Origin: Cytospora piceicola
Taxonomy: Eukaryota; Ascomycota; Sordariomycetes; Diaporthales; Cytosporaceae
Assembly (NCBI GenBank): GCA_023375675.1
Contig: JALQBC010000036.1
Location: forward strand, 372,001 to 436,000
Reading direction: 5' to 3'
DNA: 64,000 nt
Part shown: positions 1-64,000 of the stretch, in pieces
Layout of the letters: each line of letters starts with the position of its first letter
How positions within the stretch are numbered: position 1 is the stretch's first letter
The notes under the pieces: generated by a model
What the model saw: the letters and a program-made list of their open reading frames with translations, nothing else
What the model was told of the DNA's origin: nothing
The model's database searches: none
Position numbers and translations under genes: made by a program

Positions 1-484
1 CCACAAATCCGTCTTCCATTCGTCCATGTACTTGTAGGCAGTTTTGGTGTCGATGAGGATAACTCTCGGTGCTCCTTCGATCAGCCAGCGTCCGTACAAT
101 ATACCGATGCCGCGGTCTCGCATGGATTGGATGGTAGCAGCCAGTTCTGGTGTCGTTGGCTCGAGCTCCTCCACTTCGACAGCAGCCTGTTGTTGTTGTT
201 AGCTGATGTGTCCACACTGATCGTCTCCAAGCAAGACTAACCGATTGGTGGTTCAGGGGCCCGATGAGTGTGTAACGCTCGCCATATTCCGCAGTTGTCA
301 CTGGGGCTTTGGACTTGAGGACCGAGTAGATACCGCCGACTGCTTGTGTATTAGAAAGAAGCCACAGACCAAGACCACTGCCCATAATCTCTCACGTACC
401 TCGGTGGGCGACTTCAGTTGCGATCTCGAAGAGGATGTGGTCCTTGACCTCCCGAGGCGCGCGGTCTCCGTCTTCGCCAGACAT
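1..484 (-). CDS. gsy1: Glycogen [starch] synthase, N-terminal part (partial at left edge)
   Basis: Glycogen synthase transfers glucose from UDP-glucose to the non-reducing ends of glycogen in the cytosol. Only the first three exons lie in the window: 400-484, 242-339 and 186 down to the edge. The start ATG is at 482-484. The spliced protein begins MSGEDGDRAPREVKDHILFE and continues through VGGIYSVLKSKAPVTTAEYG, YTLIGPLNH and a stretch ending in the DEWKTDLW-type motif. This is the conserved N-terminal Rossmann half of the fungal/animal GT3 family, with the GGIYSVLKSKA nucleotide-sugar loop. Both introns have GTACGT or GTTAGT donors and CAG acceptors and keep the frame. The family is usually about 700 residues, so most of the gene, including the second Rossmann half and any phosphoregulated C-tail, lies outside. 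The family call is secure; the symbol is by analogy. Confidence 0.93.
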
Positions 485-3101
485 GTTGGGCAAGGGCAAA
501 CAGGCTGTATACTAGAACGCGGGTCGCGAATGGTTGAGTCTCCTGTAAGTCCCAAGGTCAATGTCTGCGTGAGTGGAATGATTGAAATGCTGAAGGAACG
601 GATATTGTAGGAAGCGTCGTGGGATGACGCAACAATTGGGACTAATCCAAAGTAAAGTTCAAAGGCGCACTCACGAAAAGGGCCGAACGTCAAAGCAACC
701 TGGAAGCTTTCGCCTAGATGTGGGCTTGGCGTCGTGTGAGGGGGAAATGGAGCAAAAAAGAGACAAAGATCAGACAGCTAAGTCGTGGTGTTAAGTACCC
801 GGTCCGACCACAGTGAATGAAGCACGGCGAAGCTCGGCTACAGGGAAATGATATCCTGACGTGTTGGAAAGTTTTGCATTGAGGAAAAGAGGCGAGGAGC
901 AGCAAAACCAGCCCGCCGGCCTGCAGGCTGCAGGCTGCAGGTAATATGGTCGGCGCGATCGCAGCAGGTGTGCCCAGGTTCTATGGTTGGGCTGGGACAG
1001 CAATACAGCAATAGCAGCGGCGTTAAGCTATTCCGGGCTAGAACCAGCAGGGTTAACGGTCCCCGGCTGCCGCTATAGGCCCTTCTCCCCAGCTTCTGGT
1101 GACGCTCAAGGCGGGGGAACTCCCGAAAGCCAGCTCTGGAGTGAGGTACAAAGGACGCAAGTATTTCAGCTCTGGCGACACAAAAATCCTTCTGGCTGAT
1201 GCGAAGCCTCCATTGTGCCGCCATAATAGAGTATTTATACAATCATTTATATTATTTATTCCTCCGATCCTACTCTTCAATTTCGAATCTGAGACAGTCA
1301 GCCCCTGCCGTGCTCTAGAAACCCAGCTAGGTACACCTATGGAAGGAAGCCTTGCAGTTGTGTCACGACAGACCCCAGAATACCTCAGGAGACCGGGTGA
1401 GAACTGACCTCCGTAGCAACCTTGGTATAACAGGAACAGGTGACGTTGGCGCTAGTGCTGCCCCCAGATACCCATTTTTAACAAGCTGTACGTACAGCCA
1501 GAATTTTCTGAAATCAGTTGTGCATATGGACATACATACCTATATGTACCTAGACATGTAACAAAATCACTCACAACAGTCACTCGTACGTTGAGATCTG
1601 TTCTTCTTTGGCGTGCCTAGTCTTCGAAATCGCTGAAGAAAGCTGAACTCTATCCTACCAAGGGAGCTACTACCAGCTACTTCGTATTGTCGTACTCTGG
1701 ACCCTGGAGCTTGCCTCGGATACAACTTGGATCATGGATCATGGGTTGATGAAGCCTGGGGGAGAGAGGTTCCACCTCCGCATTCTCCACCTTGCTGAGT
1801 CAGGATGACGTCCGGGGCTCGGGGTGAGACCCCGCATCGGCTTAGTGCTGAACGAACTTCCAGATGCTTTCGGGACCTATTTTACCACATACTACCTACC
1901 ATACCGCGCAGGCGACCCTTTCTGAAATAGTAGTAGGCACGGTGTAGGGGCGTTAAAACCATTTCCGGCCCAACGTCAGCTTGCCATGGTCTTTTAGTCA
2001 AAACATTTCAAAGCTTTGAATCATTTTAAGGCTTTAGATCATTTCGAGGCTTTTAGATCATTTCAAGGCTTTTAGATCATTTCGAAGGACCGTACCTTCC
2101 TCTAGGTACCTTCCCTAAGTATCTACCTAGGTAGGTACCTAGGCAGGTTGTGAACATTCGAGGAAAGAACACCACCGACAACATTGAAGAATCACATCAC
2201 ACGAGACCTTAAGGGTCAACAAGTGATCAATCATCTCTACGGTATTTACCGACTTAGCTACCCCTCCTTACGTGAGAAGAGAAATGTAATAAGAGAAAAA
2301 GGACCCCCTTTCAATTCTACGACGGCCAGAAAAAAGCCCGAAGTAATTCCGGCCTTTTACTACTATCAATGTTACTTCTATACGGTAACCTAGCTTTCGT
2401 ACGGTACCGTCTAAAAGTTTTAAACTAATTTGGCTCAGAAATGGTTTCTTACCCTTAGTACAGTGTACCGCTAAACGTCAGCTAAAAATGGTCGTGAACA
2501 GTTTCTAAAAGACCCGTCCGCGCGGTATGGTAGGTATTATTACATAGTACATTGTACCAATACACGGTAGACAAGTGACGTCTCGTCAGTGATACTTGCT
2601 AAGGTCTACACAGTATATAGTTAGGTAGGTATGCTGTGCTATCTGTTGGTCGAATATTATGTCCGAATGAATTAATACAGGATTCGCACGTGGTTCGTCC
2701 TTGATCCTGACCCACGTCACTGCGGCTTTAACCTCCAGGTTATTGATGTGCGAACTGCATGGCAATACGGCACGGCAGTGGATTCTCAAGCTGTGGCACA
2801 ATGCCCCTTTTGTTCACGGGACGTTGAAAGACGTTAATATAGCCCAAATAGTGCCGTGCCGAGGGACAAAGACACATTCCTCAGCCACAATCTTAAGAAA
2901 GGAGTCTTTATCATGTCCTCAATAATGCTCTTATATCATTGTGCATTGTCCACCAAGCCGCAGGGGCTATGTCGCTACCTACATAAGGGCAGGTATTGCT
3001 CCTGTGAAGCGAAAGAGTGAGGAGTTGATAGAAACCCATACGCCATTAACCCCCCCATAATTAACACAGCACATACTCTGTCAAAATATAATCAATCCAC
3101 A
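485..3101. other. Intergenic region between gsy1 and the zinc-knuckle gene
   Basis: I see no supportable gene. The stretch next to 485 is the 5' leader and promoter of gsy1. From about 1,860 the DNA becomes richer in A+T and carries a 21-bp tandem repeat (2002-2090) and a cluster of TACCTAGGTA-type palindromes (2098-2150). The short open frames here show no family resemblance and no codon bias. Confidence 0.6.
2002..2090. repeat. Tandem repeat of about 21 bp
   Basis: Four imperfect copies of a unit close to AAGGCTTTTAGATCATTTCG stand head to tail. The two central copies are nearly identical and the outer ones more diverged. The block lies in noncoding DNA directly before a run of CCTAGGTA palindromes. 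Confidence 0.8.
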
Positions 3102-3851
3102 ATGGCGCGGGGAAACAAGAAGCAGCAGAACGCACGCTATCCTCGCGATTACACTCCCGAACAGCAGAAGACTGTTTGTCACACGTGTGGAAAGTATCAT
3201 AGAGCGCCGTGCCGCTTTGCGAATGGCAACCAAGCACCCGGAAACAGCCCAAGCAACCAGCAGGTAGCCCCCTGTCATGTTTGCGACAAGCGACATCGTG
3301 GCTCGTGTCGCTGGCTTCCGGACTTCGACAGAACGAAGGGCCGGAGCCAGTCCTCGAACATGACTAAGCCCCAGGACAAAGTGTACTGCCTGGGTTGCAA
3401 TCGACGACGGCACGCAGGGCCCTGCCGGGATGTAATCAAGGGAAGGCTGGCGACCGGCGGCTGCGTTGTCGTCTTGCCTCTACGTGTCGCCGCCGTGAAG
3501 GTAAGGCAGCATGGCGGCCCGGAACGGGTCGACTACTTCATCCGCGAGGTCGGTTCGGAAGATGCCCTGATGTGCTACTGTGATGGAACGACATCGTCCT
3601 TCTGCGTGAAGCATTATGCTGAACAGGTTGGGCAGCAGCCGCAGAACAACCACCTGGTTATCACGCAGTCAGACATGGCTGGGTTGCAGCAGTCAATGTG
3701 GTCAAACCACTTCCCTTATGCCTACGACGAACTTGTCGCTGCTCCTTCTGACGGGCGCCCACTAACTGGTAACGTGAACCATACAGTAAACGCCTTTCGA
3801 TCGGAGCAGTCACCTGATGAGAATGAGGACATGGAAATGTTATACCTGTAG
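3102..3851 (+). CDS. Orphan protein with three CCHC-like zinc knuckles
   Basis: This is a single-exon frame of 249 codons starting at an ATG with a favourable leader (CCACAATGG). The N-terminal half has three short metal-binding-like motifs: C26-X2-C29-X3-H33-X3-C37, C58-X2-C61-X3-H65-X3-C69 and C96-X2-C99-X4-H104-X3-C108. They are separated by basic or Ser/Asn/Gln-rich linkers. The spacing is tighter than the classical retroviral-type CX2CX4HX4C knuckle. A further cysteine group (C158, C160, C168, H171) follows in the C-terminal half. There is no signal peptide or membrane segment, and the N-terminus is basic. Nucleic-acid or protein binding is inferred only from the knuckles. I do not recognise the family. 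A remnant of a retroelement Gag is an alternative, but no protease, polymerase or LTR is nearby. The stop codon is followed at once by a TACCTAGGTA palindrome. Confidence 0.7.
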   Translation: MARGNKKQQNARYPRDYTPEQQKTVCHTCGKYHRAPCRFANGNQAPGNSPSNQQVAPCHVCDKRHRGSCRWLPDFDRTKGRSQSSNMTKPQDKVYCLGCNRRRHAGPCRDVIKGRLATGGCVVVLPLRVAAVKVRQHGGPERVDYFIREVGSEDALMCYCDGTTSSFCVKHYAEQVGQQPQNNHLVITQSDMAGLQQSMWSNHFPYAYDELVAAPSDGRPLTGNVNHTVNAFRSEQSPDENEDMEMLYL

Positions 3852-6539
3852 GTACCTAGGTAAGTTGGCCGGCATGCCGGGAGTAGCTCCGAGTTCACTT
3901 AGTCTGTTTGTTTGTTGTAAAGGCGGCCTAGCTGGTTCTAGGCTATAATATGATATGTTTAATATATTAATTAAAGACTATGCTCAGATCTTGAGCATGT
4001 TGTATGTACGCTTCAAATACAGAATTCATAATTCTCACGTTCGATCAAATTGCTGCGCTGAGATGAAGATCAGGGTTAGGGTAAGTACGGGATCTGTAGG
4101 CCTTTTAGTGCCTGAGGTATCCCCTCTTCCCGACCGACACCCAGTTCTGCCTCTCACAACACAGCTCCCATCGACCAACTTGTCGGCCCACTCCCATCGT
4201 CTGTGACCTCCCGAAGAGTGTTGCATCTTGCTTTGCGAGACTTGGAGTAGCTTTCCATGGCCAATCTCCCATTGGGAGCTCGTCAACGGCAGCCGACGAC
4301 GACAAGTAATGAAGATGGGGTGAGACGGGTTGAGATGGGGTGACGCGGACGGACGACATGGGCCCGCCCAGGCCGACCTTGGCCTGCCCACTACCCAAAA
4401 CCACCTTGACCGGCGACGGCTTGCACTGAAGAGAACGGGCAATGCTTCGCAGGTCAACACTTGCCCTCTCAAGACATAATCGGGCTTGTGCCTTGAAGAG
4501 GAGGAAATAAATACGTTTGGTGTACCGGAGAGGGCGATAGGATGCGTGCGCTACGGGGTTGCGTCACTCACAGGACGGCCTCAAAAGTCTTGCCATCCCA
4601 TGACCAAGCTCCAACCTTCCTCGGAACAGTTGACAGGTTGCTGTTTTCCACAGGCCGGCCAGACATCTTGCTGAGCGTTGCTTTCTCTGGTAATGTCCCG
4701 CCACATCCTCCCAAGATGCCGAATCCGCCCAGAACGGCTCGCGATCGTCCGTTACGGTCTCTACCACCGCCCCAATTTTCAACCGGCAAACTTCGCATCC
4801 TGTAATATGTCGTCAACAAGTTCTCTCCTTCCTTCATTGTCGAAGTCCTGAGGAGTTTGCGACCATTCTCAAATGCGACTACTATGTTGCAGCATTTGTT
4901 GGCCTGTACCAAGACAAATCTACTACCGCAAGGGGTCGCTGGGGTATATCACCACGGTCGACAGGACCCTCCCATCCAGCCGAGGTCTACGTTCAGTCTG
5001 CACCATTGTGCTTGCGGCTAGAATGGAAGCTTCCATGGGGGTGGGTCACGTCTAGGGACTCTACAAACTTTGGACAATGTTGATATTTGTGGACACGCTT
5101 CTGGATTGTTGTCAGTGGTTCTCGACCTGCTCACTCGAGCATAAACATGAGCAACAAATGCCCGTTCTGGCTCTGGCTCGGTGTTGTCTGTTTGGTGATG
5201 CCAGGAGGGGACTTGGCGTTCGTCTCGAGCTCTCGTAAATCGTTAGCGCTCTACGTAGATAGTATGCTGCTTTGATACTGAATTGTTGGGCCTCCGTCAA
5301 GGAGGCTTTGGGCAAGGGAAGGCGGGGTAGTCTGAGTCTTGACTCTCGAGATCTGTCATGGCGACTGTTGCCAGGGCTTTAGAGCCTTAGACTATTCGCA
5401 GCACTCTGGTATTGAACTGCCTGAGAATTTGAGTCTTGAAAGGGACAGGTTTCAGCAAGGAACTTGGGAAGTCGAATTGGCTCTTTGTTTTGGTTCTGTC
5501 AACTGCCACTGCCCGGACGGCGAGACAAGACGGGCATGACAAGCGAAAGAACAGCACGTTGAGAAGGGATAGCAGTCAAAAAAGACGAGTGGTTTCGACG
5601 GGTTGACGGACCGCTGAAATAGGGTTGAGCTACTCTACGTGCGGGCGTTGCGTTTGACCCGCGTGCTTTGACGGCTATTGTTGATAGCAGGACTGGTTGT
5701 GCCCCAGCTTGGAATCATTGTGCAGCTGGCGCAGTATCTGGGACGGGCCTGATTTGAAGTCTGAAGCCTGAAGTTTGACGTTTATGGTGGCAGTCACATT
5801 CAACTTCAAAGCCTGACTTCGATGGTGCGACCGCTGCAGACCTGACACTTTCTGGAGAGGGACGGAAATCGACTACTCTGACGATAGCGTGGCGGCTCGC
5901 CCAGTCGCGTGGAGGATACGATTTCCGACCCTTTTCGCGATCGCGATTGAAAGACAAAGTCGATGTTGCGCACTTCAAACTTCAAACTTCAAACTTCACA
6001 AGAAACAGAAACAGAAATCGGCGACGACCTTTGACGAAAAGCGCCCCTGAACCGCGCGGCCGAATTTCCACGTTTCTCCCTCGAGCCTCGCCGGCTAGCT
6101 GCCCTTCTTCCACTGGCAAAGCAAAGCTACTAAAGTAGCTCTTGGCTTGATCAGTTCAGTTCTGTTCAGTCCATGCCCACCCACCCAGTACACACAACAA
6201 GGGAGACTCGACCTCTCTTGTTCGTCCCGTTGACTACTCGTCGTTACCTACCGGCCTTCACAAACTTGAACTCGCCAATCCATTGACGTTGACATAAAAA
6301 TTGACATCGAGATCGACATCGACATCGCGTTTGCAAATCACGGCATCTGCAGTGTGTCTGGTCTTGTCTGTCTCACAGATGTCAAGACTCAAGAAGAGGA
6401 AGGCTATTACCACCACTAAACCAGCGCGGTGTCGTTCAGCGCGTCTAGCGGCTGCTCGCTCGCCCCGCGCCCCGCAGATCCCGGACACTCGGCTCAGCTA
6501 CCGCCCTCTCTTGGCCTTCACGGGCCACTAAAAGTCGAA
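3852..6539. other. Intergenic region and 5' leader of ctk1
   Basis: I find no supportable gene. Overlapping short frames on both strands between 4,035 and 5,280 show neither family similarity nor wobble bias. The region holds two TTAGGG-like units (about 4,072-4,085), a 7-bp tandem repeat ACTTCAA (about 5,972-5,998) and an ATCGAC-type hexamer array (6,281-6,329) just upstream of the kinase gene. The last few hundred bases are probably the promoter and 5' UTR of ctk1. Confidence 0.55.
6281..6329. repeat. Degenerate ATYGAC hexamer array
   Basis: Repeated units such as ATTGAC, ATCGAG and ATCGAC lie about 210 bp upstream of the ctk1 start. The same hexamer is arrayed again at 15,661-15,740. Confidence 0.6.
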
Positions 6540-9500
6540 ATGCACTTCATGCCCGCAAAGCGCAGGCGGTTCTCTGCCTCGACACCACACCCGCATCCAC
6601 CGCATCCACCTCAACATCGACACAATGGTGCAATGCCATACGACTCTCGCCCGTCCGGTGACGACCGCAGAGTGAGAGGAAGGAACGACCGAGGCATGAG
6701 TGATTCCATCATACCTTCAAGACCGCCCTTATCTCCCCCAGGCCGTACTGCTGCCCCACACGCCGCTCAAGCTGCACCAAGAAGAGAAGCCGGCCGAGAC
6801 GGAAATATAGATAGTAGTAGACCACTTCCAACAGACCGTCACCGACACCGACACCATCAACCACCTAACCCTCACCCTCGACGACGCTCCCGCAGCCCTC
6901 AACGGCCTCCACATCCTGCTCAAACCCGTCCTCGCAGATTCAGGGATCCTAGCAGAGACCGTGCTCGCCGGCCTGACGATTTATTTCCGCGACATAGCAA
7001 ACCAGGCTCGAGAGGCAGATCCCGGGATCGCGAGGCTGCACGCTCAGCTGATTTCCATCACGCGCCTCCTCAACACGCCAGAGGTCCTCCCATCGAAAAC
7101 TTTGGCAGACCGCCTCTGCGACCACGATCTCCACCACCCACCAAGCGACAGAGGAGTCCCAGCCCTCTTGCATCCGGGTCGCAACTCAAGCGGTTCCGGC
7201 ACGACCCTAGTCCACGGAGGCTTGACAGGGAGCTAGACACTGCCGGCCCCCATCCCTCCTCAATCCGCCCAGATACTTCATATCGTGGACGAGAGCCGTC
7301 CTTGACGCGCTCTGAACGACGCTCGAAGCAAAAAACCGGGAAGCCGAAGGCACTGCCTCACGACGCCCGCGGTCGATCGCCTCCACGTCGTGATCGAGAT
7401 TTTTCAGACAACCCCAATCTCTGTCCTCTGGGTCAGAGAGCTTCCCCACGCCACGACCACAGCCTTGCGTCCTTCTCTAGCCATCGTCGTCCCTCCCCCC
7501 CTCCTCGTCGTAGGAGCCCTCCACCCCAAGACAGCCGCCGCCCCTCCATACCGGGCTCGTTTTCTCGAGGCGGATACCCACCTGAATACGACAGAGAGAG
7601 ACACAATCATCCACAGCCTCCACCCAGATCTCCCAGAGACAGGAGAGAATCGTTCCAGTCAAGGAAAGAGAGGCCACGCGGGTTTTCCCGACCCAGAAAA
7701 GGACCTGCGAAGCCAGCATCTGGCCCAAACAGCATCGAGGTCAATATGTCATCACGAGGTAACTTTCGAGGAGCATATGGTGGTCAGTACCCCGTGAGGG
7801 GCCACTACAACCAAGGGCCACATTCTTCAGGCCATGCTACGCCAAACTCTTCATTTCACGGTACGCCTCCAGCCCAGTCGCCTTATGGCGGCAGAGGTAG
7901 CTGGGGTGGACAGCAGCAATACTCACCACAGAAGTGAGTCACATGAATCTTCCGGATCTTGATATTCGGTTGCTAACCCTTACCACAGTCAATTCCCCCC
8001 ACAATACCCACAGAATGGTTATGCACCGACTGCTCCAGCAGCGCATTTCCAGGGCAGCCAAGCCAACTCCCCGCCCATAGGCACTCCAACCGGTCCCAGT
8101 AATCAGTTCTCTGGGAGCCCGTATCGCGGAGGCTATAGAAGCTCTTCCAGTGGCGGATATCGAGGAAACAGCTTGGGTGCCGGCCGAGGTGGCAACCGTG
8201 GCGGTTTCAAGAGCGGGCATTGGGGGTCCAGCGGCAGTGGGTCCAGAGCTGCTTCAAGTCAGCCTGATGACCCGGGCTCAGGACGCGCATCCCCTAGAGC
8301 AGGGTCAATAGGAGGTGACCAGGCGTCCGTACACAGCGACTCATTGACGCAAGAGGGGGAGAACCCTTTCAGGCCGCCCAAGGAGCTTCAAGTTGAAGAC
8401 ACGACAGGAGACGAAGGCAACGAGACGCAGCCAATGCCCCCTCCAACGGGCCGACCGCCTCCAACAGGCCCTGCAGCAGAGAAGAAGATCAGCTTTGCGC
8501 TCAAGTCTGCACCGAAAGCCCCTGTGGCAACGCCAAAGCTTGAAATTTCTTCCAAGTTCAACGCCCCCGCGCGCAAAGATCCGCCGAAAGAGCCAAGCCG
8601 TGACCGTCACGATGCTCGGGAAACCAGGGATTCTCGGGATGCTAAGAGTAACCGGGATCCTCGAGGGGATCCTCGAGACCATCGGGATCATCGGGACCAT
8701 CGAGAGCACCGAGAACAACGAGAGCGCACTCCGCCCAAACATGCCGCAGATGGGCGGGATCTACCCCGGAACGTGCCGACTGAGCCTCGAGCAGCTAAGA
8801 TGGCTGGGGAGCAGAGGCAACGCCAGGAGCAGCAGAAGCCCCGAGAACCTCGAGTTCGGATGGTGAAGAAGAAAATGAAGCGCATAAAGGAGAAGCCGAG
8901 TCTCACAGACGGTTTGGCGAGCTCTGACTCGGTCTACTTCCGCAAGCCTGGCAATGAGTCCGTTATTGGTGCTGGCACATACGGTAAAGTTTTCAAGGCG
9001 CTACATGTTTATACCAAAAAACTTGTTGCTCTGAAGAGGATACGGATGGAGGGCGAGAGAGATGGTTTCCCTGTCACAGCTGTCAGAGAGATCAAGCTGC
9101 TTCAGTCCCTGAGACACATCAACATTGTCGCCTTGTTGGAAGTGATGGTCGAAAAGAACGAGTGCTACATGGTCTTCGAATACATGTCACACGATCTGAC
9201 GGGCATCTTGAACCACCCAACCTTCAAGCTTGAGGCGGCTCATAGGAAACACCTATCGAAGCAACTCTTTGAAGGCCTCGATTATCTGCATCAGCGTGGC
9301 GTTCTGCACCGAGACATCAAAGCCGCCAATATTTTGGTGAGCGCCGATGGTATACTCAAGTTGGCTGACTTTGGTCTGGCCCGCTTTTACGCCAAACGGC
9401 ATCAACTTGATTACACGAACCGTGTTATCACCATCTGGTATCGCTCGCCTGAGTTGCTGCTTGGAGAGACCCAATACAGCCCTGCTGTAGACATCTGGAG

Positions 9501-10183
9501 CGCCGCGTGCGTGATGGTCGAGATCTTCACCCGGCGTGCCATCTTCCCCGGCGATGGCGGGGAGATCAGCCAGCTGGACAAGATCTATTCGGTACTCGGC
9601 ACACCACACAGATCTGAGTGGCCTGGACTGGTCGATATGCCTTGGTTTGAGCTGTTGCGACCCGGAGTGAGGAAACCAAACGTCTTTGCTGAACAGTACG
9701 AGGAGAGACTCCCACCCGCGGCGTTCAAGCTGCTCGCCGACATGCTGCAGTATGACCCCGTCAAAAGACCGACGGCGGCTGAAGTTCTCGAGCATCACTA
9801 CTTCACCACGGAGTCACCCCCTCCGCGGCAAGCAGTAGAGTGAGTACTCCCGGGTTTTTACTTATTCCCACCCTTCATCCAAAGTAGGGGCATGGATACT
9901 AACCGTCTTGTGCAGGCTCCAACAAATCGACGGTGACTGGCACGAATTCGAAAGCAAAGCGCTCCGGCGAGAAAATGAGCGGAAGGACAGAGAAGCCCGA
10001 AAGGCTGCCGAGAAGGCAGGCTCGGGATCATCAACCCGGGACGGCAAGGACTCGCGGAAGAGACCGACCGAGGCGACCGAGGCAACCCGCGAGACGAAGC
10101 GACAGCATGTCGAGAAGCCACCGAGGGTCCCGGAGGCCACGGACGCGACGACCGCGGAGGCCACATCATCACACAAGACTTAG
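6540..10183 (+). CDS. ctk1: CTD kinase alpha subunit (Ctk1/CDK12-type cyclin-dependent kinase)
   Basis: This is the catalytic subunit of the CTDK-I complex, which phosphorylates Ser2 of the RNA polymerase II C-terminal repeats during elongation in the nucleus. The exons are 6540-7933, 7989-9839 and 9916-10183, giving 1,170 codons in frame; both introns have GTGAGT donors and CTAAC branch sites. The start is the first in-frame ATG, since the frame is open upstream only without one; 6549 is a possible alternative. About 780 N-terminal residues are low-complexity, rich in Arg, Pro, Ser and Gly with RD/RH dipeptides, as in CDK12-like kinases. The kinase domain (about 785-1080) has GAGTYGKVF, Lys814 in VALK, the cyclin-binding helix FPVTAVRE, HRD Asp907, DFG Asp925 and T-loop Thr946 in TNRVIT. 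The C-tail is Lys/Glu-rich. The TAVRE helix and TNRVIT loop favour Ctk1/Lsk1 over Bur1/CDK9 or Cdk1. Confidence 0.93.
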
Positions 10184-11756
10184 TCCTGGTTCCGGATGGA
10201 GGGACATCCCCCGCACGTCAGAAACGAGGGGGATCTTGGCGTCCGGCGCAATAGGCGTTACTTCACTGCCCTTTTCACTGAGGAAGGGAATTTGCTGTCC
10301 CTGTGAGGCTTTAGATTGGGTCACGGGCCGGCATATTCTGCATCTTACATAGATCGGACCAAAAGCAAGAAGGACTTATTAAGACAAAGGACGGCAAACG
10401 TATGGACTAGATGATGTTTTTGATCAGATTTCGCCGGCCTATCGGACCGGCTTAGGAGCGACAACAACAAGAAGTCCCCCCCCCCCCAAAGAAAAGAAGG
10501 AAGACGAGCAATTCTCTCTCGTCCGTGTATTTGATCTTTGTACGCATAGCGTTCTTCGCTTCTACTTGTGATCCCCAGTTAGCGTTTACCGCAGTGGGGA
10601 GGACGGCTGCTTTGCCTGCTTGCCCGCCTGCCTGCCTACTGCGTACCTATCAGAGCATACTCTTCTGTATGCGCGCACCCAGTTTAGAACCCCTTCTACA
10701 AGCAAAGAGACGAGAAACAAAGAAAGTGTGCCAGCTGCCAACCTTCCTGTCCAAATGCCGTGACATGGTGAAGTCCTCAAACCAAGTGTGTGGTTTTACC
10801 GTATGTCTTGCCCTGCCCAAATTTTAACACGTCCACCGTCCGTCTTAGTTGTGACGGCTCACAGTCTAGATATCAACATCCATCGATGTATGTTAGGTTC
10901 CGTGCCGAAGTCCTAAATTAAATATCACTTTGCCTAAGCTGCAACATATGCCCCGTCGGACTCAGGAGAGCCCTCTGTGCAACGGGGGACCACCCGGTGA
11001 CACAAAGCCGCACGCACTGGGAAAGAATGAGGGTTTTTGTAAGAAGGATGAGTATTATTAACATCTTGTCTCCATGATATCAACTTTGGTGTTTGGAAAC
11101 TGAGGGGAGAGAAACGAAAAGAAAAGGAAAAAAAATCAGGGAAAGAAATGACCAAACAAACAAACATACTACTACTACCACCTACAGACCAGAACCTTTC
11201 CTCTTCCCCCCACCCCTTGCGCATTCTTCCCTTTTCGCCAGTTGCCCCCCTCCCCCCTCCCCCCTTCCCCGTCCTCATGCAAAAATCCGTCCCGTCCCGT
11301 CCCATCTATCCATGAATCTACAACAACACCCGGTTTTAAGACAACTTTCAATCCCACCACCCTCATGCTCGACCTTCCAACGAATTCCCCCGCCGGCCGG
11401 ACTCCCCTACTCCTCGCTTCCACTCACACCCCGACTCCATCGCCCATTTGTTGCCAGGAACCGCGCACACACAACATAACCCAAGACACAACACACATGC
11501 ACACCAGTCTGTGAGAACCCGACCTGTAGTGATAATAAGGAACTTGGAACGATATAATTTCAGCGAGGAAAGCGCAGAACGAAGAACGGGGGTTTAAAGA
11601 TAAAGAGAAAGGGAAAAAAAGACGAAGTGAAGTTGAAGCAAAGACAGGTATTGACAAACGGCAGACAAACAAAGAGGTTTGTTTCTCTCTGGAGAAATCC
11701 GAGGCCGGCCAGTAGTAATAACAACCCCCCTTTACACTCCACGCTGATGATGCGGA

Positions 11757-11787
<31 letters not shown>

Positions 11788-12309
11788 GTCCCCCTGCCTT
11801 CCAGAATTTGCCATTGCCATGTCGTCCCCTTACCCGTTGAACCATTTCCACCACCATAGCGTTTTTAAGGACAGTGCGATAATAAACAAGAAACAACAGC
11901 AGCAGAAAAAAGTAATAAAGGGGTATGACATCCGGTCCATCCCAACAGAGTACCATGCCGTTCTCTCGAGGGTAATTCCATGGGATAACAAAGTACAACC
12001 GCCGCGACTCAAACTTTTGTCTTCCGTTGCAATAGTTTGCTTTTTTTCCACCCTGTCCCTTGCACCACCGAATGCCACCCGTCCCGTAAATGTGATCGTC
12101 CAAAGCCCACCGACCTCGCACCGAGGATTGTTATGTCGAGAAGAGATTGCCGAGGTCCTTTGATACTTTTTATGTCCTCAAACTGATTCAAAATATAGGC
12201 ACATGTGAAAGTTGAGCCTTCTCGTCGGAAGTCTCCCAAGTCGACAGTTTCCTGGATCGAATAAAATATGTTGAGGTTCAGCACAAAGCCGTCATGTCAT
12301 GTACGTTCC
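10184..12309. other. Convergent 3' intergenic region between ctk1 and nrp1
   Basis: No gene is supportable. The region lies between two convergent genes and should hold both 3' UTRs. It contains a run of 12 C at 10,476-10,487, several C-rich and A-rich tracts, and an ACCGAC microsatellite at 11,757-11,787. The small frames across that microsatellite are simple-sequence artefacts. Confidence 0.6.
11757..11787. repeat. ACCGAC hexanucleotide microsatellite
   Basis: About five perfect tandem copies of ACCGAC lie in the noncoding region between convergent genes. The unit is related to the ATCGAC arrays at 6.3 and 15.7 kb. Confidence 0.85.
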
Positions 12310-14594
12310 TTAGGCAGGCGACTTGCTGTTAGCCGCACCGCCGTTCTGGCGAGGATCTCCGCCGCTGACGGAGAGGCCTCCCATTCCGCTGGAGAGGAAG
12401 GCGAAGGGGTCGTTCTCGCCAGGGTTGTAAAAGTTGTTGGAAGGGCCAGCAGAAGCAGGGCCATTCTGTGCCGACTGGAAAGCAGCCTCCGCGGCACGGC
12501 TGTCAAAGGGACCGGCAGAGTGTGAGGCGGGACCAGGGCCGAAGTGGGTGTTCAAGGAACCTGGGTACGGGCCTGCACCTCCGGCAATGCCAGATGGCAG
12601 CGCATAGGTGCTGGGCGGGCCACCAAACTGCTGGCCGTAGCCACCTCCAGAGCCGAACGCACCACCCGAGCCGAAAGGCCCAGGACCGGGCGTGCCGCCC
12701 ATGGATGCCTGGCTCATGTAGCTCGAAGGTGTGTCCATCGGGGTAGGGTAGCCAGAGTCGGCAACGATGGCAGCACCCGCACGGCTGGCACCGCAGCGGA
12801 GACAGCAGACGTTTTTGGCGAAGTTGTGGTATCCACAGACCTCATTGCCGCACTTCCAGTCTCCAGCACGGAAAGGAACGACGCCACTGCCTCCCATGCG
12901 GCCACCACCGTGGCCCATATGTCCGTGATGACCACCGTGGTGGGGCGGCGGCATCATGGCTGGGGGGCCGTAGGGGTAACCACCGTAGCCCATCTCGCCT
13001 GTGGGACCAGCGCTGACAGCGGGGTATGAGCAGCGGAAGCATGCCGTGCGACGCTGGAAGTTGGAGAATCCACAGCTAGGGCATGTCCAGTCACCAGGTC
13101 GAGGTCGGTTCTTGCTCGGCGGGAACGGAGTCAATATCTCCTGGGCCCGGTCCAGCACTCGGCTCGAGGACGGTGAGACTTCAATCGCCTTCTCATTGAG
13201 GGCTCGGCCATTCATGCATAGGCTCTCAGCCGCCTAAATTTGTAAACAGTCAGCGTCGAATCACGGCACACCCCGACTAATGATAATATGATTTGTTCTA
13301 GGGACGAATGACAGCAGTTCCTGTGCGGGAAGCTGCACCTCGAGCTCGAGGTACGCCCATGCGAAGTCGGCTTGGTATTGAAATGATAGTGAAGGGAAAG
13401 GCAAACCAACAGTGCGAGGGTATCGACTTACTTCCTCATGAGAAGAGAAGACTGCGAAACCGGTGCCCGTGGGCTTGTGCTGCTCAGGCGTACGAAGGGT
13501 CCAGAAAGCAATGGGGCGGCCACCGAATTGGGTGAACCAGCTCTCCAGCTCAGACTGAGTAGTGTCGTGGGGCAGACCAGACATGTGGAGCACCTTGGAT
13601 CGTTCTGACAGGAAAGCCCTGACGTCGGCACGGGCATCCATCGGTCGGGTAAGCACATCGGGGTGCTCGTTCTGGGGCTGAGATTTGCGGATCAGGCCAC
13701 GCAGGACGCGAGTGAGGGTGATGGCTTCGTCCATAGCCCGACGAGGGGAGGCAGGAGCAAGGGCCTGCAGGTGGAAAGGCAGGTTGTGCTTGATGGGAGC
13801 GCTCGACTGCACAGCCTCGACCTCGAGAGCAGCACAGATGTTAGCCAGCGACGACGGGCCGAAGGGCAGAGACTCAGGGTGGTGCTGTTGCCATCTCTGG
13901 TACTCGGTTCGCAGATCGAAGGTGCGAGAGTGCTGGAGATATGGCGGCAGCACGACGGCCTTGTCGCGAGCTTCCCGGGGGAGCTGGACCCGGAGGTCCC
14001 AAGCATCCAGAGTGACGAAGACAAAGTCGAGGTTCTGGGAGTTGAGGTGTTCGGCGGCGAAGGCATCGAACCGGTTAATTGCGTCCCTGAAGGTGCCGGC
14101 GTTTCTGACATGCTCCCACGTCAAGGTCGTCAAGCTTGCTGTAGGGAAAGGAGTAGTTAGCCAAGTGGACCGAGAGGATCAAGAGGACCCGCATTGACGG
14201 TCAGACTGTGCTAAGGTAGCCGCTGGGTATCTTCCCTCAAGGGGAATGAGAGGCCAGAGGCCAGCGGCGTCGGACTTACTGCAGAGAGGGGTAATGGGGG
14301 TGTTGATGGGCTTGACGAGAACACTTTCGTGATGCAACTGTTGAGTAGGTATATTGTTAGCTTGTTGCTCCTCCTGTTCGCCGGCCAGCCAGGCATGGCC
14401 GCAGCGGTCGTTCGGGACGGAACGGGATAGCTGCCCACCTCGTCGAGTGTCTTCGCGTCGACCAAAATCCAGCCAATCTCTATGACCTCAGCCGAGTCTT
14501 TTGTAACATAGACGCCATGTTCGTCGCAGGTGGTGGCGACGTGGATCACAACATAGCGATCGATATTCAACGGAGCAGGAGGGAGAGCTGCCAT
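12310..14594 (-). CDS. nrp1: Nrp1-like RNA-binding protein: exonuclease-like domain, RRM, two RanBP2 zinc fingers
   Basis: The exons are 14439-14594, 14280-14337, 13432-14138 and 12310-13233, together 614 codons in frame. Residues about 12-215 form an RNase T/KapD-type exonuclease-like fold (RYVVIHVATTCDE, AEVIEIGWILVD, HHESVLVKP, RRAMDEAITLTRVL). An RRM follows at about 252-330 (LHMSGLP, GTGFAVFSS), interrupted by a 198-nt intron. Two RanBP2-type zinc fingers lie at about 354-380 (GDWTCPSCGFSN) and 431-458 (GDWKCGNEVCGYHNF). The C-tail is Gly/Ala/Pro-rich. This order matches yeast Nrp1 (YDL167C), a putative RNA-binding protein found in stress granules. The usual catalytic D-x-E of motif I reads H18-V-A20, and the motif III His is Arg, so the nuclease fold is probably inactive. 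The start ATG at 14592-14594 opens the fold directly. A role in mRNP or stress-granule biology is inferred from the yeast relative. Confidence 0.88.
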
Positions 14595-17500
14595 TGTCGG
14601 TCGTAATTGCCTTTCGGGTCGAAAGGGGGAGCTATTCGAGGGGGAGAAGCTGGGTCGGATGGAACTGGTCCAGCTAGGAGATGTCAGTTGAAACACATAA
14701 CACATAGGATGCCATCATTTGTTAGGTTTGCCAGTGAGGTTCAGACTCAGGGGCACGGTATGACCTCCAGGGACTCGAAGAGCTGAAGGAGAGAAGACAG
14801 GTCCAAGGGAAGCAGACCAAGCGATAAATCGGGAGGGGTTCGTTCGGAGACTCCAGAGACCAAGTAGCTGGAGAATGGGAAAATCGATTGAGTGACTTAC
14901 CGTTGCTACTGCTACCGAAAGCTGACGTGTATTTGAGCCTGCGGACTGGAGTAAACCACTAGGGGCAGTTGGAGAAAGTGGCTTCGCAGCGGGTGGTCGC
15001 AAAGAAAGTGGTGAGGCACGGTGAGGCGAGTGCGAGTGCGAGCACGATATTTCGAATTCGGTGAGGAAAGAGCTTGGCGAGCGTGCAAGAAGGGGGGGGG
15101 GGGGTATTCGATCGGTTCTTGCTTGTGCTGCACACACCCTCGCGGACTTCTTTTCGGGAGGGGAAAGAAGGTGAGGTGAGGAGAGGAGAGGTTTGGAAAA
15201 AAGTGAGGAGGTTTGAAGTGGGAAGACCAAGATCCAAACGGGGGGGTGTGTGGAAGGGGGGGGGGACCAAGAAAGGAGACGAGCAGCGGAAATAGAGATA
15301 CCGTACAGGTTCAAGTCAAGGCTCTCATCAATCAGGTCGGTCGACGTGTAGCGAGCGGGCGGCAGGGCACGGCAGGGACTGAACTGTGAAGAGCAGGCGA
15401 AAAAATGATAACGGGCTGTTGGAAACCAGTGTGCACTCTGCCTACTCTGGCCTACCTGGCCATCCCTGCCCGCTATCCTCACGCGCATTGGCAGCTGCTA
15501 TTCCGTATAGTGGGGCGAGCCACCGCGTCAACTCCAGGTGGTTCCCCGTGACCGTCGACTTCTCCTCAACTGAAAATTGGAGCCTCCAACTTGGTACTTT
15601 AAGTACACCGGTCGGTGCAAGTATCTGCCTAGGTACCTATAGTTTAAATAGGTACCAATCATCAACACCAACAGCAACATCGACGTCAACATCGATATCG
15701 ACATTGACATTGACATCGACATCGAAATCGAAATCGGCAACCAAAAAAGACTACATACATACAATATACCTAGGTATGTATAAAACCTATCAATTGGCTA
15801 GGTTTCAACCTGGATAGGCTCCATCCTTCCCTGACTGCATTGGTCACTTCTCTTCCACAAAACAAAACAAAAGGTGCACACACAGCATATGACAAGAGCT
15901 TCTTCCGTGCCACTCTGCAAGCCAAGCCAACAGTTATGACGAACAGGGGGCCAAGGCGTCCCTGTGCGGGATCCGTACCTACCTAGGTACCTAGGTACCT
16001 ATGCAGGTACTTCAGTACTCAAGTCTATCTGCATTGGATTATCAATCCTAAAGATTCCCCACGATTTCAGGAGCGGCACTCGTCCGGTCCCGGGAACACC
16101 AACCTTGGAACACAGGCACTCTGACGAGCCAACACGGACCAACAGTCTTTATCTTCAGCCTTCAGCAGAGACATCGTACACGGCCACAAATAAACCGGAT
16201 TGAGGATTCTGTCCAAAGATCCCGAGTAGCCATGCATACATACAGATTGGGCGTTTGTCGTTCTGTCGTTCAATAACGCCCTCCCCCTCCCCCAACAATC
16301 CAACCTACCTATGTACATATTGTTCGCGTCTGTCCCTAGTCTACGGTCTACCGAGGTACTGTAAGCAATTGTCACTTTTGGTTCATCGATGTCGCTTAGT
16401 CTTGCCTGCTTATTATGAGTGCAGAAGCTGCAAGCGCCAATATAAGAGAGCTGTGCTTCTCCTTTTCCTGCCCGCCAGTCGCAATCGATCGAGCAGGCCC
16501 CAAGCACATCCCAAGCACATCCCAAGCATATCCCAAGCATATCCGTTCCTGCAAGATGCAGCACACTCTGAAGCAGTGTCACAGTAATACTATCTACTAT
16601 GTAGTGTACTCCAACCAGCTTAGGCGGACTTATTAGATGTATTTATTAAGGCCAGGTAGTCATCAAGTTGAGCCCTTGCTATGCTATTTATTTGGCAAGT
16701 AGTGTGCAGTACTTTCAAATGACATGTGTTGGGGACCTCCAGGAATCCCATGTTTCCTGATGCACCTCCATGTTCAGTTCGAGATTAATTCCAAGTCTCC
16801 AATACATATCTCATGCCTCTTATACACATCATATCATCGTGACGTACACCCTGGCGAGCCTGATTCCTTTTGATCTGAGAACACTTTGAGGAGGTTACAA
16901 AGGTACTTAAGCAATGGAGACCCTGGGGACCTACATACTTAAGTATGTACCTAGGTAGTACATCGGTATGTACGGGTGAGGGGTTCGTCCGTTGAGCGGA
17001 CGGCCTCGTCTAAATAGTCAAATTGCCCTATCAGATTCACAGTCCATACCAAAACCCAACTAACACTGTCATGAACTTTTGCCCCTTTTGAGCATTATCA
17101 TCATCCGTCGTGGGTTTGCCGGCCTACGCGACACAGCATCATCGGCATCGTCCTGGGTTTCATACCCATGATTCAATGGCGATAGTATCACTCCGGGTGT
17201 GTTCCCTGCAACCACCAATCTTTATTTTGAGTTTTGTATACGGAGCTCGCTTCGACTTGCCGTACGGCAGTATGTGACGACGATTCAAACCCTTTGTATG
17301 AGAGCTACACCGAACCTGTCTCTAACGCACTTCTTTTTCACCGTTACACTAACGGCCACATGGCATAATTCATTCCGCTAGTTAGATCGCCCGTACGAGA
17401 ACGTAGCCTTACGTCTGTGCTACCATTGAAGAAACATATCTAGATCATAACCCAGGCAGGGCCATGAGCAGCTCTTTGAGCACCTGGGTAGGCCATGTTA

Positions 17501-18300
17501 TAGCATAAAGGTCAAAGGGATGGATGGATGTACTGTTCCGACTCAATTATTCATGCCGGCCGCCAGCTGGAGCGGGCCGCAGTTTGGCAATCTGGGTTCG
17601 GGTTGAACTTTTGCTGCTTATATAATGGCCCAGTGTCCACTAAATGACATTACATAATGGAACACCTCCCGCCTACCCCTAGGTGTATATAAGATCTAAT
17701 AGTAACACAACCTTTGACGGTGTTCAGCAAACCCTGGGAATATAATTCGTATACATTCAACACACTATTGAACACTGTCTCGACTTTTGAATACAGGTTA
17801 ACTACACCGGTTAAGGTTCGGCCCCTCGTATTTATTCCCCGCATTCTTACGCCTTTCACAGTACATACATGCATATGTCGTTGGGATCGGGACCAGACGT
17901 TACATCAAGCTGAAGATCTTGCTGTGCTCGGCTATCTTTTTGTCTCACGTCTTGCAGCAGCCACTTCAAAACCAGTCAAGATCCGATATATAAGTACAAT
18001 ACTGTTTCAGAGACATATCACTTTCTCATAGGCCACTGTGGCGCAGAGAGCTGACGCCACACCCGCCATGTTCAACGTGACACACGATCATTGGTACCAT
18101 AGCCGCCCGTGAGAGGCTCACCTTGTACCAAGGCCAATCACATGGACAACCCTTCCGGACCACCTGACTGCTCGGTCTCGACATGAAGATGTGTCTTGGA
18201 TGCTCGAAAGCGTGCTACACAGTGAGAAAACATGACGTTGGAAACACACGCATACATGAGCACACCCGGCTCGTGGAGGCACCATCCTATTAATAGCCAC
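14595..18300. other. Long intergenic region upstream of nrp1
   Basis: I see no convincing gene in 3.7 kb. The first 800 bp, read on the minus strand, are strongly pyrimidine-rich (a run of 13 G on the plus strand at 15,092-15,104), as expected for the nrp1 promoter. Further on are a hexamer array (15,661-15,740), several TACCTAGGTA palindromes (about 15,628-15,656, 15,770, 15,975-16,006, 16,938-16,960) and increasingly A+T-rich sequence from about 16,600 to 18,060. The latter could be decayed repeats. Confidence 0.55.
15661..15740. repeat. ATCGAC/ATTGAC hexamer array
   Basis: More than ten degenerate copies of an ATYRAC-type hexamer stand in tandem. They are flanked on both sides by CCTAGGTA palindromes and lie outside any gene. 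Confidence 0.75.
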
Positions 18301-19589
18301 TTACTCCCCCAACTTCCGCAAATTCGCCTTATACCCCAGCGGACATTCCATGTGTGTGACCAGCATCGTGTCTTTCGACGGTCTCATTTGATTGAACATG
18401 TCCATCGGATCGAACCTGCCAACATACTCTGGTCAGCTACCCGTGGGGCATCACCAACAGTCCCAGGTGTCAGACTTACCATGTCTCGAGACTGGTAACT
18501 TGAAACTTATCGTTCAGCTTCGCAACCGTCATCCCCTGGATGTCGAGAAGTGCGCCGTGGGACTTGATTGTCACAGTTAGTCCCTCCTCGTTCTTCCCCA
18601 CGTAATCGCCCTTCATCCATCCCCAGTGGCGCCACTTGAAGGCCACGATTGGCGGGCCGCTGTACACTTCCAAGACTTCCCAGGCGAAGTTCGGCATCAT
18701 GTTTCTAAACGCCTTGTGGCTTTCGTCAAAGTCAACTGTCCACATTGGGAAGTCAGTAAGTGGCTAGAGGAGAAGGATGGAATGAAAGGTCCGAGGACAC
18801 GATCCAAAGTCACAGCACCTGTGGCTCCCCGGAGGTTTCTAAGACCAAACTATCCCGCGAATCAAGATCTGAACGGGTTGGGCAAAAGTTTGCTCCCAAG
18901 GTTGCTTACAGTGTTGAGGACTGTAATACTTGTTGGCCGCTATGATGGCAGAATAAGTACCACTGAGGTCACATCCGTCGTCAGCCCTCATGTCCCAGAA
19001 GAAGCAAAGGTGTGTTCTCGAAGACGCAGCCTCCCGTCACGGAGGGTATCACAGGATTCCTCCCGGAGGGGGGCGGAGGTGACGCACACTTTGAGCATGT
19101 GTTTGGCATCCTGCGGTGGACCACCGTTGATCGCGAACGTATAATTCTCGGGGTCGACCGTCCGCCATTCAGACACGTCCAACTTGTGGGATGCTTCGAC
19201 CTCCCAGTTCTTGACGAGATTCTCGACCATTGTCTCGAGGGAGTCGGTCTTGTGATTCGAGCGCCTTTCTGTCGAGCTGGAGTCAGCATGGAGAAGACTA
19301 CGCATGGCAGGGAATGACTTGATGGCGGTGTCTTACCCTTTGCCCACATCTGCCTAGTCACGGTGTAATCCGGAGGACCGCCATGTCGCCATTTCGCCGC
19401 GTCCTTGGCCTTCATACCGGGGATATTCAAGTCAGTCTATGCTTTCAAGTACACCCACACCAGCGACACCATCAAGGCTGACAGACTTACTACAGCGTCC
19501 GGATCGAGCATGTAATCGGGGAACGCAGGAGCTTCCTCAGACTCATTGTCGTTGTCACCCACCGTGGGTTTACCCAGGATTTGACCCAT
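18301..19589 (-). CDS. Pathogen-related protein-like, SnoaL/NTF2-like fold
   Basis: Six exons (19491-19589, 19337-19436, 19088-19268, 18910-18962, 18480-18735, 18301-18415) give 267 codons in frame, with standard splice signals except one GTGCGT donor. The protein has the landmarks of the family named after barley pathogen-related protein: KWRHGGPPDYTVT near the N-terminus, NWEVEASHK, FAINGGPPQDA, NFAWEVLEVYSGPPIVAFKW and HWGWMKGDY. It is slightly longer than the plant proteins (about 235 residues). The plant members are induced by pathogens, but no biochemical reaction is established; the C-terminal half resembles SnoaL-like NTF2 folds. There is no signal peptide, so it is probably cytosolic. 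The first exon starts MGQILGKPTV; MGxxx at the N-terminus could be N-myristoylated, though this is speculative. Exon joins rest on family similarity. The function in the fungus is unknown. Confidence 0.85.
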
Positions 19590-22500
19590 GATGAAAAAGA
19601 GGGTTGGACAAGACTTGAATATGGCCTCTGGACAGACTGGTCTTGTGGGCTTGGTGAAGGGCCTACTTAGGGAAGGGGGAGGGGGGGATACACAACATAT
19701 CACTATGTCTCAGTCCCGAGCTTACCATGACGGGCAGGGCTGGCTTTATACCCAAAACGTGGCTTCCTCTTGCTGCTTTTTCTGTACCGGGAAATCCGGT
19801 CACCCCTGAAGCCTCACAGACGCCGGACGTTTTGGTCCCTCGTGGCTGTAAGTCAACAAAGCTACCATTAATCTCGTTTCATCCATTACTAAACACACCC
19901 ACAGGTGTCCGGGAAACGAAGGGTAATCCTCGCAGGTTGATCGTTGGTTCCACGCAAATTTCCTTGATGCGAAAGGAGGGCCTACATGTCCGCAGAAAAT
20001 CGGGTGCTCGGGCAGCAGTCTTGCCATCTGCTCGTGGGCGACTAGCCAACAGCGTTTGTCAAGAAACTCTCTACCTAGGGGCCCGGGGGGGGGGGGTGTA
20101 TGGATGCTTATCTAGGGGAAGGACCCCATAGGCTATGGGTAAGGGCCTTTACTTTTTTCGTCCCTTGAATATGCCGTTCTTCTGCGTTTCAGTGAGCCGT
20201 TTCACCGCTGCGTTTCGCTGTCGGTCACTTTTGCGCCAGCTGTAGCGCACAGAGATGAGACATACATATCTCTCGGACAGATCGCGGCGTCGCGGGCCTT
20301 CCACTCGAGATCGTGAATGGAACGGACCCCCATGACTAGCCCGGCGTCTTTGATACCACACACGATTGGGTGCGCGATCTCAGCCTGGATATTGATCAGT
20401 TCCACGTCACGTCCCGGGATGATGGAACTTCCGAATCGATTACCGGAGCGATGCTACACTACCGGAGAAATTGTTGCATGAGGGAAGTCCCCTATTTGCC
20501 AGTCCCTCGATCAAAAGCATAACGTTCCATCTGTGGGAGAACTGACATAAAAGAAGACGGCACGCCATGGTACGCCAACCTTTCTAATGCATCATCATAC
20601 AGTCTCGCATACCTGGCACCTGCCTACGGGCCGATTTACTGCAGGTGTAGCACGACAGGTCGATTCTGAGAAGAGGATTAAGGCCCGGAAGAGGTGTTCC
20701 TCGGCCCGAAGAACGATCAAGCTTACCTAGGTACCTACCACAATGACCAAGGTCGCGGCAGTTGGAACAACAGGTCGAGGAGGCGCTGGCGGATTTGTTC
20801 TCGCCAGCCAAGACTTTCTGGGTCTTACGTAGAGGGCGGTCCGTCTTGACCGCCACAAGATTTAGCCTCAACTTGACGCGGAAGGTGACAGATTAAGCGG
20901 ACCCCGGGAACATGGTCGCCCTGCATGTTCTAGTGTCGGTCTGCAGTGACCATGTGCGCTTGCTCTGTCTCGCGCTCTGGCCTCTTCTTTCTTCGTGATC
21001 CGGAGGCTGCATCTCCTCGGCAGTAGGTCAACTGGTGTTCTGCCTTCACTCATGGTCACGACTGTGGGAATGAGCCGCGATCATCGCAGTGTGCCTGCTT
21101 CTCGGAACTCACTACCTAGGTACTCTCTTCCTCTCGTGTTCTCGAGTATTCTGCATGGTCCGTTTGGGGCAGATACTGATATTCGCAGCCATATTGTCTT
21201 GCTGACTACCAGCACCAGCAATACTTCTCTTTGACAGCCGAGACTCTGCCACCCCCAACAATTCGCTTTGACGCGCTTCCAGCTCATCATGGAACTGCCC
21301 AGGTGGCCCTCAGTCGCTCTCGGGACCCTTGGCCGAACAATCGCCCAAGAGATGCAACATTGAAATGAGGCCGGCCGGTGAGTCTCGTCATGTCTTGGCT
21401 TTTGGTAGAAGGAGCGAAACGGGGCGTGCAACTTCTGGTGACTGGTGAATAAGTTGGCAATGTACATGACTATGCCCGATCGTGACTGCCTCCTGAATGC
21501 AATCTCTCTAGTCAGTTAAACTTCGAGAAAGTACTGTTGAGTCTCTCGTGTGTTTCGATGCTGTGATTCTTCTCCGCCTTGGAACCTTCGACTTCAGTCC
21601 TTCCACCAGATATATGTTCGTTGTCATCTTCTGTGATCAACATCAATACCTTCTACTGGCAGCCTACCGCAAAACCTGTGACAGCCGTGCCCTTATCACT
21701 GTCCACGAAGCAACTACCTACACACGCTTATGCTAAAATAGCCCCCGTAGCACCGTTATAATGCATCACATGGACTTTTGTACGATCTTTTGGCTGCTCG
21801 TGCTATCCCTATTTAGTCAGTAGCTCGCTGCTTCCTCCCTACCTTCAACCTCCAATCACTGTGTTTTCTACCACTAACCTTCAAAGTTCCGCCGCTCGCT
21901 GTCCTCTGCGTCACTGGTTGTGATTTCCAATTTGTTCTCAACCTCATACTATTCCTCCTGGCGTGAGTTTGACCAACACTGACATCGAGATTCGAGCCCC
22001 TTTCCAGATCCCAGAGAAACAAGGCTGATGGGAAACGAAACTCTGCATCCGCTTAGCATCATCCCAGGGATCATCCACGCCGTGATGGTTGTTCTCTATT
22101 ATGGCGCTTGTGGTCGGCCGACCTGGAGGGAACGAAGAAAGCTTGCCCTGAGGGAAGACAACCTTGTGTATATGACGCCGCAACCTGTCTAGGTCGGAAA
22201 CGTTGACATGTATTGCGACAATCGGCACGGCACCGCCAGATACGCACCGAACCGATGAATGCAACACCGAGACGATCTGTATGAACAATTACGAGACTGA
22301 CGCGAAGTATGGCTAACCGGGCTGTGGTTATCTGTGGAAGACCGAGACGGAATGATGGAAGCTAGAATGACGAATCACTTGGTTGTCGGTGTACAAATAC
22401 GTCAGGCCAGTATTCTTACACCAATTTCACGGGGATTCGTTTTACGATACAACTATTTCTCGGTACTCAGGCCGCTCATACCTAGAAGCATTGGTCTGGC

Positions 22501-22692
22501 TCACCTCTCACCACTTTCAATGTTGCGTGCCGTTTTCGAGACTTACTAAGCGGGTGGTCTGAGCATGTGAGATAAGTTCTCGGGGAAAAACTCACTTTGT
22601 CCATAGCTCACCCCAACATTAGGAGCCGAAGCCTCATTAACCTAGAAAAATAACTTGGGAAAGCACTGCTTTCTCTAGAGGCTCAAAACATA
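19590..22692. other. Intergenic region with an unexplained minus-strand frame
   Basis: Apart from the weak protein-like frame at 20,149-20,440, no gene is supportable in 3.1 kb. TACCTAGGTA palindromes occur at about 20,724 and 21,113. A run of G lies near 20,084-20,096. The last 500 bp before 22,693 should hold the promoter of the downstream methyltransferase gene. Confidence 0.5.
20149..20440 (-). other. Possible 3' exon or gene relic, unrecognised
   Basis: On the minus strand, one frame reads a protein-like stretch (VELINIQAEIAHPIVCGIKD, then GLVMGVRSIHDLEWKARDAA). After a possible very short intron or frameshift near 20,240-20,285 another frame reads a basic tail (RQRNAAVKRLTETQK, ending FKGRKK and a stop at 20,149-20,151). 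The two parts join sensibly, but the only GT/AG pairs leave an intron of about 31-43 nt, which is short for a fungus. No upstream exon with an ATG is clear. It may be the last exon of a decayed or unusual gene. I do not recognise the family. Confidence 0.25.
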
Positions 22693-24003
22693 ATGGGTCG
22701 TTTTGATCGCAAAGAAAAGTCACAGCCTAAACACGGCAAGCCCTTAGACAGCGGCGCGTCCAGGGCTGGCGTGCGGCCGACCCCCGGCGTCCCAGGCTGG
22801 AAAGGGCCCGGGTACATCCACAAGAAGAAGAAGAAGCCCCAGCCGGCTGCAGAGAATGAGACGGCAGGGCCTCTCATGCTGGAACATGTCCTCCCGGTTG
22901 AGCTGGAGCGGCTGATTCTGGAAATATTTCGCACCACGTTCCCCGCGGCGAACGACTTTGAGGCGCTGAAGCCGACGCTACAGGAGATCAATGATGCGCT
23001 GTCTCGGGGGAACTTTGACACGGCGTTCGGGAGGGAGGAATTCCTGGAGGCTTATGCCATCCGCTGGAGCCCGAGCCGCGCGCTGGCGTACGCGCAGCTG
23101 TTGACTTGGATCTGTGAGGACAGGGAGGACGACGCTTGCCTCAGGCAGCTGGTTGGCGGTGGTGGTGACGAGCACAAGAAGCCAGCTCGGGTGGTATGCT
23201 TTGGGGGTGGTGCAGCTGAGCTCATGGCCTTTTCGGCCGCATTACGCCACTTGCGACGGCCAAGCGCTGCTGGCAGGCCAGTGCTGCCGTCTGAGATCGA
23301 TGTCTCGGAGGACCTGAAGACCTTGTCAGTCTCGGAGGCTGCTGCTCCTTCTTCCTCTTTGTCCCCTACGCTTCTGGATCTCCACCTCCTCGACACGGCG
23401 GACTGGTCGTCTGTCCTCGCCAGGCTATACACAGGCCTGACAACACCTCCGGCGCTTTCCAAATATGCCAGCGCCGCAGCCCGCGCCGCGAACGCGTCAT
23501 TCCTCTCACATGGCGCTGTGAAGCATACTCTTACCCGCACCGACATACTGGGCTGCAGTACGGAAAGCCTAAGCGAGACCATCGGGTCTGACCCGGCTCT
23601 CCTCACCCTTTTCCTCACCCTTAACGAACTCTACACGGCCTCGATCCCACGGACTACCGCCTTCCTGCTGCGGCTTACTGAGGCTGCCCCCTTGGGGAGC
23701 ATGTTGCTGGTGGTGGACAGTCCCGGGGCCTACTCCGAGGCTGCGGCCTCAGATACAAAGGAAGGGGAGGAAAGGAAGAAGTATCCTCTGAGCTGGCTGG
23801 TGGACTATGTCCTTGTGCCGAAGCCGAAGCCAACGCCGAAGAAGAGGGCCAAGGATGATGATGAGGAGGAGGCAGGGGAGAAGCCGAAGTGGGAGAAGGT
23901 CGTGGGTGAGGACAGCATGTGCTATCGACTGGACGAGGGTCTGAGTTACCCTGTCAGCCTGGAGAATATGAGGTTCCAGGTGCATTTGTTCAGACGGATA
24001 TGA
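22693..24003 (+). CDS. BMT6: 25S rRNA (uridine-N3)-methyltransferase, Bmt6-like
   Basis: This single exon of 436 codons starts at an ATG and begins MGRFDRKEKSQPKHGKPLDS, with a basic, nucleolar-type N-terminus and a poly-lysine run (HKKKKKP). The body matches the fungal putative SAM-dependent methyltransferase family DUF3115, to which yeast Bmt6 (YLR063W) belongs; Bmt6 makes m3U2843 in 25S rRNA. Landmarks are LPVELERLILEIFRTTFP, the AYAIRWSPSRALAYAQLL segment, the SAM-binding motif I VVCFGGGAAELMAF, an acidic motif II region (LHLLDTADW), the FLTLNELYTAS block and the C-terminal CYRLDEGLSYPVSLENMRFQ. Yeast Bmt6 is about 365 residues; extra length lies in Ser- and Lys/Glu-rich insertions near 220 and 365-400. 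It acts in ribosome biogenesis. The substrate position is inferred from yeast. Confidence 0.86.
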   Translation: MGRFDRKEKSQPKHGKPLDSGASRAGVRPTPGVPGWKGPGYIHKKKKKPQPAAENETAGPLMLEHVLPVELERLILEIFRTTFPAANDFEALKPTLQEINDALSRGNFDTAFGREEFLEAYAIRWSPSRALAYAQLLTWICEDREDDACLRQLVGGGGDEHKKPARVVCFGGGAAELMAFSAALRHLRRPSAAGRPVLPSEIDVSEDLKTLSVSEAAAPSSSLSPTLLDLHLLDTADWSSVLARLYTGLTTPPALSKYASAAARAANASFLSHGAVKHTLTRTDILGCSTESLSETIGSDPALLTLFLTLNELYTASIPRTTAFLLRLTEAAPLGSMLLVVDSPGAYSEAAASDTKEGEERKKYPLSWLVDYVLVPKPKPTPKKRAKDDDEEEAGEKPKWEKVVGEDSMCYRLDEGLSYPVSLENMRFQVHLFRRI

Positions 24004-25973
24004 CCGTTAGGAGGGTTGGAATGCAGTGCGCATAATGGCCAATATCAAGCTGATGGCGCAATCATCTTCAATCGAGAATGGGCTGTATTTTTCATTGCCC
24101 AAAAACCATTCTTTTTCTTCGATTCGTAGCCAAACACATCGCTGTATTGGCTGATGAGTACCCAACATTACGTGCCATGTTCCAGTTCACTCTGTCACCA
24201 GAATAGGAGACGCGTTGCAGAGCCCTCATCAGTTCTCACATATCCCGGCTCCTAGAAGTGCATATTTTGAGACAACAGGTCTAGCTGGTGGACCAAAAGC
24301 TTTCGGACTGCTTGCTCGCATCATATCGATGTTCCAGTCGGCTTTTGGAACTCTGGATAAGGTGCAACGCGCCTCGATGACTCTCTGGCCTGGTGCTGAG
24401 GTTTGGATGCCGAGACAGTGTCCTAACAATCGTCATAATTATTCCTGCTATCGGGGTCGCTTGACCCTGAAGAAGATACTGCATACCGACGTGCTATCAG
24501 CTAGTCTAGGTCCTCCTGCCGTCCAATCCTGCTTCCAGCATTGTGGCATCACGGGTAGGAGGTCTCTGCTATCCCTCACCGGACGGTGTCGTTGGTACTC
24601 GCATTGTTCTACACGTCCATGCATCTCAATGTCTCCCATCCAATTGTTCCATCTCTATTGTTCCATGGTCCTCGAAATTCTGTCCTAGCGATAGGGATGG
24701 GGTATATCAGGTGTAAGTGAGTTCCTCGTGCTTGCCCAAGTCCGAAATTGATAGGGGAGTATTCTTTCCAGCAACGCCACGAGCGGTGGTGTCATCTTGT
24801 CCCAGTCGCCCGTGGCGCCGAGTTACTTCACCATTACGAGGAGGTCGGGTCTATGGTTAGACCTCTATGTCACGGAGTTTCATAATTTTTTTCTTCTTGG
24901 AAATTCTGAATGTTCAGTCTCGCACTGTAGTCTTCGACTGGAGCATATCGGAGGTGATGTCTTGGAGTTGACAAAAGAAGAAGAGAAGATGAGAAGAGAC
25001 GAGATGAGAAGAGATGAGACGTTGGATGACGAACAGCGGACGAACGTGGGAGGCCAGGGTCCCCTTGATATGTATGTCACCTGGTACTTGTGAGTAGTCT
25101 GTGCTCCCACCCTTAAATGGTCAATTCTATACGTTTCACATGGGATTTAGGCTCACTGTTAAGTACAAGGTACCGGATCACCTTTGGCTGGGAGCTCGAC
25201 CTGCCCCGCATTGGGAGAACAACCCCTGCCTGTTTCCCCCAGCCCTTTGTACCTCTAAACGGCAGCCACGACTGTTCTGCAGTGCAGGTGTGCAGGTTGT
25301 GCAGGTGCAGGCCAAGGCATCGCCGCCGTGTCCAATGGTTTTCGAGAAGACTTCAATTCACACATCTTATCAACACACATTTATTGGGCCCAAAGCAAAG
25401 CACGGGAAAAGGAGACTGAAACGGCTCTGGACAACGCATCTGTCTGTTTCCTTTTTCTCTCAACCCCCCGGTCCCCCTTTCAAACTCCGGATACGACTCT
25501 GGGGTAACTCACTCTCTACTCGATACACCTCGCAGTCGTCGTCTCTTTCTTGCTGCTCGCCTCCTTACCGCTTTACAAACCTCTTTGATGTTTTGTGCCG
25601 TCTGATCTGGGGTAGAACGATATCGGAGATCACACGGGCGACGCACCCAGACCACTTCCAATCCAGCAATCGCATTTTCCGAGTTGGTTGTTCCATAGTC
25701 CTGCTTGATCTGAGACATACATCTCTCCTGGAGGGCAGCCATGATACTCTATCTCTACCTCTAGCCACGACGATCTTGTCTCTTGGCTTACACGGAGCAC
25801 TCGAGTGCCGTCTTTGTCCGCGTCCCTCGTTCGATTGCTGCTACCGACCACACAAGACTCGACTGCAGCCACGGCCTGCGACACCGAGTACGATAGATAG
25901 TACATGCGCCTGCATACGTGCTACAGTAGCACGTCTCATCCCGCATCCTCACGCCGCTGTATTGTGTATATAT
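24004..25973. other. Intergenic region between BMT6 and the next gene
   Basis: No gene is supportable in the 2 kb. The first part should contain the BMT6 3' UTR. A GA-rich tract lies at 24,973-25,021. From about 25,430 the plus strand becomes C/T-rich, as fungal promoters often are. Confidence 0.55.
24973..25021. repeat. GA-rich tract (GAGATGAGAA-type repeats)
   Basis: This is a purine-only tract with tandem GAGATGAGAAGA-like units in noncoding DNA. Confidence 0.6.
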
Positions 25974-27720
25974 ATGTCAAGCCACATACAACCGACGTCC
26001 TCTGGAAGGCGAACACGCGCTCAAGAGTGGAGACATGAATACGGCCTCTTTCTCTCAGACCTCCCCCTCCTCCAAACCTGGCTCTCGTCATCATCCACCC
26101 ACACCACCCTCCGACTCCCAGGGCCGCTGCCAGAACCCTTCTTCGACATGTCCCGGCCCACCCCCTGCAAGCTCTACTGCACCTACCTCTGCCACCACAA
26201 AATGTCATGATATCCGAGCTGGTCCTCAACACCTTCCCCGTGCCCATAGGAGGTCTCCTCTCCCCTTCTCCTTCCCTCTGCTTTTCCAGTCAAACAACAC
26301 CTCCGTCGCCTCTCTTGTGCCGTCGGTAGCAGAGGGAAAGCCCATACCCCTCGATCACAGCACTGCAGCTCACCGGACCTCGGCCCTCCGTGAGCTAAAT
26401 AGCAACTTTCCGTCGCCCGTGACCCGGCACAAGTATACGAAGTCGACTGGGGCGCAGAGCAGCACCTATTCCCAGCCAGTAATAGTCCGGACTTACACCG
26501 GTCCGTCTCCTTCTCAGGGCCATTCCCGCTCTAACTCTTACTTGTCCCGGCGTGTCGGACATCGTCGGGGTCTCCCTTCGACTACGTCGACCTCCATATC
26601 CTACGTCTCTCCCGCTGCTCACTCCAGACCAGCTGGAGCGCCACAGAATGGCGGCTTGTTGAACATGGCGCGTGAAAACGCGAAGAAGATGTCATGGCCC
26701 TGGAAGCAGGGCCAGCACCAGGAGGATGCTGCGGAGAGGCTGCCGCCACCTGACGCATTCTCCTTCAAGACGATCATGGCCAACCTTCAGGCGGAGTCCA
26801 ACGAGATGGACACGGCACTTGATGGGATTGCCGAGATCTATGCACGCTCTCGGTACAGTTTGAGTAACCAGTATGAGGTCCACGTCGCCCCGCATGGCTC
26901 AGGCGCATCTTTTATAAGTGCCGTCCCGTCGTCATCGTCTAGAAGAAGAGGCCATGCGAAGAACAGACAGAGTCAAAACGGCCCGACGTTGCAAGCCATC
27001 CAGTCGGACGATGATGACGCTGCCAGCGCACGAACACACCGCAAACGCAAGAGCATGGGGCGCCGCAGCAGCGCGGCTTATGGCACACTGGAGACCATCA
27101 TGTCTTCCAGTAGATCTTCTGAAGAGGACAAGAGCAAGAAGTCGTCTGCCTCGGAGTTAGTGGATGAAGTACGAGGCCGTGCCTCCTCGAAGCCGGGCAG
27201 GAGTATTTCAGGATCACCGACTGACACCAAGGGAGACGCTACCGCTGCCAAGGAGGCGAAATTTAGAGGACGGATGAGGAGAGGGTCAAAGTCCTTTGCC
27301 AATGCCATCATCCATGCTGACAGCTCAAAGCAACAAGCAGAAGGCAGTGAGGTCACTCCGCCGCGAGGAACCGCTGCCGGCCTCTTGAGCAAGCCCTCAA
27401 TGCCCCAGACATCGAACAGTCACCTGGAGATCCGAACAACGCCCAACGGGTTAATGGATACCGGTTCCTCACGCAGCCATCAGCCAAAGCCGCTCATCAG
27501 CAATAAGCCACACGTGTCAGGATTTACAAGTGACCTGTCCCCGTTGGTTTACCTACGGGTCTCCGACTTGTGCAAACCCGAGTTTTCGGCGTCTACTTTA
27601 CAACCGGATGTTACCGCTGCCGCCCCGAGCCATGCCGAAGGAAGTCTTCGCGAGTTGCTCAAGACTGTGGACGTCAAGAGAAAGGGCAAGTCCGTTGAGC
27701 AGTTGGAGCAACAAGCGTGA
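25974..27720 (+). CDS. Fungal protein of unknown function; N-terminus uncertain
   Basis: The long frame is open from an ATG at 26,035 to the stop at 27,718-27,720 (561 codons). Codon bias, however, suggests that the true N-terminus lies in another frame. From an ATG at 25,974 that frame reads EWRHEYGLFLSDLPLLQTWL and LPGPLPEPFFDMSRP with C at most wobble positions, up to a TGA at about 26,208. A 46-nt intron at 26,204-26,249 (weak donor GTCATG, acceptor CATAG) would join it in frame to 26,250-27,720, giving 566 codons. The rest is Ser/Arg-rich and disordered, with one ordered-looking core (SFKTIMANLQAESNEMDTAL followed by IAEIYARSRYSLSNQYEVH) and a C-terminal helix (LRELLKTVDVKRKGKSVEQL). I recognise no named domain. 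No signal peptide or membrane segment is seen. Confidence 0.65.
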
Positions 27721-28765
27721 CCCTCAACGTTTCGGCCGCAAAGTCCAGGCGGTGTGACCTGATTTTCTTAGACTATATCTTTACTAAACCCCTACTTTTC
27801 TTGTCCTCTTGTCGGCATATTGATACCCCAAAAAATTGGGTAATTTTCCTTAAACATTTCCGGTGGCTCAATAAGACCAGCATTTTGAGATGGAAAAACG
27901 GACGCAAAAAAGGTTGGGTGATTCTTAGCGGATATACCCAGATACAGAAAGACTATATACTGCGGGAAGGGATTTTGATGATTATGGCTGACCACTTGCG
28001 GACACGGAGAATATTGAGCAGGTTTCAACTTACGATTTCACGAAGGTCACGAGATTTACGAATATATGGGAACATCGACATTTGTCGCATGGTGTGTCTG
28101 GCCTGAATGCACCTCGGTGCCTCTGTTGTTTCTGAAGACGATGATTGCTCACTCCTCCCGAAATTCACACCACACCGGTCGATGACCGTGCGTAGCAGCT
28201 CTGTCAGTCACAACTTGAGAAGAGTGCCCATGCGGTCCAGTGAATTCGTATCTTTAGCAAGGTGACTATTTGGAGTATGAAAAAGGGCTGACTGGTTCCT
28301 GATCGAATAAAGGCCCCCTCCCAACAACGGTATGGGCATACAGGCTGAGCTCTCAGCGAGTGCTTGCCATCCATCCCGAAACGAACAATCCACCACCGCC
28401 CTTCAGAAACGCAGCCGCATGATAACTCTGACAGAAATGCATACAAGATGCTCGTAGGTGCGGAGGAAAACGTTCCGGTCTCCGTTTTCCCTTCGTATCC
28501 CATCCCTTTTCCTTTCTTTCTCTCTTTTCCCTTCCCCTTTTGTTGCTCCTTTTTGTTTTTTCTTCCTACTTCATTCATGATTTCTCCTTTCAATCTTGTC
28601 TGTCTTCTTTTCAGCTTCAGATCGCTCACCATTCCGTGCGTTTCCGACAAGTTGCTTTCTGTCGCCTGGCTACCGATCCTCGTGCCATGATGATGTTGAG
28701 TGATGCAGGCAGAAAGGACGAAGACCGGGTACAACTCACTGCCCAAGGAACTAATGGGAGTGAAC
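27721..28765. other. Convergent intergenic region
   Basis: The 1 kb between two convergent genes holds no supportable gene. It is A+T-richer at 27,770-28,080 and has a long pyrimidine tract on the plus strand at 28,480-28,620. Confidence 0.55.
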
Positions 28766-31342
28766 CTAGCAGTAGCGCGTATCCTGCACCTTCATGGGAA
28801 TATCAACTTCGATGCCCTCCATATCGGCCTCGTGAGCGTCGCCACTGCCATTGGCCTCCTCCTCCTCAGAGTCGTCGTGGAGGCGTGCGCGGTCTTCTCT
28901 GGCCTCGGCCAGGTAGCTCTTGTACTTTGCCACGTCGAAGAACATGTCCTCGTCTTCGTCTGCGTCTTCGTCGGAATACTCCTCATCTGCCAAAGCCTTG
29001 AGCGCCTCGTCGTCACCGTACTCGTCGTCCGAGTCATCATCCTCGTCATCATCACCAGGTGGCCACCAGCCCTCTGAACCATCCTCGTCTCCGCTCTTGT
29101 GTGCATCATCGCCTCCATCATTCTCCTCCTCGTTCTTGCCCGCAGAGCTGAACATCTCGTGCGGGAAGACGTCGTATCTACGCAGGAGCGAGAGGCAGGT
29201 AGGGTCCGAAATCCTGTAGTCGCGGGGATAAGGCGACCTGGTGGGATCGCGTGGAGCTGTGCCAGTGCCAGTTCCCGTGCCGCTGCCAGCGAGGCCGGCC
29301 AGGCGTTGCTTGTGCGCGTCGGCGATGAGATCCTTCTGCCCGGGCGTGAGCGTGTCCCACATGGCGAGGATGGTCGGGTCGGTCACGGCCGCCGGGGCCG
29401 CAGTAATGTCACCCCCCAGGTCTTCCGCCTTCTCCTCCTCCTCCTCCACGTCGTCGCAGCACACCTCGTCGTTGTCCCCGTCGTGGAGCATACCGCAGTT
29501 CTCGCACACGTAGTCATCGTCGTGGAGCCCGCTTTCGTGGCGGCCTGCGGCCTGACCCGCGACCTCGTCAGGATCGAAGAATCCCTCGTCGTCGTCGTCC
29601 CAGGGCAGCATCTTGATGTCGTCGGCGGCGTCGGCCTCGTTGACGGCCCTCTTCTCCTCGTCCGTCAGCGTGTCCCAGCGGGCCTTGAGCGCGTGCACGG
29701 GCAGCCAGTTGCCCCTCTCGAAGGGCACGTTGCCGCACCTGCCCTGGAGGACGCCGGCGGGCCCCTCCTTCCTCTTGAGGGGCGGCAGCTCGTCGTCCGA
29801 CATGTACATCTCCTCCTCGCTGGGGACCAGGTTCCTCCGGCGGGCCCAGTCGACGTGGCCCCACAGGACCATGAAGACGAGGTGGTCCTGCAGGTTGATG
29901 CCGCGGCGCACCGCCTCCTCGACCACCAGCTCGTCCGGGCGCGACAGGTGCACGCTGCCCTCGCCCCAGCCCTCGAGGTGGTCGAAGCCCAGGTCCCAGG
30001 CGGGCACGCCGAAGTAGTCGAGCCAGCCGTCCCTGTGGCGGGCGGCGGGGTCGCCGCCTCCGGCGCCGGCGCCGGCGCCCTGGCCCTGCTGGCCCGCCGG
30101 CCCGCAGTGGTACCGCGCGCGCATCTGCACCACCTCGACGAGGTCGGAGCACGCCTTGCCCCGCAGCACGGCCCACAGGGGCGACAGGCCGTCGCGGGCG
30201 CCGAGCAGGGCCTCGGCGAGGGCGGGGCAGTCCGGGCCGAAGCAGGGCTCGTTGAGGCGCATCTGCAGCTTGACGAAGAAGAGCTGGGCGGCGTAGAGGT
30301 CCTCGCGGGCCCACAGGGCCTCGCTGCGGACGAAGTCGCGGCGCAGGCCGTTGGTGCCGATGTCCATGAGCAGCCAGACCTTCTTGAGGGCGCGGTGGGC
30401 GCCGCGGGGCATGCGGTGGCCGGCGCGGGCCAGGCACGCCAGGATGTCGCGCACGCGCGCCTCGCGCTCGGCGATCATGGCGAGGTACCGGAGGCCCGGC
30501 ACCAGGCGCACGTTGGCGTCGCAGGCCCGGGGCCGCTCGGGGCCGGCCCAGGCGGGGCGCGGGAAGCGGTCCGTGAAGGGGCCCGGCGCGGCCCACGTGG
30601 TGCCCGTCGGGTCCTGGATGGCGTGCCGGGCGTAGAACTTCCAGAAGAAGATCTTGAGGGAGGACGGCGCCATGTGCTCGCCCCAGGCGATGATGGTGGA
30701 CTGCCAGTGCTGCCGGACGATGTCGTGGAAGGACCGGCTCACGCTGAAGAGGTTGACGATGTCGCGGGGCCGCAGGTGCTTGCCGACCTCGGTGGCCAGC
30801 CAGATGCTGGAGCAGACCGAGTCGAGGATGTTGAAGCCCGGGACGTACGCGGGGCCGTCGCTGTCGGGGTGTTGCTGGTCGTTCATGTCGAGGGCGGCGC
30901 CCGAGAACTCGCCCTCGAAGCCGTCGGACAGGCTGAGGAGCTCCGTGTCCAGGGCGAGGCCGAGCATGGCGTCGTCGGCGACGCGCTCGGGGTTATCTTC
31001 AGGGCCGTAGGCGTACACCTTTCGCGCGTCGTGGAGGTCGAATCTCGTCGAGTCCGAATCGGTGCGCTGTCGCTTGAGGGCCCGCACCGCCTCCTCCATC
31101 GCGGCCTCGTCGAATTGAGCGTCGCCCTCGGTCATGATGGCCTCGCGGTCTGCCCGCTTCTGCGCCTCCTGCCGGTCAATGATCTCGCCTAGAACCTCGG
31201 CCTGCTCGTCAGTGGTCATGGGCCTGTTGGTGTCACGACGAATTTGGTCTAGTTGCGTCATCAGATCGAAGACTTGGGGCTGCGCCATCATCTCGTCGTC
31301 GCCAGAATCTACCTGGCTACTTGGAGGCTGAGAGCTCGCCAT
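28766..31342 (-). CDS. F-box-like acidic protein of unknown function
   Basis: This is a single-exon frame of 858 codons starting at an ATG (31,340-31,342). The N-terminal 140 residues are acidic and helical. At about 180-215 there is a degenerate F-box-like segment (LRPRDIVNLFSVSRSFHDIV) preceded by SSIWLATEVGKH. It is followed by a large alpha-helical region (to about 540) with conserved-looking blocks such as RDFVRSEALWAREDLYAAQ and LVFMVLWGHVDWARR. The last 300 residues are strongly acidic (runs of Asp/Glu) around a small Cys cluster, VCENCGMLHDGDNDEVCC, which could bind metal. The F-box assignment, and so a link to SCF ubiquitin ligases, is tentative. The middle of the gene (about 29.5-31.0 kb) is unusually GC-rich, which makes long antisense open frames that are not genes. 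Confidence 0.75.
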   Translation of the reverse strand: MASSQPPSSQVDSGDDEMMAQPQVFDLMTQLDQIRRDTNRPMTTDEQAEVLGEIIDRQEAQKRADREAIMTEGDAQFDEAAMEEAVRALKRQRTDSDSTRFDLHDARKVYAYGPEDNPERVADDAMLGLALDTELLSLSDGFEGEFSGAALDMNDQQHPDSDGPAYVPGFNILDSVCSSIWLATEVGKHLRPRDIVNLFSVSRSFHDIVRQHWQSTIIAWGEHMAPSSLKIFFWKFYARHAIQDPTGTTWAAPGPFTDRFPRPAWAGPERPRACDANVRLVPGLRYLAMIAEREARVRDILACLARAGHRMPRGAHRALKKVWLLMDIGTNGLRRDFVRSEALWAREDLYAAQLFFVKLQMRLNEPCFGPDCPALAEALLGARDGLSPLWAVLRGKACSDLVEVVQMRARYHCGPAGQQGQGAGAGAGGGDPAARHRDGWLDYFGVPAWDLGFDHLEGWGEGSVHLSRPDELVVEEAVRRGINLQDHLVFMVLWGHVDWARRRNLVPSEEEMYMSDDELPPLKRKEGPAGVLQGRCGNVPFERGNWLPVHALKARWDTLTDEEKRAVNEADAADDIKMLPWDDDDEGFFDPDEVAGQAAGRHESGLHDDDYVCENCGMLHDGDNDEVCCDDVEEEEEKAEDLGGDITAAPAAVTDPTILAMWDTLTPGQKDLIADAHKQRLAGLAGSGTGTGTGTAPRDPTRSPYPRDYRISDPTCLSLLRRYDVFPHEMFSSAGKNEEENDGGDDAHKSGDEDGSEGWWPPGDDDEDDDSDDEYGDDEALKALADEEYSDEDADEDEDMFFDVAKYKSYLAEAREDRARLHDDSEEEEANGSGDAHEADMEGIEVDIPMKVQDTRYC

Positions 31343-32304
31343 GTGTGCACTCTCCGATTGCTGAATGAATGTAAGAATTGTTAGTGATGTTTGCTCGATG
31401 TGTGAAAATGTGACTGCAAATAGCAGCAGTAATGCTGTGATGGTGAAGTTGGAATGGTTGTGCGATGAACCTCAGATCGAAATGATCATGTTGAGGTGTG
31501 GGTGTTCAAGGCCCTCCCAAAGGTTTAAATGCAAACGGTAAGTACAGAAGGAGGCGAAATTTACCTGCATAGGAGGAGGAGAATGGGAGTGAATGAAGAG
31601 GACAATGGGATGCGCTGGCGAATGGAAAGATGGGACGATTCTCCTAAAGCCCACGCGACGCGTAGGAAGCACGTATGGTCTCTTGTCTGCACGGCGCGTC
31701 AGGTCTGTTTACCAAACACGATAGGACATGGCAACCTGTAACTTTAGGCTTTAGCAGCTGTCAAAGGTTACAATGATACAAGACGTCTAACCTCACCTTG
31801 TAGCAGCTTGCCCTCGCTTACCAGATCACTGCTCTGGCGAGCCTCGGCCTCAAGTTACCAACGTCACAAAACCACACCGGAAAGATCAAAGTGTGAAACG
31901 GAAACCTTGTCAATACCAGCGATTCCTTATTTTGTTCACCGTATCCCCCAGCATCTTCACCGATGCATTAAACTATTCCTGTACACCCCAAAGCAAAATT
32001 TCAATGGTGCTGCTCCCCGACCTGCAGCTCCTTCATCTGTACTGGGCTCCTTCCTGCAGTGCCCTTGCGCTCTTGGAATAGCTGTCCCTGCTATCAATGC
32101 TCTTCCAGTGGTAGTGGGGTGGTCAGCAAGCATTCTAGTCCACTTGCGATCGTAGAAGCCTTCCCACCTACCCTACTACTCCCTTGCCCCATGCAGATTC
32201 GCTCCAAGTGAAGCCTTGTACGCCAAAAGCAAGCGGTGCTCTCCTCGCATCTCATCCAAGCTCCCACCTATCCAGACCCCCAAACACAGAATTCTGTACT
32301 GTGC
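31343..32304. other. Intergenic region upstream of the F-box-like gene
   Basis: This holds the promoter and leader of the F-box-like gene and, at its right end, the hat2 3' UTR. I see no gene. Small plus-strand frames at 31.8-32.4 kb lack family similarity. Confidence 0.55.
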
Positions 32305-33780
32305 CTAGCGCTCCAACTCCTCCAGGGGCACGTCTGCAGTGCTCTCTTGGCCTACGATCGCATCGGCAGGCTTCCAGATCTGCAGAACGTTGTCCTCGGC
32401 GGCACTGGCAACAAGCCAGGGGTCGTTGGGGTTCCAGCTGAAGTCAGCCAGGTGGTTGGTGTGGCCACCGTGCATAAACAGAAGCTCTGGTGGGCCGTCC
32501 TCTGCGTCATCCGGTATCTGCTCCTCCCCTATCCTCGTCAGGTCCCAGAAGACTACACGTCTGTCGTAGCTGCCACTGCCCAAGATGCCAACCTCGTGAG
32601 GGTGCCACGATAGTGAGGTGACGGCATCATTGTGACCCTCGAGCGTGTGAACCTTGTCCTTTGCATTCCGCATGTCCCAGATACCAATGGTCTTGTCAGC
32701 GGAAGCTGTGGCAATCAAGAACTCGGAGCCGGGGTTGAAGGCAAGGGCATTGATGGCATCGCTGTGGCCACCCTTGATGGTAAGTGCCGACTTGTCATCA
32801 GCAGCCTGTCTGGTGTCGAGGATCTGGAGGGTCAGATCATCCGAGACGGTGCCGATGAAGTGCTTGGCCACTGGGTGGTACTGCACATCGTTGACGACCA
32901 GCTTGTGATGTGTGAACCGTCTTGAGGGCTTGGCCACCTTGTTGTCCATAGTGTTCAGGTCCCTGAATCGGGGTCAGATGATGCTTCCATTACGACCGAG
33001 AGAAAAGACTCACCAGATACAGACGGTAGCATCCTCGCTTCCGGAAGCTAGGAATCCAGCCTCATGTGGGCTCCAGTTGAGACCGAAGCCCTCACGGGTG
33101 TGACCGCGCAGCTCGATGTCAGGGGCGGGGGTGCCACTGGGGTTGAGGCTGTGCTTCGTCCTATTGTAGACGAGAATTCTGCCGTCGACACAAAGAGTTG
33201 CAATCATGTCGGGATTCTGAGGTTGATAGCGGGCCTTGTTGACCTCGCCGGGGTGGTCAATCTTCTGAACAATGTTCATCTTGATGGCAGCCGGCTCGCG
33301 GCCATAGCCACCAATCTCACCACGGTCCTCATCATAGTCATTGGGGTTAGGCTCAGCCGACTTTGGGATCTCAACCTCGGCTATCTGTAGGTAGTTGTCC
33401 TGACCGGGAGAAGTGTGGGTTCCGAGAAGAATGCGGTGAACACGGTAGTTCTTGTCTTCTGGCTCCTTGACATCCGGGAACCACTGAGTGGTCAGAGTGG
33501 GCCAGTCCAGAGCAGTGCTCAGGATCATGTCGTAGAGGAAAGGGCTGTTCTTCTTCCAGGTCTTGTACTCTGTAGAGTGGGGTGAGCATGGGTTGCCGCT
33601 CAACAAAAGATGTGATAGATGGTACGTACCCTCATTGATGACCTTCTGCTCGTTCACATCGACATCATCCTGTTCCATGTCGGCTACGAGGACCATGAGT
33701 TAGTAATTTGGGAGTTCCCAGTATGGAGCTGTCAGGAGAAACTCACTGTCGACATCGTCGACAACGGGAGCTGGCGCCAT
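32305..33780 (-). CDS. hat2: Histone acetyltransferase type B subunit 2 / RbAp46-48-type WD40 histone chaperone
   Basis: Four exons (33747-33780, 33630-33683, 33014-33569, 32305-32962) give 433 codons in frame. The donors are GTGAGT, GTACGT and GTGAGT. The N-terminus (MAPAPVVDDVD, then INEEYKTWKKNSPFLYDMIL and WPTLTTQWFP) is the CAF1C/H4-binding helix of the RbAp46/48 family. A WD40 propeller follows with typical blades (GHSDAINALAFNP, ATASADKTIGIWD, GHNDAVTSLSWHP, GHTNHLADFSWNP, DNVLQIWKPAD). The family partners Hat1 in acetylating new histone H4 and, in filamentous fungi, also serves CAF-1 and PRC2-type complexes. It acts in cytosol and nucleus. Length matches the family (about 430). I cannot tell Hat2 from the Msi1/CAC-3 role by sequence alone. 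Confidence 0.93.
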
Positions 33781-34510
33781 GTTGACCTGCGGGATGTGAA
33801 GTGGCTTCTAGGAGCTGTGATGAGGTTGGATTGAGGATCAGACCGCTGGAATTTCTCGTCACAGGGTTGAGTTGACCTGAACAGAGGTTTATCAAGGGGG
33901 ATGATGAGGGAAATGCTGTGGAGGGTGCTGCCGTCAGAGATGCTGTCGTGGCCAGAAGAAGTCGCGAGGTTTAAGCTTTAAGAGCTCAAGAAGCATTTCC
34001 AGGCTGTAAGAAACGGCTAGAACGCGCTTTCACGCGTTGAGTGGAAGGTGGGGCCAAGATGGAAACTGAACCACCCCTGTCAAAGAAGAACCTTTCAGGG
34101 GGGTTATGCCTTAACCCTCACTGTGTTGTCAATGAAACCCTAGAGACATCTACTGTAAGTCTCCAAGGGTTTTAGGCTTCAGTTTTCACTTCAACTCCAT
34201 TCGTCGACTCGTCCTACATAACATTGTTTCACAATATGAATTGTGCACAGGAACCGTAACTATTTCGAAACAACTCAACTCTCTCATTGATGCTTCCGCA
34301 TGATCAACAATAAGTAAGTCTATGGTAAGCTGAAAACACCAGAGATGAATGAAATCTCGAGCACACCGATACAAATGCAGATTCAACACATATTTCTACA
34401 AAAGTCCAATACTCCTCCTGATTACAGTACTAACCACACCAAGAGGGCCTGCTGCACTCTCCCATCGAAACAACCATTAACACATAACACCACGTCAAAC
34501 CTCCTCAACT
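33781..34510. other. hat2 promoter and 3' end of the repeat-protein gene
   Basis: The 730 bp lie upstream of hat2 and downstream of the next minus-strand gene. No open frame or RNA gene is evident. The part next to hat2 is GA-rich on the plus strand, that is pyrimidine-rich in the direction of hat2 transcription. Confidence 0.55.
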
Positions 34511-37402
34511 TCATGTAAAACGAACGCGCTTAGGGTCCTCGGCAGTAAAAACCGTACTAGCACGCCGCTTGCGCAGTATCGAGCTAGGCCACTGAGGCTT
34601 ATCCGTGTTCGTATCAACGATGCCGACATCGATGCGGCTCGGTGCCGTCGGCATAGGAAGGGGTTCCGGATCGCTTCTGTCAGGCAGCTTCGAACCGTCT
34701 CTCATGATGCTTGCCGTGTCGAACAGATCAGAAATGGACTTCCAGCCGCCTTTCCGGCCACCGCTCGACTGGGACGGACCTGCGCCACTACTGACTGGAG
34801 CAGCCGGAGTCTTCGGGCCTGTGCTTGACTGGGCTCCAGATAGAGGGCTGCTGTCCTCGTTGGACATCTTCCAGGCATCAAGGTCGGAAAACTGCGTCCA
34901 TATTGGTAGCGCAGTAAGTGTTTCTGCATTCGTTCCACCTGTCTGTTGAAGAGACTGGGATGACTCCGGGCCGCTAACATAAACTGGAGGAGCCGGATTC
35001 GTCGGATTCGCACTCGACGCATTACCGCTCTGTTGAGCACCATTTCCTCGGGTGGGAGGCATGAGTTGCTCTGGTGGAAGACGTCTTTGCGACTTAGAAG
35101 CCGGCCCGAGTCCAAGTTGACCCAGACCGGCTGTGGCAGACCTTTTTGCTGCAGGAGTAGGAGTGTCGAACCCGGGCGTCAGGGTCGCATTTGAGGAGAG
35201 ATTTGTTTGTGGAGTGACCGAAGCATTGGCGAAGGCAGGCCCACTTGGAGGTGCTTTCGTTCCAACGCGCCCACGGGTAGTCGTACTGGCCGGCCATGCT
35301 GCTGCAAACTGACCACTACGTCCAGACTGCTGGCCACCTTGTGTGGGGGTGTTTCCTATGAATCGCCCGGGGGCAAGAGCAGGATTGGTACGTGTGGAGG
35401 TTCGTGGAGTGCCTGATATGGCACCACTTCGAGGTGCTGGTACATTGGGCTGCCGACTATTGCCCGTGGCGGGCGTTACTGCAGCAGGAGCTGGGCCAGG
35501 AGCGGAACCTGGTTGGACAATCAATGGGTCCGAGAATGCACTCGCAGCAGTAGCGGTTCGTGGAACACCTAGAGTTGCCACTGTAGCCTGGCGTCCAGAA
35601 GCCGGGGCCAAAGCAGGGGCGGGAGAGGCAAGGACTGGCGTTGGGAACGCGCCCGAAGCAGGGGTTGCCGCCGGCGTAGGAAGCATCGTTCGGCCACCTC
35701 CCTGACGGGCAGAACGGTTTCCTGGTGTGACCGGCTGGGGCTGTCTCGAGGCCGCGGCCGCACCACCCAGGCGTTGCTGCACATTCCCTAGCCGGGCCTG
35801 CCGACTCCCACCACTGCCAGGAGCTCCCGCGGCCGTCGCATTCTCCTCCTGCCGACGGCTACTGAAGAAGTCGTTGACCCATGTATCAACCATCCCTCGC
35901 GTTCTCGGCTGCGCGTTCCCAGGAACGCCCGTACCGGTCCCTGTCGCGCCAGCCACATTGCTGGCCCTGGATGCCGCCGGTCCAGCTATACTGGGCCCCC
36001 GTGCCGGCGTGGGTACGCTTGCCGGGGGTGCAGGTGCCGGGGCGTACCCTCTCCGGTCGAACACGTTGCGCACTTGTCCGCGCGGTGTCTGGGACGGAGG
36101 TACAGGCACCGAGAATTGGCCCCATGTCACAGTGCTGGCTGCATCGGCCACCGGTGCCGCTGCGGGCACTTGTGCCGGGGGCGCAGGCACTGGGGCTGTG
36201 TCTTTCTGGGCGAAGGGGTTGTCTCTCTGGGCGAAGGGGTTGTCTTTCTTGGCGAACGGATTGTTCATCTTGGCGAACGGATTGCTCGCTGGCGCGGGCG
36301 CGGGCACCGAAGGCGGCCCCGATGCCGTCCCGCCAGCTACATTAGCCACCGGTGTCGGCGTAGCAAAGTTTGTCCGCGGCACACTTCGGCGGGCGCCCCT
36401 CCGGACATCCCAGAAGGGCCGACGCCCAGGGGGAGCACCCGGCTGTAAAGGCAGGGGCGTGGGCGCGGGTACTGAAGACCGGCCTGGTGTCGCTGCGGGC
36501 ACGCTTGGCGGCGCCGCCGCCGAAGGCTGAGCTACTTGGTTTTGTGCCCGCCACTGGGCCATAAACTCTTGATACAAGGCGAGCGCATCCCCGGTGAGCC
36601 CTACATCCGGCTGAGGCGGCGTAGGCGCGGGTACTGAAGACCGGCCTGGTGTCGCTGCGGGCACGCTTGACGGCGGCGTGGGCACGGGTACTGAAGACCG
36701 GCTTGGTATCGCTACGGGCACGCTTAGTGGCGGCGCCGCCGAAGGCTGGGCTACTTGGTTTTGTGCCCGCCATTGGGCCATAAACTCTTGATACAAAGCG
36801 AGCGCATCCCCGGTGAGCCCTACATCCGGCTGAGGCGGCGTGGGCGCGGGTACTGAAGACCGGCTTGGTACCGCTGCGGGCACGCTTGGCGGCGGCCTGG
36901 GCGCGGGTACTGAAGACCGGCCTGGTGTCGCTGCGGGCACGCTTGGCGGCGGCGCTGAAGGCTGGGCTACTTGGTTCTGTGCCCGCCACTGGGCCATGAA
37001 CCCTTGATATAAGGCGAGTGCATCCCCAGTGAGCGCCACATCCGGTTGAGGCGGCGGCGGCTGCTGCTGCTGCTGCTGCTGCTGTTGTCGCTGGGCTGCC
37101 TGATCAGCAGCCGCTTGCCGGGCCACGTCATTGAACGTCCCCGTTGTCCACACAGGCGCGTTGGCAGCGGCAGCGGAAGGGGCTGACGCGGTCGCGGACG
37201 CTTCAGTCAGGATCTGAGCCTGTAGAGCTTGGTCGGCTGGTATCCCGCCACCTCCTGCATTGGCAGTGTGTAGAGGGGCGTCTACTCGCTGGGGGGCCGC
37301 GGGTGGTGGTTGAGCCGCAGGAGTGGCAAGAACCTCAGGGGCCGTGAGCACGTCCGGGCCTAACAGAGTACTGACCGCGCGATCAAGGAAAGCGTTGAAC
37401 AT
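34511..37402 (-). CDS. Pro/Ala-rich repeat protein with NPF motifs and a candidate PP1-docking tail
   Basis: This is a single exon of 963 codons from an ATG at 37,400-37,402. Nearly all of it is low-complexity Pro/Ala/Ser/Gln. After a poly-Gln run (about residues 105-113), three copies of a unit containing TGDALALYQEFMAQWRAQNQ alternate with PSVPAATPGRSSVPAP linkers. Four NPFAK/NPFAQ units follow at about 371-398; NPF is the classical EH-domain ligand. The last 24 residues contain SILR (941-944) and KRVRF (958-962), which match the SILK and RVxF docking motifs of protein phosphatase 1 regulators, in the usual order and close together. No folded domain, signal peptide or membrane segment is seen. 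A scaffold or phosphatase-targeting role is inference. I do not recognise an orthologue. Confidence 0.72.
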   Translation of the reverse strand: MFNAFLDRAVSTLLGPDVLTAPEVLATPAAQPPPAAPQRVDAPLHTANAGGGGIPADQALQAQILTEASATASAPSAAAANAPVWTTGTFNDVARQAAADQAAQRQQQQQQQQQPPPPQPDVALTGDALALYQGFMAQWRAQNQVAQPSAPPPSVPAATPGRSSVPAPRPPPSVPAAVPSRSSVPAPTPPQPDVGLTGDALALYQEFMAQWRAQNQVAQPSAAPPLSVPVAIPSRSSVPVPTPPSSVPAATPGRSSVPAPTPPQPDVGLTGDALALYQEFMAQWRAQNQVAQPSAAAPPSVPAATPGRSSVPAPTPLPLQPGAPPGRRPFWDVRRGARRSVPRTNFATPTPVANVAGGTASGPPSVPAPAPASNPFAKMNNPFAKKDNPFAQRDNPFAQKDTAPVPAPPAQVPAAAPVADAASTVTWGQFSVPVPPSQTPRGQVRNVFDRRGYAPAPAPPASVPTPARGPSIAGPAASRASNVAGATGTGTGVPGNAQPRTRGMVDTWVNDFFSSRRQEENATAAGAPGSGGSRQARLGNVQQRLGGAAAASRQPQPVTPGNRSARQGGGRTMLPTPAATPASGAFPTPVLASPAPALAPASGRQATVATLGVPRTATAASAFSDPLIVQPGSAPGPAPAAVTPATGNSRQPNVPAPRSGAISGTPRTSTRTNPALAPGRFIGNTPTQGGQQSGRSGQFAAAWPASTTTRGRVGTKAPPSGPAFANASVTPQTNLSSNATLTPGFDTPTPAAKRSATAGLGQLGLGPASKSQRRLPPEQLMPPTRGNGAQQSGNASSANPTNPAPPVYVSGPESSQSLQQTGGTNAETLTALPIWTQFSDLDAWKMSNEDSSPLSGAQSSTGPKTPAAPVSSGAGPSQSSGGRKGGWKSISDLFDTASIMRDGSKLPDRSDPEPLPMPTAPSRIDVGIVDTNTDKPQWPSSILRKRRASTVFTAEDPKRVRFT
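36527..37060 (-). repeat. Coding tandem repeats (period about 210-220 bp)
   Basis: Three copies of a near-identical block lie at about 36,527-36,640, 36,750-36,864 and 36,960-37,060. They encode the QPDVxLTGDALALYQxFMAQ unit. The first two differ by only a few bases over 110 bp and the third is more diverged. Short Pro/Ser linkers between them are themselves repeats. Confidence 0.85.
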
Positions 37403-38041
37403 TGTGGCAGCTGGACCACGTAGGAAGGATATATATATGTGTGTCTTTGGAACGCTCCTTCAGTGTGATCTTGTTGATGATCACACGTGAAGCCAGGCCT
37501 AGTCGAGAGTTGGTTGAGGAACAGGACTGGGAAATATAGTAAGGTGGGATGGATGAGAGTTTTCGGTCAATTGTTATGGTGGCCCCGAACTTTTGATATG
37601 TTTTCTTTCCTGAGATCATATTGCCGTTTTCGGCATCAGTGGGTTCGAAGGTAACAAAGAGGCTGTCGACGTTGATTGTTCCCTGAAGGCCCACACATCA
37701 CTCATTGCGGTTTTACGGGTACTCGAGGAACAAAGCAATGCTTAGCACCGAAGAGCTTCATCCGGAAGTAAATGATGGTCGTTACTAATCCTGCAGGTTC
37801 AGGTCCTGTGGTGTAATCGAAGGTCGAATTGCACCAAATGAAGTCTAATAAGTCGGGCCATTGATGCAGGCAGTCTTCGTCGAATACGCCAAATGTTAGG
37901 CATATTGGCTGCCAAACGGTCCATGCTAACGTAAAATCCCCAATACACCACCCCATGCAGTGTCCTCTCTATTCTCAGACATTATAGACACCAGCCATGA
38001 CATGCTCCCCAAACGCCGTCATCACAACGCAACTAAAGAAA
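37403..38041. other. Intergenic region between two repeat-protein genes
   Basis: The 640 bp between two same-strand genes hold the promoter of the 963-residue gene and the 3' end of the next. A minus-strand frame here has no family similarity. I see nothing else. Confidence 0.5.
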
Positions 38042-39967
38042 TCAAGCTCCCCTACCCATCCTCCTCACCCTCTCCGCCCGCCGCTTCTGGACCTCCCTAA
38101 CGACCCCCCTCGAGAGGCCAACAGCAAAGTCCTCCTCCCCCTCCCCCTCGGCCTTCCTGCTCGGCCCCTCGCCAAACGTACAGGGCAGCGGCATCTGCAC
38201 GAGCGGCCCCCTGGTGACGACGCTGACGTTGGGCACCACGCCGCCCATGCCCGACCAGCGGATCGCGTGGTGCATCGTGAGCTCGGCCTCGGTCCTCCGC
38301 CTCCTCCTCCTCCCGCGCCCGCTCTTCTGCACGCGGGGGCACCCCCGCCGCGGGGTCCCGGTAGCAGCGCCGGCCCGCCGCCGCCCCAGGGGGCCGCGCG
38401 GCCGAGACCCCGGGCTTCCTGAGGCTGGGGTTGGGGGCAGTCGCTGGGCGGCTTTCAGGGCGTCGCCGTCGTCGTCGTCGTCGTCGTCGTCACCTACCAG
38501 CTTCAGCCCCTCCAGCCTGCCCAGGCACTCGGCCATGCCGTGCCCCGCCTGCTCGGAGGTGGCAGCCGTGGCGACATCATCCCCTGGTGGAAGAGTGCAC
38601 GCCAGAGCCCCCGCGGAGACGTCCCTGAAGCCTCGTGGTTCCGGTGTATCCGCGGGAGTGAGCAGCTGCTCCGGGTCTTGCTCGGGCGGTAACTTTGTCG
38701 GTATTGGTGTCAGCTGCTGAGTGGCATCGCCGTCCATCCCGTCCGCATGCATCGTAGAGGCGACGTCATCTTGCTCAACGGATGTTCTCATCCAGTCCTT
38801 CACGAGAGCGTCCACGAACCGCTGGTGTTCAGGTGTCTCGGTAGGCGTATGAAGCTGCTTCTGCTCATGAGCGCCACCGCCGGGTCCCTCTATTCCATCA
38901 AGGGGGCCAGACCTCTCCAGCTTTCCAAAGGTGAAGACATTCCGTCTGAGAATCTTCCGTGCCCTATTGTCTCTGCGGGGTGTTCTGAGCCGCGGCTGGA
39001 ACCTCCGTGGCGCCTGTTTCTCCGCCCAATCCTTGATCCCGTCCAGCTCATCAGGTGAGCCATTTTTGCGCGCCTCGTGGGGTTTCCTGTACCTCCCTAG
39101 TCGTGTTGTCCTCTCCAAGATGGGATTTTGCTGCTGGGGAGATGGAAGGGAGTTGTAGGTCATGCAGTTGAAACCGGGGACAGTCTGGTAAGGCAAGGGG
39201 CAAGAAGACCCGGTGCCTGACTGCCCGCTCCCAATGAGGCTTGGGGGACTTGAGAGGCACGAGTAAAATGATGCAGTGGATGAAGAAGTAGAAGTCGAAG
39301 AACTAGCCGGGGTGGTCGTGACAGTGACTATCGACGAGCCACTAGTCGTCGAAGAGCCGCCCGATAGATATCCACTCGACGAGCGACTAGTCGTCGAACA
39401 GCCGCCCAATAGATATCCACTCGACGAGGAGCCAGCCGAAGGCACCTTGACCACAAAGGGCCTGCCTTCGCCATAGTGGTGAGCAACAGGCGTCCTCGCC
39501 GGCCCCCAGGGCGTAGAGCGAGGAGCTGTGCGCAAACCCACACGCCCAGCCGGCCCGGAGTCGGAGGACGCGGAGGACGAAGAGCTGGTCGAAGGTACCG
39601 TGACCTTGAAGGGAGGAGGGAAGTGAGCCGTCTGGCCAGCCAGCCCGACCACGGAAGATGCAGCCGACGAGGAGGACGAAGAGCTGGCCGAAGGTACCGT
39701 GACCTTGAAGGGAGGAGGGAAGTGAGCCGTCCGGCCAGCCAGCCCGATCACGGAAGATGCAGCCGACGAGGAGGACGAAGAGCCGCCAGACGGAACCCTG
39801 ACTGTAAAGGGAGAAGGAAGCGGAGGAGGAGGCATGTGAGTCGTCAGGCCCGTCTGGCCAGCATCAGGCTCGTCGGCTACCAGGCTGGGGAATGAGGGCA
39901 TGGGACCGGTCCTGCAGTCCTCATCCTCGTAAATGGAGAAAGATAGCGCCCGCGAAGACTCGGACAT
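38042..39967 (-). CDS. Ser/Pro-rich repeat protein of unknown function
   Basis: This is a single exon of 641 codons. The start is the first ATG, MSESSRALSFSIYEDEDC at 39,965-39,967; the frame is open further upstream but without an ATG. The N-terminal half has repeats of GLAGRTAHFPPPFKVTVPS separated by serine runs, then two SSSGYLSGGSSTTS-type units and a Ser/Thr tract. The middle is basic (a run near RRFQPRLRTPRRDNRARK) and carries RNVFTFGKLERSGPLDG. Two related segments, LHTPTETPEHQRFVDALV and LLTPADTPEPRGFRDV, hold clustered TP sites suited to proline-directed kinases. A run of eight Asp precedes an Arg-rich C-terminus. No known domain is visible. The gene lies tandemly upstream of the NPF/PP1-motif gene and shares its disordered character, but the repeats are unrelated. 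Confidence 0.66.
   Translation of the reverse strand: MSESSRALSFSIYEDEDCRTGPMPSFPSLVADEPDAGQTGLTTHMPPPPLPSPFTVRVPSGGSSSSSSAASSVIGLAGRTAHFPPPFKVTVPSASSSSSSSAASSVVGLAGQTAHFPPPFKVTVPSTSSSSSASSDSGPAGRVGLRTAPRSTPWGPARTPVAHHYGEGRPFVVKVPSAGSSSSGYLLGGCSTTSRSSSGYLSGGSSTTSGSSIVTVTTTPASSSTSTSSSTASFYSCLSSPPSLIGSGQSGTGSSCPLPYQTVPGFNCMTYNSLPSPQQQNPILERTTRLGRYRKPHEARKNGSPDELDGIKDWAEKQAPRRFQPRLRTPRRDNRARKILRRNVFTFGKLERSGPLDGIEGPGGGAHEQKQLHTPTETPEHQRFVDALVKDWMRTSVEQDDVASTMHADGMDGDATQQLTPIPTKLPPEQDPEQLLTPADTPEPRGFRDVSAGALACTLPPGDDVATAATSEQAGHGMAECLGRLEGLKLVGDDDDDDDDGDALKAAQRLPPTPASGSPGSRPRGPLGRRRAGAATGTPRRGCPRVQKSGRGRRRRRRTEAELTMHHAIRWSGMGGVVPNVSVVTRGPLVQMPLPCTFGEGPSRKAEGEGEEDFAVGLSRGVVREVQKRRAERVRRMGRGA
39590..39860 (-). 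repeat. Coding tandem repeats of about 99 bp
   Basis: Two almost identical 99-bp copies (about 39,593-39,691 and 39,692-39,790) and a diverged third encode the GLAGxTAHFPPPFKVTVPS plus polyserine unit. A shorter pair of repeats encoding SSGYLxGG lies at about 39,336-39,430. Confidence 0.85.
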
Positions 39968-41847
39968 ATCGTTGGAATTTCGATAATCAATGAGTTGTTT
40001 GTTTTGCCCGAAAAGACTTGACTCGATTTGAGTCTCGCGCAAGAGCCCAACACATACCTTCGACTCGCACCTATATATCCCTTCACGATACAGTCCAGCA
40101 GTAGCCAGGAGGCTGACTGGATGAAATGGTTACGGGGGCTTCTCGAAGCAGATCCTTTGTTTTGATGCATGAAAATGATATATTGACCTATGAGAATTGA
40201 TAGATAGAATTTGATAGCAACGAGCAAAGAAAGTCCATGAAAGACAGGCATCCAAGGTCCGTCACAGAATAAAACATTGAACGCCAAAAGGAAGGCAGTC
40301 CGTATACAGGACTGCATAGTAACGAGAGGGACCTACCTGACAAGGGCTCGGTGGCCGCGCGATACCTCACCTCCATTGAAGCCGGCACTCTGCTTTTTAA
40401 TCCCTTAAATCGATAGGAAGCAAGAAGTAAGTAGACAGGAGGTATCCCTCCGGACCGAACCGACCAGCAGTTCTGGCTTCCTGGACCAGCGGCGCAGGCA
40501 GCGAACAGGGACACGCGGCCCCGACCAGCCCGCGTAATAATAAAATGCAGGTCTGTGTAGCGACCAGGAATAGGCACGTACGCAGTGGCGTGTGGCCACA
40601 GGGCAACACATCAGTGGTCACCTGCCTTTGCATCAATAGTGTCGGGGTATGCAGCAGTTGTCTCAGCCATCATGTGAGGTAACCTTAGGGCTGCTTACCC
40701 TTTTCTCTCCCTTCCCAGGCGCCCGGGTACGAGCCCCGCGCGGCCCCCCCTCTCACACCGAAAAGCCTATAGGGCCTGCATCTAGGTGCGGAAGGTCGAC
40801 CCTGGGCTCAACGCCACATTTCAATCACCCCAAGTGTGAACACCGTTGCCGCAAAAGGGTGGTTCATCTGGATACAGAATAACTGCGGATCAGTTACATG
40901 AGCATTCTCTTGGCATATGGGGATTACCTCTCTTGTCATTTTGGCATTCTTTCTCTTTGTTCTGGACTGCGAATCGATTACCGCATTGTAGGTACTTTCG
41001 TTTGCAAGCAAGCCACACATTCCGCTTGGCGTAAGGGAGGCTCGAACAAACAAAGGACCCGACAAATGCTGGCCAATTCGGCCATAAAGGGTCATCGCTG
41101 CAGTGTGATGAGGATTTTGGAACGTGAACGAAGAGAGCAGCGCATGATCGTGATAAACTGACAAGTTGGCACATTCGTAAAAGGTTGTTGAGCGATAGCG
41201 GGTATGGCAATGCAAGCTGAACATGTCGACTAGATAGCTCGTCTCGGAGCTAGTAACACCTTTAAGAGACTCTTGTTGTTTTATGTTGTCATTCAATCGT
41301 GAAGTGGCAGGCACAGTGGTTGTCAGGAGAGTTCTGTTGAGCTCCGTGTCAAAAGTTTGGCGCTATCTGTTGACGTCCCTCTCCCAGTTTTCGTGAAAAA
41401 ATATGAGATGTCGTTCCCCGTCTCATGCCGAACCGGATCCGTTCAGAGCGCCAGATTGGGGCAATGACGGTGAGTAATAATCGTACAGGTGCAGGTGAAA
41501 GAGAACGTTGGTGAAGTCTGGTGTTTTGTTGTGTGCAAGGGCTGCCCTGAGCTGCAGGAAACCCCTACATTCGCGTCGGATCTGAGAAGGGAAAAATTGA
41601 GGCCAAGATGCGGCCTCTCCGTCTGGACGCGAACCCCCGGCAATTAAATCGCAGCCCGTTGCAAATACGGCAGCAGGCCCAGGTGCAGAGTGCCTAACTA
41701 GTAGTGTGCCGTAGAAAACTCCTCGATGGCAATTTTTGATATCCGACCCATTCCCTTTCCCATGAACGTAAAAAAGAGTCACGTAGATCCTACAAGCACA
41801 CAGTAGGCAAGTGACCTACCACATATGCATCAGCTGTAGAGAGATGC
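39968..41847. other. Intergenic region upstream of the Ser/Pro-rich gene
   Basis: I find no supportable gene in 1.9 kb. The 168-codon frame on the minus strand at 40,808-41,314 has no ATG at its head, no wobble bias and no family resemblance. A GGTACGAGCCC string at about 40,723 resembles a tRNA B box but lacks the rest of a tRNA. Confidence 0.5.
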
Positions 41848-43225
41848 TCAGCGCATGGGGCGATCGGCGCCTAGAACGGTCAGTCACGTCCACAAAGAAA
41901 AGGGAAGGAGTCACGTACCACCATAGGTGTCGCGAGCATCGCCGCGAGAAGCGGTGTCGCTGTAGCCGCCAGCCGCAGGAGGCGCGTCGCGAGGGGCACG
42001 GTCACCACCACGGTCGTATCGGTCAAAGCCAGCACCGCCGCCACGAGCTCCTCCGCTGTAGCGGTCATCGCGACCACTAGAGGCGTAACGGTCGATTCTA
42101 CCTCCCTCGTAATCTCCTCGGTCCCGGCGGTCGTATGCGCCACCACGGTCACGCTCGTATCCACGGTCGTAGCCTCGGTCGTATCCTCGGTCGTAGCCAC
42201 GGTCGTCGCCACCACCACGGTAGGCACGATCGGAGCCGCGATCATCGTAGCCACGGCGCTCGTAGCCTCGGTAGCGGTAGTCATCGTAGCGTCCACCGCC
42301 GCCGCCGCCGCCACCACCACCGTAGCCGCCGCCACCGCCGTATCCGCCTCGGCGACGGTCGTCTCCGTAACGGTCTCCGCCGAAGCGGCCACCACCACCT
42401 CCACGGCCACCAGGCTCTGTGAGAGTGTGAGTACAAGTGATATGGGTCAGGGCATAGGGGACAGGGACAAACATACCTCGCTTGGGAGGGCCGAAGTACT
42501 TGCCAGGAGTGGGGGTGCGAGGACGGGAGCGACGAGCCTTCTCGATCGAGAGGGTGCGGCCCTCTAGCTCCTTGCCCTGCAGGGCCTCCTTGGCAGCATC
42601 GGCCTCCTCAGAAGTCATGAAGTTGACGAAACCGAAGCCACGGGACTCCTTGGTGTGTGGGTCGCGCATGATCTGGCACTTCTCGACGTTGCCGTACTTG
42701 GAGAAGAGGCGGGTGACCTCCTCCTCGCTGAGCTTGGGGTTGATACCGGTGACGAAGAGGTTGGAGCCAGTGTTGCTGGCACCCTCGCCGTCTCTGGAGC
42801 CGTTGTCATCCTTCATATGCACGTTGCTAGCAGGATATTGTTAGAAGGCGTGTTGTGTGGCGAATATGTAATGAGGTGTGATGTGATTGGGGAATCTTAC
42901 CGGTCGCCGCCGGGAGAAGCAGAACGACGACGGGCGCTATCGTGGCCATTGTCGCTTCGCGGGGAGGCGCTGCGGTTGTCGCGCTCGTAGCGAGGTGCCT
43001 CGTCTAGAGAATAGAAGATATGATGTCAGTGCTGGTTGACGAGGTGTTGAGATGTCGAGATGTCGAGATGTCGAGTGGCAATAGTGGAGAGTAGAGGGTC
43101 ACGTCGCGTCTGACAAAGCTGACGAAGCGTGTTGCACACATGATAAGGAAATCAGGGAAATCAAAAGGCTTACCCTCGAAGCGATCGCCGCTGGGGTTCT
43201 CGTAGTCCATCGCAGTTGTCGCCAT
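41848..43225 (-). CDS. Glycine/arginine-rich RRM protein (Tra2-like architecture)
   Basis: Five exons (43174-43225, 42901-43003, 42477-42826, 41919-42416, 41848-41870) give 341 codons in frame. An N-terminal Ser/Arg/Asp-rich stretch (NRSASPRSDNGHDSARRRS) is followed by one RRM at about 75-150, with RNP2 LFVTGI and RNP1 RGFGFVNF. Next come ARRSRPRTPTPGKYFGPPKR and a long Gly/Arg/Tyr/Asp-rich tail with four DRGYDRGY-type tandem units. An RS-like head, a single RRM and an RGG/RGY tail resemble transformer-2-like splicing regulators, so nuclear pre-mRNA binding is likely. The final exon encodes only the last residues (GADRPMR). If the 48-nt last intron is retained, the protein simply ends two residues after YGG. 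The RRM protein call is firm and the Tra2 relation moderate. Confidence 0.85.
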
Positions 43226-44322
43226 TTTGGACAAAGGAGATGATCAAGTCGAAGTTGTGGGTGGGTGAGGTTGATGTGTGGTTTAGAAAGGGTTGCGACA
43301 CAGCCTGGTTGGTAGGTCGCAAGTCTGGGAAGGAAGAGGAAGCTTGGGTGGAAAGGCTTCTTCTTGGCTGGAGTGGGTATGGCCAGATAAAAGATTTCGT
43401 CGAAATAAGTCTCGACTAACAAGAAAAAAAAGGACAAAAGTGCACACGCCAAACAGAAGTGCTAGATGGGATGGACTTTGTCACAAAAACAATGGAATGG
43501 CAGAAAAAAGGCCAGTCCAAATGGATGAGAGTTCGGTTGATTTATTGATGATGACGGGATGGGGGTGAATTGAGGGGAGATAGTAGGTAAGGTAGGTAGG
43601 TAGGCAGGTGACTTCGGTCAGTCAGTGAATCAAGTGGTTAGAAGGAAGCTGAAAAAAAAGGATGGGCCACAATCAGAGAGGAGGAATGGAAGAAAGGGAG
43701 GAACCTCTGAAAAGCAAAAGCAAATGCAAGTGGGTCCTGGTCATGTTTTCACCAATGACGTCGCACTAATCTCAGGATAAATGGGTCCCCTGTAATCCAG
43801 ACCCTTTTACCGTTTTAGCAGTTCCGGACCAGGTGAGCTCCACTGAACCCACTACTGCTGCTCCCTTCCAACTGCAGGCCTCTCGCAGCCTGCAGCACCC
43901 AGTGGATCGCTTGCAGCCTCACACCAAAACGCCCACCAAAACGCCCATGGACATCGTGGACATCCCGCTGTCACCCGTTCTGGCGTCAACCCGTTGACCC
44001 TCCACGACCCTCCTTCTCCCCACCAGACATAACCCACCCCCACACTCGCGACATCGATCATACTACGCACACTAAAATACTAGTAGTATAGTACCTGCGA
44101 ACTAGTACTGAATGAACTTGTAAATCACACCCGCAAATAGTGAACGTAGACTCTTGCAGACTCTTGCAGACTCCTGCATAATACGTAGCAACGTCTCTAC
44201 ATATTCACATGGCATTCCTATTCAATTTTGTGTCCCAATATGGTCCAACATGTCCTAATGTGTTCTTACATCACACATCACCTATCCAGAACCCCCTTGC
44301 GAGAAACAACCCACACACTCCC
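43226..44322. other. Promoter of the RRM gene and 3' region of gtaA
   Basis: This holds no gene. A strongly pyrimidine-rich stretch in the sense of the RRM gene (43,230-43,560) fits its promoter and 5' leader. A GGTA/GGTAGGTA-type run lies at about 43,585-43,605. Direct repeats of CAAAACGCCCA (about 43,925) and CAGACTCTTGCAGACTC (about 44,150) lie in the right half. Confidence 0.5.
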
Positions 44323-47087
44323 CTACAGCTCAGCCTCCGCCTCCCGAGCCAGCCCAAACGCCGTCTCCTCCTGCAGCAGCCCCATGACGTCCAACTCCTT
44401 GGGCTCCTCGGCGTCGAGGAAGCCCAACGCGTCGGTAGCCTTGCCACCGCATGCCCTCTCCAGCGCCAGGAACGCAAAGTGGCCCCCGACCACTGGCCTG
44501 GCCTTGAACTCCAACCCGCCAGGGTAGCCACCTTTCTCCTCCGTCTCGTACAGGTCGCCGAACGGCTTGTCTGTATAATGTCAGTCACCTAGCAACACAA
44601 TAATAACGCGCGCGTCGGTTGTGATAAACAACCCGAAAGGAAAACTCACCCGTCTCTGTCTCGTTCAGCCATGTCGCCACCACCGTCAGGATCTCTGTCC
44701 GCGTCGACCTGCTCGTAACCGCCGCCGCGAAGAACTCCCAGTCGCTCTTGGTGTACAGGTGCCGGCTGTCCAGTGGCAGTCCGTACTTCTGCACCACATT
44801 GTGGTACCAATCACTCGCCAGCTTATACACGTAATCGGGAACGAATGCCGACCCCTTTCTGTCTGAAATGGGCGCCTGATCCTCCTGCTGCCACCATCTC
44901 CACTTGGAAGATGGCCGCAGACCCTTCGCAGAGGTATCCTCATCGCTCGGTAGATGGAAGCAGAGCAGAGAGTCGGCGTAGAGGTTGTAAATAGTCGTCC
45001 ACGAACCGTACCATTCATACGAGAGCTTGGGGAACACCTTGTCTCTGGAAAGTCCGAGCTCCTGCCATTTCTCGATATAATCTTCAGCGATCTCGCGGTA
45101 GTACTGAGCATCCTTGGTCTCGCCGAGGATGTCGGAGATCTCGCTCATGGCCCGAATACCAATGATTCCCTTGAGCGCAAGGTTGGTCTGCAAACGGAGC
45201 CAACCGGCAAAGTCGTCCGTCGACAGTTGGTTCCTAGGCTCCAGGGCCTCATCCACGAGGTAGACGGTCCACTGCTTCCACAGCTTGTACGACTTCTTGA
45301 CCCATGCCTGGGCTTGCTTGAGATCACTGGTCTCTACTCCCTGACGATAACCCCATGGCCGGTCCATTCCGTAATCATCAACAACTTCCGAGGTCAACGT
45401 AAGCTTCTGCGCGTTGCTGCTGTCCAAAGACTCGAGGCCGAGGAAGGCAGGCTGGGTGTCATATTTGTAGGCGTTGACCAGCGCGAGACCCATGATGAGC
45501 ATATCACCACACTCCTCTAAAGGCATGTACTCGTCGTTTCCATCGGCATGTCCCGTAGCGTTGGGGAAATGGTAGCCGAGATCGTGCATGCTGTACTTGT
45601 TAGGATACTGGCCGCTATTTTGGTGTTCCAGGAGAGGCTCCAGGAGATAGGCCAGCCATCGCGGGTTCGTGTACAAGAAGAAAGGGAAGGCGGGGAAGAT
45701 GACATCCACTGTCTGGAAGTTGCCGTTCGAGGAGATCTCCTTGAGGAACAAGATCGGATTGTCAGGAGTGCCGGAGAATTGAGTGGCACCGAGCACTTGT
45801 CTTGCTGACAAGGCCGCAATGTCTCGGTAGTCGGACGAGCCCGACTCGTAGGCGTCGATGTCGAGCTGCTGCGAGTAGTTGAAGGCCAGAGCAGTCGCAG
45901 TCTCAAAGTCCTCATAGTGATACTTGATCATCTCCTCAGCAGTGGGAAAGTATGTTGCCCAGAACGGCCGCATGTAAGTCAATCCCCTCGCAGCCGCATA
46001 CTGAACGACAGTATCTTGAGCCAGGGCGAAAGTGAACATGACACTGTCGCTCTTGGATTTTACCGTATTCAAGCCATCCCGGCTGTCTGAGTTGCCCGCC
46101 TTGCCAGAGGAACCTAGCTTGAAGGACTTGGAGAACGCGAAAACGGGCTCCTCATCCATAATCTTGCGGAATTTTTCGTCATTGGCATTTCTCAACTGGC
46201 CCTTCGCCGAGAAGTGCTGGCGCAGGACGGTCGAGACACCGCTCTCATGCTGGACATCCTGAGGGGCGGAGAAGAACAGGGTTCCCCATTCTGCCCGATC
46301 ATCAAACTCCGTGAGCAGCTGCTGAGTGCGGCGGTTGATGCGCCATGTCTTGAGCCCGGCGGATGATGCCGTGTCTTGCTTGGGTCCCGCCTGTTCCAGA
46401 CTCCATTCAATGTCGTTCGCTCTGTCTCCTGTAACCCATTCCCCGTTCAGGTCGATGTACACGTTCACATCAAAGGCGCCCTCGGCGTGTACGGTCAAAT
46501 ACGCGGCTGGCAATGACTGTCGCAGGGTGGAACTTGGGGTAATTGGCGAGAGAAAGGATAGCGTGATCTTCAGGGGCTCCTCCTTGTGGCTAGGCGCAGG
46601 GATTGAATATGTGAGGTTTGTGGTAGAGGCATCGAAGGTAGCACCGAGATAATCGGGGAACGTCACGTTGTAGTCACGACCAGATCCGGCAAGCGAGTCC
46701 TGAGGTCGGCCGAGAAGAGGATATACATCGCCAGATTCGGGTACTGAGGCTATGACGGAAAAGCCGACCTGGAAGGGTTTATATCAGCATTTGTTGCTCT
46801 ATACCCCTTGCCATATTGCACAATTGACTGTGTCTCTAGGCGCAAACAAAACCAAACGCTCTTAGGTTGCCATGACAGTGCTTCAAACTCAAAAGGCCTC
46901 GCCCACTAGCGAAACTTACCGAGTTTCCAGTCCAGAAAATAGGCCATTGCTCCCAGGGCGCATTGCGCGACTGGAGCCAGGTGCTGAGGTATGGGTTCCG
47001 GACGATCAAAGGTAACACGGGTGGGGTGAGAGTTGATGCGCCTGCAACAGCGGCCGTTATGGCCTGGGCCAAGAGACTCAATCGCAT
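44323..47087 (-). CDS. gtaA: Secreted glutaminase A
   Basis: Three exons (46920-47087, 44650-46768, 44323-44570) give 844 codons in frame. Introns have GTAAGT and GTGAGT donors. The ATG at 47,085-47,087 starts a signal peptide (MRLSLLAQAITAAVAGAS), so the enzyme is exported or wall-bound. It hydrolyses L-glutamine to glutamate and ammonia. The body follows fungal GtaA: PPVLPLIVRNPYLSTWLQ, WPIFWTGNSVGFSVIA, DYNVTFPDYLGATFD in the N-terminal DUF5127 region, a central DUF4965 region (HYEDFETATALAFNYSQQLD, YMPLEECGDMLIMG), and a C-terminal DUF1793-type region (FAGWLRLQTNLALKGIIGI, YGSWTTIYNLYADSLL). N-glycosylation sequons are present. Expected nitrogen regulation is from knowledge of the family, not seen here. 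Length fits the family closely (about 690-850). Confidence 0.92.
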
Positions 47088-48954
47088 GGTGAAGCAACCA
47101 ACCGCTTTATGCAAAGCACTTGAATATGTATAGCTAAGTAGCCTGGCTTTCCGTGCAGCTCAAGAAGAAGGCAAGGGCGAGCACGATGTCATTGGAACAC
47201 AAGCACATAAGGTGAAGACGCAAAGTTCCAGGGAACCAGATGTAAGCTCCGACGGGCCCGCGCGGAGGAAGAGACAAAGAGACAAGAGGCTGAGAGCTAG
47301 AGTTGACGAGAAGCTCGCTGCCAACAGAGGAAGTGAGAACAAGAAGAGGCCAGCAAGTGGTGAGTGTCGGGGTCTACTAGATGATAATGATGATGGGAGA
47401 TGTGGGTTGTCTTGTAGTCTACCTACATATGTAGTGTGTCTACTATTAGCTACAGCGATTAGGAAGCCCCTGAATTAACGCAGGGCAGGCTGGATCACGT
47501 CACGCCAACTGAAAGCTGCGACGTGTATACTGTGTAGTGTAGGCTGGAGCTTAGCTTGGGTAAAGTATGACGTGTAAACGAGTGATGTCCCCGGGATCCC
47601 TTCTTCCCTTGTCGCGCGATGCGATGATCCTTTGGTCCTCCTCAAACCTAAAGAGCGGTAACAGTGTCTATCTACCACAGTACGTGCTTAATGGAAGGGG
47701 TGGGCCAGCTATTCCCAGTTCTGCCAACAAGTCAACCCACAACTGCCACACTACTGTGTACAGAAGAGGTCCCTTGGGATCCATCACCTCGGCAATGGTG
47801 TATCAGGATGTATGTATGCATCTGCACTTGTGCACTGTAAGCTTACCTACCTGGGTACTTACTGTATGCTCGATGAGCAAGATAAATTGGCTGTTGTGAC
47901 CTGATCATGCGCACTCCCTAGGGCTTGCATTACGTGGGTTCCAGCCAAAGGGATCGCAGCATTTGACGACACGAGGCTGCCCAGTTGAAGCCCCCAAGCC
48001 GCTAAACCCGGGCTCTGTACTCTTGCCATCTGCAGGCACGGCGCCCAGAATGCAACCTTGCAAGCCTTCCACCAGGCTTCCAAGCTTCGTTCGCGTTTGC
48101 TTTGTCGCTGTCTGCCCTTCCCTTCCGAGTCAAGCTGCGGGGCCCAATTGGAAACCTGACAGTGCCGGAAGCGAGCCGGTGGCCCCGCCAGCACGCCAAC
48201 CCGCCGACTGACGGCACCTGGACCTGGTGTGGGCTGAGTGGCGGGCGTTTCGGGCCCCGCAGAGGGGGACCCAGGAAATCTGGGGAAATTGACCGGGGTA
48301 TGGAGCTAATGAAGAGTATCACTTGCCTCGAAGGCCGGAGGACAAACATGGCAAGATTGCGTGTTCGTGACATATTTTCCGAGTCAAATGTTCCGAATCC
48401 AACGGCCCTATATTTTGAGTACTTACTTAAGTGCCCAGGTGTTGCTACCTCGATCCAGTACCTATACGTACCTAGGTAGGTATCCCTTGTTGTACACCTA
48501 TAATATGATGCTGCTTCGTACCTATAATATAGTGATGCTTCGTCTAGTGATCCTCCTCCAACATCTGGTGGTTTCAGAATAGAATAGAATATCTTATTTA
48601 TTCAACAAATGCATGCTCGCAAGGCTACCCGGTCCTCCCCGCCCCCAAGTCTATCACATTTCATCTGTCCAACTGGAGGAGGGTTTTCCTTCTGATATCG
48701 TTTCCTTCTTTGTGTGAATTTGGGCGTTGATTTGTTACGGCTGAAATGCTTGCAGACACGGTCTTGTTGCATAATCTGGTCGTCTCTATAGTTTCCATCT
48801 CGTCGCCCCGACATGGGCAACAACACCTTGCCTCCAACCAGCCAAGGTACCGCACCGCACCGTGCCGTAACACGCCGCCACCCTTATGTTCCTCAGTTCA
48901 GGGGGCCTTGCCAAGCAGCTACAGCAAATAGACATTCCATAAACATACCACATC
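47088..48954. other. Intergenic region upstream of gtaA
   Basis: No gene is supportable. The left part is the gtaA promoter. A TACCTAGGTAGGTA palindrome lies at about 48,466-48,482. GATA-type sites that could serve nitrogen control are too common to assign by eye. Confidence 0.5.
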
Positions 48955-49690
48955 CCTCCTGGTCGAAGGCAATATCATCGCCATCACAGGCGGCGCATCC
49001 GGCATAGGGACTGGCGACAGCGAAGACTCTCGTCAGGAAGACCGCCACGGTCTGCATAGCCCACACCGCCCGGCTTCTTTCCCACTGAGGATATTAACCC
49101 TTCACAATGGCGAGGTGGACGACTCGAAACAGCCTGAAGTCGACTAACTCGGGGGTGCAAAGCATCGCCTTAGACTTTGGATGTCTGGGACGGTGCGACG
49201 AAAGGCGCTGGCCTTGTCGGGAAATCGAAAACGTCACGGTAGGCATGCGATTAAGAATCTAGACGATGGCGAGTGGGACCGGATCATCGGCGCGAACGTC
49301 GCGGGTACCATGTACAGTCGAAGACGTGAGCATCAGAGAGTTGTTGACGGGTGCTCCACCGTTGATGCCTCTTCTGTCCGCGGGGACAAGGGTGCGTCTA
49401 GCCCTGCACTCGCCCTTACTTGATTAAATACACTGGGCACATGCGACAGGTAGACATCAACTCATATCAAATCCCCCCTTCTCTAAGATTCGCAAAGAAA
49501 TGCGGCGTAATCGTCTTTTACTAGAGAGGGCAGCTCAGGAGAATGATGCGAGGGGAGGTCGGGTCAACGCAGTGGCTTGGGGGCACCTGGGGGGATATAT
49601 ACACCTCTGATGCAGAAAAATCGTGGAGTTGAGCGGTCGCATCGCGGATGTGCCATCCGGCGATCCAGGCGCATGTCCGTGACAAGAGTC
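48955..49690 (+). pseudogene. Decayed short-chain dehydrogenase/reductase gene
   Basis: Fragments of one SDR protein appear in order but in different frames. The cofactor loop (VEGNIIAITGGASGIG) is at about 48,962-49,008. LATAKTLVRKTATVCIAHT follows after a one-base shift at about 49,009-49,066. DGATKGAGLVGKSKT is at about 49,191-49,235. LDDGEWDRIIGANVAGTMYS is at about 49,258-49,318, then VDASSV. A region like the YxxxK helix (FAKKCGVIV) is at about 49,488-49,514 with the catalytic Tyr gone. GRVNAVA and IYTPLMQK are at about 49,558-49,618. Stops and at least five frameshifts interrupt it, so no intact enzyme can be made. Short introns might explain one or two shifts but not all. The family (classical SDR with TGxxxGIG) is clear; the substrate is unknown. 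Confidence 0.8.
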
Positions 49691-49879
49691 GGCGGGAAAG
49701 ATAGCGAACGTGGTTTCCATGTTACGCCGTTGGCTGGGCCTGTATATAGGATTGTAGGTGATGATGCCTCGACGTGTGAGCCGGCACATCAGATTCGATA
49801 TGAGCACGGGGACGAGGTGGGTATACGTAGAGCCCGGCAAGGTCAAGTGATAAAGTGATAAAAATGGAAGCATATATGC

Positions 49880-50544
49880 TCACCATACATCCTCCGGGTT
49901 CACCTCGTGCTGCATGCCGTCATCCCTCACGTGCTCCCCCTTGGCATCCCTCTTCATCGCCTTGCGCATGTCGTACGCATCCTCGCTGTCCAGGGTCGGG
50001 TCCTCGGCGTGGTCGCCATAGTAGTCCTTGACGACGCGGTACACGCTATAGCCCATGCTCTTGTAAAAGGCGATGGCCTTGTGGTTAGAGGCGCGCACGA
50101 ACAGGTCCACGAACCAGGCGTTGTTGGCGTCTGCCACGGCCTCCAGCTGCTCCGAGAGCAGCTTGCCTATGCCCAGCCGCCGTGCCTCGGGCGCAACGGT
50201 CAGGGCAGTGATGTGTGCGTGCCACGGCAGGTAGTGCTCGGAGCCTTGGTAGTAGGCGGGCGACGACTCGAGCTTGCCCATGACTGGGGTCGTGCGTCAG
50301 TTATATTGATACATACACACACATACATATATATTTATATGAAGTCTCTTGGAGGAAATTCTTTTTTTCTCTTACGATAGCCGATGATGTTGCCATCCTG
50401 GTCCTCAGCAACCTGGAAGAGTGATGGCCATTTGGCGCAGTACTGTAGGTAAAAGCCGAGCTCATACGTCTCGGTGAAGGGGTCAAGATTGCATTTTGAG
50501 AACTTGTTGACGTCGTCAGGCCTGAACCGACGGAAATTTGCCAT
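49880..50544 (-). CDS. nat3: NatB N-terminal acetyltransferase catalytic subunit (Nat3/Naa20)
   Basis: Two exons (50376-50544, 49880-50283) give 190 codons in frame with a GTAAGA donor and CAG acceptor. The protein acetylates the N-terminal Met of proteins starting MD, ME, MN or MQ, together with the auxiliary subunit Mdm20/Naa25, on the ribosome. The N-terminus MANFRRFRPDDVNKFSKCNL is the family signature, followed by NLDPFTETYELGFYLQYCAK. The GNAT acetyl-CoA loop is RRLGIGK (about residues 91-97), preceded by HITALTVAPE. ASNHKAIAFYKSMGYSVYR and YYGDHAEDPTLDSEDAYDMR complete the fold. Length fits Naa20 (about 170-200). It is divergent with the + strand gene at 51,704. An SDR relic lies just downstream. 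Confidence 0.93.
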
Positions 50545-51703
50545 CTTGAATTTCCCTTTCTACCTGGTCAGGCTTTTTTCTTGCTCAAGTTGAGGCCTTG
50601 AAAAGATCTGACAGCTGATGAGATGTGCCACTAGGGTATACGGGGATTTTGGTGTCCAGAGTCGACAGTGAGACACACGGCGAATAAGTAAATGATTGGT
50701 CAGCGACGATCTCGACTGACAGAAGTAATGTACAGATTACGGATTGAGTGAGTGAGTGAGTGAGTGAGTGTTGAACAAAGTGGGCGGCAAGGCGGGCGTG
50801 TTTCTCATTCCACGTTTGGATGTTCAGGGGCTAAAAATGTGACTATGCCTCCCGAGGTCATACCATACGATCTACTTGATGTACTAACGGTTTTATACCT
50901 CCAGGGCTGTATAAAGGCGAACATCTGTTAAGTACCACAGTAACTGGACCCCTGCCGAATTTCTCGGGACCAGCCTAGCGGACGTTTCTACACTTCTTCG
51001 ACGCGCTCTGGAGATTGTTACAGTCCAGAGTATTACGTGCAGGTCAATACATACCGGCACCGGCCCAGAGCCCAACCAACCAAACCAAACACTTTACTTC
51101 ACGTTACTTCACTTCACTGCACTTCCTTCACTGCACTTTACTTGACTTCATGCTTTGCAACTTTCGATTCGATGAACAATTATTTTGCATTCTCTGCTCC
51201 AGATCGGAGTCACCACGCCCACGGCCACGGCTTTTCTTCTGCCCTTCTAATCTAAGCCAGTAATTAATGACTCCTCACTCACCGCCAAAACTACAGTGCA
51301 TGCTTGGCCACTTGTTCATGCTCTAGCTAGGCGAAGGTCCCGCAAAGCGAATAAAAGGGACGTGGACTGTTGTTTAATGCTCCGCCATCTATAGCAAAAC
51401 TCCGCTATACACAACCTTGACCTACACAGCACTCGACCATTCTCGACGACGACAACGGCCCGTGTTTCTTCCAGCCTCCACGCCCCAACACGTCAATACA
51501 AAAGCATCTGCGAAGACCGGGCATACGCAACATACATAGCATACACAGCATCCGAACGGACCCAGTGCTCCATATCGACCGACGATCGAGTCACCCTACG
51601 ACTGCGCCACGGGCCACATTGCCCAAGACGACCCGAGATCCCAAACAACACGACCGAAACCTCAAGACACATCCATAACAATCCCTCTACAGCCATAAAC
51701 AAG
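50545..51703. other. Divergent promoter region between nat3 and the coiled-coil gene
   Basis: This is a shared upstream region of two divergently transcribed genes. It includes a TGAG microsatellite (50,745-50,770) and repeated CACTTC/ACTTCAC units at about 51,090-51,150. The last 300 bp before 51,704 are C/A-rich, like fungal 5' leaders. No gene is seen. Confidence 0.6.
50745..50770. repeat. TGAG tetranucleotide microsatellite
   Basis: This is a run of six to seven perfect TGAG units in a divergent promoter region. Confidence 0.9.
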
Positions 51704-52879
51704 ATGCCGTCACCGACGACACCGCGCTTCTCACATTCCCGCGAGAGTTCCGGCTTCGACTTCTCCCACTCCCCACAAGAAAGGCGGCAGTCCCGCGGCT
51801 CGCTCGCCGGCGGCGACCCGGGCACGCCCCAGAGGAGCAGCTTCAACCATGGCGAGGGCAACAGCGGCATGTTCGACACCAGCGGCATGGGCGACGGCGG
51901 CGGCGGCGGCGGCAACGGCCTGGGCAACCTGGCGGACGAGCTGGCGGATGCGCTCTCGGACGGCGAGGACGAGTACTACGAGGGCGCCGGGCCGCCGGGC
52001 ATCAGCGTGGACGCGGGGGGCGAGAGCGAGCAGGAGGAGCAGAGGGAGGACGGGGTGCGGGACAGCGGCGTCGACGTCGCGAGCCCGGACGGCCGCAAGA
52101 GCAAGCACATGAGCCTGACGCTGCCGCCGGCGGCCAACGGCCGGGGCCACCGGAGGAAGGCCAGCGACTACGACGGGAGCGAGTACGGCTCCGAGTCCGA
52201 CCTCGAGTCGCCGGGCATGCCGGCCAGCCTCGTGCTCAAGATGGACGCGGTCGAGTCGCTCGCCCGGCGGGGCACCGAGAACAACGGCGGGTCGACGGAC
52301 GGCGTCTTCAGGCGGGTGACGGACGGCCTGCGGGACCTCTCGTCCCAGTCCACGGTGGAGGGCAACGCGACCCGGCTCATCACCGCGCACACCGCGCTCA
52401 CCACGCACCTCAACCACCAGACCCGCCAGCTCCACAACCTCACCTTCCCGCTCCTGAACCCCCTCGCACAGCCGCCCGACGCCGAGACGATAGACTCGCT
52501 CCTCCCCGAGCTCACGACCCTGCAGGAGATGATGCCGCGGCCGTCCCAGGCCGCCTTTACGAGCATCATGGGCCTGCAGAACCTGACAAACGACCTGGTC
52601 CAGACCCTGTCGTACCTCTCAGACACGCTACACATGTCCAGGCAGACCACGACGACGGCGACGAGGAGGCTGAAGAGCGCCAAGGAGCTCGTGGCGGAGC
52701 TGAAGAGGGACGAGGAGCTGAGGGAGGAGGGTGAGAGGTGGCTGACCAAGGGCAACTGGGGCGAGAGGTTAGAGAAGAGGGAATGCGCCAGCGTGTGTGG
52801 CGACATCGTGGGCGGGTTCGAGGAGGTCTGTGACAGCTGGCGGTCGAGGCTGGCACAAGCAGAAGGTGCCCAGGGGTGA
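51704..52879 (+). CDS. Coiled-coil/helical fungal protein of unknown function
   Basis: This is a single exon of 391 codons from an ATG in good context (AACAAGATGC). The first 200 residues are disordered: Ser/Gly-rich, with a run of six Gly, an acidic patch (LADELADALSDGEDEYYEG) and several SP/TP sites. The C-terminal half is helical: MDAVESLARRG, ATRLITAHTALTTHLNHQTR, LPELTTLQEMMPRP, IMGLQNLTNDLVQTLSYLSD, TTATRRLKSAKELVAELKRD, then EEGERWLTKGNWGERLEKRE and GFEEVCDSWRSRL. The last block (KGNWxERL...VCxDIVxGFxxVCxxWRxRL) looks like a conserved fungal signature, but I cannot name the family. A cytoskeletal, autophagy or kinetochore role would be a guess. Codon use is strongly GC3-biased, which supports expression. 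Confidence 0.8.
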   Translation: MPSPTTPRFSHSRESSGFDFSHSPQERRQSRGSLAGGDPGTPQRSSFNHGEGNSGMFDTSGMGDGGGGGGNGLGNLADELADALSDGEDEYYEGAGPPGISVDAGGESEQEEQREDGVRDSGVDVASPDGRKSKHMSLTLPPAANGRGHRRKASDYDGSEYGSESDLESPGMPASLVLKMDAVESLARRGTENNGGSTDGVFRRVTDGLRDLSSQSTVEGNATRLITAHTALTTHLNHQTRQLHNLTFPLLNPLAQPPDAETIDSLLPELTTLQEMMPRPSQAAFTSIMGLQNLTNDLVQTLSYLSDTLHMSRQTTTTATRRLKSAKELVAELKRDEELREEGERWLTKGNWGERLEKRECASVCGDIVGGFEEVCDSWRSRLAQAEGAQG

Positions 52880-54890
52880 GGAGGTACTTGGGGACCGGAC
52901 TGCAGGTGAACTCGAGAAACGCATCACTCTTTGATGCTTTGCTACCCCGAAAGGGCTGCGAATAACGGCCACGGGAAGAGCAACGATGGGACATTGCCTC
53001 GCCGAAGGGAGGTCTGGGGCCCCGTATACCCACCTCCGCTTCTATCGAAGTCTTCTTTCTGTATTCTGGCACATACGATGACTGATACCAGTGGGGAGAC
53101 CCAGGCGGCATGCGGCGTTCCGGCAGATGGCGCAACACAGGTAATTGGGTGGTGCTCTGTAGACTGACTGTCTAGAGCGATGGCAGGTTGTTGAATGGAA
53201 ATAGACCAACCAAGATCTTTGCACATCCAGTGACGATTCATTGTTTGGGGAAGCTCGCAATTCACGTCTCGTTGCAACACCCTCACTGAGGTGTAGCCAG
53301 ACCCGTTTATACGAACTAAACGGCCATCGAACTGTGACATTAAGATAAGGGTTACAGGATGACTGCAGTTGCACAGTCACTACATGTACAATGACTGGGG
53401 TTATAAACACAAATCACTGCGGATTAAGATTCACTACATTTCTAGAGATTGCGCATCACTAGAGATGTAAAGTTACCTAAGTACTTTAAAGCAGGGTCTT
53501 GCTATATAAGTACATATCAAGTTATCTGACGGGAGAACTGTCTTTCTTCCCATTCAGCGGACTGTCTTTTCCGTCTACCTGCTGTTCTATTCACTACACT
53601 TTGAGCTTCTGGCTCTTAGGCTTGCTGAAGGTTCTTTGCTTTCTAAGTTAGTACATGACTTTTTATTTTGATATAGCCATATAGGTGCTTGTGGGTAGCT
53701 CTATAAAAGCCGTATAACTTCTATATGCTAAACTACTAGAAACTTGGAACTAGAAAAGATGGCAACTACATGGCAACATGCCAATACTTGACATAGTACA
53801 CATGCATAAATTAGTTCTGAGAGATTCCAACAGTCTTGCAATCTCACGTAAAGTCCGGCGCACACTAAGTAGGTTACTTGTATTACACCAGGAGGCATTA
53901 ACTCAGGCAAGAACTGAATATATTGTATACCGCGTCCACAGAAACCACCAGGCAAATAAACATACTAGAGACGCAGAATCATTGCATCTGTTCACGGGTA
54001 CCAGCATATACATGCGTTACTATGGGCAAGACTACAGCTCGCTTGAATGGTGAAGATCTTCACCATACCCCAGTACCATCGGGAATACTGAGCTGCTATA
54101 CTACAGACAAAACACATACATCACTCACCATTCCTGAGGAAATTACTATATCGTAACTGCACAGATGTAGCCCAGAGTCGGCAACGAAGATCGCCTCAAT
54201 TGTTCATCATCATATCTCATGTAATCTACAGGGCGGTGGCGGCCTATCCCAGCAGACCGGTCGATGTTTCCCTCCCGAGCCGATGTCGTACGCGAGACAA
54301 GAGGCAGCAAAGGAAGGGGTCCATCTCCACCTTTTCCTCCCAGGAGGTCATCAAGGTGGATGGAGTTGGGTATTTAATTAATTCGATCCCTCTGCTCGCA
54401 TGCATGCCGTTCCAAAGATTCCTCTGCGCGCCAAATGCCAAGAAAACCACCAAAAAAGCCGCGCAAATCATTCCGTTCCGTTACCGTTCCGCCCATCTCA
54501 TACCCGGCTGCCAGCTCAGCCAGCCCCTTCGGCCTCGGGGACAACCTTCGTCACCGCTTATTGATGGAAACATTCTTGATGCAATATCGTTGCTGCCTGC
54601 CTGCCTGCCTGCTTGCTGCTGCTGCTGTGCTCGCTGGCAATCAAACTTTCTAATGTCCAAGCCGCTCCAAAACCATACCAAGGAGAGAAGCGCTTGAGAG
54701 AGAAAGGCGAAGATATGATGATATGCCAAATGTGATGGAGAAATGCTATCCAACGCCTCGCAGATGCAAAGGCAAACACAAAATGGCGCAAGAGGCGAAT
54801 CGACTGAGTGGTTGTCTGAATTCCAAGATCGAAAAGTGAGTAACAAGTGTGTGAGTGTGTTACAGAGACACAAAAGCAGCCCGACAGGAC
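52880..54890. other. Intergenic region with an A+T-rich block
   Basis: No intact gene is present. From about 53,340 to 54,170 the DNA is markedly A+T-richer than its surroundings, with many TATA/TACATA strings. It may be a decayed, possibly RIP-mutated, repeat. CTG/CTGC repeats lie at about 54,590-54,630. The end next to 54,891 is the 3' region of cdh1. Confidence 0.5.
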
Positions 54891-56815
54891 TCAGCGAATA
54901 ATGCCCCAGTCCGAAAGGCGACCTCCCCCGTCGCTGTCCTCCCTCGTCCCCGGTTTTCGCCCGAACACGTTCCAGAACCGCAACGTCTCGTCGCCGGCGC
55001 CAGTGACGATGGTTCTGCCGTCTGGGCTCATGGCGAGGTACAGGACTCGGTACGTATGGCCCGTGAGGCTGACAACTTGGGTCATGGACGGGTACTTCCA
55101 CACGACAATCTGGTTTTGGCTGTATCCGTGCGTCGACACGATCTCGTTTGAGTTTTTGGACCAGGATATGTTGCAGACTTGACTCCCAGTGTCGACTTCA
55201 TTGATGACGGATCCCCTGAGCGTGTCGTGAAAGATTATTCGACGGTCGGCCGTGCCACCACCGGATGCGAGTAGACCTCTCTGATGTGGCGACCAGGCAA
55301 TGGCCTTGACTGCCGCGGTGTGATCTGAGAATTTCCACAGCGGAGTCTCGTTGAGCCCGTCCCAGACCATCAACTTGTTGTCGTTACCGCCGGATGCTAG
55401 CTGCCCATCGTCTGGGTTCCATTTCAGACCACATACCTCTTGCTTGTGGCCGACCAATTTCCGCACCCATTGGTCCGGTCTGCGGACATCCCGGTGGTAT
55501 ATCAACCGATCACGAGACCCCGAGGTTAGTATGTGAGAGTTCCATGCCAGTGAACCGACCCTACCAGTGTGCCCGGTCATAGTCCTCAAGCGCCGCGTCC
55601 TCTCAGCATCCCAGATTTGAACCAGACCCTTGCTAGTGCCAATAGCGATATGAGTGCCTTTTTGTATCCAGGACACGCTCGTAACGGTATCGTCCTCGAG
55701 TGTACAGAGCTTGTTCACCTTGCTGGTCTGAGCATTCCACATGTAAACACTCGAGCCGAGCCCGACGCCCAAGACGTTAGCTGAGCCCCAGTCGACCAAG
55801 TTCAGGTAGAAGTCATCTGCCAGCTCTGGAGCATCCAAGACCTTGTACGGTACTTTGCTGACCGCTCTCGGTTGCCGCCTTGGACTTAGTAGCATCTGCT
55901 GACTCCCAAACCTCACGGGTGACAAGCTGTAGATCTCGGCTCTGGTGTCCAAGTTGGGGCCATGCCGACTTTGAGGAGTTCTTGAGGGGGTGATGTTACC
56001 CGCGATACCGCTGTGGTTGCGCGGCGACATGTATGTGAACAAGTTTTTATGGGGCGTGGATGGAGTCATGGTTGGTGGCAAGGATGGAGCAGGGGCGGCT
56101 GGCGGTGTGTTGGACCTTGCGCCGCCCTCATATCGATTTGCAGAACGTGAAGATCCTTGCTCCGGGGACATTGATCGAGGAGTGGCCTGCGGTATCGAGC
56201 CCTCAAAAAGCTCGGAACGGAGTAGCGAGTTGTATGTCCGGTTTGCTTGCTCGGCTAGACTGCATGTCAGTCCGGAATACTGACTATACGTCTTGGCAAG
56301 ATCGACTCACTCTTCTGGAAATTTAGTTCGCCATGAGAGGGCCTTTTGGACCTCGCCGCAGTGGGAGTTCCTGGCTCATGAAGACTGTAGCTAGCCAGGA
56401 GATCTTGACCATTCCTTGTGGGAATGAACCTGTATCATTGCGTCAGCTCCGTCCCATCCTCACCACAAGTGGCATGTGGGTCGCCTTACCTGTCGCCGTT
56501 CACTCTCTGCCGTTTCCTACGCGGACTACCGCCTGGAGTTGACTCCCGCTGTGAGCGATCCGCCTGCCGGCGTAACTCTTGATCCACAGCATCAACATCC
56601 AAGCCAGCCCTCCCGACGTCTCTGGTCCGTTCGACCGTTCTCGATGATCTCGAGCTCCTTATATCAGCACTGTTCTTGGGCTCTAGGTGAGCGCGATCTG
56701 GTGGTGGAGGAGTTGCCATCCTGCCAGGGGTTTGTGCAATACTGCCTGAGGCTGAACAACCCCTCTTCGACGCGGAAACCCCACCGCTTCCTAAGTCGTC
56801 TGGATCGAGTGTCAT
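54891..56815 (-). CDS. cdh1: APC/C co-activator Cdh1 (fizzy-related)
   Basis: Three exons (56490-56815, 56311-56429, 54891-56254) give 602 codons in frame. Cdh1 brings substrates to the anaphase-promoting complex from late mitosis through G1. The C-box DRFIPTR (residues 108-114) is split by intron 1, whose donor lies inside the Arg109 codon. RTYNSLLRSELFEGSIPQAT, NLFTYMSP and KVPYKVLDAPELADDFYLNL lead into a seven-blade WD40 propeller (GHTGRVGSLAWN, GHKQEVCGLKWNPDDGQLAS, DHTAAVKAIAWSP, GHTYRVLYLAMSPDGRTIVT). The protein ends SDWGIIR with the C-terminal IR tail that binds Cdc27/APC3. Many SP/TP sites in the N-terminal half fit inhibition by CDK phosphorylation, as known for the family. KVPYKVLDAPEL and RTYNSLLRSELFE separate it from Cdc20. 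Confidence 0.95.
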
Positions 56816-59800
56816 GTTGTTTTCAAAGAAGTTATTAAATATGCACGCGACAGAATTAGACTGGTCTTTGGGCCACTAGGGTGACCTGGACCAGGCGACG
56901 CCCGTGTTTTGGTGGAACAGATCGCTCGGGTCCTGGAGCCGTTGTAGGGTGTTTGGCGGGGGATTTGTATCGCGCCTTCTAGGTCCAAAGGTGGTTTGAG
57001 GGGGTCCAGGTGTCGAGGATAGTCGATAGATAGACCGGTAGTTTTGGTTGAGCAAGGAAGAGAGTGACTGAGAGCTAGTCTGGATGCACCTTTCGTCTTA
57101 TGTAGCTGGTGCCAAATTGAAGCGTTGTCGGGTCGATCGCATCGCTACTAGCACAACAATGTCGCTCCAAACACATATAATAGGACAGCAATGTCGTCGC
57201 AAGCAATGTTGAGGCTGGTTGAGGAGTGGTGGTTGCTATTGTTAGTGGCCGATTCACCGGTGTTCGTCGTTGTCAAGCGATTTGAATGGAGCTCGTCGTT
57301 GGCGACAATAGGGTTCGGCCTGGAGAGTTGGGACAGGATGAAGTCGCTGGGGCTGGCAATGTAAACTGCTAAGGAAGGCGGTGCAGGCAGGTGCAAGGCA
57401 CGGGAGGACCCTTCCCAATCAGAGCTGGTGCGCGCTGTAGGTGAGAGCCAAAAAGGGCCTAGCGTGACTCAGGTGTTTTGGCACTTCCTCCTGCAAAACA
57501 ACCTGACAACCTGGAAAGGAAGACACGACCACAACAGCCATAACCCATAACCACAATTACAACCTAATGACAACAATGAGTGTGTTATGGACGGGAGTCA
57601 TTCCTCTCCTTCAAATTGATTGACATGTATGATGTGGGTCCACATTTAATGGTGATGGTACAATCCATACAATCACCGTTGTTGTCATTATCACATGAGA
57701 CTCGTCCAAACAATGTTTGTTCCTGCCGCGCTGGCTGCGATTGCTGGTCTTCGTTGAGGATTATACGGTTACGGAGTGTTATGGTAGCGCGCCCACGTAC
57801 AGGATGATGCATCAGTTGAGGTGGCTGGTACCGGCACTCATAACATGGAAACGATCACCATTTTCCCTCCCTCCCTTGACAACGAGATGACGAGCGTTAC
57901 GAACTACAATGGCTTCAGTTTTGCAACTTGCGTGGCGTCGTCTTTTGTCATTATCCCATACAGTAGCATCAATTGTTGTCGTCTTGCCTCAGTCTCCCTT
58001 CCGTGTCCCTGGGTTTGGGAGAGACCTTTCAAGATTGCACGGGCTCTCTCCAACCTGGTATTCGAGACACTTTCAGCACGGTTGTGAAGCATGGCACACG
58101 AAAGGGCCCAACATTGTGGCAACATTGTGGCCTATTGTTATTGCTTTGCAGCCATGTCGCGTCAACGTCTGCTGCGATGCTTCTTCCAGGTCTGACGCTG
58201 TGTATGTAGTGTATGTGTGTGCGGGGTGGGGGTTTGCGCGACACTTGTCCAGTTTATCTTTAAAGCACGTTTGCGGCGGCGGAACGAAGGAGGGGCATTG
58301 TTTACTTTTTTGCATCTGGCAGAACACGGTAAATCCAGAAGCTAATGCAGGCCACCCTGTCGCCTGGGAAGCTCGGAACGTCTATCCAGTGGTTGGACTC
58401 CGCAAACGGCCAGTCAGTCAAACGCGTTCCGAATGGGCGCGTTCATCTGGCATCGATAGCCGAATTATCTGACTCAGGGGGTTGAATTGGCCTGGCTTGC
58501 TTTTGGCTCTGTAGACGCGCCTTTGCACGCCGCCTGATAAAGCTCCAGCCCGCTCCAACGGCCGCCCAGCTCGGACGCCACACCACGCTTCATGATAAAC
58601 GCGCCGTTTTCGCGTCTGATTTAATTTAAGGAGATCCCCCACCAAGCACACTTGAATAACATCGGGCCCGGTCCGTCAAAGAAAGAAAAATCAACAGGTA
58701 CACATCGACAGTCTGATAGGACATTGGCCGTTTTCGGTGTACAACCAATCCATTTCTTTCAAGATCACTTACTACTGAGGTAGGTAGGTACCTAGGTAAC
58801 CTTGGAACTTCTAAGTACTTCAATATCACGCTTCAATATCAGTTCGATTGCAAGTGAAAACCGCTGGCCCCCAAGTATAGACTCAAGTAGAGAATTGGAA
58901 ATGCTGCTCTGGCTCCTCAGAGGAAGGGGGTTAGGGGTCCCCTTTACGGCACATCCCTTCCGATGCTCCGCAGCGTGGGCCAAGCAAGATAACCTCGAGA
59001 TGCTTAATTACAGCCGAGGACCGTGCACGACTATTCAAAGCTGGACCGTTCACCCGATGAATCGGCTGCACAAACTCCTACCAAACTATCGATCTGAGCC
59101 TATATTTTCCAGATAGACGGATCGGGCCCACTCCACGAACTCGGCCCTTGGCATTTGTTATCAAACAACGATATACCCTACTGCCTTCCGGCCCTTGCTT
59201 GCAATTCACCCAAACCGAACTCCTCTTCAGGATCCACGACTGTTATCACAGCTAAGATTCGGCCAGAAAGCTGCCAGCACGACAGCACGACAGCACCCAG
59301 TACTGTTAATGCTCTGATGAAGGTGAACGGGCCTTCGATGAACAGCCTATCACCTGCACGCCTGAGACGACAGGTGAATATGCAGGTACTGCCTTTCACG
59401 AAGTCGTGCCACAGCGGAAGCATTAGAGCCAGCCTGCCAGAAATAACGACTTACCGGTATCTACAAGCCATGAAAGTCCCAGATGTTCAACAGGCTGGAA
59501 GTGCCACCGTTTAGGAACAAACCCAGAAGACATCCTATGTGGTGTTTCGGGGCTGGGAAGACAGTCATCTACAATGTCTCGAGTACATCTGTTCAAACTT
59601 ACCCTTATGTCTCGTATTGTTGCTTCTTCTTTTTCCTCTTCTTCTTCCTCTTCTTCTTCTTCTTCTTGTTTTGTGTTCCTCTTTCTTCACGGTATCCTCG
59701 GGCTGTAAGCATCGAGACGACGTTGCGCCACTTAACGCCTCACGTGTGCAATATATCACTGCTCGCTGCAACCCGTCTTTACCCCTACACCTATAACATG

Positions 59801-60958
59801 TTTCCCTATGTGCTACTATACCCATCCATGCCATACACAGAAAAGCACAATGATAAGACGTCCGTCCGAGTTCTGTTACATCTTCTACCAACCAGTATGC
59901 TGTTGGGCAAGAAACCGCATGACCAGAAGCAATTCCCCATGCCGTTAATATGCAATTTCTTTTCGTCGTGGATACACTCGATGAGTGGCTCCCTGGAGAC
60001 CTTTCCCACGATCGATGATTCACACAATGATCCCATAGGGAACCCGGGCCCATGACGTTCCTGCCCCTCTGGGAGGATGCCTTGCCCCAGAAACCCAATT
60101 ACACCTGGAATGAGTGGGCGGAGACACTTGACTTCAGGAGGATTGCGGTGCGAGAGATATATATCGACATCACTCCTCGCTTGGTCAAAGCGCGGCGTGC
60201 CCGCAGATGATCAGAGCAAGCCATGCACAGCGGTGTGTGGCTGTATCTGCAGGCACACCGTTACATGTTGTCTTGCGATCTGCGGGTACCTGCTCATCAT
60301 CGACCACAGATGTCTCGGTGGGCCGGCTTGTATGACGGTGGCGCTCGTTGCAGTACTGTGTACAACGTCGCGTGAGGCCTTGCGATGCCTCCTCGGCTAA
60401 GCCCGTTGCGAGTCAGTAAGCAATATCACTCGTCCGGTCAGTGACTGGGTTTGCTTGTCGAGATGTCCTTGTGTCGCGGCGGAGGTTCCGTGCGACGGAA
60501 CCAAGTATCCGCCATCCGAACAAAGCTTGTCTTCTACCCTTCATGCTGGGAAGCAAAGAGCCTCTGGCTTCGTCGCCCAAATGGCCAGCTTCAGTTTGCT
60601 TATTACCTGTGGTGCTGTAGTTAAAACAGTAGGGGGTTAAGATTTGCTCTGTGATAGTCTGGTCAATTTCTAGTGTGGCGCTCACATTAACCTCCTTCTA
60701 GACAGACACGCACCCACAATACCAATCCGGTACCCACAATGCTTTACGAACGATCCAATTCCGATGTACCGAAAAACATCCCGGTAAATTTGTCATCGTC
60801 ATCCGCTAAATACGTCTACAGGTGCTGCAGCAAATATATATCCGGCCATGGACAGTATATGTTGCCCTCAGGGGTTTCTCCAGATTCTTTCCTGACCTTC
60901 CCTCGCTCGTCCAAAGTCATAAGAGTAGTCATTACATGCGTACGTGGCCGTTCCTCGA
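56816..60958. other. Long divergent intergenic region between cdh1 and the RGS-LOV gene
   Basis: This 4.1-kb region serves as the upstream side of two divergent genes. No intact gene is seen. Features are a TAGGTAGGTACCTAGGTAAC palindrome cluster (58,780-58,800), a CTT-rich tract (59,622-59,667) and a minus-strand frame with a hydrophobic segment (59,178-59,423) of unknown meaning. Confidence 0.5.
59622..59667. repeat. CTT-rich pyrimidine tract
   Basis: This is a nearly pure C/T tract with many tandem CTT units on the plus strand, in noncoding DNA about 1.3 kb upstream of the RGS-LOV start. Confidence 0.75.
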
Positions 60959-63900
60959 ATGGCGGACACTCAGGACAAGCCTGTGATCAAAGGGGTTCGC
61001 CGCGCCTCATTCGCTCGCGCTCTCCACGTGCCAGCCATTGGCCGACGGAAACCATTCCAGATCGCAGAGGACACCCACCGCACTTCTTCCCCAAGCCAAG
61101 AACATGCCGACAATTCGCCTCAGCGCCTTTCCACTCCCCAGCACCTTTCCAGCCCCCAGCGCCTTTCCAGTCCCCAGCAAGATTCCTTCTCTATCGAGTC
61201 TCCCCGTGTTGGCAACCATGACGATGAAGGCGCGGCAATTCCAGACATTCCTTTGCGAAGACTCCCCAACACGAACAGGTCTGATATAGACTATAGTGGA
61301 TCGCGGCTTGCTATGCTAGAACAAATTTTGGCAGAGGGCGGTTCGCAAGAGCTCCTGAACGATCACCAGTCTGGGCCTATCAATCCTAATTCCGTGGCGT
61401 CGAGGGGAAGTTCGAGGTATGGTGCCCAGTTGACTGCGTTTTGGGAACCGCCTCACCTTTCCCAATCGAAGGACTCACGAGAACGCAGTCTTCCCAACGG
61501 CCCAGAAACACCACCTCCGCCATCGACTATGCGTGGAGCATCCCCCGAGTTTCTGGCAGCACCACTGCTGCCGCCTTGGCGTGAGAGCCACTCGGCCCCC
61601 CCGTCGACTGCAGGTTCTGTTGTGTCATCCCAAGACACTTTGTCGCAATCCACGTATCGGAGGGGTTCCCAAGATACTATGTCGCAATCCACGTATCGAA
61701 GGGGCTCCCATGATCGAGCCACCATCGGCTCGTCCATAGCCTCAGTCTCCCTGCAGACCGATCTAGCGCTACCGGCGCTGCAGACAAAAGGTGCAGACGA
61801 GATAGGCGATGCCCTAGAGCCTGTTGCAGAAGAAGACGTAGAGCCGGGAAGCTTCGACCTGGTCGTCCCCGCAACCAACATCGCTATGTACAATCTTGAG
61901 CGGCGGTCCGAGTTATTGTTTTCAGTGGACCATCTGCGGGTGATTTTCGATGATCCGATCTTGTTGCACAGGTTCACGAATTTCGTGAACACGTATCGGC
62001 CTCGGTCGGTACCACTGCTACGTTACTACCTCGATGCGCTGAAGGCGATCAGGGCTATGGAATGGATCAACAGCACCATCTCCAACCGTCTACACCTGGA
62101 TGGACACGACTTTTCTGCCAATGGACCCCCAAAATCGACGGAGAACGAATCCCTCAGGGGGGTGTCGGAGGCCGCCTTCGAGGCACTCGCACGGCACGAG
62201 CTACCTGCTTACATTACGCATGTGTGGACGGAGATCGTCGAGATGTCCATGAAGAGACGGATCACAGGGACGCTACCAGCGCATCTTCGTCATATGAGCG
62301 ATGGTCTGGCCGAGGTGTTTTGCATCACTGACCCGTCCAGGCCAGATAACCCAATCGTGTTTACTTCTGAGGGTGAGTGCCCAGATATCCCAACGAACCG
62401 AACAGGGTGGATCATACTAACAAGTGACTTGCAGAATTCAACCGAACCACCCAATATGGCCTTGACTATGTGATAGGGCGGAACTGCCGGTTCCTCCAAG
62501 GCCCGAAGACAAACCCCTTCTCTGTCAAGCGGATCCGGGACAACCTGGAGCAGGGGAAAGTGCATTCTGAGACGTTCTTGAATTACAGGCGAGATGGCTC
62601 GCCCTTTATGAATCTACTCATGTGCGCGCCTTTGATGGATTCTAAGGGCAAAGTTCGGTATTTCCTGGGCGCGCAGGTCGACGTTTCAGGGCTGGCGAAA
62701 GGCTGTTCTGGACTCGAGTCTCTCAGGAGGCTGGTGGACCAGAATGACGAGGATCAGAATCGATTGTTCCCTGCTCAGGGCCCACAGGAAAGCCTTACAG
62801 ACGACCGCCCCAAACAGGACAGCGGCGCAGATGGTAGCAATGGTGGTGCAACATCAGTTGGCACGGCGGCCGCGGCATCAACAGTTAAGCAAGCCCCCGG
62901 ATCAGGCGAGAACGAAGAGGACGACTTCCGCCTGCTCTGTGAGACCTTCAATGGCCAGGAGCTCGAGACGGCTAGGCGTTTCGGTGGTCGGATGCACCGG
63001 TCCCAGCAGGAGCAGGTCCAGCACCTCGAGACCGTCTCGAACTGGAACAAGCGCCGTGTGGTCATCCACGACAGCAGCGAGGACTCGCCGCCCCCGACGT
63101 CCCGACAACAATACAACGGCACGGACTCTTACGGCTTCAACGGGGACTTCACCCCAGCCTCACCCCGGGCCCCAGCTTCCGCCACCTCCCCTCCTCCCCA
63201 GGCCGCGTCCGCAGCCACCGCGGGCCTGCGCGGCACTCGGGTGCCGGCCATCTACGAGAACTACCTCATCGTGCGGCCGTACCCGTCGCTGCGCATCCTC
63301 TTCGCCTCGCCGTCCCTGCGCGTGCCGGGCATCCTGCAGAGCCACCTCATGAGCCGGGTCGGCGGGTCGCGGCGCGTCCAGGAGGAGCTGGAGCAGGCCT
63401 TCGCCATGGGCCAGGGCGTCACGGCCAAGGTGAAGTGGGTCTCCGGGGGGGCGCGGGGCGACGCGGGCAAGGAGGGCCGGCCGCGGTGGATCCACTGCAC
63501 GCCCCTCATCGGCTCCAACGGCGGCGTCGGCGTCTGGATGGTCGTCATCGTCGACGAGGACGAGCCCGGCGGCGCGGAGCAGCCCGACGAGGGCGGCGGC
63601 CGCCGCCAGAGGAGGGACGTCTCGTCGCCGGCCTTCAACGGCAAGGGAGGGGGCGGCGGCGGCGGCCGCCACCGGTCGTCCGACAGGCGCAGGGAGCACC
63701 GCGACAGCTCCCTGTGGGACTCCATGTCCCTGAACGACTTCGCCGCCATGAACAGCCTCCCGGAGGACGAGGAGCTCCGGCAGCACGTCAGGGAGATGTT
63801 CGGGGACGTCAGGAGGCGCGAGCGGGCGGCGCGCGGCGAGAGGGGGGGCAAGGACGTGCGCTACGACGACCCCAGGGCGAGGACGAATGGCGGGAGCGAC

Positions 63901-64000
63901 ATGGTGGGCTACAGGGCAGCTGATCTGCGCAGGTGGGACCGGGCTGGGAGTAGTGCTGGTGGTAGCCGGGCGAGCTCGCCGTATACGCTTCGGGTCGGGG
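60959..64000 (+). CDS. RGS-LOV blue-light photoreceptor (BcLOV4-like), partial at right edge
   Basis: Exons are 60959-62372 and 62435 to beyond the edge; the intron (GTGAGT donor, TACTAAC branch, GCAG acceptor) keeps the frame. The ATG at 60,959 is the first in frame. Residues 1-300 are disordered, with SSPQRLSSPQ repeats. An RGS domain lies at about 312-437 (RRSELLFSVDHLRVIFDDPI, HRFTNFVNTYRP, LPAYITHVWTEIVEMSM). A LOV domain follows at about 447-560: FCITDPSRPDNPIVFTS, then GRNCRFLQ with photoactive Cys489, FLNYRRDGSPFMNLLMCAP and KVRYFLGAQVDVSGL. Next come an acidic linker and a third ordered region (YENYLIVRPYPSLRILFAS, RWIHCTPLIGSNGGVGVWMV) that reads like a degenerate PAS fold. This order is that of fungal RGS-LOV proteins such as Botrytis BcLOV4, which bind anionic membrane lipids in blue light. 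RGS domains speed GTP hydrolysis by G-alpha. The C-terminus is outside the window. Confidence 0.93.
61627..61711 (+). repeat. 39-bp coding tandem duplication in the RGS-LOV gene
   Basis: Two adjacent copies, differing at a few mostly silent or conservative positions, encode QDTLSQSTYRRGS and QDTMSQSTYRRGS in the disordered region before the RGS domain. Confidence 0.85.

What the first reader, a model, noticed from the sequence alone, without database searches (positions are those of the whole stretch)
60959..64000. RGS-LOV photoreceptor linking blue light to G-protein signalling
Seen: an RGS domain directly followed by a LOV domain with the full flavin motif GRNCRFLQ, including the adduct-forming Cys489. 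Known: RGS-LOV proteins such as BcLOV4 move to membranes in blue light by direct lipid binding. Inferred: this fungus can tune G-alpha signalling, and so growth or development, by light through a single protein.
Basis: partly seen in the sequence, partly recalled or inferred. Interest (0 to 1): 0.78.

Follow-up and report, generated by a model that had tools for sequence, protein, structure and literature searches.

The report
BcLOV3-type fungal blue-light receptor
This is an intact fungal blue-light sensor of a widespread but barely studied class; it may be a distant cousin of the light sensors that carry a G-protein regulator domain, but it is probably not one of them.

The parts
60959..62372 (+). 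coding exon 1 (residues 1-471 and the first base of codon 472)
   Evidence: open frame, upstream in-frame TAG at 60926, splice donor GTGAGT at 62373; start MADT.. shared with the Cytospora mali protein
60959..61804 (+). poorly conserved, probably disordered N-terminal tail (residues 1-282)
   Evidence: low conservation; the equivalent part of Bclov3 is modelled mostly with pLDDT under 50
61886..62293 (+). N-terminal helical domain (residues 310-445): divergent, probably RGS-like fold without the Glu-Asn dyad of GAP-active RGS domains
62300..62700 (+). LOV domain (residues 448-560), interrupted by the intron
62373..62434 (+). intron, 62 bp, GTGAGT...CTAAC...TTGCAG
   Evidence: homologues continuous across the joint
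62435..64000 (+). coding exon 2; continues 11 bases past the window to the TAA ending at 64011
62485..62487 (+). codon of the flavin-adduct Cys489
   Evidence: Cys in 120 of 120 rows with a letter there, one further row gapped
62920..63066 (+). conserved linker motif, residues 634-682 (..EMFN.QEL.TVR..GG.MHR....NW.KPR..)
   Evidence: family alignment
63241..63561 (+). C-terminal PAS-like domain (residues 741-847), no LOV motif
   Evidence: strand and helix order in the Bclov3 model; LOV-PAS constructs of a LOV histidine kinase align across 456-780 of that model; weak PAS_3 in 2 of 5 relatives, none in the window's own piece

Best explanation
A BcLOV3-class blue-light photoreceptor. Shown by sequence: a complete LOV flavin site in an intact gene. 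Inferred: blue light forms the Cys489-flavin adduct; the change passes through the segment joining LOV to the long last helix of the N-terminal domain and alters what that domain and the C-terminal PAS-like domain bind, or how they pair. The N-terminal domain probably has a divergent RGS-like fold that lacks the Glu-Asn dyad for GTPase activation, so it most likely works as a light-gated binding or scaffold module rather than as a G-alpha GAP.
For: Nine LOV residues taken as flavin-site (R487, N488, C489, R490, Q493, R504, N521, N531, Q552) are the same in the 120 rows with letters, except one R487Q. Family: the named Botrytis relative is Bclov3, P0113, and P0083 carries the locus tag that PMC7827745 gives for Monilinia LOV3; in a 37-row tree the window groups with three Cytospora proteins and one unnamed protein at 97/94. 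RGS-like fold: VIA rows 1-17 are all RGS or RGS-homology domains, 31 of the 50 listed entries are by my reading of the titles; Foldseek rank 1 is RGS17. The profile match to fungal RGS beats 60 of 60 shuffles for each of two targets and is compatible with the end points of the structural alignment (window 324 and 421 opposite RGS4 61 and 171). Dyad lost: no Asn at 350-354 in 119 of 119 rows. In Botrytis the light induction of bclov3 depends on BcWCL1.
Confidence: 0.58

Rival explanations
1. One reading: a true RGS-LOV receptor of the BcLOV4 kind, with an active RGS domain that speeds GTP hydrolysis on G-alpha and moves to membranes in light by direct lipid binding.
For: Same order of parts as BcLOV4 as described in a review (RGS, LOV, linker, C-terminal domain); possible RGS-like fold; G-alpha genes are present in this genome.
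Against: No Pfam RGS match, whereas Zt_Lov1 has one at 4.2e-08; Glu-Asn dyad absent in 119 of 119 rows; acidic rather than polybasic stretch after LOV; the named Botrytis relative is Bclov3.
Confidence: 0.08
2. The N-terminal domain is an unrelated helical bundle, and the RGS likeness is a common helix arrangement; the protein is a LOV-PAS photoreceptor with a class-specific helical output domain.
Against: All of the first 17 structural rows are one family; 0 of 60 shuffles and no reversed target reach the profile score; the domain sits where BcLOV4 has its RGS.
Confidence: 0.31
3. A gene without present function: a decaying copy.
For: None beyond the lack of expression data for this organism.
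Against: Intact 996-residue frame, intact splice sites, invariant flavin site, homologues in many ascomycetes.
Confidence: 0.03

Closest known systems
BcLOV3 of Botrytis cinerea (P0113; Bcin10g03870 by the papers) and MlLOV3 of Monilinia laxa (P0083)
   Same: Same conserved core; Bclov3 50% identical over 77% of residues 301-996; same LOV motif; no Pfam RGS at E<=10
   Different: Window protein is longer (996 against 856 aa) with a different low-complexity tail and longer loops
LovA of Fusarium fujikuroi and lov-u of Verticillium dahliae
   Same: Named as LOV genes beside a separate RGS-LOV gene in the same fungus
   Different: That they are the Fusarium and Verticillium relatives in my tree was not checked by accession
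RGS-LOV proteins: BcLOV4, LovB, MoRgs5, Zt_Lov1
   Same: Order of parts: N-terminal RGS (here RGS-like), LOV, and for BcLOV4 a linker and C-terminal domain
   Different: Their RGS domain is recognised or annotated; here it is not, and the Glu-Asn dyad is absent; no BcLOV4 sequence could be fetched for comparison
White collar 1 and VIVID
   Same: LOV domain with the GxNCRFLQ motif; one gene of each kind in this genome by my reading of the LOV sequence and frame length
   Different: 37-38% identity of the LOV part; the window LOV lacks their 11-residue insertion and no zinc finger was found at E<=1

Membership tests
LOV photoreceptors | PAS fold with GxNCRFLQ and the flavin-contact residues (choice of residues recalled) | tested here: met
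LOV photoreceptors | Flavin binding and a reversible 450-nm photocycle | not testable with these tools
   needs purified protein
BcLOV3 class | Homology to Bclov3 over the conserved core, with no RGS domain recognised by Pfam | tested here: met
   one-to-one orthology not proven (deep forks of the tree 83/78, midpoint root)
RGS-LOV (BcLOV4 class) | RGS domain recognised by sequence (Pfam PF00615), as reported for Zt_Lov1 | tested here: not met
   exon 1 no match at E<=1; 0 of 16 members at E<=10, with HMMER's filters on
RGS-LOV (BcLOV4 class) | Polybasic amphipathic helix between LOV and the C-terminal domain | tested here: inconclusive
   post-LOV stretch net -2, family median -2 in 84 of 121 rows; a helix elsewhere (e.g. 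residues 652-669, net +3) is not excluded
RGS-LOV (BcLOV4 class) | Direct sequence relation to BcLOV4 | not tested
   no BcLOV4 sequence obtained
RGS domain superfamily | RGS fold | tested here: inconclusive
RGS domain, GAP-active | Glu-Asn dyad (E87-N88 of RGS4) | tested here: not met
   0 of 119 rows have Asn at 350-354, which covers both candidate registers; position inferred

The most novel reading that the evidence does not exclude
The whole BcLOV3-type class, filed so far as LOV proteins with no known output domain, is a second, sequence-divergent RGS-LOV lineage. Light would gate a degenerate RGS-like domain that binds G-alpha or another partner without speeding GTP hydrolysis, while the C-terminal PAS-like domain pairs or recruits.
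Probability: 0.25. Interest if true: 0.66.

Novelty: new member of a known kind. Interest (0 to 1): 0.42.

Why it matters
BcLOV3-type receptors occur in many ascomycetes (120 of 990 hits listed) and bclov3 is reported as light-induced in Botrytis, yet no output domain is named for them in the passages read. If their N-terminal domain is a cryptic RGS-like fold, the class gains a specific, testable output hypothesis, and there is a second natural RGS-LOV scaffold beside BcLOV4, which is already used in optogenetics.

Tried and rejected
Rejected: 'RGS-LOV of the BcLOV4 kind' (see Membership tests). Rejected: pseudogene or truncation, because the 3' end is intact 11 bases past the window. A white-collar site as a promoter clue: GATCGA occurs 4 times in the 9900 bases of L006 against 6.93 expected, so it tells nothing.

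Led nowhere: fetching BcLOV4. The last protein search used a five-row profile in which each row joined an RGS piece to a LOV piece; its 120 listed hits of 3485 were phototropin and other LOV proteins of plants and algae or unnamed ones, none with PF00615. So no direct comparison of BcLOV3 and BcLOV4 was possible. A profile search of the PDB with the N-domain gave three hits at E 0.39-0.77, none an RGS. In the VIA search of the Bclov3 model the 50 listed rows fall on the LOV or LOV-PAS part, so it does not retest the N-domain.

Profile comparison in full: N-domain against FlbA-type RGS prob 4.5, score 21.8; RgsA-type 0.3, 13.3; Mdm1-type (4 rows) 0.2, 12.9; pooled RGS 6.9, 22.6. Controls: N-domain against LOV 10.6, against the C-terminal domain 19.9 (12 columns); LOV and C-terminal domain against RGS sets 12.0-14.7; true RGS pairs FlbA-RgsA prob 95, FlbA-Mdm1 1.5, RgsA-Mdm1 0.8; LOV against WC-1/VVD LOV prob 99.3; C-terminal domain against LOV only 2.1, so the method also fails to see a PAS pair. 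Rows kept by a length filter: 60 of 82 FlbA-type, 36 of 37 RgsA-type, 4 of 4 Mdm1-type; 119 of 121 family rows. A larger shuffle test timed out without output and was rerun smaller on thinned alignments (40 of 119 family rows, 50 of 100 and 30 of 60 RGS rows), 60 shuffles each. For the structure models 53 of 120 homologues were kept, after dropping 3 that lack the N-domain and thinning at 85% identity. The tree holds 37 of 121 rows, chosen by me.

Whether this RGS likeness is already in print: searches for 'RGS-LOV' (19 papers), 'BcLOV4' (21), 'BcLOV3' (7), an RGS and LOV word set (48, 25 listed), RGS+LOV+Botrytis (14), a LovA set (19, 15 listed) and 'MoRgs5' (2). Only passages found by term were read, in 14 papers; two of these gave nothing but reference lists. 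No passage seen speaks of an RGS likeness in BcLOV3-type proteins. The library lacks most subscription papers. The 2018 paper on BcLOV4 lipid binding was not held; nothing of it was read.

Full report
What is there. The window is C32:372001-436000 of a 43.6-Mb, 99-contig genome. The gene starts at ATG 60959, has one 62-bp intron (62373-62434) and ends in TAA at 64011, 11 bases past the window, read from the contig.

Which organism and which gene. The closest named protein is from Cytospora mali (73% identity). In a 37-row tree (of 121 rows) the window protein joins three Cytospora proteins and one unnamed protein at 97/94, and Cytospora leucostoma at 90/84. The homologue search found 990 proteins at E<=0.001 among 7993 scored; the best 120 are listed, and none of these 120 carries PF00615 (RGS) in its precomputed Pfam column. 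The Botrytis cinerea relative bears the name Bclov3 (P0113). The Monilinia relative P0083 has the locus tag EYC80_002606 that a published table gives for MlLOV3; the same table lists MlLOV4 as a different gene, 'regulator of G protein', 588 aa (PMC7827745, passages). [quoted passage not shown]). Another review gives BcLOV3 as short-LOV and BcLOV4 as RGS, LOV (PMC12941744, passages). In Zymoseptoria, Zt_Lov1 has a Pfam RGS domain at 4.2e-08; Zt_Lov2, 17.7% identical to it, is not said to have one (PMC9512790, passages). The window gene is of the BcLOV3 type.

LOV domain. Pfam PAS_9 matches at 3.6e-13 and PDB phototropin LOV chains at 2e-21. R487, N488, C489, R490, Q493, R504, N521, N531 and Q552 are the same in the 120 rows that have letters there, apart from one R487Q; one row is gapped. 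The choice of these positions as flavin-site residues is recalled from phototropin LOV domains.

As a second test the family profile was compared with profiles of fungal RGS sequences found from this genome's own RGS genes. Against the pooled RGS set hhalign aligns window residues 323-362 with the first RGS helices, E 0.005, probability 7%, score 22.6; against FlbA-type alone 21.8; against RgsA-type and Mdm1-type alone nothing (13.3, 12.9). An unrelated pair, N-domain against the C-terminal domain, reached 19.9 over 12 columns, and true RGS types against the small Mdm1 set score no better than 19.3. On thinned alignments the scores were 23.3 and 22.2; the best of 60 column shuffles gave 16.6 and 18.8, reversed targets 10.9 and 13.4. 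The end points of the structural alignment with RGS4 (window 324 opposite 61, 421 opposite 171) are compatible with the sequence register; only end points are known. I take the fold as probably RGS-like, not as proven.

Catalysis. [quoted passage not shown]); N88, N128 and D163 are the contacts named in another review (PMC8252600, passage). Opposite the dyad the window has S350-V351 if the structural end points are run on without a gap, or P352-L353 in the hhalign register. No row of 119 has Asn at 350-354, and Ala417, which would lie opposite R167 (its role recalled), is Ala in 119 of 119. Against this, an acidic residue at 414 (118 of 121 rows) and Asn396 (110 of 121) could replace D163 and N128; that loop cannot be aligned with confidence.

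Membrane binding and C-terminal domain. A review describes BcLOV4 as an RGS domain, LOV, a polybasic amphipathic linker helix and a C-terminal domain of unidentified function (PMC8993538, passages). Here the stretch after LOV (residues 556-592) has net charge -2 (family median -2, range -5 to +1, 84 of 121 rows). The C-terminal domain looks like a PAS domain: strand and helix order in the Bclov3 model, LOV-PAS constructs aligned across both domains, weak PAS_3 matches in 2 of 5 relatives though none in the window's own piece and no profile match to LOV.

Genome context. A degenerate DNA pattern for the LOV motif has three matches in this genome, which I read as white collar 1, VIVID and the window gene. 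Five places match Pfam RGS at E<=0.001, with no NCRFLQ-like motif within 1.5 kb. A true RGS-LOV gene was thus not seen, though a varied motif or an intron inside it would hide it. Single-sequence searches found no second copy of the N-domain or of the C-terminal domain at E<=10. G-alpha genes are present.

Known biology of the class. In Botrytis, bclov3 is listed among light-induced genes (PMC3886904, passage), its induction depends on BcWCL1, and bclov4 is the one blue-light receptor gene not induced by a light pulse (PMC10218500, passages). In another study bclov3 is not named among genes higher in light in the wild type at 48 h (PMC5034256, passages). Functional data seen concern the other class: MoRgs5 is reported to interact with two G-alpha subunits, and its deletion to raise cAMP without a visible phenotype (PMC10056346 and PMC3248559, passages).

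Verdict. An intact member of the BcLOV3 class. The open and testable point is whether this class is a cryptic RGS-LOV lineage.

Noticed in passing
tree: P0107 and P0114 (Diaporthe) against P0006, P0007 and P0042: Diaporthe amygdali has more than one BcLOV3-type gene; one copy (J7T55_001050) groups with Colletotrichum at 100/98, not with the Cytospora-Diaporthe group, which suggests old paralogy or gene transfer.
   Followed up: partly
window 61625-61708 and 61121-61177: Short in-frame repeats in the N-terminal tail: two copies of SQDT(L/M)SQSTYRRGS, and QRLSTPQHLSSPQRLSSPQ-type units.
   Followed up: no
L006:4504-6231, minus strand (beyond the window, 64504-66231): 575-aa open frame with several apparent membrane helices; resembles a fungal glycerophosphocholine acyltransferase (recalled, not searched).
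   Followed up: no
L006:7873-9900, plus strand (beyond the window): Long open frame that reads like the SMC1 cohesin subunit (recalled, not searched).
   Followed up: no
window, about 59620-59670: Low-complexity run that translates as poly-Glu on the minus strand and poly-Ser on the plus strand (seen in the frame list).
   Followed up: no
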